NCBI RefSeq assembly: GCF_000313135.1
Contig: NW_004457538.1
Coordinates: forward strand, 365,135 to 429,134
From: Acanthamoeba castellanii str. Neff
Lineage: Eukaryota; Discosea; Longamoebia; Acanthamoebidae
Length of the DNA stretch: 64,000 nt
Direction of reading: 5' to 3'
The translations under genes and the position numbers were made by a program. Below are positions 1-64,000 of the stretch, one piece after another (within the stretch, counting starts at the first letter, position 1; each line of letters begins with the position of its first letter). Under the pieces are notes generated by a model that ran no database searches, was not told the origin of the DNA, and saw only the letters and a program-made list of their open reading frames with translations.

Positions 1-96
1 CCCACCCCCATCTCCCTCGCCTGGTCCGCCGATGGCTCCACCCTCTTCGCCGGCTACACCGACAGCGTCATCCGTGTCTTCGAGACCTCGCTGTAA
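1..96 (+). CDS. RACK1: RACK1-like WD40 protein, C-terminal end (partial)
   Basis: The window opens inside the last WD40 blade. The readable end contains [17 protein letters not shown] followed by [10 protein letters not shown] and TAA at 94-96. The [17 protein letters not shown] signature is characteristic of the seventh blade of RACK1/GNB2L1, the ribosome-bound scaffold on the 40S head that also docks PKC. Only about 31 residues are visible, so the assignment rests on this one conserved blade. The gene converges on the minus-strand GTPase gene, whose stop lies about 160 bp away. Confidence 0.85.
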
Positions 97-255
97 AGTG
101 GTTCTGTTGGTCTACCACCTCCTAGTCTATGCCCCCTCTCAAATAGACACGTCCTACACACACTCTCTCTTGATCTGGTCCACCCCAATCTCAATCTTCC
201 AACGTTCTTTTTGAAGGATGATTTGAGTAGAACGAAGATGTGGTGGCGCTGCACA

Positions 256-2192
256 TCAAGATTGGTGCGGGTGGCCGAAGAGGTCGAGCAGGCGTTCGGC
301 GGCGATACCTACAGGCAAGGTGCCGCGGGCCACCTCGCGCTCGAGCGAGCCCAGCTGTTGCTGCACGTTGGGGTCCTGCTTGAACCGGTCCACGAGCTCG
401 TCGGCGATGAGCCGCCACAGCCACTGCCGCTTCTGCTCCTCCCTGCGCCGCCACAGCTCGCCCGTCTCCTGGTCACCGCACACACCACACGCGCAACCCT
501 CATCAGCACGCCGCCCCCGAGCAGATGTGTGTGTGTGGCGGCGACCCACGCCTCTCCGACTCGCACCATCATGGTCTTCCGGTACTCCTCGAAGGTGGCA
601 ATGACGTCATCCACGCCCTTCCCCGTGGCCGCCGAGCAGGCCATCACCTGAGGCGGGCGGGGGAAGATGGCAGGTGAGGATTGGGCGCACACGAAGTTCC
701 TTGCGTGTCGTGTGTGTCGTGGGTGGCGAGGAGCACCCTGGGCATCCAGTCGAACGACTTGGGGTGGATGAGCTTGAGGGCGCTCTGGTACTCGAACTGC
801 GTCTTGCGGGCGGCGTCGGCCAAGTCGCCGTCGGCCTTGTTCACCACGATGAGGTCGGCCAACTCCATCACGCCCTTCTTGATCCCCTGGAGCTCGTCGC
901 CGCCACCGGGCGACACCTGGTCGCACAGCACAACACAGCACACAAGCAGGCGAGGCCTTGTCACACGCGACACACACACACGCACACACGCACACGGCGC
1001 ACAGACTGAGACGGGGGACAATGACGTACGAGAAGGAGGAACATGTCGACCATGGCCTCCACCGCCGTTTCCGATTGGCCGACGCCCACCGTCTCCACGA
1101 TGATCGTGTCATAGCCAGCGCCCTCGCATATGGCGATGGTCTCGCTCATGTAGCGCGTCACTCCGCCTGCCCGTCACCGCTCCCATCAATCGCGTGTCGC
1201 CACCACCATCAAACGACTGCAGTGTGTGTGTGTGTGTCGTGTCGTGTCGTGTCGTGTCGTGTCGTGTCGTGTCGTGTGTGTCGTGTTGACGGGTGGAGGG
1301 TACCCAGAGTGCCGCGCGTTGGCGAGGGTCGCACAAAGGCATCCGGATGATTGGAGAGCCGCAACATCCGCGTCTTGTCGCCCAATATGCTCCCTCCTGT
1401 TCGCGCCGACGACGGGTCCACCGCCTGACCGGAAGGAGCACCACACGCGCGTGAGATTTCGCCCAGTGGCACGCGCCATGGCACGCAGGGAAACGTACGA
1501 GGACAGCCAATTGGTGCTCTCGCTCTACCAGCCGCATACCGAGCGCTTCGATAAACGTCGACTGTCGCACACACACACACACACCACGCACACGCACACG
1601 CACACACACAATCGCACACGCACACATCGTTAGCGAGTGGACAGGAAAAGAGAGGCGAGAGGCCCACCTTGCCCACGCCCGGCGGGCCGGAGATGCCGAC
1701 GCGGAAGGTCGAAGTCGTCGGGTGGCGCGACAGACACGATGACGAAGAGGTGGGCGCGGCGGTGGCGGCGGCCAGGCGGGCGAGGAGGGCCTCAGCCGTG
1801 CGGCGGTCGCGGTGCCGGGACGACTCAACCAGCGTCACGGCCTGCGCCACCGCTCGCCGCTCGCCGCGCATGACGCGCCCCGCCAGCGCTGACACCCGCT
1901 CTTCCTCTTCTGCCAACCACCGTACAATTATTATATATTTTATAGGCTCATTTTATTCACAAAGTTAATTTTTAAATGGCAATAAATGAATTATACTGCA
2001 ATTAAAAATGTGAGATGTACCGCTGTTGGTGGTGTAGGGCCGACGTAGCGGATTGGCGAGACCCGGCAGCAAAAGGCCTGCTGGGCGAAGGCACATCTGC
2101 TGTGGCAGCTTGCAGCCAGTACCGACACGTGAGGGCAGGACTGCCCACTGGCTGCCACGGCACCTCCACGCTCCTGCCGACGTCGCTCGCAT
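256..2192 (-). CDS. MMAA: Mitochondrial MMAA/MeaB-type G3E GTPase (methylmalonyl-CoA mutase chaperone)
   Basis: Spliced gene, ATG at 2192-2190. Exon 1 (2192-2021) encodes an Arg/Ser-rich, acid-free leader ([13 protein letters not shown]...LRRPYTT) that looks like a mitochondrial presequence; donor GTACAT at 2020 and acceptor CAG at 1910 join in phase to [12 protein letters not shown]. Following exons hold the P-loop [37 protein letters not shown] (switch/G3 region), VVNKADGDL (G4, NKAD) and [12 protein letters not shown], then a C-terminal helix pair ending GHPHQS at 256. This order is that of MMAA/MeaB/ArgK proteins, which load and protect adenosylcobalamin on methylmalonyl-CoA mutase. An intron near 1222-1286 carries a TGTCG repeat. 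The divergent kinase gene starts 212 bp upstream. Confidence 0.9.
1222..1286. repeat. (GT)n/(TGTCG)n microsatellite in MMAA intron
   Basis: A GT run merges into about nine TGTCG pentamers and then GTGTCG. It lies in a MMAA intron between exons for [12 protein letters not shown] and LRLSNHPDA. Pentamers and heptamers of this family recur in introns across the window. Confidence 0.9.
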
Positions 2193-2404
2193 CTTCCTTC
2201 GCTCTGTTTTTTTTGCTTTTAATTTTTTTCTTTCACTTTTTTTTGCTTTATTGCAATCGTTTCCAATTGATTTCGGTAAAGAAAACTACAAATATGAAAA
2301 GAATGCTGCGATAATAACCCCTTCTCTGAAGTCGTCGCACCTTCTTTCATCTATCATTCTCTCATTGGAATTGATCAAGAGAGCTCATTATTTTTTTTAA
2401 AGGA
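2193..2404. promoter_or_regulatory. Divergent promoter region MMAA / Shk-type kinase
   Basis: A 212-bp AT-rich spacer between two divergent ATGs, with T-runs at 2207-2250 and 2391-2398, strongly unlike the GC-rich exons. No clear TATA box was found; the region must hold both core promoters and both 5' UTRs. Confidence 0.5.
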
Positions 2405-5403
2405 ATGGACGCACGTAGAACCGAACATAGGGAGGACTTGCGTCTCGCCCCCGATGACCTCGGGTCGGACCAGGATTCTTCGTCCGCCCCCGCCCCCTCA
2501 ACCACCACACCGACACCGACCACGCCCACCAGCCCCGCCCCCGCCTCCTCTTCGTCGACGTCCGGTCGAGGCACCCCAACACGGACCACGACGCCCTCGA
2601 GCCCTCGCATCGACCCCGCGCCGGCGCCCAACTTGGCTCGAGGCGCTGCTGGGGCGGCGTCGTCGTCGACGTCGGCCTCGGCGGCGGGCGGCGGGGCCGC
2701 GGGGGCCGGCCTCCATTCGGGCCCGCCCGAGGTCCAGCCCCACGAGATAAAGTGTTTCGAGAAGGTCGGGGGCGGCTGCTTCGGCGAAGTCTTTCGGTAC
2801 GCACACGACACACGACACGACACGACACGACACACATGACACACGACATGACACACGGCGAGGCCTCTTTTGTTGAATTGGGGGATTGGCGCAGGGGCAA
2901 GTGCCGAGGGATCGAGGTGGCGGTGAAGCGGCTGTACCGGACGGACCTCGACGAAAAGACGCTCTCCGACTTCAAGAAGGAGATCGAGATCATGAGCAAG
3001 CTCAACCACCCCAACGTCGTCCTCTTCATGGGCACGCCGCTCCCTTTCTTCCTCTTCTCCCTGGCGCATCGCTAACAGTCATATCGTGTGTGCGTGTGTC
3101 GTGTGTCGTGTGTGTCGTGTGTGTCGTGTGTGCGGTGGTGCGTCGTACGCAGGGGCGTGCACGACTCCCGGACACATGGCGATCGTGACCGAGCTGATGC
3201 CCAAGGGCAACCTGGCCCAGGTGCGCGCTCTCTTCGTTCTTCTCTTTGTTGGCGGCGGCGGGATCTACCTCCAAATCTCTGCCGCAACAGGCTCTTGGGA
3301 GCGATGGGGCGCCTGACTGCTCACACACACACATACACACACACAACACACGTGTATCGCGTGTCGCGCATTGTTGTTTGCAACCCACGCGCGCGCAGCT
3401 GCTGCACAACCAAAAGGTGGAGCTGCCCCTCTCGATGCGCATGCGCATGGCCAAGGACGCCGCCCTCGGCATGGTATGTACCATTGCGCCCCTCCCAACA
3501 TTGACCGTCATTGCTTCCCTCGCCCACAGCGAGCACCAGTACTGACTGCGTCGGCCTTTCTTATGCCGCCCACAGAACTGGCTGCACGAGAGCAACCCGA
3601 GCATCCTGCACCGCGACATGAAGCCACAGAACTTGCTCGTACGCTCCCTCACCACACATGCCACTATTATTTATTATTATTATTATGTATTTTTCTTTTA
3701 CTTTACGTTCAATTTGTTTTGTTAGTTTTATTTATTTATTACTGAATTGTTGGAATGTGCTGCAGATCGACAAGGACATGCGGGTCAAGGTGTGCGACTT
3801 TGGGCTGAGCGTGGTGAAGCCGCGCGGAGAGGTGCTGCGCGACAAGGACTCCATTCCCGGCACCCCCCTCTGGATGAGCCCCGAGGTGCTCCAGGGCAAG
3901 GACGTCGACGAAAAGGCCGACGTCTACTCCTACGGCCTCGTGCTCTGGGTAAAGCCGCAATCGCACACGCATACGCGCACGAACACGAACATACGATCGC
4001 ACGCGCACACGCACCACCGCACGCGCACACTGATGATGTTTGTGTGGTGTACGATGGTTGTAGGAAATCCTGTCGCGGGTGGAGCCGTTCCTGCACCACG
4101 ACAACTACGCCATGTTCAAGCGGTCGGTGTGCTTCAAGAACGAGCGCCCGCCGATGCCGGAGAACTGCCTGCCCTCCCTGCGGTACCTCATCGAGGCCTG
4201 CTGGCAGAAGGAGCCCACCAAGCGACCCTCCTTCGCCCAGATCATCCCCATGCTCGACATCGGTACGCACACACATCGCACACACATCGTGCACATCGCA
4301 CACATCGCACACGCACGCACCGGCTACAACTCAAACGTGTTGCGTGCAGTGGTGGTGGATGCGACGGTGGAGGACGAGGCCGGAAGGGACCTGTGGAAGA
4401 AAAACTTCCTCGGCAAGGACGAGATCAGCTGGTACCCCCCCTTGCGCCACTGGGCGAATAGAAAATTGAATTTATAGAAGTTGTGTGATTGGGTCGATAG
4501 AAGCGAACTGACGGTGATGGGTTGTTGCAGGGACAAGTTCCTGGCGGCGCTGATGCGGGCGCTGAGCCTGCCGGCGGCGGATCCGGAGGACATCCAGGTG
4601 CGCTGCCTCAAGGCCGTTCTCGGCGAGAAGTCCAAGGACCCCACCCTCCACGATCAGGTACTCTTAGCCCCCCCTTCCCACTTTTCGGTTCTCTTTGAGT
4701 GCCTCGTCTGTTCTGTTCCTGACACGACGCACACGACACGACACAACGCACACGACACGGCACACACAGTGGATCGTGACGCTGGACAGGTTCGGCAAGG
4801 TGTGCGACCTGTTCGGTCCGGTGCTGGCGGCCCCGCCCAAGCGCAGCAGCAACATTCTTCAGAACGTGCACGACGTGCTTCGCAACGATTGGTTCCACGG
4901 CGAGATCTCTCGCGAGGAGGCCGAATCCAGACTCACCGGCGTCGTGCCCGGCACCTACCTCGTACGCCACCGCCATCCACCACACGCGACACGATACGAC
5001 CAACGACACGACACGACCAACGACACGACACACTCTGCCTGACGATATCTTGATGTGGTGCGCGCAGGTGCGGTTGTCAACGACGTCGGGCAACTGCTTC
5101 ACGATCTCGAAGATGTCCAAGTCGGGCAAGATCAACCACCAGCGCATCAAGTACTCGCACGCCGATGGGTTCTCGATCACGGTGCAGTCGCCCAAGGGCG
5201 GCAAGGGCGGCCAGACGGTCACCTCGCAGGGCTCCCTCTCGCTGGAGCGCTTCATCGCAAAGATCGCCAACGACCTCTACCTCAAGCGGCCTTCGCCCGG
5301 CCCCTTCCGCTCCCTCTTCGTCAAGAACACGGCCCTCGACGGCTACCTCTTCAACGAGGAGGACGCCGGCGACTACAACGACGACGACAGCTCATCGGAG
5401 TGA
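2405..5403 (+). CDS. Shk-type protein kinase with C-terminal SH2 domain
   Basis: ATG at 2405, stop at 5401-5403, roughly ten exons. A Ser/Thr/Pro/Ala-rich N-terminus of about 110 residues precedes the kinase domain: glycine loop VGGGCFGEVF, VAVKRL (ATP lysine), LHRDMKPQNLL (catalytic loop, HRD), VCDFGLSVVKP (DFG), GTPLWMSPEVLQG and KADVYSYGLVLWEI. After a linker comes an SH2 domain, WFHGEISREEAESRL...YLVRLS, where the phosphotyrosine-binding YLVR motif is split by an intron ending near 5067. An acidic tail EEDAGDYNDDDSSSE closes it. Kinase-then-SH2 is the order of Dictyostelium ShkA-E, unlike metazoan Src or Abl. Such kinases act at the membrane and cytosol in tyrosine-phosphate signalling. 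Confidence 0.9.
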
Positions 5404-5770
5404 GAGGAGTGGTGCCGGAACACGTAAGTGGTGTTTGTTTTAGACGTTATTTTTGTAATCCAATAATTATGAGTAATTCATTCGTGGAATTTGGCAACAA
5501 CTTTTTGGCGGGAAGAGACGGTGTTGGCGAGCGCGCCAAAAAACGACGTCAAGGCCCGAAGACGGTTTTTTGTTCGTTGGCACCAAGTCTACGCCCACGC
5601 CTTCATCTATTTGTTTCCATTCAGCTCGCTGAGTACCATCAACCTCGTCCTTCTTCTCCTCTTTCTGGTGGTGCATCTGCTGCGTTGTTTGGAACTACGC
5701 ATCACATTCGCCACAGTGCTAGATTGCCCCATCGATCAATTTTGGACATTGAGACCTCGACCAGGTGGCA
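5404..5770. other. Intergenic region between the two kinase genes
   Basis: 367 bp holding the Shk 3' end and the Wee1-type 5' region. I see no further coding exon, RNA gene or clear TATA box. Confidence 0.5.
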
Positions 5771-8332
5771 ATGATCTCCAACGGTAACAATCAGAACAGA
5801 ATGGATGAAGGCCTGCCTCTTCCTCTCCTTCTCAGCCCTGCCCCTGCGCGTCACTCTTGGTCTTCATCTTCCACGTCATCTGCTTCGCCCATTTCGATGG
5901 CTGCATCATTGGCGCGGCACAACTCGCCACGAAAACGGCTGTTTCACGAGGGACCCGCCTCATCGTCTCCCCCGCCTTCGCCCGTGCCCATCGAGAAATC
6001 GCCCTTCCGCCGATCCCTATTTGGCGGCGTAGTGCGAGGTGGCCATCATTTCGATCACGATGGCACCTGGCCCGCACGACAAATTAATGGGCGCAGCTGG
6101 AGTGCTGGAGGACCACCCGCCAAGCGTCTTCGCCTCGACATCGACGATCCCGATGCTTTCCTTCCTCCGCGGCCACTTCGCCTTGGTACACCCCCAAATC
6201 CCAAAGCACTGCATCTCTTCAGGTTTGTGGCTCGACACGAAGTGCTCACTGTTTTCTGCGTACACACAGGCCGCGAGGCCGGCGGAGAGAAAGGCGGCGT
6301 GGCGTCGATGCTGCTGGAGCGGGCCAAGCCGGACCTCTTCTCGGAGGACTGCGACGCTGCGGCACCGGGCAGCTCCGCCCCGCCCGATGCCCTGGCCGCG
6401 CTCGACCAAGTTGACGACGATCGGTACCACAAGAGCCCTTCTCCGCAGCTTTTGTGTTCTCCATGTCGTGTGCGTGCTCTCCTCGCTCACAATGGTTATG
6501 TGTGCGTGCGTCGTGGTGAATGTGTGTGTTGTGTTTGTGTTTATGTTCTGTTCGCACAGATGTACCCCGGAGGAGCCACCAGCTATCTCCGTCACTCCGG
6601 CCACGCCGCACGGAGAGCACGGAGCAGCTGTGGACTGCGCTGTGACCCCCGTGCTGCCCTCCGCGCACCTCACTCCGCCCAGCAGCCCGCAGCCGTTCTC
6701 GCGCCACCTCCACTCCACTCCCCACGGCCACCACGCCTCCAACCTCATCCACCTCGCCACCCCCTCCCGCACCTGCAACGTACGCTGCTCTCACACCCAC
6801 CTCGCTCGCTCGCCTGCTTGACGTTCTTTCTCCCTCAATGCGCTCACCTCACACGCTCGCCTCATGCCACCAGGTGAATCCATTTTCCCCGGAGCGAGCG
6901 CTGCCCCGCCATGTCCCGTCAAGCCCCATGCCCAGTCCATGCCCTTCTCCCGTTCGCGGCGGTACGCAGGCCTTGCTACTCCCTCTTTTCCTCAAGGGAG
7001 GTGCTGACGTCATCTTTCGGTTCTGTTTCTGCTTTCTGTGCGCAGCGCCACCAAGTCCGGCGGGCTCGCGCTACCTCGAAGATTTTGAGGAGATCGAGAA
7101 GATCGGGACGGGCTCGTTCTCGGAGGTGTTCAAGGCCCGCAATCGCGTGGACGGCTGGCTCTACGCCGTGAAGCAGGCTAAGCGGGCCTTCAGCAGTCCG
7201 GCCGACATGCACAACACCCTCAAGGAGGTCTACGCGCTGGCGGCGCTCGGCTCGCACCCACACGTGGTGCGATACTACTCAGCCTGGGTCGAGGACCGAC
7301 TCTACATCCAAACAGGTAAACGCAACGCAACGCACCACCACACCACGTCGGTTGATGATGATGGTGATGGTGCTATGATGATGATGATGATGGGTCAGCT
7401 GACATTCTCATTTAACAACAGAGTACTGCAGCGGCGGCTCGCTGGCGGACCATTTGAAGAAGGGGGTGCGCTTCACTGAGGCACAGCTGATCGACGTCCT
7501 GCGGCAGGTGGCCCAGGGCCTCAGCCACATCCACAGGAAGGGCCTGGCGCATCTCGACGTCAAGCCCGAGAACATCTACGTCGACCTCCAGGTACTGTGT
7601 GTGTGTGTGTGTGTCGTTTCTTTATATTGTACCCATGCTTAATCCACCATCAACTCACAGGACGACGGGGTGACACCGCTGTACAAAATCGGGGACCTGG
7701 GACTCATATCGCTGGCCGACGCGACGGACTTCTCGGAAGGCGACTCGCGATACATATCGCGCGACCTCTTCGCGTCGGATGTCGACTGTCGTAAGCTCAC
7801 CAAGGCGGACATCTTCTCGCTCGGCTGTTCGGTCTACGAGCTGGCCCTCGGGCGGGCGCTTCCCTCGCGCGGCGAAGAATGGAACGCCATCCGAGAAGGC
7901 GAGATCCAGCTCTCCTCCGACTTTACCCGAGGATTCGAAAACCTCCTCAAGGTACACGACACGCACCACGACACACACGACACGACACACGGTACGTCTC
8001 ATTCTATATATTCCATTGTGCGTGATGTCGCGTAGTCGATGTTGGCAGCGGACGCGGACAAGCGACCATCGGCCGACGAGCTGCTGCAGGCGCCGGCGAT
8101 GTGTTCGGAGGAGATGAAGTGGGACATAGAGCACAAAAAGCGCGTGGAGCTCGAGGAGCAGGTGCGCGCGCTGCAGGCCGAGCTGAGCTGGCGCCGGGAC
8201 GTCATGAACTCGTCGGGCTGGCGCGCGTGCGAGAGCCTGGTGCCCCTCGTGGCCAAGCTCGAGGGCTACATGAGCTTCCTCGCCCCACCCTCGCCCATCT
8301 CTGCCGATTCCTCCCCTCGCCCTTGCCTCTGA
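5771..8332 (+). CDS. Wee1/Myt1-type inhibitory kinase
   Basis: ATG at 5771 (5802 is a possible later start); stop at 8330-8332. A long Ser/Pro-rich N-terminus contains RHNSPRKRLFHEGP, ending in clustered Pro/Ser CDK-type sites (NPFSPERALP region). The kinase domain starts near 7070: YLEDFEEIEKIGTGSFSEVF, YAVKQAKR, the insert YCSGGSL, then HLDVKPENIYV in the catalytic loop and IGDLGLISL in place of DFG. HLDxKPxNI with DLG, followed by EGDSRYISRDLF and KADIFSLG, is the hallmark of Wee1/Myt1 kinases, which phosphorylate CDK1 on the glycine-loop tyrosine to hold G2. A coiled-coil-like tail (HKKRVELEEQVRALQAEL) follows. No transmembrane segment was seen after the kinase domain, favouring Wee1 over Myt1. 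Confidence 0.87.
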
Positions 8333-8534
8333 TCGAAGCTGCCCCCTGTAAATATTTCTTCTTCTTCTTCTGGCAACACCTTCATCACTCACCCAGAGCG
8401 TGCTTCAATAGGCTTCGGTAATCTCTCCGTTCTATTCCCCTATTTGTTTTCTTGCCTTCAGTGAAACAGTCCCTGTCATGTGCTTGTTTTGGACTGTCAG
8501 ACGGGAGGGAGATAGAGAGATAGAGAGAGAGTCG

Positions 8535-11500
8535 ATGATGAAGGAAGAAGGACAGACAGCCCACAGCCTCGGTACGCGGAGCACACTGGCTGGCCCCTTT
8601 TGTAGTGGTTGGAGCTGCAGAAATTGAGTGGTTTGGTGGTGGTGGGGGGGCAGAGTGGTGGGTGAGGCAGGCGCTCACGGGAGGGCAGGTGGGCAGCCAC
8701 CAGGTGGCCCACGCCTACTTGACCCTCCAGCTCGCCCAGGACGACCGCATCATCGGAGGTAGCGCCGAGAGCCTGGGCCGCCTCATCGTGACTGCCCTCC
8801 ACCATCACTACCATCACAACCACAACGATGATGAGGAGAAGGAGAAGGAGGAAGAAGCAATGCTGAACGATCGTCTGGAGGAAGACGAGATGGTAGGAGC
8901 GCTGGCGCGCTTGCTCCGCTTCTGCTCCTTTGCGGCAGAGGACAGTAGCGAAGGAGTGCTGCCAGCTGTCTGTGCACTTCTCGTACTTCTCGCATTACCA
9001 CGACTCGCACGCACGCACGCACGCACGCACGCGCACGCCCGCCCGCCCGCCCGCCCGCCAGCCCGCACGCACGCACGCACGCAGCTTACGGTGGATACAT
9101 ACAGACCAGCCGGCGGGCTGTGGCGGAGGTGAAGGTGGCCCTGCTGGAGAAGTTCCCGGCCAGCGTGCACCTGGGCGACGTCCCCACGGCGCTCCTACTC
9201 GCGCCCGAAACCGACCACAAGACGCGCGCGTGCGCGGCCCTCCGCCTCCACCTCGAACTCCTGTACGACAATTCGAGCCTCGCACTGGTTGCTGCGGCAA
9301 ACTTATGGTGTGCGTTGTTCGCGTATGCGTGTGTCGTGCATGTGTGTGTGTGTGTGTGTGGTGGGCAGCCACGGCCTGGAGGAGGAGCGTGACCGGGTTC
9401 GATTGTGCGGGCTCGTGGAGGAGATGTGGCGGGACCTTGATGCGTGCACCCGCGAAGCGGGCCTTTTGGCACGGACGGCGCTTGCGCTGCTAGCACTGGA
9501 GTACCTCGAGCAGCCGCCCGAGTCGGCCATCGAACACGCGGCCGTGGTGCTGGCCGACGAGGCGCCCATCTCCGCCGCATGGGCTGCCTTCCCAGGTACG
9601 CACTCATTGTCCACACGACACACGCCACGCACGATGCACATGACACACGCGACAATGACAGGCGGAGAGTCGATGTGGGCCATGTCTCGAATGACGACGA
9701 TCGAGCAGAAGGCCCCCATCACGTCGCTGGTGGGTGTAGAGGTATTCCGCGAGCTCGCTCGACAGCAGCCGGAGCTGTCGGCCGCCCTGGCCTGGGCCGG
9801 ACCCATCAGCGTCGCCCACAGCCAGCCGCATCCAGCAGCCACCAGGCGCACCCAACACAAAGAGCCCGCACTTCGCCTCCGTCGGCTCCGCTTTGCACCC
9901 AAATTCGTACGTGCCATTCTCTACACTCACCATCGCACACGCACGCACGCACACTAAGCACTTAGCTTGATGAGGGACGGTGGCTGGGGCGAGCAGGCGT
10001 TGGAAATGGCGTGTGGCAAGAGGTCCGCTGAGTGGATTCATGAGAACATCGTCACACGCCTGTTGGACCACCACCTCCCCACTGCGCACCGGCGGCTAGA
10101 AGCCCTTGATGGGCAAGCTCGACAACAACTGTCCACGCGTGTGCACACGACGCATCACGACGAGTGCGAATGCACGAGTCTAGGTTACGACCTCGCCTGC
10201 AGCATTGCGGAGCTGTTCGACCCGCTGCGGCTGCCTGACTTGTGCTTGATCACCGGCTGCGAGCTGCTCGACCCGGCGATCGCCGGTCGCCTTCGGTGGC
10301 TGGCCGAGTGCACAGAGCCGCACGTCGAGTGGCTGTGGGTGCAGCTCGAGCACTTCCAGTACTGGCACCTGGCCAAGGTGTTGCGCACGAGGGCCGACCT
10401 GCGCCAGTTCCTGGATGCACCGCCACCTCCGCGCGCCGACCTTGCAGGACTCCAGGATGAGGACTGGATCAACCTCGATGTCGATGTGGGTACGCTTGTT
10501 CTCTTCTATCATCATCGCCATTCCATAGAAGTGTGACGCTGTTCAGGGGACGCAGGCTGACGCTGCGAGCGTGGCTGGCGTGCGTGAGGTCAGGGTGGAA
10601 GCTGAAGGAGTGGATTGGGGCGCTGGCGTCGCCCTCCTCCTGGCCGGGCTACGTCGCGTTGCATGAGTTGCGGCAGACCATCTTCCACCCAAGTTGCGTC
10701 CTCCACCACCATTGGTCAATTCAAACTTAACTTAATTGTTCGTTCCAATCCCATCTCATCTTGGCCGTCCAAACAACAGCGGGCGTCTGCAGCGGAGCCA
10801 TGCCAGCCGCCACCAAATGGGCACTCCACCTGCTCGACCAACCGAGCGTGTCTCGCAAGATCGACATCGTCGAGGTACTCCTCTTCAACCGCACCCTCTT
10901 TGTAGCGACGATCTTGGCGATCGATGACGATGGCGGTGATGGTGAACCTTGATGACTTGCCTGCTTGCAGATGCTGCTCGACGTTGTATTGTCGGAGGTG
11001 GAGAAGAGCTTGGAAGTGGGCAGTCGCCTCACCGAGGGCGATGGGGATGAAGACCACAGACACAGCTCCATCATCATCTTCTTCGATCAGGTGGTGCCCC
11101 GCCTGCTGCCCCCCTTGAACACCACTAGGCCTGTCCAGGCGCCCGGTTCCTTCGCGGAGCAGTTGTGGCGGGTCGCGGGCGCCGACCACGAGTCCCTCCG
11201 GCTCCGTATCATCACTCTTCTCGCCGTACGCTTGATTTTTGATGCGTGTGCGTGTGCGTGTGGCCGTGTGTGTGCGTGTGCGACATGGCGTCAACGTTTT
11301 CTACCTCTGGTGATGGCGGGGCAGGCCTACCCCTCCAGGTGGGAGGTGAGCATGCCACCCCTGACTCAGCTGGTCCACGACGTCGCCCAAACGATGCCTG
11401 TCCGCGCGGCGGCCCTCGCCGCCCTCTCTTTCGTCGCGCCCGTGATGTGCTCCGTGGCAGATGGGATGACGCCGCTCACCGGTCTCAGTCCCGCCGCCGA

Positions 11501-12143
11501 CTTGGACCCTCGCCTGGGCTCGTCGTACTGGCCCGAGCCCGCGCGTCAGCTCGTCGCGCTCCTACACTCATTCCTGCCTACGCCCGCTGGTACGGCCGCT
11601 CCGTTCGCTATGGTGGTGGTGATGGTGATGGTGGTGATGACGGTTACGGTGTGAAGATGAACTATTGTCGTTGCGGGAGTTGGCGATGAGGCACCTGGTG
11701 GGCCGCCTCTCCCGTTGTTCCGATGAGCCAAGAGCGGCCGAGGAGGGAGAACTCGCTCGATTGCCGGACGAGCTGCGGCGCGAGGCGCTGCTCCGATCGG
11801 TGTCGCGCTTCAAGGTGAGATCCACCCCCTCTCGTTTACTGGGTTCTAGAATTGACTCAATGGTTTTGTGTGTCGTGTTTTGGTCGGATTGCAGAGAGTT
11901 GCAGCCCAAGGGCTCTGTCGTCTGATCTGTCGATCAGAAAGACAGCACCCTGACGCGGTACCCAAGGGGGAGCAAAGGTGGCTGCTCGCGGTGCGGGAGG
12001 TGCTGCGCGATCACACCCTGGACCTGCCGGCCCACGTGCACGACGCTAGCCGACTCGAGAAGCACAGCCTTGATATCCAGTGGCTCATACGGCCTATTGC
12101 TGATGCTGCTGCAGGCTCGGCGGAAGTTCAACCATTATTGTAA
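8535..12143 (+). CDS. Large helical-repeat protein of unknown function
   Basis: Start placed at ATGATG (8535): exon 1 MMKEEGQTAHSL, donor GTACGC, joins in phase to EWWVRQALTGGQVG across a 100-bp intron. About eleven exons follow to a TAA at 12141-12143. The product is Leu/Ala/Glu-rich amphipathic helices, for example LARTALALLALEYL, DLACSIAELFDPLRL and RAAALAALSFVAPV, typical of ARM/HEAT-like solenoids, about 900 residues. An acidic/His-rich loop (HHHYHHNHNDDEEKEKEEE) sits near 8800-8860. I could not assign a family; large scaffold subunits are possible but unproven. The exon boundary near 9911-9958 is uncertain: the best in-phase join uses donor GTGCCA and acceptor TAAG. Introns carry tetranucleotide repeats. 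A decayed partial copy lies at 12268-12395. Confidence 0.6.
9000..9082. repeat. (GCAC)n-(GCCC)n-(GCAC)n compound microsatellite
   Basis: CGCA tetramers, then CCGC tetramers, then CGCA again, inside an intron of the helical-repeat gene. The symmetrical change of one base suggests interrupted slippage of a single ancestral array. Confidence 0.85.
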
Positions 12144-12807
12144 AATATCTGCGTATTTGAACAAGCGTTCAACAGCTCTGCAACATCTTGTAACCCCGGA
12201 ACTTTGTAGCCACCACGATCGACTGGTCTTCGATGCCCACCAAATGACGTTCAAGGAAGAGATCACGTAGCTGGTGGGCGGGAGTAGGTCCACGCGCTCG
12301 CGCGACTGCAGTCGGAGCTGTTGGCCACCCAGGCCTGGTCTAACTCATCAGCATCGCCCACAGCAGCCCAGCCGCGTCCAGCATCCGACGAGTAGGTCCC
12401 GGCTGTAGGGTCGGTTGTGCACAGCCAGAAACTGGCGCAGATCTGGTAGTCTCGAAGAGCAGGTGGCGAGCTGTGCGTGTGCGGGGGTGGGCGCAGAGAT
12501 TGACCAAGTACAGGTTGGACTGTCCAGGAAGGCAATACATTGCTCTCTTCGATCCGATTTTATCCCTCGGCGGCCAGTAGGCCAGGCCCTGTCACAGACA
12601 TTATTTCTCCGAATGTCCGAGCGTCCTGTGCGACCTGGAACATGGCCTGGTCCTGGCTGTCGACCAGGAGTTGGTGCCTGGCTCTCTGGGTCAGCGCTGA
12701 CCAGTCGGTTGGCCGGTCGTCTCCAGAACAACGGCGATTCGGCGGAGTCAGCGCCATTGGACAGCTTTCTGCCCTGGGGGTCGACGAATCTGCCGGACCG
12801 GTAGCGG
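12144..12807. pseudogene. Non-coding stretch holding a decayed copy of part of the upstream gene
   Basis: 12268-12395 aligns by eye with exon sequence 9728-9855 of the upstream gene: shared blocks include GCTGGTGGG, CGGAGCTGT, GGCCTGG and CATCGCCCACAGC-type segments, with small indels. The copy is frame-broken (it reads GGSRSTRSRDC where the parent reads VGVEVFRELA). A second, weaker match on the opposite strand near 12425-12450 reads DLRQFL, as does the parent near 10399. The rest, to 12807, has no supportable exon. Confidence 0.55.
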
Positions 12808-13489
12808 TTGCCGGCCTACACCATCGGTCTGGGCGCCGACTCCCGCTTCGTCGACACCGCGGCCGACACCAACGGCGAGGTCTACAACCTGGAGGGCCTC
12901 CTCCTCTCGCTCAACCACACCATCCTCAAGGCCTCCCAGTACGACAACGACACCATGTGGACCGAGGTTATGGCCCAGGCCGACGTGCTCATGTTCCCCG
13001 AGAACGAAGAGGACTCCCCGCTGGGCACCATCACCAACACGACGCGCGACAACATCTACAACTGGGTCAAGACCGAGCGCGGCGTGGTGGTCATCTTCTA
13101 CGGCGACTACGACCTCACCAACTTCCTCGCCCTGCTCGGCTCCACCTTAGGCGGCTCGGGCAACTCGCCGTGGCAGAAGACCGCCGCCGCCAACGCCTCC
13201 GAGATCTTCGGCGACGACGGGCCGGCCCAGCTGGAGGGCCTCAACGCCGCGAGCTCGTGAAGCCTCACGGCCGACGACGCGATACGGCAGCGATGACGAC
13301 TGCGCTCTGTGGCAGTACGACATGGGCAACGGCCGCTACTTCGGCGTGGCGCCGGACTACTACAACGCGGCGCCCTACGGCTCGCAGGACGGGGGCTGGG
13401 TGAGCGCCCTGACCCTGGTCTTTTCGGCCGTCCCCTCTGCATCTCCGCGTGTCGCCTCCTCGGCCAGCTTCCTGGCCGCTCTGCTCTGA
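12808..13489 (+). pseudogene. Partial or broken surface-type protein gene
   Basis: An open frame reads AYTIGLGADSRFVDTAADTN to NAASS, then TGA at 13258-13260. A different frame reads DDDCALWQYDMGNGRYFGVA to a hydrophobic end ASSASFLAALL and TGA at 13487-13489. A GT-AG intron of only 34 nt (13257-13290) would join the two in phase (SDDDCALW), otherwise a frameshift separates them. There is no ATG: the frame is preceded by TAG at 12802-12804, which could be an acceptor. NHT, NDT and NTT sequons plus the hydrophobic C-terminus suggest a secreted, possibly GPI-anchored product. VLMFPENEEDSPLG and VVVIFYGDYDLTNFLALLG look like a Rossmann-type beta/alpha fold, but I do not recognise the family. Its position beside the decayed duplication favours a degraded gene. 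Confidence 0.5.
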
Positions 13490-13674
13490 TTGTTGCTTCT
13501 TTTCTTCTTTCTTCTTCTTTTTGTTGTACCCAATCATGAAAGAGACAGCACAGTCACGTGTGCCGGAACTTTACACCTCAACACCTTGTCTGTTTTCGAA
13601 ACCCCGTACCACTCCCAGACCTCTTTACACAAGTCGTGTGGTCAATCATTGTTGATGGGAGAAATGAAGACTTT

Positions 13675-15165
13675 TTAGTAGTAGTGGAACTTGACGCGCA
13701 GAAGGTACTTGAGGTTGATCTGGCCCGTGTTGTACACAATGAACTAAGAGTGTGTGTTGGTGTGGAAAAACAACACCTTTGTGAGTGCATCCAATCATCT
13801 CCGTGTTTGATTGCTTTGTTTTTTGATTGGTGGAGGCGCGTACCTCGTTGTAGAGGAGGGAGGTGGGCGAGACGCCCGTGTTGGCGGGCGTGCCCAGCGG
13901 GACCAGCACCCCGTCGGGGGTCGTCACCGACTGCCGTGGGTCCGGAGCCGTCTTGCCGCAGCCCTTCGTGCTGTCGAACCCCTACGCACACGCACACGCA
14001 CCACCGCACACGCACCACCGCACGACACACATCAATTGCAGGTCGACGCGGGAGGGCGATGATTGGTGGAGGGGGAGGGCGTACCTGGGGTGCCTTGTCC
14101 ATGTACTCGGCCTGGGTGAGTTCGTACACGTTGCCGAGCGCGACCTCGCTCAGGAGCATGAGGCCCGTGGTCTTCTCCCGGTTGGGGTAGCAGTAGTTGG
14201 CCGACTTGCTGCTCATGTCCGCAAAATACACGCCCTTGCCAAACTGCACCAGGCGTAACCGCACGACACGACACGCATGCAACATGAGCTCAGGCGTTGG
14301 TTTCTGACCTGTGCGCGAGGGAATAGTGTCACGTGCCATGTAACCGGTAACCGGGGCTTCCGGCGGGGCGATGCGGAGGCCTTGCGATAGGATACCTGCA
14401 TGTACGCAAATTGGTTTAATTACGTTGCAATGTAATTTCATTAAATAACAGAATGTCTGTGCGCAAGCGGATTGGTTGAATTGAGTTGTTGCAATGTAAC
14501 TCCATGAAATAAAGAAAATTGGGCGTACCGGCGTAGTTGGTGAGGCGGGAGCCGTGCCAGAGGAGCATGCGGTTGGGCAGGTCGGAGAACGGGATGAAGT
14601 TGTCGAACTCGCCCTCGCGCTCGATGCGGAACAGATCGACCAGCTCCAGCCAATAGGCCGTGTGGGTGGGGCAGTGCGTCTGCGTCACGTACTTGGACAC
14701 CATGTCCCAGTCCGACTGAATCATTCAATTTAGTTAGAGTTACAATTTAGATAGAGCGAAGGCAAAGAAAAGAGAAGGGGGGGGAATACGTCGTCGGTGT
14801 CGACAGGGACCATGTTGGTCTTGAGCTTGCGGTAGTTCTGTTCGATCGGGTCGAGCGTCTCGCCGCCGCTGCCTGCTCGATGGTCGGTCAACCCAACTGA
14901 TCGCGCCACATGCGCAACCGCACACGCACGACACATAACCGCACACGCACACGCGGAGGGAGAGGGCGGGGCCGCACCATCCTTGAGGAGCGAAGCGGCG
15001 ATCTCCATGTCGAGGAGGGCCTCCAGCATGTCGGTCTTCTCGCGCAGCTGCTCCTCCGTCGCGATCAACGGCGGCTGATGATTGCCATAGGCGTGCGGAA
15101 TGATCCTGGTAACGGCAACCACCACGTGCATCGTGTGTCGTGAGCGCGCGTGCGTGTGTGTGTGC

Positions 15166-15201
<36 letters not shown>

Positions 15202-18200
15202 AGCATCTTGAGATGAGGTGAGGTGAGACGGAAGGTACGTGTAGAAGCGGTTGGCGCATTCGGTGAGGCGAGTCTTGATGGCGAGATTTGACGGATCACC
15301 CTTCTTGAGGATGCCCTGGATCTCCGTCAACACCTCGTACTACACGACCGCACACGTGCCACACATGACCAACGACACGACCAACGACATGACACGTGAC
15401 ACGACACACATGTCAGCAAATGGGAATGGCCTGCGTGGGGAAGTAAATGGGGAGCGTACGCCCTGCTGGATGTTGCGTTTGGAGAGCTTGCCGAGGGGCA
15501 TCTTGTTGACGTCGATCTCGAGCTCGAGCAGGGTGTCCTGCATGGCCTTGATGTCGAATATCAACCCCACCAGGTCCTGTTCGAGCGTTCCCCGTGCAAC
15601 CACAGCACACCAACACCACGTCAGCCCCGTGGTCGTGTCGTGTCGTATCGTGTCGTTGGTCGTGTCGTGTCGTGTCGTGTCGTGTCGGTACGCGTGCCTG
15701 GATGCGTTTGTCGAGTTTGGATTTGTTGCGGCGGAGCTCCTGAGCCTTCTGCTTGATGGCCAGCTCGTCGGTGTCGTCGCCCGAGTAGTCGATCTCGATC
15801 GGATAGAACCTGGCGATGGTTGTGATTAACGAATGGACGACAGCGCACGTATGGGACGCACACGCACACGCACAGAGAAAGAGATGCGCGTGTCGTGTGT
15901 GTTGTGTGTGTGGGTTGGGGAAAGCCGTACTTGCCGGGCTTCTTGACAAACTGATCGCGGTGCGCCCACGAATTCTCCGTCTTTTCCTGCACGACCGCAC
16001 ACAAGGCATTCAGCGCCCCTCTCTCCACCCATAACCAGACCACGAACCGTACACACGACACGCGACACACGCACGTGTGACCATGGCACACGACACGACA
16101 CGTGCGCGCGTGCATAAGAAAAGCAAAGAGGCAGAGATGGTCGCGTGCCTCGTAGATTTTGACGAAGGCGGCCTTGGCCGAGTCGATGGAGGAGAACTTC
16201 TCCTTCTTGTCGCCTCCGATCGTCGTGCCCACGCGCCCCCACTTCCGGTAGACATACCACTGGACCCGTTCCCCCGCCACAGCACCCGCCAGCGCATCCC
16301 AGTTACGACTTCTACTCTTCGCCTTATAGTGCGCGTGTGCGGTTGCGGTGCGTGTGCGGTCGTGCGCGCGCGCGTACGGTTTTCTTGGTGTCGAGCTCGA
16401 TGAGCTGCAGCGCGTAGTACGAGTTCAAGCCCGACGTGATATCTGCCGACCCCGCACGGCGCCATGTCGTGTCAGGTCAGTCGACACGCGAACAGCACAC
16501 ACAGGCACCACCGCATCACCGCACACGCACACGCGTGCGATGCGAGTGTACACACCGGCGAGGTTGAGCATGACGTTGTAGACGGTCCCCGAGTCGGACT
16601 GGTAGATGTGGCCATCGTCATCAAGCCCAGAGTCCGGGTGCACGGCGGACTTGCCCTTGACCTTGAACTTCTGGACGCCGCTCTCCAGCTGCTGCTTCTT
16701 CTTCTTGGCCGCCGCATCGTTGTCACTGTCGTCGTCATCATCATCGCTGTCGTCATCTCGCTTGCGCTTCTTCTCGGCGGCCTGCGGGATCTCCAGCACG
16801 GGCAGATCCACCTTCTCCCGCTCCACCGGCTTGCGCTGGTGTCGCACCACACCCACCGTCACATGTCGTCAGGTGGCGCCACCTTAATCATCACACACGC
16901 CACCTTAAGGCGGTGCGGTACCGGCTTGAACTTCCAGTTGTTGAGGTAGGTGGAGGCGTCCTTGAGGCCCGAGGGGACCTTCCACGGCAGCCGCTGCACG
17001 TCGCTGGCCGTGCCCGTGAACAGACACCGGCCCCACGCTAGCGCCGCCCAACAATTGATGTCAGCAGCGCCAACATTAAGGATTGGAGGGCGGAGTACCA
17101 GAGGCGTAGCCGGTGCATTTGTATTCAACGCCGCGCACGCACACGAGCTGGCCCTCGTCGCATGACGGACACGGCGGCAGCGCGCCGAACAGCATTCCCT
17201 CGGCGCACCGATCCAACAGCTTCGCCTCGCCTCCCTGCCCGCACACACATTGGCACCACATTACATTTTTGTCATTCCTCAAGGCCACGCACCCGCGTAC
17301 ACCGGCATGTGTCGTGTGTGTCGCGTGTGTCGTGTGCGTGTGTGATGCGCACCTTGGAGTCCTGCTTGTTGTGCTCGAGCATGTACTTGAGCTGGCCGAC
17401 GTCGAGCGCGGCGCGGAGCTTGTCCTTGATGGCCCACAGGGCCTCGTTCTCGTCGCGCAGGGCGTCCTCCTTCTTGAGCTCCGACTTGGACTTGGCCTTG
17501 GCGCGCGGCTGGTCGGCCTCGATCTGCTTGCGCAGCTTCTCTTGGTCCTCCCACCGCACCTTGCTCGCCCCCGACACGTACCCGATGTCGATCACCTTGT
17601 ACGTCGAGAAGAAGCAGTCGTAGTGGTGCCACTCCGGAATCTTGCCGTCGCTGCAGCGACATCGGCCATGGTGAGCTATGACAACACATCGTGTCGTGTG
17701 TGTTGCGTGTGTTGCGTGTGCGGTGGAACGTGTTGTTCAGCAGCGTACAATTTCTGGGATTGGACCATGCGGGCGACGCGGAGGTCGTCCATGTCTATCT
17801 TCTGGCGGCACACGCGGCAGCCGCTCCGCCCGCTCGCGGCATACTCGACACGCGCCTCGCCCACCAGCTCCCGCCCGCCCTGCTCTCCCGCCACCAACCA
17901 ACCAACCAACCAACCAACCAACCAACCAACCAACCAACCAACCAACCAACCAACCAACAAAGCACACACCAGCGCCGTCAGCGATGATCAACCGCCGCCG
18001 CCACCAGAAGGGCATTACGTCGTCTTCATCTTCGTCCTCATCTTCGTCGTCTTCGTCGTCTTCTTCTTCATCTTCGGATGACGCTTTCGCGTAGGGCGTG
18101 ACTGAAATAAAAGAATAAAAGAAAACAAGTTTGAGTTATGTGTGGGACGAGCGCAACGCGCAAGGAGGAGAAATGTGGCGGCGTACACGAGGAGGAAGCC

Positions 18201-19540
18201 GACTTCGAAGAGGCGGAAGAGGCGGTGGTCGTGGTGGCGAGAGGCGGCGCGATGGTGGCGAGCTGCATCTGCCACTGGGCCGCGGGGGAGAGGGCGGGGA
18301 TGGCCACCGGCGTCGACACGCCGAACGAGGGTCCGGCCGCGGCCGCGGCGAACAGCGAGGCCTTGGCCGGCGGCGGCGCGCTGGTCGACGCCGCCGCTGC
18401 CGCTTTTGTTGTCGACCCTGTCGGCGCTGGGATTGTAGACGATGACGTGGATGCTGACGTAGTCGCGGGCGCGGTCGTGGCGGAGCCGAACGGGGCCGAG
18501 ACCATGAGCGAGGAGAGGAGCGAGGCGCCGCCCAATGCGGCGGTGGCCGTGGCGGTGGGCGGTGGGAGACGGGCTGCGGGCTTGGGTCCCTCGCGCTTCA
18601 CGAGCCGACGCTTGGACTCGTCGTCGAAGCGGCGCTGGAGCAGGTTGGGCAGGTCGATGAACCGCTCGCTGTCCTGCGGCGCGAATTAGTCATGTCGCAC
18701 ACGCACACGCACACGCATCACCGCACACGCACGAGAAAGGAATGTGTACGATGCGCACGCGGCGCTTGCCGGCGGCGAAGGCGTCTTCGATCTCGCTGGC
18801 CTTTTGGCGGTCGTACTCGACCCACGAGCTGTCGTCCTGCTGCCAGTACCACCGACCTGGTCGCCCACCATTGCCCATCATTGCCACCTTAAATAAAGCA
18901 ACAATGCAACCAACACCCTCCACAACGGCGCGTAGTGGCGCGTACCCACATCGTCGTCATCATCATCGTCATCATCGTTGTCTGCTTCGGCTTCTTCCTC
19001 TTCCTCCTCTTCGGAAGAGTCGTTGTCGGTGCCTGCGGGCGGCTCCTCGCGTTTGACCTCGCGGCGCTTGGTCTCGTCGTCATAGCGGCGCTGCAGCATG
19101 TGGGTCACGTCGACGAACCGCTCGTCGTCCACCTTCACCCGCTTCTGGCCCTTCTTGTACTCGGCCTCGATCCTGCACCGCCACCACCATAGCAACCACC
19201 AATCAACCTCAAAATAACCAACGGTCGAAGGGTCCGCTTGGGCATGGCTCCGCGGGGGGGGGGTATTGCGTAGTACTTGGTGTTGAGGGCGTGGTCGTAG
19301 GCGACCCATCCGTTGTCGGACTTCCACGACCACTGCACCACCGGCGCCTTGGTCGGAGGAGGTGGTGGAGCGGCCGCTTTTGGTACGGGGGCGGGGGCGG
19401 GGGTCACCACCGCGGCTGCTGGCGCTGTAGAAACCGGGGCGGCCGCCTGCGCTGGGGGCACTGCCGCGGGTGCTGCCGGTTGGGCGGCGGGAGCAGGCGC
19501 AGAGGCGGCGTCGGGGGGGCGGCCTTCGCTTGGGTGGCAT
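13675..19540 (-). CDS. WWE-WWE-PARP1-type poly(ADP-ribose) polymerase
   Basis: Read right to left. A Pro/Ala-rich start leads to WWE 1 ([18 protein letters not shown]...[16 protein letters not shown]), an acidic tract, WWE 2 ([20 protein letters not shown]...[14 protein letters not shown]), an Ala/Ser linker, an acidic exon (18098 region), a PARP zinc finger ([20 protein letters not shown]...[13 protein letters not shown]), PADR1 ([20 protein letters not shown]), WGR ([23 protein letters not shown]), the helical regulatory domain and the ADP-ribosyl transferase. The H-Y-E triad is intact: [17 protein letters not shown] and LLYNEYIVY. Stop TAA at 13675-13677. Joins checked for phase include LNTK|IEAEY, SSSF|TPYAK and ADGAG|GGREL, so the WWE and PARP parts form one gene. 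The ATG at 19540 is out of frame with WWE 1 by one base in a 7-C run (see findings). Confidence 0.87.
15150..15200. repeat. (GT)n microsatellite in PARP intron
   Basis: GT/GCGT run between the exons for RFYT and [13 protein letters not shown]. Confidence 0.85.
17893..17958. repeat. (CCAA)n tetranucleotide repeat in PARP intron
   Basis: About sixteen CCAA units immediately upstream, in transcript sense, of the acceptor for the zinc-finger exon. In the sense strand this is (TTGG)n occupying the place of the polypyrimidine tract. Confidence 0.92.
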
Positions 19541-19714
19541 CCTTTGCAAGAGAGAAATAAAGGCAAATAAAATAAATAAAGAAAATAAACGGATGAATCA
19601 ATTCGTGGAAAGGGTTTTATTGATAATAAATTAACAGCCAGACCAAGGCGTATTTTTACAGGTGTTGTGGCAAAACTGGAGGATCGAGAGGTCTCGATGG
19701 TGAGGACCCTCGGC

Positions 19715-20380
19715 TTAGAGTTCCTCGCCGTAGTTGGTGAGATAGATGACGACCTGGAGGCTTATGATGACGAGGTACCAGAGAATGAGGAAGGCCGAGA
19801 AGAGGAGCAGGAGCGGATGCGGGAACCAGGCCTCTCGTCGCGTTTTCCAGTAGACGCCGAGGTACATCGCGTGCACCATCTCGCCCATCGTCATGAGGAA
19901 GCAGAAGCAGAAGACGAACGCGCCGGGGTCGACCGAGGTGAAGAGGATCATAAAGAGGCACCAGTGGGAGATAATCATGAGCACGTTGAAGCCGATGTTG
20001 AAGATCTCGCGTTCGGCGATTTTCTGGAGGTTGAGCAGGGTGTAGTAGACCGCCACCATGCCGAGGAAGACCATCTGCGCCACCTTCTCGCCGAAGAAGA
20101 GGTAGGGTCGATCGAGATGTTGCTCGTAGATGGAGACTGACGCGATGCCTACGCCGATGCCGAGCCCCTTGCAGAAGATCTCGGCCCAGCTGACCGGACC
20201 CAGCTTGTCCACGCGCCACTTCTTGTCCTCGGCCAGGAGGGTGTAGTCGTCGCCGCGGCATGGCACGAACAGCTTGCTGAATCGCCATGCCTTCTCGAAG
20301 CAGGGTCGGAAGGGCTTGCAGACCACTCCATCCCATATCTTGCTCCCGCAGCCGCCCAGCTTCTCCTTCATCCTTCTCAT
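19715..20380 (-). CDS. Multi-pass membrane protein, family unknown
   Basis: Uninterrupted frame of 221 residues, ATG at 20380, TAA at 19715-19717, one of the few intronless genes here. A basic/Cys-containing N-terminal 60 residues (MRRMKEKLGGCGSKIWDGVV) precede about five or six hydrophobic segments: GLGIGVGIASVSIY, VAQMVFLGMVAVYYTLL, IGFNVLMIISHWCLFMIL, AFVFCFCFLMTMGEMV and LLLLFSAFLILWYLVI. The topology suggests a cytosolic N-terminus and an endomembrane or plasma-membrane site. No family signature is recognised. It shares a 194-bp divergent promoter with the TPR gene. Confidence 0.75.
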   Translation of the reverse strand: MRRMKEKLGGCGSKIWDGVVCKPFRPCFEKAWRFSKLFVPCRGDDYTLLAEDKKWRVDKLGPVSWAEIFCKGLGIGVGIASVSIYEQHLDRPYLFFGEKVAQMVFLGMVAVYYTLLNLQKIAEREIFNIGFNVLMIISHWCLFMILFTSVDPGAFVFCFCFLMTMGEMVHAMYLGVYWKTRREAWFPHPLLLLFSAFLILWYLVIISLQVVIYLTNYGEEL

Positions 20381-20574
20381 CTTGGTCTTCTTCCTCTCGC
20401 AATGGACCCACGATTGATGTTTGGCTTGGTTGTTCTTCCTCGGAGGCTGTTTTTTGTTGTTTTATGTCGACGGATCTGGCTTGGAATGTTATGCATGAGC
20501 GTAATAATTTTTGGCGGGAAAATCCAGACAAGGAAAAGAATGATTTACACAAAATCGTGTAGCGTAGAACGAAG
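20381..20574. promoter_or_regulatory. Short divergent promoter, membrane protein / TPR gene
   Basis: 194 bp separate two divergent ATGs. AT content rises near 20440-20560 (TTTTTTGTTG, GTAATAATTTTTGG). No canonical TATA box. Confidence 0.45.
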
Positions 20575-22123
20575 ATGGCAGCGGAGGGAGCAGAACAAAA
20601 GAAGAACTGGAAGGACGAGGGCAACGCAGCGTTTAAGCTGGGCAAATGGGGGCTGGCAATTAAGTGCTACACGTCGGGCATTCGCGAAGATCCGAATAAT
20701 CACCTCCTTTACAGCAATCGGTGTGCCGCGTGGCTCAAAATGAGCAAGGACCACAAGGCCCTCGAGGACGCCGAGAAGTGCATACAACTTCAGCCCCTCT
20801 GGGCCAAGGTGCCGCCCCGCTTGCCACGATTAATCACAATAATCGCGGCTTTGAGACTTAGGCAGGCCGGGCGCCCGGCATCAGGGTTACTACAGACGCG
20901 GCTGCGCGCTGCGAGAGCTGCTGCGCGATGATGAAGCGCTTGTGGCTCTGCGCGAGGCCGCGGAGCTTGCTCCCTCTGACGCCGAGATCCGCAACAAGCT
21001 CGCTGAGGTGCTGCAGCGAGGTACAACACCCTCACGACACGGTCGTCTTGTCTGGGTGTCTCTCGTTTCTTGCCTGCTCACGGCGTGCGCGCTGTATCGG
21101 TGCCAGTCTCCGAGAAGGAGGGCAGGCGGGTGCGTGACATTGGCAACTCGAGCGAGGACTACGAGAACTTCCGCGACAGCTTGGTGAGAGACCTTCCTCT
21201 CCTCTCGACACTCCTTTAGCAACTTCCAGTTGACGCAAGACATGCAATTTTGATCACACAGAAAGCGAAGGTGCCGGTGCCCTATTCGGACCAGGCCGTA
21301 CGCGACTTTACGAAACAGACCATCGAGAATGTCAAGACCCGAGGTAACGTTCTCTCTATATGAGCCGGTTTCACAGCACACGCCAACACGACGTACGCGC
21401 GCTACGCACAGTGCGATGCACTCAGCTCATTCGACCTGCGCGTGCATGATACAGTGTTTGGTGGCGAGACTCTGCGCCCTGTAGCGCACTTCATGCTGGG
21501 CTTCAAGGACGACAAAAACGAGTCCTCTTCCATGGGCATGGTCGCTCTCGGTACGTGCAGCCTCATTGTGTGTGTCGTGTGTGTCGTGTCGTGTCGTGTG
21601 GCTCACGCCCTTTCCATTTCCTCTCGCTTTTCCCTGTTTTCTCAGAGAAGGGATTCGAATCGCCCGAGACCCATGCCTCCTGCTCCGAGTTCCTCCGAAA
21701 ATACCAACAGGACATGGACGCCCACGCCGGTGCGTCCTTCTTGCCCGCACAAAAGCTGGCCGCGTGCTGCTCTATGTCGTCAGGTGACTCACACCCGTTG
21801 CCCACGTGTGGCGTGTGTGCTCGAGCGCAGGAATCGTGATCGTGCCCAAGTCGGCGCTCGCCTTTCCGCAGGTGTGGCTCGGCGGCGAGAAGAAGTGGCG
21901 GCATGCAGACAAGGAGGGCGTGTTCGTGCAGCTGGAGGCCCGCAAGGACCGAGGCGTGTGGTTCATCCCCATCACCCGCACTCCTGAGGGGCACATCAAG
22001 GCCGGCGATGAGGTACCACGACCTTTTATTGAATGGAGTATTATTATTTTGACACACGCGATGGTACAGGAGTCGTTGGACATCGACGTTTTCGGGCTCG
22101 TGCCCCGCCTCTACCCCCAGTGA
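20575..22123 (+). CDS. TPR protein with N-terminal STI1-like repeats
   Basis: ATG at 20575, TGA at 22121-22123. The first 110 residues are TPRs: WKDEGNAAFKLGKWGLAIKC, EDPNNHLLYSNRCAAWLKM, ALEDAEKCIQLQPLWAK, then, across an intron, GYYRRGCALRELLRDDEALV. The GNAAFK, YSNRAAA-like and DAxxCIxLxPxW features match three-repeat Hsp70/Hsp90-binding TPR domains (STI1/HOP, TTC4 type). The C-terminal half (KVPVPYSDQAVRDFTKQTIE, FPQVWLGGEKKWRH, GVWFIPITRTPEG) resembles nothing I recognise. A co-chaperone role is inferred from the TPR type only. About seven introns, one with GTGTCGTGTC repeats near 21570-21600. Confidence 0.72.
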
Positions 22124-22291
22124 AAAGGAGCGCCTGTCCCGAAGCGCGTGTGCTGCTGCTCATCACTTCAAGATACGAACTGGGTCTTCATTATGGAAAA
22201 ATACGTAAAGACACACTCTCTCTATGGACACTCTTCTCTTCTTCTATGCACATTCTTTCGCTCTCGCACTCGCTCTCTACATTCGTTCCGA

Positions 22292-23890
22292 TCACGCGGG
22301 AGCCGAGGCGTCGCTGCTGCTTACATCAGCGACCATCCCGACCACGGCGCCGCTATCAACGGCAGCGTCGACGAGGCCGGCACTGGCCGCCTCGGCCTCG
22401 GCGGCCACCGCCGCTGCCGCCGCGAGAGCGCGCTTGGACACCCGGGTACCGGGCTTCTTCTTCGTTTTGTTGGTTTTGTTGTTCTTCTTCTGCTGCCGCT
22501 GCTCCTGCTGGTTGCGGAGCTGATTCATCTTCTGCTCGATCTTCTTCATGCGGATGCCGCTGATCGACTTGAGCTCGTCCAGCCGGCCCTCCTTGATCAG
22601 CACCTTCTTGTACCGCCGCTTGAAGTCCGCCACGTGGTTGGCGTGGATGCCCTCGCCGATCGCCTCCGCGATCTTGCGGTTCGACGTCGGGCTGTAGCCG
22701 TACTTGCGGAACGCGATCTGGAACCGCGCGATGCGCTCCTCGGTCCACAGCGAGCGCAGGTCGGGCGCGCCCTCCATTCGATAGCTGCGCTTCTTCTGCT
22801 GCTTGGGGCTGGCCAGGAAGGCCTCGTACAGGGCCAGCACCGCCCGCCGGTCGTACCCGTCGCGCTGCGGCAGCCGGTACCGCCGCCCGCCGGCGCTGGT
22901 CGACGCCGCCACCCGCCGCACGGCCTCGGCCACCACCCGACGCTCGGCATCGGCCGCGCTGTTGTTGTCGCTGTTGTGGTGGTGGCGGTCACCGTCGACA
23001 GTGTTGGCGACGGCGTTACCGACAGTGTCGACGGCGTGGAGGGCAGGGTCGACGGCGAGGTCGAGAACGAGGGCCTGGATGGCGTCGGAGTCGTACGGGA
23101 GGGCCTCGTTGCCTTCGAGCTCGGGCTGGGGCGGCGGCAGGCACCGCAGCACTGCGCGGCACAGCATCGGCAGCCGCGCCAGCGACGGCCCGCGACCGCC
23201 GCACGTCCGGCCGCCGCTGCAGCTGCCCACACCGCCCAGGTTGACGATGCAACTGGCCGAAGTAGATGTAGCGGCCGTGGTCGTTGTGGTCGTTGTGGTC
23301 GTAGTGGGGGTTATGGTCGTGGTGTCCATGGTGGGGTCCTCGTCGTCCCTGGCATCGCTGCTACTTCGTGGTGCTCCTCGCCGACTGCTGCCCTCGACGT
23401 AGTCTCCATCTTCATCTGCATCATCACCATCTTCCTGGTCCAGGTCGTCGCTCTTTCGTCGCCGTTTGGAGGCTCTCCTCGTAGCGGTGGTGGCACCGCC
23501 GCCCTTCTTGGCCTTCGATGCACCACGCGCGCCACCACCCCCCCTCTTGGCCTTCGTGGTGGAGGACTTCTTGGCTGCAGGCTGCCGACGCTTGCGGCTC
23601 GTCGATGATGAAGACGAGGCGGTGCTGGTCGCTACAAAATCGTCATCTTCGTCATCTTCATCCTCTGCCTGGTAATCTCCGTCGTACTCTTCGAATCGGT
23701 CCTCCTGCACGTTGGATGGTGCGAGCAGATCATCATCATCTCCACTCCCTTTCGAATCCGTGGCGCCCGTGAGTTCTTCCTCCATCATCGATTCCGGAGC
23801 AGCAAGATTGCTGCTGCTGGCACACCGGAGATCGGGGAAGGGGGGAGGCCCTTCTAAAGCTGGAACGTCGATTAGAGAAAGGACGTCCAT
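22292..23890 (-). CDS. Nuclear protein with a SANT/Myb-like domain
   Basis: Intronless frame of about 532 residues, ATG at 23890, TGA at 22292-22294. The N-terminal half is acidic then basic low complexity, with KRGGGGARGASKAKKGGG and RRASKRRRKSDD suggesting nuclear import and DNA or RNA contact, followed by a Thr run. A Myb/SANT-like helical segment lies around residues 390-450: SLWTEERIARFQIAFRKYG, then SNRKIAEAIGEGIHANHVAD and FKRRYKK. A basic coiled stretch (RMKKIEQKMNQLRNQQEQRQ) and an Ala-rich tail follow. It is probably a chromatin or transcription factor; no orthologue is recognised. Lack of introns in this intron-rich region is notable. Confidence 0.7.
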   Translation of the reverse strand: MDVLSLIDVPALEGPPPFPDLRCASSSNLAAPESMMEEELTGATDSKGSGDDDDLLAPSNVQEDRFEEYDGDYQAEDEDDEDDDFVATSTASSSSSTSRKRRQPAAKKSSTTKAKRGGGGARGASKAKKGGGATTATRRASKRRRKSDDLDQEDGDDADEDGDYVEGSSRRGAPRSSSDARDDEDPTMDTTTITPTTTTTTTTTTAATSTSASCIVNLGGVGSCSGGRTCGGRGPSLARLPMLCRAVLRCLPPPQPELEGNEALPYDSDAIQALVLDLAVDPALHAVDTVGNAVANTVDGDRHHHNSDNNSAADAERRVVAEAVRRVAASTSAGGRRYRLPQRDGYDRRAVLALYEAFLASPKQQKKRSYRMEGAPDLRSLWTEERIARFQIAFRKYGYSPTSNRKIAEAIGEGIHANHVADFKRRYKKVLIKEGRLDELKSISGIRMKKIEQKMNQLRNQQEQRQQKKNNKTNKTKKKPGTRVSKRALAAAAAVAAEAEAASAGLVDAAVDSGAVVGMVADVSSSDASAPA

Positions 23891-24210
23891 CTCCAACCAA
23901 ACTAGTTAGAGTGGTGTACCCGCAGCGTGTTTGAGTTGCAAGGTTTTGTTCGCTTCTTCTTTTGGCACCTAAAGTCCGTCGTCGTCAGGCAAGGCCGCCA
24001 CATACCGTCATCTTTTTACACTCCTTTTCCTCAAACTTCTTTAGTAATTTCTTTTCGCCTTTTCTTGTTTCCCGTCTCTTTTGCGCGTCTCTCCTCTTGC
24101 TTGTGCTGTACCACCTCCCTTCTTTTGAGCCTTGGGTGGGACCCCTTTGCAAAGGACAGACTATTGTGCTGTGCCATGCCGGTCTTGCAACAAGAAGGAA
24201 ATGCCTATTT
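23891..24210. other. Intergenic region, SANT gene 5' side
   Basis: 320 bp between two minus-strand genes. Pyrimidine-rich on the plus strand (24000-24130). No exon, RNA gene or clear TATA box seen. Confidence 0.45.
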
Positions 24211-24816
24211 TTATTTTGGCTTTGGCGACAGCACTTGGCCATCCAAGTGCCCACCAACCACCAGAAAGTGGCCACCAGTGATGTGGTGCAGTGTGCGCAG
24301 CTCGTCATGCCCTTCAAAGCTCCAACGCCCATCCTTGAAGACTCGCTCGTCTGCCTGGGCGGCCACGACTTCGCCCAGGAAGAGGTCGTGTTGCTCGTGG
24401 TTGTGCGGCTCGGGCAGCAGACGGCACTCCAGCCAGGCCGCACAGCCCGCCAGCAGCGGCGCCTCCACCACCTCGCCCTCGAACGTCTCCAGACCATAGG
24501 CCTCGAACTTGTCCCGCCCCTCGCCGTCCAGGTCGCGGCCGGAAGTAGAGCCGACCGTGTAGGTGATGTCGGCCTGGCCCACGACCGGCACGTTCAGAAC
24601 GAAGTAGCCGGACGCCTCGAGCAGTATGCGGGTCCAGGTGGACTTGTCAAGGACCACCGCCACCTTGGGCGGGTCGAATTCGACCGGCATCGACCATGCG
24701 GCGGCCATGATGTTGCGCTTCCCCTCGTGGGCCGCACTGACCAACACCGTGGGCCCGTGGTTGAGCAGACGATAGGACTTGGTGAGAGGCACAGGACGAC
24801 GAGTAGAGGATGACAT
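24211..24816 (-). CDS. Flavin-reductase-like (FMN-binding split-barrel) protein
   Basis: Start chosen at the ATG of MSSSTRRPVPLTKSYRLLNH (24816); longer frames upstream lack a convincing ATG. About 201 residues, intronless, TAA at 24211-24213. HGPTVLVSAAHEGKRNIMAA, WSMPVEFDPPKVAVVLDKST and ASGYFVLNVPVV follow the flavin reductase-like domain pattern (N-I-M/T-A-W, P-P-x-V-x-V-x-L, F-x-V-N-V), as in DIM6/NTAB and MSMEG-type enzymes that bind FMN. A later HHITGGHFLVVGGHLDG motif gives the family's paired His/Gly region. Such small cytosolic proteins are common in bacteria and scattered in eukaryotes, so ancient transfer is possible. Substrate unknown. Confidence 0.8.
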   Translation of the reverse strand: MSSSTRRPVPLTKSYRLLNHGPTVLVSAAHEGKRNIMAAAWSMPVEFDPPKVAVVLDKSTWTRILLEASGYFVLNVPVVGQADITYTVGSTSGRDLDGEGRDKFEAYGLETFEGEVVEAPLLAGCAAWLECRLLPEPHNHEQHDLFLGEVVAAQADERVFKDGRWSFEGHDELRTLHHITGGHFLVVGGHLDGQVLSPKPK

Positions 24817-25024
24817 CAAAGGAAGCGCCCAGGCTGTTCTGTTTGTTGACGCGCGCAACAGAACAGTTCTGCCCCTTCTGTCTGTCCAGCTCATGAAAAC
24901 CGCCGATACGACGCCCACACAACGCCGATACAACGGAGCGAAATCCCCCTATTTGCCTGGTAAAGCCAAGTGGTAATGCCAACACATTGGAGCACAACAT
25001 GTTGGATGTCAAAATATGGTCAGG

Positions 25025-26080
25025 CTAGTTTATGAGTGTGTACTGGTGGGTCTTGGGCACGAGGAGGGCAAGGGCGCATCCTATCAGACCCCACACCGAC
25101 GCCATCACCGCAAACACCCAGCCGATGCCTGGCGCGTGGTGGCAGCACAATCACCAGGTGTGCGTGTGAGAAGCGCAAAGAGTGGAGTCAGGGCAGAGCA
25201 AAGGGCAGGGAGCACGTACTGGGTGCCCAGTAAAGGTTGGAGTCGCTGCCGATGTCCTTGGAGCCCACGAACGAGCCGCACCAATACTCTCCTGCACACA
25301 AACAAAGCGTCAGGATCGTAAGAATTAGAATGAATCCATCACACACACAACACACACACACACACGACAATTGCAACACGACCACACACACGAGAGATAA
25401 TTTACCCTTGCACTTGAGGAAATCGATGTCGTCCAGGGCGGTGGGAAAGGCGAAGAGTGCGCCCCAGGAGGCGACGGCGGTGAGGAAGGAGAGGAGGGAG
25501 GCGAGGAAGATGGACCACTTGGGGCAGTTGCCGCACGACTCCTCGAGGCTACGACGCGCGCTGCGTCGCATGAGGCAGCAGAAGATGAAGCACGAGACCA
25601 GGATGGACAGGACGAGCGATACGCCAGCCAGCGCCATGCAGGCAAAGTAGACGGTCTGTGGTCGGTTGGAGCTCTTGCCCGAAATCTCTTTGAGGTCGTT
25701 CCAGGAGTACTCCTCTGTCGAGTCCGAGCCATCCTCTGCAGATGCATTAAATAAATGTTAATTAATCAATCATGAAAGAAATGCTGGTGGCCACCAAGGC
25801 CGCCGAGAAAACGAAGTGGACAGCTAATGATGAAAAAAAGATGAAAATCTTCGGATACAGAGTACTTACTGGGATTGATGTAGATGACGAAGCCGGTCCA
25901 ATAGAAGGAGGAAATGAGGTCACCCTCGCTCGTCGTGTTGCTGCCAGGAAGGCTGTAAGTGCCGCGCTCAGCAATTCCATACCAGGGGAGCGCCAGGGCC
26001 ACGATGAAGAAGATTACGGCCAAGAGGGTCGCCATGAACGCCCAACATTGTCGCGTGCACCAGTGAGGACAGCCAGACAT
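25025..26080 (-). CDS. Four-transmembrane protein, claudin/SUR7-like topology
   Basis: ATG at 26080, TAG at 25025-25027, four or five exons. TM1 CWAFMATLLAVIFFIVALAL follows a Cys-rich start (MSGCPHWCTRQC). A long first extracellular loop has an N-glycosylation sequon (NTT) and an acidic stretch (EDGSDSTEEYSW). TM2 FACMALAGVSLVLSILVSCF, TM3 IFLASLLSFLTAVASWGALF, a second loop with EYWCGSFVGSKDIG, then TM4 GWVFAVMASVWGLIGCALAL and a short tail KTHQYTLIN. Topology and long first loop resemble claudin, SUR7 or amastin-like families, but no diagnostic motif was found, so the name describes shape only. It is divergent from the peptidase gene across 188 bp. Confidence 0.7.
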
Positions 26081-26268
26081 CCTCTTCTCTCTTTTCTCTT
26101 TACCAAAAAATCGCCTTCAAGATGAAGCCTCTACACAAAGATTTACAACGACCTTTCCCGCCGACACCAGCACCTTTCGTGCTCCTCTTCAGTTTGTGTC
26201 GACTCTCTTTTTCGCCGTGTGATTTTTTAATATTACATTTTTTTATCTCATCCTTGTGCAAGCTGAAG

Positions 26269-29200
26269 ATGGAGTCCCGGTTGAGCTTGGCCTTGACAGT
26301 GGCCTTCTTGTGCCTCCTGGTGGCCTGCATGGTGGCAGGTGGCGACGCCAAGCTTTCCCTGCTCGGTCGTGTCGCGCTGGAGCCTGCGGTTGGCTCGCAG
26401 TCGCTGCGAACTCCGCCGGCCGGCTGGGTCTCGGTCTCGCACCAGCAGCCCAGCCGCGCGGCAGTGGTGCCCCTCACCTTTGCCCTCACGCGCCGCGACT
26501 CCGGCCTCATCCAGGTCCCGACCTTGCCTCCGTAAATTTAGATATTTTAAAGATTCTATTTATTTTGTTATGCTGACGTGTCACATGTGCAGGCCAAGCT
26601 CCAGGAGGTTTCCACCCCGTCGAGCCCGCACTATGGTATGCGCCGTGTGTGCGGCATGCGCGTTGCACTGCAACATGAACATAAAATGGTTGAGCTCACA
26701 CATGATTGGACAGGTCGTTATCTGAGCGCGAGCGAATTGGCTGATCTGGTGGCGCCCCCGGCCGAGTGGGTCGCGGCGGTGGTCGATTGGCTGGCGTCGC
26801 ACGGCGTGCGTTCCTACGAGCTGTCCCGCAACCGGGACTACATCACCGCCCACGTCGACGCCGACCAGGCCGAGGCCCTCCTCGCCTGCTCCTTCGGCCG
26901 CTTCCGCCACACGTGCGTCTCCGCGCAACACACATCGCACGACGCACGACACAACACGCACGACACAACACGACACGCACGCGACGCGCGGCTGAATGTG
27001 ACGAGCGTGATATAGGGAGACGGGCCAGGAGGTGATGCGCTGCCTGGCTGAGTACTCGGTTCCGGCCCACGTCGCGCCCTTCCTCGACTTGGTCGCCGGC
27101 GTCATCCGTTTCCCTAGTACCCGACCACTCTTTTGCGTCGTGGCGTGCGTGCGTGTGCGTGTCGTGTGTCGTGTGTCGTGCGTGTGGCCAACAACGAGTG
27201 TTGCGCGTGTCGTGTGGGCAGACTATGGCAAGGGTCAGTTGAAGGCCAGCGTGGACGCCTTCGGGGCCGACGCGCCGAGCAAGGTGCCCATCACGCCGGA
27301 CATGATCCGCAAGCTCTACAGCATCACCAATGTCCCCAAGGTCGCCAACAACCTCCAGGTACCACTCCCCCTTTTATTTTATTATTACAATTATTACAAT
27401 TGCTATTATTATTGGCCATTTGTTTGTCACTTGTTTTCTTTTTGTTATTTTGACGTTTTTTAAAAATTATTTAATTTTTTATGTGACTGACGAGTGCGGT
27501 GATGGAACTTATATGCGGCAGGCGGTGGTGTCGTTCCTGGGCCAGTACTATTCGGCGCAGGACCTGCAGCAGTTCCAGAAGCTGTACGGGACGCCCGTGC
27601 TGCCCATCGAGCACACCTTCGGCCCCAACGACCCGACCGCGCCCGGCGTGGAGGCCAGCCTCGACGTCCAGTACCTCACCGGTGTCACCGGCGCCGGCCG
27701 CGGCAGCTTCGGTGCGCCACCATCGCACACAACACGCACGACACACAACACGCACTACCCTCACGCATGTGGCCTAATCGTTGCGCGTGTCGCGTCGTGT
27801 GTCGTGTGTGTCGTGTTGTAGGGGAGAACATCCCGACGTGGGTCTATTCGACGCCCGGCAGCAGGCCCGGCGGAAACGAGCCCTTCCTCGACTGGCTCCT
27901 CTTCCTCCACAATCAAACCACCCGTATGCTCCCCTCCCCTCTCCCTATTACGGTGCGGCCACGTGTGCTCATCCATTACCGTCGTGTCGTGTCGTGCGCC
28001 GTGTGTCGCGTGCGCAGTTCCCCACGTGTTCTCGATCTCGTACCAGGATCTGGAGTACACCGTCTCTGAGTCCTACATGCGCAGGTACTCCACCCAACCC
28101 ATATTTTATCTCTCTTTATAAATGCACATATCTAGTTACACATTCTTTCTTATATATTTGTATATATAAAATAACGAATATGTGCGTATTTTACTTAAAT
28201 TGTCACGGGCAGGATCGACGAGGAGTTCGCGATGTTTGGTCTGCGCGGGCGCACCTTCGTGACCGGCAGCGGCGACTGGGGCGTCGGCTGCAAGCCCGAC
28301 TTCCACAAATGCACCGTGTTCGTCGCCGACTTCCCCTCCTCCAGGTACGCACCACTCGCCCAGCCCCCCCCCAAACCAATTCAACTAACCCGCCGGGGCG
28401 GGGTCGGTCGGGCTAGCCCGCACATCGTGTCGACGGGCGCCACGTTCTACAACGACTCGACCGGCCGCGAGAACGGCATCGCCTTCAGCAGCGGCGGCTT
28501 CTCCTGGTACGCACGTGTGTGCGTGTGCGTGTGCGTGTGCGTGCGTGTGTGTGCGTGTGCGTGCGTGTGGTGTGTGTGTATGTGTGTGTGTGTGCGCGTG
28601 TGCAGTCGCTCACGTCACGCGTGCAGGTCCTTCGAGCGTCCGTCGTATCAGAATGCGGCGGTGGAGGCCTTCCTCCAGCGCACCCGCACGCCGGACGTCC
28701 TCTTCAACCGTAGAGGCCGCGCCTTCCCCGACATCTCCGCCATCGGCTCCAACTTCCAGGTTCACCACTCACACCAATGCGCTTTCTGCAGCGTGTGCGG
28801 TACTCAAAATTGTGTCGTGTCGTGTGTGTCGTGTGTCGTCGTGTGTGCCTTGTAGGTTGTGTACAACGGCACCGTCATCCCCGTCGCCGGCACCTCCGCC
28901 TCCACGCCCACGTGCGTTGACCCTCAAATCATTACTTATTATTACTTATTCTGTCTTGCTTATTATTTATTGTTTATTTTTACTTATTATTTATTGTTTT
29001 AATGATGGTCGTTGCAGGTTCGCGGCGGTGCTGTCGCTGATCAACAGCCTGCGGTTGGCGGCGGGCCGCCCCACCCTCGGCTTCGTCAACCCGTTCCTCT
29101 ACCAGGCCGCCTCCGCCTTCACCGGTCCGACGCGTGCTCCCGACTCCCTCTGCCTGCACTCCTCCTGCTCTCTCATCTCTGGCCTTTGGTGACCATTGTT

Positions 29201-29554
29201 GCGGTGCCTCGTGCGCGTGTGTCGTGTCACGTGTGTCGTGTCGTGTGTTGTGTCGTGTGTCGTGTCGCGTGTCGTACGTCGGTCAACAGACATTGAGGAG
29301 TGCCAGAAGCAGGACCCCGGGTGCTGCAGCACGTCCTTCGCGTGCGAGAAGGGCTGGGACCCCTACACCGGTACGTCAGCCCCCCTCCAATCCTCCTTCA
29401 CTTTGCTTTGATTCTGATCATGCCGTGCCCGTCGTCGTCATCGTCGTCGTCGTCGCCAGGCCTGGGTACGCCCAACTTCGAGAAGCTCGCGGCGTTGGCC
29501 ATGGACGCCAGCCTCTTCAACTTCCCGCCGGCCGGTCTCCCCCTCCACGCCTAA
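26269..29554 (+). CDS. Sedolisin-family serine peptidase (TPP1-like)
   Basis: ATG at 26269; TAA at 29552-29554; about thirteen exons. A signal peptide (LALTVAFLCLLVACMVAGG) precedes a pro-domain (PLTFALTRRDSGLIQAKL, PHYGRYLSASELADLVAP), as in the pro-kumamolisin fold. The catalytic domain keeps all sedolisin residues: E and D in GVEASLDVQYL, the oxyanion Asp in GSGDWGVGC and the nucleophile Ser in VAGTSASTP. The GDWG step differs from the usual GDSG. LGTPNFEKLAALA near the end is the calcium-site region. Order and length match human TPP1 (CLN2), a lysosomal tripeptidyl peptidase; delivery to lysosomes or secretion is inferred. Introns contain GT/GTGTCG microsatellites. Confidence 0.92.
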
Positions 29555-29701
29555 AACATGCAACTCTTCTCTTTTGTCCACATCTTTTGTGTTTCTTTTG
29601 TAAAACATTTTTTGTAGTTACAAGGTGCCCTCTGGTCTTTCTCTTTCGTGTGTGCTGTGCTGTGTGCTGCGTGCTGCGTGTTGTGGCCGGTGTGGTAGGG
29701 T
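29555..29701. other. Convergent intergenic spacer
   Basis: 147 bp holding the 3' ends of two converging genes; T-rich on the plus strand near 29575-29620. No hairpin terminator is expected or seen. Confidence 0.4.
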
Positions 29702-31487
29702 TCAGGTGCTGTCACCCTCCTGCTCAGCAGACCGCGCGCCGCAGGACGCCGGAGCAGACGACGCGATCGCGCGTCGATCGAGCAGCATCCCGTGATCCCT
29801 ACGCGTGTCGTGTCGTGTTGCGTGTCGTGTTGCGCAAATCAGGAGAACGTCCAGGCTGGGAAGAGAGGTGGGAACGAGAGAGTACCCGCGGAACCCCTTG
29901 TTGCGATTGAGGGCGGTCTTCCACGCCCGGTTGGACTCGCTGATGCCGGACCCGCCGCCGCCGCCGGCGCCTTCGAAGGCCTCCTTCTTCTCCCGCGTGT
30001 TCCCTGCCAGCGAACCCGCCCGGGGCGAGAGAAGCGCGTCCCTCTGCCGCGCACGACACCCACCACGGCACACGCCGCACACCAACACGCAGGTGAGCGC
30101 ACAGCCGCCACGGCTCGGCCAGAGAGAGTGAGAGAGTATGTACGCTGCCCACCGCGGTGGTGGTCGCCTTTTGTCGCTGCTCCTCGCGCCACTTGCGCAG
30201 CAGGTCCAGGCTCTCCTGGCTCTCCTTTCTGTAATCCCCCTCCCCCGCGGAGAAATGAGCAAACGCTGCGCGTGTCGTGTCGTGTCGCGCGTGTGCGTGT
30301 GGGTGTGGAAGGGAAGCGTACTCTTCGACCTGCTTCTGCTTCTTGCAGGGCAGGCAGCTGAGTTCGAGCTTGAAGCGGGACATGACGGTCTTCTTGTCGG
30401 CCACCACGCTGCAGGTCCCGCAAAAGACCTGCCCGCAGGAGCGGCACCGATGGCGCCGGCGCAGGATCGTGAAGGCCGCCCCGCACAGGTGGCAGCTCGG
30501 AATCTCCTCGCCGCCCTCCCACTCGAACTCTGTTCGGTGCCCATCGACCACCGTCAGTGTCGACACACGCACGCACGCACACACACACACACACACACGC
30601 ACACACACGCACACACACGCACACGCACACGGATGCGTGTGTGCAGGAATTCGATGAATTTGAGGGTGTACCGCGCTTGGGGAGGGTGGGGTTGTCCTTG
30701 GAGAACGACACCAAGTCGCAGTCCTTCCGCAGCCCAAACAACTGCTCCGTGCGCGCCTGTAGGTTGGTTTGACCCGAAAAGTGAGTCATCCAAAAAGACA
30801 CAACACGACACACGACACACGACACGCACAGGTGCGTTCGTACATCGAGAGAAGGAAAGCTGAGGAAGAGGCCCGTTTTGAAGGCCAGCTCGCCGCCGTG
30901 GCCGTCCTCCTGCATAGTTGCAATTTCGAGATCTCAGTCCCAGGCTCTCACACAAAGTGATGAGAGGCATTTGGTGGCGATTTTAAGGTGGCGGTAAGGG
31001 GGAGTACGGGGAGGGCGATCCAGAGGGAGCACGGGCTGCTCTGGCGGCTGCTGCGGTACATCTTCAGGGTCTGCCGCACGCTGTCCGACGTCTTCCACAG
31101 ACACTTGCGGCTCGTCACGCTCTTCACCGCACTACGCACACCACTGGTCGCTCAGCTTTGCCACACGACACACGACACACGACACACGCAACATGCTGTT
31201 GAGCGGCAGAGGCGAGGGTGGCTGTACCTGACGTGCACGCAGCGAAAGGTGTTGGTGGCGGGCGGCATGCCGTCCGGGCTGGTGGTCACCACATTACCCA
31301 GGGCCACGTATTGCGGCGTTGGCGGCACCGCCTGTCACGAAACACACATCAGACACATCACACAGTGAGCACTCAAAGAAGTCGCCATAGCTCGGAGGCC
31401 CAACAGCACCTTCCAAAGGGCCAGAAAGCCAAACTTGGAGCCCAGGCCCGAGTTGTCCTGCGCACCCCAAAATGCAGAATTGGCCAC

Positions 31488-31542
<55 letters not shown>

Positions 31543-34152
31543 TGAGTCCTTGGCCGCGGCTTTGGGCATACGACGCACGACACACGGCCGCATGCAACAC
31601 GCATGACACAGGACGCACGCACCCAAACTTTTACGAAGCTTTTGGGAGCGACGAGGAGCGGGGTGTTGGAGGGCACGGAGGCGAGGCTCAACGATGATAA
31701 GGAAGAAGATGGAGTGGGAGATGAGGAAGAGGACGCCAGCGATAACGATGGCGACAACGACAACGGCGACGATGACGACGGCGAGGTCGACTCGCGCGGG
31801 CTTACCGCCGCGGTCACCGTCGCCGTGCCCTGGTTGCTGCGCGCCAGCCAGCCCGGTGGCGGTGGTGACGTCAGCAAATAAAATAAAATAAATTGTGGTA
31901 GTCGCGCGAGTGGTACGAACCCGCTGACCTTCAGCATGAGGCTCAGGCGCGGGACCTTGCTCTCCCGCCCATTCTCTGGCTCCGCCCCAGCCGTCGACCT
32001 GCCACACACAACACACGCGACCAAACACGCACGACACACAGCGCGACACGACGCGCACAGAACGAGTTGAGGCATTAGGGCCGCGCGCCGCCGATTGGGT
32101 TTGCAATCCCGCTTCTCAGGGCACCAGCCGGGCTGGGTGGTACTTACCGAGTGGTGGTGGGGTCGCTGGTCGGCCTGAGCGCGGACGCGGGCGGCGGCGC
32201 CTTCTCCTCAAAGAACTGCTTGAGCACGTTGATGTTGCTCCGCCGTCGCTGGAGCGAGTTGTCCTCCAGCATCACGCCGGGCACGCCCAGGAGCCCCGAG
32301 GGCCTCGTGTCGTACGTTGTGGCCGCGGTGGTCAGTGGTGTCGACACCACCAAAGTCGTTTGTTTCGTGCTCGATTCGTGCGAGGCCGTGGTGGTGATGG
32401 TGGTGGTGGCCACGCTCGTAGCGGCGGCGACGCTGTCGGCACTAGTGCTAGCGGTGTCCGGCACCTCCGTCTCCTCCGGCGGGAAGAAGAATTCGAGCGA
32501 CGTGATGATGGTCTCCACGACAGCGTTCGCCGTGTTTACGTCCCTGAGCGCGGGTGCAGCACAAGCTCAGAGTGAGCGCTGTGATGGTTCTCTTGTCACC
32601 GCACGCACGCACGCAACACAACACAACACACAACACACAGCTATATGTACCGAAGTACAAATTCGGGCTGGGTGTGGTCCTGCTGTGAAGGGTGAGGGTA
32701 GAGCACGTTGGGGCCTAAAGAATCACACCGGACCAGGTCATTCCCGCGTGTGTGTGCGGTGGTGTGTGCGTCGTGTCTTTGTATGTGTCGTGTACGTGTC
32801 TTGTGCGTCGTGTGTCGGTTGTGTCCGGCTACGAACCGATCATGGAGGCGAGGTTGGAGGCGGGCATGAGATTGCTGTGCGAGTGCTGGGCCACTCGGCT
32901 CAGCAGCCCGAATATTCGGTGCATCACCTTGAGGTTGACCTCCGGCAGCTCCTGCATCACCGCCATAATCTTCTCCCGACTCTCCTCCGGCGTCTGTGAT
33001 GCTGTTGTCGCGTGTGTTGCGTCGCGTCGTGTGTCGTGTGTCGTGTGTCGTGTGTCGTGTGTCGTGTGTCGTGTGTCGTGTGTCGTGTGTCGTGTGTCGT
33101 GTGTCGTGTGTCGTGTGTCGTGTGTCGTGTGTCGTGTGTCGTGTGTCGTGTGTCGTGTGTCGTGTGTCGTGTGTCGTGTGTCTCGTGTCAGAAACAAATG
33201 AGTCCGAGACGAGGGGCCTGGCCCCTTGGGGGGTAGGGTCGCACTTGATATGGCCTCGGCCATCGAGTTCCACACCGAGAAGGGAAACAACGGTTCGGGC
33301 AGTCGTCTGCACATTGAATTGGCCCAAGAGTTAACGAAGACGCACGCGTGTTGTGCGTGCATATGCGCATATGCGTGCGTGCGTGGTAGCGCCTATTTGC
33401 CTGAGGAATCGTTTGATGATGTTTGCGGCTGCGTGCGGGTTGGCAATGGCGTCGAGGTCGATCGGTTGGCCGGCGTCAATGTCCCGCGTGAGGTTGTTCA
33501 TGAGGCTGGTCACGTCGATGCGGAACAGGCCCACGGCCTGCAGGCCGTGCCGCTCGATGTAGGAGATGGCGTCGCTGATCACCGCCGGCACGGGCCGGCC
33601 CTCGCGGTGGGCCAGCTCCTGCAGCTCGGTGCCGAAGAGCGCCTTCTCACCGCCGCCCTCCTGTGTGGTGGTCGTCGTGGCCGCGTCCTCGCGAACGACG
33701 GGCAGCCAGCCGAGGCACACATCGTTGTCGCTCGGTCGGCCCTCAACCTCCTCCGCCCAATCGCCCAACGAAAACCACCCTGCAGCGCACACGCACCACC
33801 GCACACGCACACGCACACGCACACGCGCGCACAAGGCATGGACGTGAACAAAGCCGCCAACACACAAGACAGAAGAGAGAGAGAGAGAGAGAGGTGAGCA
33901 CTTGCCTGGTGGCGGGAGCGGGCGCCAGAGGACGAGGCCGCGGACCTCCCACACCTTCTGTGCCTCCATGCATTGTGCCACCTCCACACGGCCCTTCCCT
34001 GTCGCGTGCGTGAGTTCGTGAGCCCCAAAAATGATTTCACCTAACGACGGAGGTAAAGCGGGCCGGAGAGAGCAGATGGATTTAAATGGAGGATGGGGCA
34101 TCAGAAGCAGAAGGGGAGTACCTTTGTGGGTGCTGGAAGATCGTTGTCGCAT
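29702..34152 (-). CDS. RhoGAP - Vps62-like - FYVE zinc-finger protein
   Basis: ATG at 34152 (MRQRSSSTHK). Exon 2 starts GEIIFGAHELTHATGKG and reaches LVLWRPLPPP|GWFSLGD, a Vps62-type motif. Then a RhoGAP domain: LHALQAVGLFRI-type arginine-finger region (HGLQAVGLFRIDV), IIKRFLR|RLPEPLFPF, EESREKIMAVMQELPEVNLK and SMIG|PNVLYPHP. A Ser/Thr-rich linker follows, then a second Vps62-type segment (SKFGFLALWK|AVPPTPQYVALGNVV) and a FYVE finger (CHLCGAAFTILRRRHRCRSC, FCGTCSV). RHHCRxCG-like basic residues suggest PI3P binding, so an endosomal Rho regulator is inferred. Two introns need GC donors. The arginine finger appears as GLFRI. The 3' end is uncertain: TGA near 29702 in one frame, while the phase of the last donor allows a longer end. 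Confidence 0.77.
31489..31540. repeat. (AC)26 microsatellite
   Basis: Perfect AC dinucleotide run in an intron of the RhoGAP-FYVE gene; expected to be length-polymorphic. Confidence 0.95.
33027..33181. repeat. (TCGTGTG)22 heptamer array in RhoGAP intron
   Basis: About 22 near-perfect heptamers between the RhoGAP exons ending MAEAIS and starting TSQTPEESREK. In transcript sense it reads (CACACGA)n. It fills most of the intron. Confidence 0.95.
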
Positions 34153-34553
34153 TGGGAGGCGAGGTATGTGATGATTGGCAAAAATGCAAGTAGCGGATTG
34201 AATTTGTGATCACAATGATGTTGATTTCACTTCACTTGCGTGGTACGGTTACAACACGTTGTTGCTTCTTTACCGTTACCGTTACTCGAAGGGCGCGACT
34301 GCCAGAACTCGAAAGGTATCCACCCTATTTAGGGCTGCACGTAGAAACGAAGAGGTGTTCTTCTGCTGAGAAAAAAAAATCAGAAGCATGCCAAGCATTC
34401 CTTTGATATCATTTTCTTTTAAATTTTCTTTTTCAAATCCAAAGCCCAGGAAACGGTGGCTTGGTTGGCCTCGTGTTGCTCACGAACTCGATCGGCCGAG
34501 GATTCCTCGAGATTAGACGAGAGTGAGAGCTTGTTTTCATCTTGATAGAGAGG
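34153..34553. promoter_or_regulatory. Divergent promoter region RhoGAP-FYVE / CS-SH3-glutaminase-like
   Basis: 401 bp between divergent ATGs. AT-rich around 34165-34250 and 34365-34440 with an A run at 34371-34379 and T runs. No canonical TATA box. Confidence 0.45.
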
Positions 34554-37500
34554 ATGAGGAGGACTCCCGGTCCCGGAGGAGTCGGAGGAGGCAGCGGGTG
34601 GAGGTGGTCACAAACGGAGACGCTAGTGCGGGTCTCGTTCCCCGTTCCGCGCGGCATTCGCAAGAGCGATGTGACGCTCGCCCTTGCTGACAACAGCCTT
34701 CGCCTCACGCTACGCGACTTCCCTCAGCCCCTACTCGACGTACTGCTGCTTTCCTTACCCCCCCAACAAATCAAATCCTCTCTAATTACTCCATCATCCG
34801 GGACATTATCTCTCTTTTTTTCCATGCATCCTTGTGTTCTTGTTTTCTTATTATTCGCACCGTCTACTCCTTTTGGAAGCGGATTGGTGTCTCGATTGAT
34901 TACGTCAGGTGGCTACACTTTGAAGCCACAACTTGTGACGGTCTCTCTTTTCTCCCTTCCAATGTACGTCTTTTCTTTAGGGGCCGCTGTGGGGCCGCGT
35001 CAACACGCAGAAGGCTCGCCAACGCGGGCACAAGCTCACCAAGAGCGGACGTGTACGCGTTACCATTGCCCGTGTACAACTATCATCATGACCGCACACT
35101 CACTCACTTCGCTTTGCTCGTCTCGCCGACGGGCCGACGCTCTACGCTCTACTGTGGCGCGAGTGCAGGTGGCAGTCACGCTTGAGAAGCTGGACCGCGT
35201 GCCCTGGAAGCAGCTGTTCAAGGAGGGCGTCAGCCCAGTCGCCGCCAACTACGCCGCACTCACGCCTCCGCCACCGCAGAAGAAGGTGCGTGTGTGGGCT
35301 GAACACGACGCACACATTTTGTTCTCCGCCGGTACGTCCAGATCTGACGCCTGGCGCGTTTCGTGCGTCGTTGTGTACACCAGTTGATGGTGGTGTACGA
35401 CTATGACTCGGAGGCGCCGAACGAGCTGACCATTCGGGAGAACGACATCGTCACGGTGATCACCGAAGACCCGTCCGGTTGGTGGAAGGGCGAACTCAAC
35501 GGCACCGTGGGCCTGTTTCCCTCCAACTTTGCCCAGCCCTACGAAGATGGGGTACCGTACCCCGCCTCCTGTCCACACCTAATGCAGAAGCATGGAAGTA
35601 CTTAAAAGCGACAACACACACACACACACACACACACAATTCGAATGCACAGCCTGACCAGTGTACGCTCCGCCCTCTTTGTTGTGCTCTTTCTCGATTT
35701 CCATATTTCATCATTTTCATTTTATTACAATTATGAATGTTAATCCATATTGATTTATTTTTTAATTTGCTCCCAATGATGCAGTGGACGACGACTCGGA
35801 TGAGGAGGAGGCGCCCGCGCTTTCCGCCATGCCCGTGGGAGCGGTGCCCATGCCTGGGCTACCGTCGACGCCGACCGGCGCTCCGTCCAACGAACTAATG
35901 GCCAAACTGCAGCGCCGAACTGCCGCCATTAACGGGCCGGCCGGCGGCGGAGCCGGACCTGCTCCTGGGCCTGCCGGGCCAGGAGCATCTGCACCGAGGG
36001 AGCCGCCCGCTTCTGGAGCCCCAAACGCGCCAGGTCCATTCGCCGGCCGCGGCGGACCCGGGACGAGGCCGCGCGACGTACGTCCCATTCCCGGTCGGCT
36101 CGCCGCGGCGCACCACGCACGACACACACGCACGACACACACCTGACGCCGTGCAATATTTATAGATTGCCAGGCAGTCGACACCGGTTCACGCTGGCCT
36201 GGGCGGCGGCGGCCCTGGCGCTCCGCCCGTAGCCGCCCGAGCGCAGAGCACCATGTTCGGTAGGGCCCCTCCCCGCACCAATCACGACGCGTTGATCGTT
36301 GGCGCTTTCTGATTTCTGATTGGCCGTCGGTCCCGCAGGAGGCCCCGAGGAGCGACCACGCGGAGGCGGGGTGGCCGCGGCCGCAGCGGCTCTGGCCGGC
36401 GCCGGCGGCGGTGGCTTTGGCGGCGCGCCCCCACCCGGCGGGGTGTCGCCCTTTGGCGGCGGCCTCCGAGCGACGGCTCCCCCCGCCACCTCCGCAGCTC
36501 CCGCTCCGGCGGGCGGCGGTACTCCACCGCCGGCGGGCGGCGACGCATCGAGGAGGCCGCCGCCTCCGGCCCGCGCCGCGCGTCCGATGCTCTCCGTCTC
36601 GGAGCCCGTCCCCGAGCTCGTCGTCTCGTCGCCCTTCGGCGGAAAACTCCGGCGAGCGGCTCCAGCGGCTCAGGGCCAGGAATCGATACCGTACCGTGCT
36701 GCCAACCCCCCAGAGTTCTCTCGTTTTCGTGGGAACTTAAAACGCTTCACTTCTTCTCTCGCGCATTAGTGCGCCGACGCCTGAGCTCGAGGCGTCGACG
36801 GACGCCTACGCTCCCCCGGGCACCGTGGCCCTCGCCAAGGCACGCACTTCACCGCACGCTGGGCGTGGCCGTAACCGCTAACATCTATGTACGCACGCGC
36901 GACCGCACACGCACGTACCACCGCACACGCACTCGCACACGCACAGGCGCTGCATGATTACCAAGCCACGGCCGACGAGGAACTCTCCTTTGGTGAAGGA
37001 GACACCATCTACGTGCTCGTCAAGGTGGGCCTCCATTTTTTCTCCTTTTTTTCTCTCTTTTTCTTTTCGATGCTGACACCTGACACGTCACGGCCGATGT
37101 AGGATGAGTCGGGTTGGTGGCAGGGCACGGCGAACGACCAGACGGGTTGGTTCCCGGCAAACTTCGTGGAGGAGCTGCCCTTCAACCCCGGGTCGTCGGA
37201 CTCGTCGTCGGGCGCGTCGAGCCCGATGAGCTCCAGCGGCGACGGCCTCGGCGCGGATGACGCCAGCGTGGCCGACAAGCTCGCCGACATCGAATCCGCC
37301 AGCGCTCGTCTGGTAAGCGACGCCCAATCTCCACCTTCGCTTCTCCTCTTTCTGACCAATCACTTCCTTCGTGTGTTATGTCGTGTTGTGTGTTGTGTCG
37401 TGTTGTGCGCGTGCCGTGCAATATTACACCAGGCGACACCCAAGCGCGCCCTGGGAGCGTCGAACAGGCGCAGGCCGTCGCGCTCCAAGCGAGTCATTCC

Positions 37501-38789
37501 GACGGCCACGACCGGCGCGCCGTCGGTCGTGGCCTCCGTCCTCGCCTCCACCCCGGTCCCCGCCGCGTCGCCCGCCCCCGCCGCCTCCGCCCCCGGCCCC
37601 GCCCACGCCCCCGCCGCTTCCTTCCGATCCAATCTGCGAAAGTGCGTGGCTCTCTTTCTCTCTCTCGCCATTGGTCGCCAGGGTCTCACAACGCTGGCGT
37701 TGTGTTGCATGGTAACCACATTGTGCAGGGCCGCACCCACCGACCAAAACTCCGAGCCCGCGGAGGTTCCGGTGCCGGCTCCCGTCCCAGTCCCGGTCCC
37801 CGTGCCGGCCGCCGTCGAGGTCGAGAAGGAGGAGTCGAAGCCCACCGCCGTGCGTCGTCCCCTCTTAGAATCCGATCCGATCGCGCTGACTTTGACTCAC
37901 GTGACGTGGCGCCCACCATCACCCAGGCCACGGCCGCGCAGCTCAAGAAGAGCCCGACGGCCGTCCTGGCCAGGGCGCCCGAAGGTGGTCTGGGCTCGTT
38001 GCCATCGCGACAGGCCACGTCACCCCTGTTGACCCGTTCCCCGGCTCCGGCGCCTGCGGCCGCGGCTTCGTCGCCGCTGTCGACATCGCAGTCGTCGTTG
38101 TCGACAGAGGCCGGCCAAGTGGTGGCGCCCGCCAAGTGGCCGACGCAGCAGCTGGGCGAGTACCGCGAGTTCTGCGCCGACGTGTGGGCCATGCTCGAGT
38201 CGGCCGGCGGTCTGGCGCTCGCGCTCTGCGCCACGGACGGCACCACGTTCGCCCGCGGCGGCGCCAGCCAGCAGCCCTTTGCGCTGGGCCAGTGCGCCTT
38301 CCCCTTCCTCCAGGCCCTTGCCATCAGCCAATCGGGCGCGCGCGCAATCTCCGCTCAAGTCGGATCCGAGCGAGCCCCGGCAGGTACTGTGGTCGACAAC
38401 AATTGCAACCAAGCTGCGCGAGTGGTAACTAATAATGTGTGCGTGTCGTGTCGTGTCGTGTCGTGTCGTGTCGTGTCGTGTCGTGTCGTGTCGTGTCGTG
38501 TCGTGTCGTGTCGTGTCGTGTCGTGCACCGTGTGTTGTGGTGCTCTTGCGACGCAGGCGATGTACTGTCGCTGAATGCGGAGAAGAAGCCGCACAACGGG
38601 CTGACGTCGGCGGGCGCGCTCAAGCTGTCGTCGCTGCTCTTCGCCGGCCAGGACGCGCCGTCGCGCATCGGACAGCTCCTCCAGTCCTTTGCCGCCTTCG
38701 CCGGCACGCCCTACCTCTCCTGCTCCATGCCCGCTTACCTCTCGCTCCGCTCCACCTCCAACAAGTACGCGCCGCATTCCTCTCTCTCT

Positions 38790-38820
<31 letters not shown>

Positions 38821-39621
38821 CGCGGTGGTGTGCGTGCGTGTGTATGTGTGTCTGTGGGCGTGTGCGGTCTGACGGACAATGGTATGTGTGGCATCTATGT
38901 GCAGAGACTATGCGCTGGCCTATTGGCTGAAGAGCTGCGGCGGGCTCGATAGCGAGGTGGTCCCCACCCTCGAGTTCTTCTTCCAGGCCTGCGCCATCGA
39001 GGTGCGCGCGCCCATCTCGCTCACAGTCAAACCTACGTAGTAGCGACTGGTCTTGACCGGGCTCTCTTCTCTTTCTCGACAGGCCTCGTGCGAGACGCTG
39101 GCCGTGATGGCCGCCACCCTCGCCAACTCGGGCGCTTGTCCCTCGTCCCTCAAGTACGCAACTCTCGGTGTCGTGTCGTGCCGTGCGCTATGTGTAGTGT
39201 CGTTTGTCGTGTGCGCACAAAGGCTAACGAACGAACGAACGAACGAACACGACGCGACAGGCAAGCGGCGAAGTCTGACGCGGCGGACGAGGTGGCCAAC
39301 CAGCTGGCCAGCTGCTGCGGGCTGTCGGAATTCAACGAAACGCCCGACCGACCCATCGCCCTCAAGGCCTCCACCACTTCCGGATGCGCCTTCATCGTCG
39401 GTACGTGGACCCCCTGACTTCCTTTCCATCGCCTTCAACCACTTTTCTCACCGGCTGGCGCTCTTCACGTGTGTGTCGTGTGTGTCGTGTTGTTTCTTTG
39501 GGATGCAGTGCCGGGTGTGATGGGTCTGGCCGTCTTCGCGCCGCCCGCGTCCCCTGCGCTGGGCAAGTTCTGTAAACTACTCTCCTCCAAGTACCCCTCG
39601 CTCCACTCCGCCAAGCCATAA
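34554..39621 (+). CDS. CS-SH3-SH3-glutaminase-like fusion, probable pseudoenzyme scaffold
   Basis: ATG at 34554, TAA at 39619-39621, many exons. A CS (p23/NudC) domain opens it (WSQTETLVRVSFPVP, LLD|GPLWGRV, VAVTLEKLDRVPWKQLF). SH3-1: MVVYDYDSEAPNELTI...GWWKGELNGTVGLFPSNF. A long Pro/Gly/Ala linker. SH3-2: ALHDYQATADEELSF...GWWQGTANDQTGWFPANF. A second Pro/Ala linker. The last 400 residues match human GLS-type glutaminase: LALCATDGTTFARGG, KPHNGLTSAGALKLSSLL, LEFFFQACAIEASCETLAVM, AATLANSGACP and VVPGVMGLAVFAPP. The expected QSxxK is GQCAF, and the Asn, Glu and Tyr ligands appear replaced. Key joins (SERAPA|GDVLSL) are in phase, so this is one gene. Role inferred: cytosolic SH3 scaffold using a dead glutaminase fold. 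Confidence 0.83.
38443..38525. repeat. (TGTCG)16 pentamer array in the fusion gene
   Basis: Near-perfect pentamers in the intron that separates the SERAPA and GDVLSLNAEKKPHN glutaminase-like exons. Confidence 0.95.
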
Positions 39622-39894
39622 TACCCCCTCCTCCTCCTGGATCATCATCTCTGGTCAATAATATAATATTAGCCATAGACAATATAAGCCACATATATAT
39701 TGGCCCCATATATAAGCATAGTATGGCCGCATGTACTGCAGCTATACTGTTTCGATTCCAGCAGCACCAACAACAATAACTTAATTTCTTCTGTTGCATT
39801 TTGCCCCAAACGCATAGTGATGAATAGGAAGATGGCTGTGGTGTGTGATGAGGCTAGGGCGAAGAAAGAGGAAAGAGAAGAAGAGAGGGATAGA
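39622..39894. other. Convergent intergenic spacer
   Basis: 273 bp, AT-rich (ATATTAGCCATAGACAATAT near 39661-39690), holding 3' ends of the converging genes. AATAATATAATATT sits 40-50 bp past the upstream stop and could serve as a polyadenylation region. Confidence 0.4.
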
Positions 39895-40698
39895 TTAGTT
39901 GGCGAAGTTGACGACGGTGACGCCCTTCTGCGACTCCGTGCACTCGGGCTTGAACTCCACACTGATGAGCGCGCACCACAGCCCACGTTATCGGGGGGGG
40001 GGGGGAGTGGTGAGAAAACCTCCCATGGCCAGCAAACGAGCACCGATGAATATGCTGCGGTTGGTCGGAAAGAAGAGGAGCACGCACGTGACTCTGGCAA
40101 CGCAGCTCGCCACAGTGCTCAGAACGTTGTTGAACTGGCTGTAGGGCTGAGCCGAGATCTGCACCTTGCCTGTTGTTGTTGGGTTGTGTTATTTCTTGAA
40201 AGAGAGAAAAACATGATGACGACGAAGATGATGATGAAGGGCATGATAGATGGATAGATCGACACAGACGATGATCTACGAGGTTTTACTTTGGGAGGGG
40301 GGGGGCATACCAGGTAGGGCGGGGTACTCGTTCACGGGGACGGAGCGGAGGTACTCGTCGTTGACGAAGTAGATGATGCCCTCTTCCATGCCCTCCTCAT
40401 CGAAGAGGGTGATCATGGCGCGCACGCCCTGCAGGTCCTTCACGTTGGACAGCTCCCTGTTGTAGGGGTACTGCTCCAATCCTTCACCACCGGCCTCATC
40501 AAGTTCAGCGGACGAACAAGAGGTAATGATGAAGAAGAGGAAGAAGAAGCAGAGACTTGAAGAGGGGGTTGGGGGGGAATTACCGTGTTGGCCTCCAAAC
40601 ATCTGGATTTTGTACTTCTGGCAGGGGGGTGGGCCACCCTGGGCACGGGCAAAAGCAATGAGTGCGACGAGCACTGCGATGAACAAAGCGGCCTTCAT
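39895..40698 (-). CDS. Secreted orphan protein, about 170 residues
   Basis: Start at ATG 40698 (MKAALFIAVLVALIAFARAQ), a clear signal peptide with cleavage likely after ARA-Q; the in-frame ATG at 40710 adds MRRE. Spliced body: PCQKYKIQMFGGQH, GEGLEQYPYNRELSNVKDLQ, VRAMITLFDEEGMEEGIIYF, VNDEYLRSVPVNEYPALPG, KVQISAQPYSQFNNVLSTVA, then a Leu/Phe-rich segment (VTCVLLFFPTN) and the last exon VEFKPECTESQKGVTVVNFAN. Stop TAA at 39895-39897. Donors are followed by C runs (40297-40305, 39993-40005). No family recognised; the even Cys count suggests an extracellular disulphide fold. The 3' exon boundaries are less certain than the 5' ones. Confidence 0.6.
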
Positions 40699-41021
40699 CT
40701 CCCTTCTCAAAATCTATCCCAAACCAAAAAAACCTAATCAGATCTCCCCACTCCCTGCGTAAAGGACACTTCTGCTTATTGGTCGGTCGTAAAGGTTGGT
40801 CCGTGCTTTGCATTTTCTAGCAGGTAAAGGAATCTGTGGAATATCGGTAATTCGATTATGGGACAGAGTGGTAGTTTCTTTTTTGGTTGCTTTTTCGGCA
40901 ACTTTTGGCCATCTGATTCATCATCAATTTTGTCTTTCAATCATCTTTCTCCTTGCACGCAGCAAGCCAAGCATCTCGCCACCCTCCAATCAGAAAGAAG
41001 TATTCTACGCACCAACAGACC
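40699..41021. promoter_or_regulatory. Divergent promoter region secreted orphan / PRP28
   Basis: 323 bp between divergent ATGs, T-rich on the plus strand (40871-40930). No canonical TATA box. Confidence 0.4.
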
Positions 41022-44000
41022 ATGTCAGATCGCAGACGCTCTGGTATTTAGCCTCCCATTTCTGTTTTTTACCCTATCTTTATTTCTTTTAATATTTAAT
41101 GCAAATCATCTTGTCAATTCATCCCATCTCACTCTCCTCCAATCTCCATCTTGCACGTGCAACTGCAGATCGAGATGAGCGTGATGTGCGTCGCAGCGAC
41201 AGGGATGACTACCGCAGCGACCGAGATCGCGACCGCGACGACTACCGCAGCGGCAGCCGCTCCGACAGAGACCGCGACCGCTACGTTTCAGACCGGGACC
41301 GCGATCGCAGCAAGCGCTCGCGCGAGAGGGACGACGGCGCGCGCGGCAGCCGCCGCGACATCGACGACCAGCGCGACGCCAAGCGCAGGCGCGACGACGA
41401 CATCAACGATCGCGGCTCGCGGGGCTCGTCCTACGCCGACGCGCAGCACGCGCGTGCGATGGGCGTGACGTCGGCCGGCGCCGACGACGACGGAATGGAG
41501 GTGGTGCAGCCGACCGAGGAGGAGCTCGAGGAGGCGCGGCGCGTGGAGGCCCTCCTCCAGAACTCGTCGGGCGCCCACCACCGCGAGGCCAAGATCGCCG
41601 GCATCCGCCCGACCGAGAAGGTAACACCACGAGGCGCCCCCATCACCGTTGTCCTCTTTCGGGCCACTAAGGCGCGCGTGTCGTGTTGTGCGTTGTGTGT
41701 GCGTGTGTGGTGCGTTGTGTGTGCATGTGTGCTGTGTGTGCGTGTGTCGTGCGTGTTGTGTCGTGGGTGAGCAGTTGTCGGCGAGGCCGGAGCCGGTGTC
41801 GATCGAGGAGCTGGCCAAGCAGCGCGCCCAGGAGAGCGCCAAGCCCAAGTTCCTCTCCAAAGAAGGTCTGTTCTTCCCCCTTCCGGGCATACGAACGAGC
41901 CCACCAGAAGACAACACACACTCACCCATCCGTGCGTGTCGTGTCGTGTGCTGTGTGTGTCGTGCTATGTCAACAGAGAGGCAGCGATTGGCGTTGGAGA
42001 GGCGCGCGGCGCAGGTGAAGGAGAAGCAGGAAAAGACGGCCGAGATCCGCGAATCGCGCCAGCAGTTCTTCCACCAGGCCGACGACGCCCCGCCCGCCAA
42101 GCCCGACCTCATCGACGACCGACGCGGCGGGGGCGGGCGTGACCGCGATCGTGACCGCGAGCGCGACCGTGACCGTGACCGTGATCGCAGCGATCGCGAT
42201 CGTGACCGCGAGCGCGACCACTGGCGCGACCGCCGCAACGACGACCTCGAGAAGAACCGCGTCGGCGGCGGCGGCGGCGGCAGCGACCGCGGGCGCGAGA
42301 GAGCGGACCGCGATGACCGCGGCGGCCGCGGGCGCGACGAGGCGGGCGACCGCCCGGACCGCGAGCGCGACCGCAGGCGCGAGGAGCTCGAAAAGAAGGA
42401 GAACCTCACCCGCGAGGAATCCCAAGAACTCTCCGAAATCAAGGTATGCATGCATGCGTGTCATTCCATCTATGTGTGTGCGTGTGCGCACACGCGTGTG
42501 TCATGTGTCGTGTTCTAACAACACGTTGCTTATATGTAGGCGCACTACCTGGGGCTGAAGAAGGAGAAGCGGAAGGTGGTGAAGCCGAGCGAGAAGTTCA
42601 AGTTCGTGTTCGCGTGGGACCTGTCGGAGGACACGTCGCGCGACCACAATCCGCTCTACAACCAGCGCCTCGACGTGCGGCCCTCGTTCGGCCGCGGCTT
42701 CCTGGCCGGCATCGACCAGAAGCAGCAGCTCAAGGCCTTTGAGGCCGACAAGGACCACTCGCGCGTGGCCCGCGTCGAGCGCCGCCTGGACGAGTCCTAC
42801 CTCGGGCGGGGCGACACGGGCCGGCACTGGTCGCAGAAGGCCCTGGGCGAGATGACCCAGCGCGACTGGCGCATCTTCAAGGAGGACCACAGCATCTCGA
42901 CCAAGGGCGGCCGCGTGCCGGTGCCCATGCGCAACTGGGGCGAGTCCAAGCTCCCCACCGTGCTCCTCGATGGTACGCACACGCTCGCCGCACACACCGC
43001 ACACGCACACGCGTGTGTTGTATGATGGTTTTTTTTTTTTTAACTAGTGTGTCGTGTGTGCAGCGATTGAGAGTGCGGGGTACAAGCAGCCGATGCCGAT
43101 CCAGATGCAGTCGATCCCGATCGGTCTGCAGGGCCGCGATCTGATCGGTCTGGCCGAGACGGGCTCCGGCAAGACCTGCGCCTTCGTCCTCCCCATGCTC
43201 GTCTACATCTCCAAGCTGCCCCCCATGACCGCCGAAAACGCCGTATGCCCCCCCCCTCAAACCGCACACGACACGACACGACACTCACTGACAATGACAC
43301 ACGACACACGACGACAGGCGGACGGGCCGTACGCGCTGATCATGGCGCCGACGCGGGAGCTGGCGCTGCAGATCGAGCAGGAGGCGGCCAAGTTCGCCAG
43401 CGCGATGGGCTTCCGCACGGTGGCGGTGGTGGGCGGCCAGTCGATCGAGGAGCAGGGCTTCTCGCTGCGCCGCGGTGCCGAGATTCTCATCGCCACGCCC
43501 GGCCGGCTGGTCGACTGCCTCGAGCAGCGCTACGTGGTGCTCAACCAGTGCAACTACGTCGTGCTCGATGAGGCCGATCGGATGGTGGACATGGGCTTCG
43601 AGGTGCAGGTCACCACCATCCTCGACGCCATGCCCTCGTCCAACCTCAAGTCCGAAGACGAGACCACGGCCGAGGAGCAGATGGCCGCACTCGTACGTCT
43701 TCTTTCTTTCGTTCTTTCTTTTCGCTTTCGTTCTTTGTTTCGGCGAAATGCTGACGTGTGTGTGTGGTCGGTGCGTGTGCGTGTGTGCAGCAAGAGGAGA
43801 AGCCCGACCACGTGTACAGAACGACGGTCATGTTTTCGGCCACGATGCCGGTCGCCGTCGAACGCCTCGCCAGAAAGTACACCTCCCCACCTTCACCCCC
43901 TTGTCGTGTCGTGCTGTGTGCCGCGTGTGTCGTGCCGTGTCGTGCGGTGTGTGTCGTGCGGGCGCTGACGGTGCGCACGGTTGGCTGGTTACAGGTATCT

Positions 44001-44796
44001 GCGGCATCCGGCGGTGATCCAGATCGGCGAGGTGGGCAAGGCCGGCGAGAAGATCGAGCAGCGCGTCGAGTTCGTGAAGGGCGACAACGACAAGAAGAAC
44101 AAGCTCCTCAACCTCCTCTACTCGGGCATCGCGCCGCCCATCATGGTCTTCGTCAACCAGAAGAAGAACTGCGACATCCTCTCGCGCGCCATCAACAAAG
44201 CCGGCGTACGTCGAACACTCTTCTATTCTCACCCCTCCCCCCCAATATGTTAACATTGCTTGGCTGACCCCCCAACCAACGCAACAAACAAACAGTTCCG
44301 TTCGGCGACGCTGCACAGTGGCAAGAGCCAGGAACTGCGTGAGGAGGCCATGGACGGCTTCAAGGCCGGCACCATCGACATCCTGGTACTGTGCCCTGTG
44401 TGTGTGTGGTCGCGTGTGTGTGTCGTGCGTGTCGTGTGTGTCGTGTGTGTCGTTTTTCTGACCGGTCTTGTTATGTCGTAGGTGTCGACGGACGTGGCGG
44501 GTCGTGGTATCGACGTGAAGGGCGTGACGCACGTGATCAACTACGACATGGCCAAGTCGATCGCCGACTACACGCACAGGATCGGCCGTACGGGCCGCGC
44601 GGGCATGAAGGGCGTGGCCGTCTCCTTCATCACCAACGACGACGCGGACCTGTTCTACGACCTCAAGCAGATGCTCCAGGCCTCGGGCAACCCGGTGCCC
44701 AACGAGCTGGCCCACCACCCGGCGGCCAAGATCAAGCCGGGCGCCGCCGGGACGCAGGGCAAGACCCGACGAGAGACCGTCATCTACGCCCCCTAG
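41022..44796 (+). CDS. PRP28: PRP28/DDX23-type DEAD-box RNA helicase
   Basis: Exon 1 is only MSDRRRS (ATG 41022, donor GTATTT); it joins in phase to [16 protein letters not shown]. An RD/RS-like N-terminus, the DDX23 signature [20 protein letters not shown] and NWGESKLP lead to the helicase core: Q motif [21 protein letters not shown] (motif I), PTRELA (Ia), TPGRL (Ib), DEAD in [13 protein letters not shown] (II), SAT in MFSATMP (III), HSGKSQ-type IV/V with [10 protein letters not shown] (V) and [10 protein letters not shown] (VI). TAG/TAA-equivalent stop at 44794-44796 after ETVIYAP. This is the U5-snRNP helicase that swaps U1 for U6 at the 5' splice site, of interest in a window rich in unusual donors. 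Confidence 0.95.
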
Positions 44797-44993
44797 AAGA
44801 GGAGAAGGGAGGCCTCAACTGGGCAGCACCAGAAGAAGAGGCTGAAGAAGAAGATAGTGACGGTGATGGTGATGGGAAGTCACTTGTAGTAGTTGAAGAA
44901 GGTGATTGTTTTTTTCAGAATAGACAACCGCTACACCACCAGAGCGTAGTGGGCTCAACTTCCATCTTTTTTTGTTGTTGTTTTGGCACTGGG
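44797..44993. other. Convergent intergenic spacer
   Basis: 197 bp between the PRP28 stop and the stop of the complex I gene; GA-rich near 44830-44920, T run near 44967. Confidence 0.4.
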
Positions 44994-45412
44994 CTAGTAG
45001 TGCTCGCCAAACCAGGCTGTGCCACACCACCATGATGGCAAATCAGTGGCAGAACGGAATCATGATTAAGCTTTGGGGGGGGGGCATACATTGCTTGGGT
45101 GACTTGAAGGGGACGAGAATGCCGCGGACATTAGGCATGGAGAGGAAGGTAATGGCCACGCCTTGATGTGGCAGAGAAAAATGAATGATAATTGAGAAAT
45201 TAAGCGAGTGCCAATGCAAGCTCCAGGCAGCTGCACTCAACGGAGATCAAATTTGGCTTTGGGGGGGGGGTACCAAGGCCACCAAGGAAGAAGGAGATGG
45301 AGATGGCAGGGTCCTCAAGAGTGACCTCCTTCCAGAACTGGTTGAACCGGCCGAAGTAGGTGCCCTTGTTCACCGGCCTGATAATCGTGCGCACTCCTCT
45401 GGCAGCCGACAT
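44994..45412 (-). CDS. Complex I small subunit, NDUFA3 (B9)-like
   Basis: Two introns, about 85 residues. Exon 1 MSAARGVRTIIRPVNKG then TYFGRFNQFWKEVTLEDPAI, reaching SISFFLGGL and donor GTACC; exon 2 VAITFLSMPNVRGILVPFKS ends SPKQ|S; exon 3 WFGEHY, TAG at 44994-44996. FWKE...DPAISISFFLGGLGVAITFLS aligns by eye with the NDUFA3 pattern W-x-x-E-P-x-L-x-x-S-F-x-x-G-G-L-A, a single-TM accessory subunit of NADH dehydrogenase in the mitochondrial inner membrane. The match covers one segment only, so this is tentative. Both introns begin GTA followed by a ten-C run, strikingly alike. Confidence 0.5.
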
Positions 45413-46076
45413 CCTTTCGTTGATTTGATTTCGATTTGATTTCGATTTTTACCAGCAACCAGGAAATGGAATTGCAAAACCATTTCTTGCCGCAAAAAAA
45501 AGGAAAAGAAAAAAGGCGGGCCAGGCTGTGCTGAGGTTCCCGCATCGGGTGGCCGGTCGTACACCAGGACGGCCGGAGTGTTAAAGTACTTTCCTCACGC
45601 CCTAAAAGAAGATGGTGACCACCAACCAAGGACGGATCTTAAATCAGGGTGGCCGCCACCCAAAAAAGAAAAAAAAAAAAACGGTAGTGTGGTGTGGAGC
45701 CGAAGTTGGTGATGGAGAAAATGGGAAGGTGAACAGCTCGATGTCATTCCTCCTTGTAGATAAGCACGCTGCAAGCTACCCACGAGTTCTGTTGGCGCTG
45801 GGGTTGCGAGTCCATATAAGGAAAGAACGCAAAGAATTTGATATTCTGAGCCAATTACGCGTGCGCTGAGGCCGCAGAGCACGGGGCACAGTCCGTGGAT
45901 TCAAGCAGGTCGTTGGGGGCAGTGGCTGAGTTCTTCCACTTTTCCATGACCTCCAGTCAGAAGCAGGAGGGTGAACAGGCAGAGCTCACAGTCCTGGAGT
46001 TATGCGTGGCCAAGTATAAAACCAACTCAAGTTGAGCTCTTCAAAACCAATCCAACCTACAACAAACCAACTGACC
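45413..46076. promoter_or_regulatory. Divergent intergenic region with TATA box for the plus gene
   Basis: 664 bp. TATAAA at 46015-46020 lies 57 bp before the ATG at 46077 and could be the plus promoter. A run of A's at 45664-45682 and a G/A-rich stretch are the only other features; no exon or RNA gene is supportable. Confidence 0.5.
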
Positions 46077-46414
46077 ATGAGCGACATCAACAAGACCAAC
46101 ACCAAGGACGGTAAGCATTCCACCCCACACTTACACAATTTGATGTCCACATTCTTCAGCAGCTACATGTTGTTGGAAAGCTGACCTCATGCTTGTGGTT
46201 ATCATCAGCCGCCGACCTGAAGGCTGAGCTTCAAGTGGCCGACTCGCGGGAGCCTCTGGACATCGCCAAGGACAAGGCCCAGTTCCTCAAGAGGAAGGAG
46301 GAGCATACCTCGGCCAAGATGCAAAAGTACGAGAACTACAAGGGCGACATCGTCTACAAGCACAAGGACTACAACCACCAGCAGCAGCCCGGTGGTGCCC
46401 AGAGGGGCGCCTAA
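46077..46414 (+). CDS. Small hydrophilic protein, about 79 residues
   Basis: ATG at 46077 (MSDINKTNTKD), donor GTAAGC, then exon 2 in phase: AADLKAELQVADSREPLDIA, KDKAQFLKRKEEHTSAKMQK, YENYKGDIVYKHKDYNHQQQ, ending PGGAQRGA and TAA at 46412-46414. No hydrophobic segment, highly charged (K/E/D), likely partly disordered. No family recognised. The strong TATA box and compact gene suggest high or regulated expression, as for many stress or ribosome-associated small proteins, but that is conjecture. Confidence 0.6.
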
Positions 46415-46730
46415 GCTCTATCCCTCCACTCCTCTCCTAAGCTGCTCGCGCTTCTTCATCTTTACAGCGACCCAGTCGATTGCTGGGCGCTTCTTTCTTA
46501 TTTTAAGCTCGGCAGCTTTGCATAAACACCCTCGTTCATCTACGTCGCTGTCTTCTGCCACCTTCTTGTTTATTGGCGTTCGTTCATGAGAGGGAAGCGA
46601 TGAACAGGGCGAATAGAGAGTGTGTACAGTACTGATCCACGGCGCAGGGGGGAGGGAGAAGCGAAATCGAAAAATCGGGAGACGAGAAAGAGGGGCGCGA
46701 GAAGAATGAGAGATGGTGAATACGATCGAT
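46415..46730. other. Convergent intergenic spacer, small protein / eIF2-beta
   Basis: 316 bp between stops. No coding sequence supportable; the GAGAA-rich stretch near 46640-46700 probably lies in the eIF2-beta 3' UTR. Confidence 0.4.
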
Positions 46731-47393
46731 TTAGTTGCCCTTCTTACGGCGGATGTTGTGGACGTAACCCTTGTTGAGGGGCGGCACGGAGCGAGACGAT
46801 CCGCAGACGGTAGACTGGCAGACAAGGAAGTGGAGACGGTTCTCCCTCTTGAGCACGGTGTCTCGTCCCTTGCAGGTCTTGCACACGACGTACTCGTCGA
46901 TGTACTTCTTGAGCAGCGACTCGAGCTGCTTGGGCATGAAGCGACCCTTGATAACGACGCGGCCGCTGCCGTCCAAATTGGCCGTCGTTCCCAACTCGAC
47001 GATGACGTAGGTCAGGAGATGCTGGGGGTTGCGATTGAGGGCCTTCACGATCGCCGGGAAGTTGGACCACAGGGTCTTGCTGGTACCCACGAGGTAGGCC
47101 TCGGGCAGCGGCACGCGCTTGGATCGCTTCTGATCGGGCTTATCGCCAACGAGCTCGAACACGCGATGGAGCAGAGTCTCGTACGAGTAGTCCTCGATGT
47201 CGGCCTTGGCAGCCGCAGAGGCATCCTCGCCATTGGTGGATGTGGAAGGGGCGACCTCGTCGGATGTGGCCTGATCGGGGGCGGCATCGGTAGCCTTTAC
47301 CTCCTCGGTGGCGGCGTCCGCGACGACCTTCCTCGTCCTCTTCTTCTTCTTTTGCGTAGGATCGAAAAGCGCAACTTCAGCCTCTTCCGACAT
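46731..47393 (-). CDS. Translation initiation factor eIF2 subunit beta
   Basis: Intronless, about 220 residues, ATG 47393, TAA 46731-46733. N-terminus has one lysine block (KKKKRTRK), rather than the three of human and yeast eIF2-beta, followed by a Ser/Thr/Ala linker. The conserved core is present: VPLPEAYLVGTSKTLWSNFP, IVKALNRNPQHLLTYVIVEL, GTTANLDGSGRVVIKGRF, LESLLKKYIDEYVVCKTCKG and the zinc ribbon. It binds eIF5 and eIF2B-epsilon through lysine blocks and is part of the eIF2-GTP-Met-tRNAi complex. The second Cys pair of the ribbon is spaced C-x4-C (VCQSTVCG) instead of the usual C-x2-C. Confidence 0.9.
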   Translation of the reverse strand: MSEEAEVALFDPTQKKKKRTRKVVADAATEEVKATDAAPDQATSDEVAPSTSTNGEDASAAAKADIEDYSYETLLHRVFELVGDKPDQKRSKRVPLPEAYLVGTSKTLWSNFPAIVKALNRNPQHLLTYVIVELGTTANLDGSGRVVIKGRFMPKQLESLLKKYIDEYVVCKTCKGRDTVLKRENRLHFLVCQSTVCGSSRSVPPLNKGYVHNIRRKKGN

Positions 47394-47669
47394 GATGATG
47401 TTTGTGTTGATGCTGAATCGAATGGAAATCGCTGGGTTGGTGGGGTCCTCCCAGAAAAAACGAGGATTCACTTTTTTCTTCTTCAGGTCGAAGAAATAGG
47501 CCAGAAATAAATGAGCAAAAATTGTTGGCATTGTTTTGGTTGAAGAAGGCCACCTTTGCTGGCTTGATGGGCATTGTTGTTGCTGAAACGCCTGACTCAG
47601 CTGTGCTTATCCTTCCTACATAGACCCACAAGGCAAAGAAAGAGAAGATGTAAGTGTGATCGGGACTGT

Positions 47670-49065
47670 TCACTCAGCATCTGCACGGCAGGGAATGCGT
47701 GCGTACACAAGGTTGAGCCACTGCTGCAGCTTTTGGTTCTCCTCCTCGTCCTCTGAGTCAGACTCAGACACGAACTCGCTCAAGTTCAGCGGTGGCAGCC
47801 TGGGCACAACCTCCTGCATCAACACCCAGTTCAATGGCAACGCAACACCAACACAAACCAAACCAGAGGTGAGCGAGGCCTTGGTACCGAACACCACCAA
47901 GCGCGCGCAGACAATATGTGGGGAGTGATATAAGCAACGACGACGTACCTCAGGGACTTTGAAATCTATGTACAGGATGATCCGTTCTGAGTCGCTGTCG
48001 TTCCAGGCCGAGTGTGGGTAGGTGTCATCGAACACGATCACCTCGCCCGCTTTTCGCCAATGGTGCACTGATGGTGGCGTAAACAGAACCGGTTTGATGA
48101 TAGTCTCGGTCAATCGAGAATGTCATGATTCAAGTCTTGACAGTCACGAGCAACGCACAGTCAAAAACAGAGCGAGTCTCAGCGGCGCACCTTCGGGTCC
48201 GCACACGAGACTGGCGCCCGATGAGGGGATCAGCAAGCCCAAGTGATAGGCCAACGCCCCGTACATGCGACCTACGACCCACAGCCACAGACAGAGCCCA
48301 TGAGCACACGGGCGATGGCAAGACAACACAAACACGCTGCACAGTGGTGCCAATCGCGAGCGAGGAGACGCGTTGTACCCGTAAAGCCCTTGTGGGTGTC
48401 GATGCCGGACCGAGGCTGAATGCGAGAGAAGCCCGCCACTCGGATGCCCGGCACCTGCTCAAGCAGCCGCGTTGTTTGAGGGCACAACTGCACGCGCGTG
48501 TGTACGATGTGAGTCGCTACTTACAACCGATGCACGAACGCCATCGCACACGCAACACGCACGAAGGGCGGGAGCCAGACGAGGGAGGAGAAGTACATAC
48601 AGCACAGTTTTCGGTCATGTACTGGCCGTTGTTCATGAGTCCGAAGATGGTCCAGTCGTTGTTGGGCCGGTCTGGGTTGTTGACTGACCACCAGTGCAAC
48701 CAACCCTGCACAAGGCCATAAAAAAATAAAAATAATAAAATAATATAATTAATGAATCGGATGATAAATGTTACAGAAGGGCAGGACGCTACCTGTTGAT
48801 TTTTGGTGCGTTGATAGAAATCGTCGAACTGCTTGTCTTCGCACCAGACGCCAGACAGCTCGGCACCGTTGCGTGACTCGGCGGAGACGATGGCTGACCC
48901 GAGCGCGGCACGAAGCTCCTCAAGGATGAGCTCGGCGTGTTGCGTGAGCACGTCGAGGTGGGGAAAGAGGGCGGGATCGTAGAAGTAGTGGTTGGTCTCT
49001 GGTCGCTTCTCCCGCGATTGCGCGGGCAGCATGGACAGTGGCTGCAGGGCATCTGCGGCCTCCAT
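47670..49065 (-). CDS. Aspartyl/asparaginyl beta-hydroxylase-like dioxygenase
   Basis: ATG at 49065, TGA at 47670-47672, about six exons. The N-terminal helical part (PHLDVLTQHAELILEELRAA) is followed by NDWTIFGLMNNGQYM, VPGIRVAGFSRIQPRSGIDT, YHLGLLIPSSGASLVCGPEG, HHWRKAGEVIVFDDTYPHSA and WNDSDSERIILYIDFKVPE. The ...RPxSG...H-L-G-L...G-E-...F-D-D-T-x-x-H-x-x-W-N order matches the aspartyl/asparaginyl beta-hydroxylase (ASPH/LPXTG-LipA) cupin fold, using Fe(II) and 2-oxoglutarate; conserved His appear in YHLGL and YPHSAWN. No N-terminal signal or TPR is visible, so it may be cytosolic. An acidic C-terminal tail (ESDSEDEEENQ) follows. Start-to-start distance to the next gene is 101 bp. Confidence 0.82.
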
Positions 49066-49166
49066 GACGTTGGCTCTTTCAAATGTTGATTATTTCTAAA
49101 AAAGAAAAAGCAAACAATTCGACCACTTGTCATCTTTAAAATCAACAGAGAAAAGAGCAAACAGAG
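49066..49166. promoter_or_regulatory. 101-bp divergent promoter
   Basis: Only 101 bp separate ATG 49065 (minus) from ATG 49167 (plus), the shortest divergent spacer in the window. It is A/T-rich (TTGATTATTTCTAAAAAAG). Both core promoters and both 5' UTRs must fit here. Confidence 0.6.
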
Positions 49167-50946
49167 ATGAGCAGTAGCCAGGCCGAAGATGATGCTGCTG
49201 GCGACGAGCAACGCCGGTCTTTGTGGCAGTTCCTGCTGCACCCCATTGAATCCTATGATGACCTGATGGAGACCCTCCAGTCCTCCAGCGACACCACCTA
49301 CAAGGAAATCGGGTACACAATCTATGCCGAATTATTCTGCAAGGGGTGAGATCTAATCGATGGGCTTCGTGGTCAGATACACGACTGCCGTAGCACTCAA
49401 TGTGATCTTGTTGCTGGCCAAGTTTGCCCTCCCGCACGCATGGCGGGTACCTTGTCCTCTCCCTCTTGAGCCATCCTGCACGAGAATCTTGGCGCCAGAC
49501 CTGTCTTTGTTGTTTTACTCGATGACTACAGCTGCCGTTCGGTGTGGGACTGCTGCTCTTGAGCTGCGCCTTTGCCTGGCGCTTCTTCACCAAGAAGAAG
49601 CTCTACCGAATCTACAAGAGGGAGGGCTCGCTGGTCCGTCCCTCTCCACCTTTCTCTTCTTCTTCTTTCCTCCCAATTCATCAGCACACGCCTCACCTTC
49701 TTCTTCTTCTTCTCGGCAGCCGATCAAGTCGCCCAACGTGCGGGTCGCCGTCACGAGCCCTCGGAAGCTCAGGGGAGCTGTACGTCCTTCGCTCTGGTCA
49801 CTGTGCTGACTGAGCGCTGCTTACATCAACACCGGACAATGGCTGTGGCCGGCGCCGCCAAACAGGTCTCTCGCAACGACATCACGGAAGTGTGCGACCT
49901 CATGCTCTGGGACCCGCCCATCATCTCGAAAACTGTGTTCTGGTACACAGCAAACACACTCCTAACCACCACCAACACGAGCAACTTACTCACCTCGTCG
50001 ATTCGTGTCGTGTCGTGTCGTGTGTGTCGTGTCGTGCTTACAGCCTGTTTTCTCCGCTCCAAGTGGCCGTGGTGCTGGTCGCGAATGACTCTGACTTGAT
50101 GGCCTCCATCTTTTCGCTCGTCTTCGCCGCCATCATTGCCATCTTTGTACGCGCGCTCGCTTTTCATCGCTCTCCATGACCGCTACTCTCCTCCCTGACC
50201 ATTTTCTTTTTCCACGTGCGGCCCTGCACAACAGATCACGTTCATGTGCAACGTGTTCACCACGTGGAAGAACGACCAAGAGGTCATCTTCAGGGAGGTA
50301 CGTACCACTTCACTCCACTCTTGCGCATTGTCACACACACAGCACGCAGCACACAGCACACACACAATTTACACAAGTGGTCATCATGGCACTCACCCAC
50401 TCACCCATCTGTCGCGCGCGTGCAGGTCTACGATGAGCAGAATCGGTTCATGCTCTCGCAAACGGCCAAGCCCAAGGCCGACGCGGCCATCCAGGCCGAC
50501 GCCGTGGACACCCACGAGACCTCGCTCCTCTACCCGGCCTATCCGCCCACCGGTTCGCATTACCGACCTAGCTTCCGCCACTACCCGCATCCGCAGCTCG
50601 TGCCTGACGTGTGTGCGGTGTGTGCGTGTTGTGTGTGTGTGTGTGTGTGTGTGCAGTGATCGTGGTGCCGCCAACGCCGGTGCAGACCACCCCGCGCTCG
50701 TTTTCTGCTGGCACTCGCTCGTCCGCCGGATCGCAGACCACGCCCCCGTCGTTGACTTCGCCCACTTCAATCCCGAGAAAGAGGAAGAGTACGTACTCAC
50801 GTCCTCTTCTTTCTTCTTCTTCTTCGTGCTACCATGTCACAGTTGCATCACCATCAGCTGTTTTAGACTCATCTTTTTGATGACGCTGATGTTCGCGTTA
50901 CTTGCGTGCAGAGAGCGTGAATCCGTTCCAGCAAGGCGGCCTGTAA
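49167..50946 (+). CDS. Membrane protein, family unknown
   Basis: ATG at 49167 (MSSSQAEDDAAGDEQRRSLW), TAA at 50944-50946. About eight exons. A cytosolic-looking start with QFLLHPIESYDDLMETLQSS leads to TMs GVGLLLLSCAFAWRFF, then KKKLYRIYKREGSL, and further hydrophobic segments LQVAVVLVANDSDLM and ASIFSLVFAAIIAIF, ITFMCNVFTTWKNDQEVIF, followed by a Ser/Thr/Pro-rich tail (VPPTPVQTTPRSF, SPTSIPRKRKS) ending ESVNPFQQGGL. Probably three to four TMs; no family recognised. Some internal splice sites, near 49350-49560, are provisional. Confidence 0.6.
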
Positions 50947-51308
50947 GGACCAGTGAGGCCCTCCCACATGCATCCATATGTAGATAACAGCCCACAAACA
51001 AACTGTGGACGGGTGTGTGCTCGCGGAGAATAACAAACAACATGTTGTTCAGCCCATGTTGTGTGGTCCCAAAAGGCGGAAGGGTGCGGGAAGTGGGTGT
51101 TGGTATCGTCGGGATTTCCGCCTGATAACCAGGACTTTGAATTTGTCGACAGCCGGCGTGAACTCGCACGGGCAACATGTTTGCCGGCGCGTCGGGAAGG
51201 TCAGTATCCCACGCAATCGCCCCGCCAACAGCGAAGCTACGCAGCTGCCCGCTACACATCTATAAATCTGCATCACATCGAGGCACAATCTAAGAATCTA
51301 CTACCGTG
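50947..51308 (+). promoter_or_regulatory. FBPase promoter with TATA box
   Basis: 362 bp upstream of the FBPase ATG. TATAAAT at 51261-51267 lies about 48 bp before the ATG at 51309, a spacing that fits a short 5' UTR. Confidence 0.6.
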
Positions 51309-53006
51309 ATGGAGACGCAAGGAAGACAGGCCTACCCGATGACCCTCACCCAGTTCATCCTGGAGGAGCAGCACCATCACCCCACTGCCCAGGTACGACG
51401 ATTGAGTTAATAACACTCCTGGGCGAAGTAGTTTACGCGTTGTTGACCGAGTGTCCTTCCTTTGTGCTGCGATCGTAGGGTGATTTGTCGATTTTGCTGC
51501 ATGCCATCGAGATTGCGTCCAAGTACGTGTCGGCCCAGGTGCGCGCCGCTGGAATCTTCGATCTCTACGGTGTCGAGGGCACCACCAACGTGCAGGGGTA
51601 CGTAGGGCCCTCCCAGCATTCTCAAATCTTTTCGCAGTGTATGTGGCCCAGCCAAAAAGCAAACCTTGTTCTTTCTTCTCTCCACAGGGAGGTGGTCAAG
51701 AAGCTGGACGTCATCGCCAACGAGGCCTTCATCACCGCCCTCAAGCGCAGCAAGAAGGTCTGCGTGATGGTCAGGTACCGTGTAGCGCCAACCGCAGCTC
51801 AATCGGTCGTAGCGTAGTCGTTTACGTTGGGTGTTTCCCGCACTACTCAATACTCGCAGTGAAGAGAACGAGCACCCGATCGTGGTCGAGGCCTCCCTCG
51901 GCAAGTACGTCGCCGTCTTCGATCCGCTCGACGGCTCGTCCAACATCGACGCCAACGTCTCCATCGGTAAGCACCGTCTCCTCGCCACAACTCGCGGCCC
52001 AAGTCGCTAAGCCCAACTGTTCTCCGCAGGCACCATTTTCGGCATCTACCACCGCAAGTCGGCCAAGGGCACCACCGACTACACCGAGGACCTCCTCCAG
52101 CCCGGCAACAAGCTCGTACGTTGAGCTTCTGAGGATTACATACGCTGAGCTGAGAGCTGAGAGCTGAGAGCTGAGAGCTGAGAGCTGAGAGCTGAGAGCT
52201 GAGAGCTGAGAGCTGAGAGCTGAGAGCTGAGAGCTGAGAGCTGAGAGCTGAGAGCTGAGAGCTGAGAGCTGAGAGCTGAGAGCTGAGAGCTGAGAGCTGA
52301 GAGCTGAGAGCTGAGAGCTGAGAGCTGAGAGCTGAGAGCTGAGAGCGATGACGATTACTGACGCGCGCATGGCTTAGGTGGCTGCTGGCTACACGCTCTA
52401 CGGCACGGCGACGATGCTGGTGCTGAGCTCGGGCAACGGCGTGAACGGCTTCACGCTCGACACGACGGCCGGCGAGTTCGTGCTCACGCACCCCAACATC
52501 CGGGTCCCGCCCAAGGGCAACATCTACTCCGTCAACGAGGGCAACAGCGCCTTCTGGTACGAGCCCGTCACGCGATACGTCGACAGCGTCAAGAACCCGC
52601 CCAAGGGCAACCCCTACTCCCTCCGCTACGTCGGCAGGTATGGCCTCTCCTCTCATCGCACACGCACGACCGCACGACACGCGCAGTGGGCTGACACGCG
52701 TGTGTGTCGTGCGACCACAGCATGGTGGCCGATGTGCACAGGACGCTGGTGTACGGCGGCATCTTCATGTACCCGGCCGACAAGCGATCGAAGCAGGGCA
52801 AGCTGCGCCTCCTGTACGAGGCCAACCCGATGGCCTTCCTCATGGAGCAGGCCGGCGGCAAGGGCACCACCGGCACCGGCCGCATCCTCGACCTCGAGCC
52901 CAAGGGCATCCACGACCGCTGCCCCGTCTTCCTCGGCTCCACCGACCTCATCAACGAACTCGAGGGCTTCTTCGCCGCCGCCTCCGAAGACAAGGCCGCT
53001 CTCTAA
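51309..53006 (+). CDS. FBP: Fructose-1,6-bisphosphatase
   Basis: ATG at 51309 ([20 protein letters not shown]), TAA at 53004-53006, seven exons. The class I FBPase core is intact: [40 protein letters not shown] (metal-binding DPLDGSS), [64 protein letters not shown] and [19 protein letters not shown]. The N-terminal region lacks the KARGFVHK-like allosteric detail visible in animal enzymes as far as I can judge, but AMP regulation cannot be read off. It hydrolyses fructose-1,6-bisphosphate in gluconeogenesis. An intron (52115-52377) holds a 29-copy 7-bp array. Confidence 0.95.
52144..52345. repeat. (GAGCTGA)29 minisatellite in FBPase intron
   Basis: Perfect or near-perfect 7-bp units (GCTGAGA register) over about 200 bp, between the exons for LLQPGNKL and VAAGYTLYG. 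Self-complementary AGCT cores give hairpin potential. Confidence 0.95.
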
Positions 53007-53151
53007 GCTTCTTCTCTACCCCCCCCCAAACCCACAGTACACAATCGCTTGAACATTGCTCTTCTTTTCTTTGCAACCAGTTGATGGTGGTGATGATGAT
53101 GATGCAGAAGATGATGATGCAGAAGAAGAAGAAGAAGATGGTGGCGATGGA
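53007..53151. other. Convergent spacer with GAT/GAA trinucleotide runs
   Basis: 145 bp with (GAT)n and (GAA)n runs at 53092-53141 between the FBPase and PLD stops; probably 3' UTR. Confidence 0.5.
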
Positions 53152-56100
53152 TCATGTGAACACGTCTTCGTCGGTGAAGAGAAGGTCGAGGTTCTTGATG
53201 TCGGCTCGGTTGGGCGCTGCGTTCGGTCACGCAACACACACGTCAGACCACCCCACGACACGCACGACACACACGGGGGCGGGGGGGGGCTTTACCGAGG
53301 TCCTCGTGCTTGAGGAAGTCGAGGGGGAAGCGGGTGAGGTGGCCGCGGATGGTCATGAGGTGCGACTTCTTGATGTGGCACTCCTGCTCGTTGATGGTCG
53401 CGCTCCAGTCCTTCAAGAACAGCAGGCACGGAATCGAGTCGTGCGCCACCACCGGGAACACCTGTATGACACACATAGCGGCGCGCGGGCGTGTGTTTGT
53501 GTAAACGCGTGCGTGCGGCGTGTGTGTGCGGTGTGGCGTGTGTCGTGCGGTGTAGTACCTCGCCATAGATCTTGTCGTTGGCGTTCATTCTCGCGCACCA
53601 CTCGCCCCTGTTTTTTTTGAGAAGATTGGCGCGTGAGTGACTGGAAAGAAAGAAAGAATCGTGCCTTCATGCCAAGAGGGCGGGCGAGTACTTGAAGGTG
53701 GCCTCGCACACGGGGTCGTCGATGTTGTCCATTTCGTGGTCGAACAGCCCCAGATGCTGTGAACGCAGCGCAGGTCGTGTCAATCAACACCCCCCCCCCA
53801 CGTACACGCGTGTCGTTGGCTCAATGAGTTCGGCCTGCGTACCTCGCGCCACAGGCTTCGCCGCAGGTCGTAGGCGAATCTGCACTTCTTGTAGGGCCTG
53901 CACAAGTCACGCGCGCGCAAGACATCAGCACACGGCATCGCCGCCAATGACCATTGCGATTGCGACACACAACGTACGCTCCGTTCATGCGCGAGTCCAC
54001 AAAGTCGGTGTCGTTGAGCATCACACAGATCTCCGAATCCCTGCGCGAGCCGCTCGTCGTCGTCAGCCAAAGAATGAAGGAAGGAACGAACAAAGAGCGA
54101 AAAAAGAGTGGGCGGCGGGGCGGGGGGGCGAAGCGAGCGACAGACCTCTTGCCGAGCATGGAGCGGTCGTTGATGTTGGCCGAACCGCAGATGACGAGGC
54201 GGTCGTCGACGATCAGCAGCTTCGAGTGGATGTAGATCTGCTCCGTCACCGCCGTGCCCCGCGCCAGGAAATCGCTTCACCCCCGCACAAGCCGCGCTTG
54301 TCAGACCTCAAACAGAACGGCCGTGTGTCGTGCTGTGTGTCGTGCTATGTGTCTTGTGTGTCGTGTCGTGTCGTGTCGTGTCGTGTCGTGTCGTGTCGTG
54401 TCGTGGTGCGTACTAGGTTCGGAGGGCGCAGAAGACGATGTAGTCGCTAGCGGTCTTGTCCGGGAACTCCTTGGTGAAGCGCTCAAGGATGGAGGTGCCG
54501 CCCCGCGTGATCGTGTGGTAGTTCCACCTTACCATTGCCTCGCAATCAGCTCACGACCCGACACACGCACACAGCACACGCACACGCACACGACGATAGC
54601 ACGACACACGCCGGTGCGTACCGCATGATGTTGCGCACGCTGGCGGAGGTGGCGTAGGTGCCGTCGGGGTGGACGGGGAGGATGACCACGACGCGGAACA
54701 CCTCACCGTTGACGACGGCCTTGCGGATGCGCTCGAAGATGATCGCCACGATGTCGTTCTCCACCGGCGCGCCCCCCGTCGAGCTGATGAAGAACTGATT
54801 CTCTGCATTCATCGCCATCATCGCCATCACCATCATCACCATATTAATATCGCACACGCACGCACGGCACGCACACGCACGCACGGCACGTGCGACACAC
54901 GCACGCACGGCGCGCACGGGGGGGGGTGTACCGATGTAGATGAAGTGTTCGGCGTTGGAGATGGCGTAGCGGTAGGCGTGGAGGATGGAGGTCTCGGTGT
55001 GCGGACCGGACCCGATGGACCACTCGCAGGTGCTGCGCAGGACCTGCGCCTCGCACGTGCCGTATCCGACGTTGGAGTGCGTGCGCGGCGCGACGGCGGC
55101 CTTGGGCAGCAGCCACGGCAGCGTCACCCCCTGAATCACCTCCCGGTGGTGGTTCTTCACGACACGACACACGACACGCACCACCGCACACGCACACGAA
55201 GGTGTGTTGTGTGAGGTTGGCGACCACCACACATCGCACCGCACACGACACGACACGACACGACACGACACGACACGACACGACGCGATGGGTACCCATC
55301 GTTGGATGAAGTTGGCGGCGACGTCTCTGGCCGCGTCGCCGTCCACGACCTGCGGTGAACACAGCGCATATGAGCAAAAAGAAAGAAAGAAAATGAAAAA
55401 AGAAAAGAAAAGAGGCGATGGTGGTGCGATGTACGGTGTGAACGTCGTGCCAGGCCATGCGCGGGTTCATGGTGCGGTCGAAGTAGTCGACGTCGGGCCG
55501 CTGCACGTTGTTGACCCCCGTCACCAGCGGATTGTAGTAGTCCTGGTCGTGGTGCCCGACAGCATTCATTAATTAAGGGGCCGTGTCGTGTCGTGTCGTG
55601 TCGTTGGTCGTGTCGTGTCGTGTGTCGTACCTTGCCGTTCCATCGGTAGGGCGGCTGCGAGTCGGTGATGCGATGACACTGGTCGTCCCACCTCCCCATC
55701 GCCAGATCCAATCCGCCCACAAACTATCGCACACCGCACACCGCACACACGCCATCGCACACACCGCACATGCGTCATCGCACACCGCACACGCGAGTGA
55801 GACACTCGCGACGGCGTGTGCGGCGATAGAAAGGAATGGAAGTGGGCGGCGTACGGCGTAGTCCTGGTCGACGACCAGGATCTTCTGGTGGTGGGACCAC
55901 TTGACCGGCGCGACGAGCGGGTGGCGGATGACCTTGATGGCCGGGTGGAGGTTCTCCAGGTACTGCTGCGCGTGCTGCGAGTTGAGGTTGACCGCCACCT
56001 TGGTCTCGTTCCAGATCAGCGCGCAGATCTGCACCCCCTCGTTGGCCTTGCGCTGCAGCATCATGTCCAACCGGTTCTCCTCCTTCATCTCCGTCGCGCC

Positions 56101-56394
56101 TGCAATGCATGCGTGTCGTGTCATGAGCGTGTGTGTCGTGTGCGTGTGCGGTGTGTGTCGTGTGCGTGTGCGGTGCGTGTCGTGCGGGTGAGACGAACCG
56201 GTGATCTCGTTTTCGCGGATGAGGTAGATCTCGGGCGAGAAGAACCAGTCGGCGATGAAGATGGACTCCTTGGCGTTGCGAATGGCGCGCGCCATCTCCT
56301 TGAACGTGTCCTTCCCATCCACCAGCCAACGCGCATTGATTTTCTGTCGACCATTCATCGCACGCGTCAGTGCGTGTGCGGTGGTGCGTGTGCG

Positions 56395-56454
<60 letters not shown>

Positions 56455-59400
56455 CGCGCGCGCGCGCGCGCGGTGGCGTGTGTGTGCGTGTGTGTGCGTG
56501 TGTGTGCGGTGGCGTGTGTGTGGGTTTACCTCGTGGAGAGGGAGGGTGCTCTGGAAGGGGAACTGGTCGACGGAGTTAATGCAGTGCTGGTTGATGGCCT
56601 TGATCCACTCCTTGCACTCTTCGCTGGTGGCCGCCGCGAACTTGCGCCGATAGTGGGGCGTCGCCACTTCGAAGCTGAACTCGTGCTTCCCGGTCGGAGA
56701 CCACTTCGCCGAACCTTGGGCCAATCACACACAACACACCAACACAACACAATAAACTGTTATGTTAGTGTCCAATAGGATCACAGAGCTTATATAAGTA
56801 TGTATATTCAATTTCTATGCGTACATTGGCCAATGCCCACGTTCAGCGACACCACGCGAGATATGTTCTCCTGTGTGTGTCGTGTGTCGTGCGTGTGTGT
56901 GTGTGTGTCGTGAGAAAAAAAGTTATATCGATACAAAATATGGGAGGGCGAACGTTACCTGCTTGCGGCTGGTCTCCCAGATGTTGTAGTCGATGTCCTC
57001 CTTGTTCGAGTGGATGTTGAGCTGCTTCTCGTAGTAGATGAAGAACCCCTCCTTCAGGCAGCACCAGTGCGGCGCCCACGACGACATGCCCACCCTGCCG
57101 CCCACCACGGTCGGTCAACATAGCAGCACGCGCACACGCACACGAAATGTGAGGAATGTTGCATACCGAACGAATTCCTTGAGGAGGAAGCCCTCCTTCT
57201 CGGGCCGGCTGTGGAGCTTGGCCTCGACCTTGCGCCACGACTGCTCGACGATGCCCGAGAAGAGGCCGAACGCGTCCCACCACTCGTCCGTGAGCGCGCC
57301 CGCGCACCGCGCCTGGAACTCGTCCAGGCCCAGGCTCGGCCGGTCGCCAAAGACTTGGTCTAATCGCAATGTCAGCGTCGGCGTCAAAAAGAACGAAGAG
57401 CGAAAAGTGAAGAACGAAGAGAAAAGAACGAAAAACGACAACGAAGGAGAGAAAAGCGAAGGAGCGGGGGGGGGGAGTACCGAGGGCGGCAGATATCGTG
57501 TCCGGTTGGCCCTCGACGTGCTTGTGGGTGCGGTGAATTTGCATGTAGAGCTCGACCACCTTGTTACGGTGCACGTAGCCGCCGTCGCCAAACAGTCGAC
57601 ACAGCACTGAAACCAAAGCTGCGTTCAGGAAATTGAACACTCTCATAGGCGAGGGAGAGGGAGGGAGTACGGGGGAACTTTTCCTGCGGGCTGCCGCGCG
57701 CGAGGGCAGAGACGGCGGAAATGAAGGACAGGTGGGTGGCCTTGCCCGACCCGTCCACGAAGATTGAGTACGCCCTCTGCTGGAGATCGGCGTACATCTG
57801 CAGACGCGATGTGTGTTGGTCATCGAACGCGCGACACACGCGACACACGCGACACACGACACACGGAACTGGGTGACGAGGTGAGTGGGGGCGGGAGGAG
57901 AAGTACCGGTTGATCGGCGGCGGGAGGCAGAAGCAACGCGGCCCGCGCCGGCGCGAGGATCTCGGAGAGTGCGAGCTCGCGATAGAAGTAGAACAGTTGC
58001 TCCAGCTCGGCCTCGGAGACTGCAGCAGAGCGGTGGTGCCGTCAAGTACTTAGCAACGCGCACTTTCCATGCGTCGATGTGCGTACACGACACGACCAAC
58101 TACACGACACACACACAGAGAGAGAGAGAGAGATGGAAGAGACGGGGCAAGTGGGGTGTGTACATTTGGTGGTGCCAAGGAGCGGTTGAATGGTCTCCAC
58201 GCTGTAGGCAAACGGCGGCGGTTTGGTGAAGATCGACGCATCGGTTGTGCTGTCGACGATCCACTTTCGGGTCTGCCCACGAGCGCGTGTGGTGGTCAGC
58301 TCGCGCCACCACACACACAACGATCCAAGAGGCTGCAATGCGAGCCAACTGAACTTGTCATGAAGGGGCACCTTCTCGAGTTTGACGAGGGCGCGGTCCT
58401 GTCCCGCCTGCGTGATTTCCGTCACCTTGGTCATTGCTCGCCACAACTTGCCCATACTGTGTCGCACACGACACGACACGACACGACCAACGACACACGA
58501 CACACACGGCACACACGGCACACACGGCACACACGACACAACGCGGTGAGTTTGAAGCGCGATGGAGGGCGCGAGAGCGAGACGCACCCGGTGGCCTTTT
58601 CGGACTGGTTGACAATGTCCTTCTTGGGCGCTGGCGTTATGACGCCCGGAGGCGGCGCGGCCGAGGCGGCACCAGTGGGTCCGCAGCACTCCACCGTCGT
58701 CGATGACGACGACACCATCGTGCCTCCGCCTGGCGTGGGCGCCACCACCGTCGCGTTGTGGTTGTCCACGATCGTCATGTTCTGCATGTACGGCGACAGC
58801 TCGGGCACACCGCCGGCGCCGTACATGGCCGGCGGCGGCCCACCGCTGCACGGAGACGGTCCACCACCGCCACCACCACACGACGACGACGACGACGACG
58901 AAGAAGAAGAGGTCATCTGGGGCGGCGGGTAGTACGACGCGGGCGGCGGCTGCTGGTAGTACACCGGCTGCGGCTGGCCGTAGCCCGACGCTGGTGGTGG
59001 CTGCGGCTGGCCGTAGCCGGAGGGCGGCGGAGAATGGTAGGACGGCGGGCCGCTGCCCGGGTAGCCGGTCACCCGGTCGCCATAGGCGGCGGCGGCGGGA
59101 GCGGGCGAGGGGTAGGTCGGGGCGTAGCCGGAGCCGGGCGGGCCGCCGGTGGAGGGCGGTGGCGAGGGATAGCCGCCATAGGGGCCGCCAGAGCCGGGAG
59201 CGGGCGCGTAGCCAGAGCCGGGCGCGGGGTAGGGAGCACCACCCGACATTGGCGGTCCGCCGTAGGCTGGCACAAAATAAATAAATAAATAAAAAGAGCA
59301 AATAAATAGGATGAATATGAATAAATAAATAAATATATGTGGTACCTGGAGCAGATGGGGCACCAGGGAAGTGCAGGATGTCGCCGCCACCTTGCGGTGG

Positions 59401-59556
59401 ACCTGCCGCATAGCCGACCCACTGCTGTTGCTGCTGGGGCGGTGGTCCTGCATAGTACCCGCCGCTGCCGTACGGCTGCTGTTGTTGCTGCTGGGGGTAG
59501 CCATAAGGTGGTGCGGCTCCTCCATAGGGGCCGTAGTTATAGGGCTGCTGCTGCAT
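53152..59556 (-). CDS. Phospholipase D with Pro/Gly-rich N-terminus, EF-hand-like region and PH domain
   Basis: ATG at 59556 ([19 protein letters not shown]); TGA at 53152-53154 after TDEDVFT. More than fifteen exons. N-terminal Tyr/Pro/Gln/Gly-rich repeats ([28 protein letters not shown]) resemble annexin/proline-rich leaders. Next an EF-hand-like pair ([40 protein letters not shown]), a PH domain ([41 protein letters not shown]) and PLD. Both HKD motifs are present: [13 protein letters not shown] and [21 protein letters not shown], with [12 protein letters not shown] and [17 protein letters not shown] regions. The KATG|MGKLWR join is in phase, supporting one gene. It hydrolyses phosphatidylcholine to phosphatidic acid at membranes; calcium and phosphoinositide control is inferred. 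Confidence 0.88.
54357..54405. repeat. (TGTCG)n pentamer array in PLD intron
   Basis: About ten TGTCG units beside CGTGTGTCGTGCT variants; intronic. Confidence 0.9.
55244..55284. repeat. (CGACA)n array in PLD intron
   Basis: About eight CGACA units, the reverse complement of the same pentamer as elsewhere, showing no fixed strand. Confidence 0.9.
56395..56472. repeat. (TC)n(TG)18(CG)13 compound repeat with Z-DNA potential
   Basis: TC run, then about 36 nt of TG and about 26 nt of CG, all alternating pyrimidine-purine, in a PLD intron. Around 62 bp of strict alternation ending in CG is a strong Z-DNA-forming sequence by composition. Confidence 0.92.
58493..58541. repeat. (CACACGGCA)n nonamer-type repeat in PLD intron
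   Basis: Four to five CACACGGCA/CACACGACA units, intronic. Confidence 0.8.
59274..59338. repeat. AT-rich (AATA)n repeat in PLD intron
   Basis: AAATAAAT units between two proline-rich exons, an AT-rich island in GC-rich sequence. Confidence 0.85.
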
Positions 59557-59921
59557 CGATCAAATTCGAGTAGAGCAACAAATTACGCTGTTCGCGATTG
59601 ATGATTACACAAAACGGATGATGGTACGCTGAGCAAGTAGAGATCAAAGGCGAAGGTCAAGGGGGGCAAGTTCCAGGTCCTCGTGTGGCTGCTCGTAGAT
59701 TTGGCTGAAAGATGGCCAAACAAAAAAAAATGGCTTTTGACCATTTTTCGCCAAAGAACGAAGAGGCCGAGACGACGCGTGAATGTACACTCGAGATGCA
59801 GTTGAAGACGTGAAGGTGCAAGAGGGCACGACAGTACCAGAGGGAGAGAGAGACGCGATGGTGGCGTTGTCAAAAAAAGAAGAAAAAAACGAAACAAAAA
59901 GAGTTGAGCCAGACCCAAGGC
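59557..59921. other. Tandem intergenic region, TMEM135-like to PLD
   Basis: 365 bp holding the 3' UTR of the upstream gene and the PLD 5' side. An A run near 59716-59725 and no clear TATA box; no further exon seen. Confidence 0.45.
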
Positions 59922-61563
59922 TCAGTCCGACTTGGACTTGTGCAGCCACTTGAACACCCACAGCAGGGTGGGCGACATCACCGACGTCTGGCAGCGGAGG
60001 AAAGGGAAACAACGATGAGCGAGAACATCATCGTCATCATCATCATTTCCCATCTTGGGTTCCAAGTCGATGTAGCAAGCACGTACCTGGTTGTGGTAGA
60101 AGTAGGTGAGGCCCGACATGGCCGTGCAGAACAGAAGCAGGTCGCCGTGCGGGACGGAGCCCATCCACTTGTGGTCGAGCATCTGCATGTAGATACTGTC
60201 GACTGCTCGGGGCAGCGTGTACAGGGCCAGCTCTGTCGTGACCAGACGCCAAGAACACATGGTAAGCCGCACGACGCACACGACACGACACACACGACAC
60301 GACACACGCGACGATGTGGGAGGTGGTGGGTACCGGAGCGCCTGCCCTTCTTCTCGATGAAGATGGAGAAGGACGAGATGAGGCCGGCGAGGAGATACAC
60401 GATCCGGTGGTCCCGGCTCACAAAGTTTCGCTGCATGCAGATGATGACCTGGTACATCGCACAGAACGACGCCAGGAACACCGTAGACCTCAGGCTCGAC
60501 AGCAGACCTGCCCGCGCGTAGTGTCCCACGTGGCCTGGTCAGCACCGCACACGCACGATACACGACACGCACGACACGCACGACACACGTCGGAGAGGCG
60601 AACCGCGGCTGAGGAGGGTGACGGGGTTGCGGAGCAGCTTGAAGAACTGGAGCACGATCATGGGGACGAAGGTCAAGGTGGCGTAGATGGGCAGCGTCTT
60701 CTTGGAGGTCGACAGGAACGTGTTGATGTTGTGCCCCACGCACGACGACGTGCGCGGGTGCAGGATGCTGCAGGGTATCACCGGCAGCAGACCATCGGGG
60801 TCTGATCGTGCGTTGTGTGCGTTGCGTGTTAAACTCGATTATCTACGGCGAGCTGCTGGGAGCGGAGTGCGCACGTGATTTGAGGAAGCCCATGGCGTGG
60901 GCGATGGTGGCGGGCGTTCCCAGCTTGGTGACGTAGTCCACTGTTGTGGGGGGGGGGAGAGCACACGGAATCAGCACTAAATTGGGCGCAAAAAAAAAAA
61001 TGGTCTGGCCGTGTGGAGGTACCGAGCGTCTGGACGTCGATGGGCTTGTTGCGGTTGCTTCGGCGCACCCCCTCCAACACGCACTCATCGATCGGACCTG
61101 GCCAGGTCCGCCAAGCCATTTACATTATTATAGAAAAATTTATTTATTTATTTATCGTGTATTTAAATTGTGCATTATCCAATAATAAAAATAGTAATAA
61201 TTAAAATAATAAGGGCCGTATTTATGTGGTTACCTGAGCGAACGATGAATTTGTAGTAGGAGGGCGGCAGGGTCTCGGGTCGCATCACGTAGGCGTACAT
61301 GATCTGTGCGGTCAGGCGGGTAACACGGAGCCAGGAAGTAGTGCGGAGATGAGGAACGAGCCAGAGCCTGCGCGCGCGGCACCAGGAAACATGAAGGAAG
61401 AGGGAGGAGGAGGCCAACGCGTACCTGAGCGGAGGTGAGAATGAAGAGGAGCGAATCGCCGTGCGCCCAGTCGCTGCCCCAGAAGTGCCACCTGTACAGA
61501 TCGTAGGCCCAATCGCGCACGATTAGCGCTCGCCCGAGAGTCATGTCCGTGTGCGATGGTGCC

Positions 61564-61622
<59 letters not shown>

Positions 61623-61750
61623 TGTGTGTGTGTTGTGCGGTGCGTGCGTGATTACATGTTTCGGCGCTTGAGTTCGTTGTAGATGCACTGTGCGAGTCGG
61701 GTGAGCAAATAGAGTGCCGGCGTTCGTCTGTTCTCTGTGGATTGAATTCA
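59922..61750 (-). CDS. TMEM135-like membrane protein (5' end lost in gap)
   Basis: Stop TGA at 59922-59924 (WLHKSKSD). Exons read right to left: CIYNELKRRNM, WHFWGSDWAHGDSLLFILTS, IMYAYVMRPETLPPSYYKFI, GPIDECVLEGVRRSNRNKPI, DYVTKLGTPATIAHAMGFLK, LPVIPCSILHPRTSSCVGHN, INTFLSTSKKTLPIYATLTF, LRSTVFLASFCAMYQVIICM, RIVYLLAGLISSFSIFIEKK, ALYTLPRAVDSIYMQMLDHK and LLLFCTAMSGLTYFYHNQ. C-S-I-L-H-P-x-x-x-S-C and L-R-S-T-x-F-L-A match the TMEM135/PMP52 family, implicated in peroxisome and mitochondrial dynamics. The first exon(s) lie in the N gap. Introns hold GTGC tetramers. Confidence 0.78.
61563..61622. repeat. (TGCG)15 tetranucleotide repeat
   Basis: About 15 GTGC/TGCG units in a TMEM135-like intron close to the gap; collapse here may have contributed to the gap. 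Confidence 0.92.
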
Positions 61751-62745
61751 NNNNNNNNNNNNNNNNNNNNNNNNNNNNNNNNNNNNNNNNNNNNNNNNNN
61801 NNNNNNNNNNNNNNNNNNNNNNNNNNNNNNNNNNNNNNNNNNNNNNNNNNNNNNNNNNNNNNNNNNNNNNNNNNNNNNNNNNNNNNNNNNNNNNNNNNNN
61901 NNNNNNNNNNNNNNNNNNNNNNNNNNNNNNNNNNNNNNNNNNNNNNNNNNNNNNNNNNNNNNNNNNNNNNNNNNNNNNNNNNNNNNNNNNNNNNNNNNNN
62001 NNNNNNNNNNNNNNNNNNNNNNNNNNNNNNNNNNNNNNNNNNNNNNNNNNNNNNNNNNNNNNNNNNNNNNNNNNNNNNNNNNNNNNNNNNNNNNNNNNNN
62101 NNNNNNNNNNNNNNNNNNNNNNNNNNNNNNNNNNNNNNNNNNNNNNNNNNNNNNNNNNNNNNNNNNNNNNNNNNNNNNNNNNNNNNNNNNNNNNNNNNNN
62201 NNNNNNNNNNNNNNNNNNNNNNNNNNNNNNNNNNNNNNNNNNNNNNNNNNNNNNNNNNNNNNNNNNNNNNNNNNNNNNNNNNNNNNNNNNNNNNNNNNNN
62301 NNNNNNNNNNNNNNNNNNNNNNNNNNNNNNNNNNNNNNNNNNNNNNNNNNNNNNNNNNNNNNNNNNNNNNNNNNNNNNNNNNNNNNNNNNNNNNNNNNNN
62401 NNNNNNNNNNNNNNNNNNNNNNNNNNNNNNNNNNNNNNNNNNNNNNNNNNNNNNNNNNNNNNNNNNNNNNNNNNNNNNNNNNNNNNNNNNNNNNNNNNNN
62501 NNNNNNNNNNNNNNNNNNNNNNNNNNNNNNNNNNNNNNNNNNNNNNNNNNNNNNNNNNNNNNNNNNNNNNNNNNNNNNNNNNNNNNNNNNNNNNNNNNNN
62601 NNNNNNNNNNNNNNNNNNNNNNNNNNNNNNNNNNNNNNNNNNNNNNNNNNNNNNNNNNNNNNNNNNNNNNNNNNNNNNNNNNNNNNNNNNNNNNNNNNNN
62701 NNNNNNNNNNNNNNNNNNNNNNNNNNNNNNNNNNNNNNNNNNNNN
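61751..62745. other. Assembly gap (995 N)
   Basis: All N. It hides the 5' exons of two divergent genes, TMEM135-like (minus) and RSU1-like (plus). Confidence 1.
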
Positions 62746-63865
62746 TGCGAAGGAGCTGGAGAAGGCGAGGGATGATCAAGCCGCTGAGTTGAGCTTCGTC
62801 CATAAATCGATTAAGAAGGTACACAGAAAATCGCATTTACTTCATTTTTGCGTAACGCCCCCTAGAGCCTACATCTCGCCATAATTGGCATTGGGAGTTC
62901 AATGTCCAACCATCCGTGGCACCAACTATTTGCAGGTGCCCCCGAACGTCGGCGAGCTCGTGCATCTTACCCGGCTCAATGTGAGCTACAACAGCATCTC
63001 CAAGCTGCCGCCCGAGGTGGCGGGCTTGCGCAATCTGAAGTATCTGAACATGGTGAAGAACAAGCTCAAGGATTTGCCGCAGGAGATGACGCAGATTGAT
63101 ACTCTGGAGGAGCTCAATCTCAGCATTAACAAGATCGCCGAGCTCCCGCGCGGCTTTGGATCCTACAACCACCTGCGCTTCCTCGATCTCTCTTTCAACT
63201 GCCTCACCGAGCTCTCGCCGCAAATCGGTCTCCTCTCCACCCTCATCGAACTCCACATCTCCTTCAACAAGCTCAAGTCCCTCCCTGCTGAGATCGGTAC
63301 GTCGCCACTCGCTACTCGCGACTCGCTACTCGCTACTCGCATAAGCGTAAGACCGCACGCGTGCACCCGCACCGCTGCGCGTAGAGCCAAGTGTAGTACA
63401 GTAGTACTGACACATGCTCCTGTGTCATCGTGTGTGTGATCGCGTCGTCGTGTAGGCCGATGCACCAACCTCGAGATCATCAAGATGGGCAACAACTGCG
63501 TCACGAAGCTGCCGCACGAGCTCGGGCAGCTGGAGAAGCTCCGATCGCTGGACGTGTCCAAGAACAAACTCAAGCTGCTCCCGCCCGACCTTGGCGAGCT
63601 GCACGAGGTCCTGGTGGAGTTCTCCACTTCGCTCAACCCCTGTTCGTGCTCCCTCCCCCTCATCTGCATCATTGACACGACACACGTCGACACTGCACTT
63701 GCACCCACATCGGTTCCCGCTGTGTGCGCTCACAAGAGGGACGTCGTTGTCGCTTTGCTCTGTGTGCGTGCAGTCATCAAGGAGCTGGATCTGAACGCAC
63801 GCAAGGGACGGGAGAAGCTCCTGGAGTACCTCCGATCCGAGGAATACGACAAGCTCTACTTTTCC
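62746..63865 (+). CDS. Leucine-rich-repeat protein, Ras suppressor 1-like (partial)
   Basis: Starts in the gap. Exon 1 visible: AKELEKARDDQAAELSFVHK. After an intron, LRRs: PPNVGELVHLTRLNVSYNSI, LPPEVAGLRNLKYLNMVKNK, LPQEMTQIDTLEELNLSINK, LPRGFGSYNHLRFLDLSFNC, LSPQIGLLSTLIELHISFNK, LPAEIGRCTNLEIIKMGNNC, LPHELGQLEKLRSLDVSKNK. The last exon, IKELDLNARKGREKLLEYLR then SEEYDKLYFS, matches the RSU1 C-terminus (EYIRSETYKYLY). RSU1 binds PINCH in the ILK-PINCH-parvin adhesion complex, so an adhesion or actin role is inferred. The donor GTACG at 63866 indicates at least one more exon beyond the window. Confidence 0.85.
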
Positions 63866-64000
63866 GTACGTCCACCCCTCTCTTTGCCTTCCTTTTGCCT
63901 TCTTCTTCGTCATGATCACCGCTTTCTTCTCCGCCCCGTGTTTTATTTACTTCTTCTCTTCTGCTATTCTCTGACCTTCTCGCCATTCTTATTCTTTACT

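Follow-up and report, generated by a model that had tools for sequence, protein, structure and literature searches.

Pseudoenzymes are known in many enzyme families. They are described in the review PMC10211241 as homologues of an enzyme family that lack its conserved catalytic motif, and the word glutaminase is absent from the main text of that review. For glutaminase, which is a drug target, PMC10912226 sets out that activity relies on the lid, the activation loop and filament contacts, and it names Ser286, Lys289, Tyr249, Glu381 and Tyr466. Judged by titles in the open literature, phrases for an inactive or pseudo-glutaminase lead mostly to carbamoyl phosphate synthetase, and pseudoenzyme combined with glutaminase leads to vitamin B6 synthesis or other subjects. 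The remark of an initial annotation that no described CS-SH3-SH3-glutaminase protein was known to its author agrees with the titles surveyed: none pointed to an inactive PF04960 glutaminase or to a CS-SH3-glutaminase fusion, which is weak evidence of absence since subscription journals lie mostly outside the open literature. Papers on Acanthamoeba castellanii glutaminase in the same literature included none on such a fusion by title, and nothing was found for CS with SH3 in amoeba or for glutaminase with SH3 in Acanthamoeba.

The window analysed here, a 64,000-nucleotide stretch of the A. castellanii str. Neff genome (contig NW_004457538.1, positions 365,135 to 429,134 of the forward strand), contains a gene whose product opens with a CS domain, continues with two SH3 domains and ends in a glutaminase-family domain with an altered active site. 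The gene around 37920-39621 was rebuilt from splice sites and corrected with the public protein P0121, giving the following features:

34554..39621, + strand: whole coding region of the fusion gene, 19 exons and 1021 aa, a splice-site model in one frame, matched by P0121 over all but the first 24 residues
34554-34739, 34981-35052, 35169-35285, 35384-35551, 35653-35662, 35785-36077, 36166-36259, + strand: exons 1-7
36339-36690, 36770-36839, 36947-37024, 37103-37312, 37433-37641, 37729-37849, + strand: exons 8-13
37927-38383, 38557-38764, 38905-39001, 39083-39153, 39261-39400, 39509-39621, + strand: exons 14-19
35653-35662, + strand: 10-base microexon, its residues present in P0121, with ag and gt on either side
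34602..35189, + strand: CS domain over 3 exons, aa 17-93, PF04969 E 4.2e-07 and 31.3 bits against a cut-off of 21.3 on the genomic model
35387..35542, + strand: first SH3 domain, about aa 127-178, an SH3_1 stretch with GRB2 and Acanthamoeba myosin IB among the best solved matches
36837..37159, + strand: second SH3 domain over 3 exons, aa 454-499, the best SH3_1 stretch, with matches to GRB2, NCF1 and Acanthamoeba myosin IB
37993..38031, + strand: linker stretch GSLPSRQATSPLL, conserved in P0001 by alignment
38209..39546, + strand: pseudoglutaminase domain, Pfam match at aa 755-997, with the conserved start KWPxQQLG at 38134

P0121 has 995 aa in an intronless frame on a 3164-base contig, matches the model from residue 25 to its end and covers all 18 exon junctions; against the corrected model it differs only in its own first residue, two substitutions and one two-residue gap. 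Since the genomic span is 5068 bases and the 3164-base contig holds one open frame, the P0121 contig is spliced and probably represents a message. The evidence thus supports a single spliced message for the CS domain, two SH3 domains and glutaminase domain, with the start of the CS domain lying outside P0121. The one-transcript architecture proposed in the initial annotation stands across the 18 junctions, and its first 24 residues and the start codon at 34554 come from the genomic model alone, in which an in-frame stop at 34524 precedes the modelled start. Two separate genes are ruled out, as P0121 joins the domains. A donor at 35570 after the first SH3 domain was likewise rejected, because P0121 supports the donor at 35551 followed by the microexon. 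The intron 36840-36946 is of the GC-AG type, confirmed by P0121, and the other introns are GT-AG. By eye, the intron sequence at about 38440-38525 is mostly a short tandem repeat of gtcgt units, and a similar repeat lies near 33000-33190. Directly upstream, a RhoGAP gene (32829-34206, - strand, Pfam matches in two frames) is oriented away from the fusion gene; downstream, a frame at 42540-43022 on the + strand matches a DDX23-like domain.

Profile searches of the spliced protein placed the glutaminase, CS and both SH3 domains above the Pfam cut-offs, in line with the fusion first proposed. PF04960 was matched with E 8.4e-39 (133.9 bits against a cut-off of 27) and human GLS was the top solved-structure match by sequence (E 6.7e-37), so that the glutaminase relationship earlier noted at 37920..39621 is borne out. 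The NCBIfam glutaminase models match below their equivalog cut-offs, for example TIGR03814 with 101.2 against 255.4, as expected for a diverged relative. The closest solved relatives of the CS domain are NudC-type (E 2.2e-05); Pfam reports no CS domain in P0121 because that protein lacks the first 24 residues. SH3_1 (PF00018) was found in two stretches with 108.4 bits against a cut-off of 22.9, and no ankyrin family was matched by Pfam in the spliced fusion protein. Two PxxPx(R/K) motifs within the protein (aa 119-124 and 387-392) are given no weight, as a chain this rich in proline would be expected to contain them.

The active site was compared in a family alignment of 126 of the 130 proteins from sequence searches together with human GLS, the intact Acanthamoeba glutaminase and the fusion domain; P0001, P0121, P0129 and P0130 were left out as kin of the fusion protein. 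The relatives had been collected by likeness to the fusion protein (the best 120 of 339 matches), and further searches scored the 7997 candidates sharing most words. Human GLS numbering was anchored on S286 and K289, and eight active-site columns were picked beforehand for their role, among them N335, N388, Y414 and V484, which are taken as active-site positions from general background or from the initial annotation. The alignment gave the following replacements:

38290..38292, + strand: Gln782, replacing catalytic Ser286
38299..38301, + strand: Phe785, replacing catalytic Lys289
38607..38609, + strand: Ser830, replacing Asn335
38745..38747, + strand: Leu876, replacing Glu381
38906..38908, + strand: Asp883, replacing Asn388
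38978..38980, + strand: Phe907, replacing Tyr414
39325..39327, + strand: Ser960, replacing Tyr466
39370..39378, + strand: Ser-Thr-Thr, replacing KSGV, with Lys481 deleted and Gly483 and Val484 changed to Thr
39376-39378, + strand: Thr977, replacing Val484
38275..38316, + strand: block QPFALGQCAFPFLQ, where the Ser-x-x-Lys pair formerly lay, unchanged across the 5 records aligned

All eight residues are altered (S286Q, K289F, N335S, E381L, N388D, Y414F, Y466S and V484T), including six of six ligand residues (N335, E381, N388, Y414, Y466 and V484). The first seven changes had been reported in the initial annotation and are confirmed by the alignment; its eighth, Val484 to Cys, was wrong, as V484 aligns with Thr977. 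Two further changes had been missed, namely a gap at the KSG lysine K481, which is present in 126 of 128 relatives with Thr here in place of the Gly of the motif, and gaps at four of the seven activation-loop positions examined. By eye, YIPQLA, the stretch bearing the lid tyrosine, has no clear counterpart in the aligned fusion domain. The catalytic Ser occurs in 128 of 128 relatives and the Lys in 127 of 128. Among columns conserved in at least 95% of the 128 relatives, the active-site residues were lost in 8 of 8 cases and the others in 9 of 38 (Fisher P 9e-5); at 90% the other columns were lost in 24 of 60 (P 0.0014) and at 80% in 47 of 98 (P 0.006), against the same 8 of 8. The loss is thus concentrated at the active site, atop a high general divergence. 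A sequencing error behind the dead motif is ruled out, since P0121, P0129, P0001 and P0130 all read QPFALGQCAFPFLQ.

A PF04960 match combined with a missing catalytic motif makes the fusion domain a pseudoenzyme by homology. The alignment supports the view that the domain has lost the glutaminase catalytic residues; as far as can be read from residues alone, glutaminase activity may have gone with them, or relocated catalytic residues may act instead. The fold might accordingly catalyse another reaction or use such residues, as in some pseudoenzymes covered in PMC10211241, and a new conserved Gln and Cys do occur at the site; with Ser286, Lys289 and the KSG lysine all missing, a changed enzyme is most unlikely.

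The altered block recurs in relatives. The five records aligned were the window gene, P0121, P0129 (98% identity over 57% of the query), P0001 (74% over 31%, among the best 120 of 339 matches) and P0130 (41% over 69%), and the last three each cover the QPFALGQCAFPFLQ exon. In P0130 the block is identical in 14 of 14 residues and the preceding part of the domain in 22 of 44 (P 4e-4, from an alignment set by hand after the five-record comparison), and in P0001 the domain part is identical in 67 of 83 residues against 35 of 69 for the linker (P 1e-4). The kinship of P0001 and P0130 to the fusion protein rests on sequence searches and the QPFALGQCAFPFLQ alignment: by the Pfam glutaminase profile P0130 has no match and P0001 reaches 25.5 bits, just below the cut-off of 27. 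The full CS-SH3-SH3-glutaminase architecture was present only in the window gene and P0121, as P0001, P0129 and P0130 represent one exon each. No relative of the fusion protein was confirmed in the viral contigs scanned, and P0130 had no match among phage records.

Fixation of the altered catalytic block in diverged relatives argues against simple decay. Were the domain a relic under little constraint, this would account for its branch being very long (1.61, compared with 0.54 for intact GLS) and for the loss of many other conserved residues (47 of 98 columns conserved at 80%); yet the frame, the splice sites and the predicted fold are all maintained and 29 of 38 other near-invariant residues are kept, which makes this explanation very unlikely. 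Conservation of QPFALGQCAFPFLQ could be explained by core packing as well as by a binding site.

The structure prediction, which used 52 of the 130 proteins, overlays the domain on human GLS over 277-282 residues at 2.2-2.4 A, and the domain has the glutaminase fold in the predicted structure, in keeping with the earlier statement that the fold-keeping parts are conserved. The alignment behind the prediction consisted mostly of active glutaminases, on which the fold prediction leaned. Retention of the fold by the fusion domain is thus supported at the level of a model. The CS and SH3 part was mostly predicted with pLDDT <50 and had almost no relatives in its alignment. A kept pocket might take up a small molecule, such as an amino acid, and thereby switch the SH3 or CS modules, and both the predicted fold and the pocket block conserved in relatives would suit such a sensor. 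However, N335, E381, N388, Y414, Y466 and V484 are all altered, several to non-polar residues, and K481 is deleted; with the glutamine-ligand residues altered, glutamine sensing becomes less likely and a ligand sensor in general improbable. The sensing of glutamine-like ligands raised in the initial annotation is weakened by the same changes and by the shortened activation loop.

An intact glutaminase is encoded elsewhere in the genome. The same assembly also codes for the SH3 stretch of Acanthamoeba myosin IB at 98% identity over 49 residues, which places it in Acanthamoeba or very close to that genus. A PF04960 search of 38,447,144 bases in 250 contigs listed one locus, G000:C125:61025-62451, in 5 pieces, which keeps all eight active-site residues and KSG; the exons of the fusion gene were not listed, and exon-split diverged copies can escape such a search. 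When P0121 was compared with the genome (46 of 70 candidates scored), matches outside the fusion locus all fell in residues 71-577, so the glutaminase part had none. A tree of 129 sequences unites the fusion domain, the intact gene, human GLS, P0122, P0123 and P0124 with support 1.0, and the branching order inside this eukaryotic GLS group has support of 0 to 0.35. One of the five fusion-domain introns and one of the seven introns of the intact gene share column and phase (chance about 0.04), and the remainder differ. These data suggest that a eukaryotic GLS domain was duplicated, fused and deprived of catalysis, the order of these events being unestablished.

The dead domain might co-assemble with the cell's intact glutaminase, tuning the tetramers or filaments of that enzyme. 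Both proteins carry the same residue at four of the seven filament-interface positions named in PMC10912226, and positions 355, 373 and 375 differ, which makes co-assembly less likely. Four of the seven activation-loop positions examined are gaps, and the fusion protein opens with a CS domain, whereas GLS is usually mitochondrial. A regulatory subunit is therefore considered unlikely, even with an intact GLS present in the genome.

The gene probably makes a multidomain adaptor ending in a pseudoglutaminase, derived from a GLS domain that was duplicated, came to follow CS and SH3 modules in a fusion and lost its catalytic residues. This reading best fits the SH3 and CS modules, the long linkers with conserved GSLPSRQATSPLL and a dead domain whose altered face is conserved, and it is close to the scaffold role suggested in the initial annotation, which the protein may have. 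From the binding partners generally known for these domains, the SH3 modules would recognise proline-rich proteins, likely ones belonging to the actin and membrane machinery, and the CS module would bind a client or chaperone; the dead domain would serve as a folded docking or dimerising block whose remodelled active-site face binds a protein. More tentatively, QPFALGQCAFPFLQ might be a dedicated binding site in a family of amoebal pseudoglutaminase adaptors that couple SH3-bound cortical machinery to its ligand, in which case the glutaminase fold would have been reused as a signalling module. On this reading, an old metabolic enzyme would have been converted into a link that joins other proteins. 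A natural relative with the catalytic residues and loop changed and the fold kept would separate what catalysis needs from what folding needs, and may reveal what the glutaminase active-site surface can bind.

Among known systems, GRB2, NCF1 and Acanthamoeba myosin IB provide the nearest solved relatives of the two SH3 domains, and we know of no glutaminase domain in SH3 adaptors or myosin-I tails. Within PF04960, P0015 (352 aa, from a 53299-base contig) also has a damaged active site, keeping one of the eight residues, namely the serine, and unlike the fusion protein it has no CS or SH3 domains; it changes K289, N335, E381, N388, Y414, Y466 and the KSG lysine, and the genome contigs scanned with it gave no relative. 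Elsewhere among the 128 relatives, P0078 keeps six and P0108 seven of the eight, so that the fusion domain is not the only member of this family with a lost active site. The intact Acanthamoeba glutaminase shares the family, the tree group and one intron position with the fusion domain, is identical to it in 76 of 283 residues, and differs in keeping the catalytic and ligand residues. Human GLS/GAC and GLS2 are of the same family, and compared with them the fusion domain has every active-site residue checked changed and, relative to GLS, K481 deleted and the activation loop shortened, while the protein carries a CS and two SH3 domains instead of any ankyrin family.
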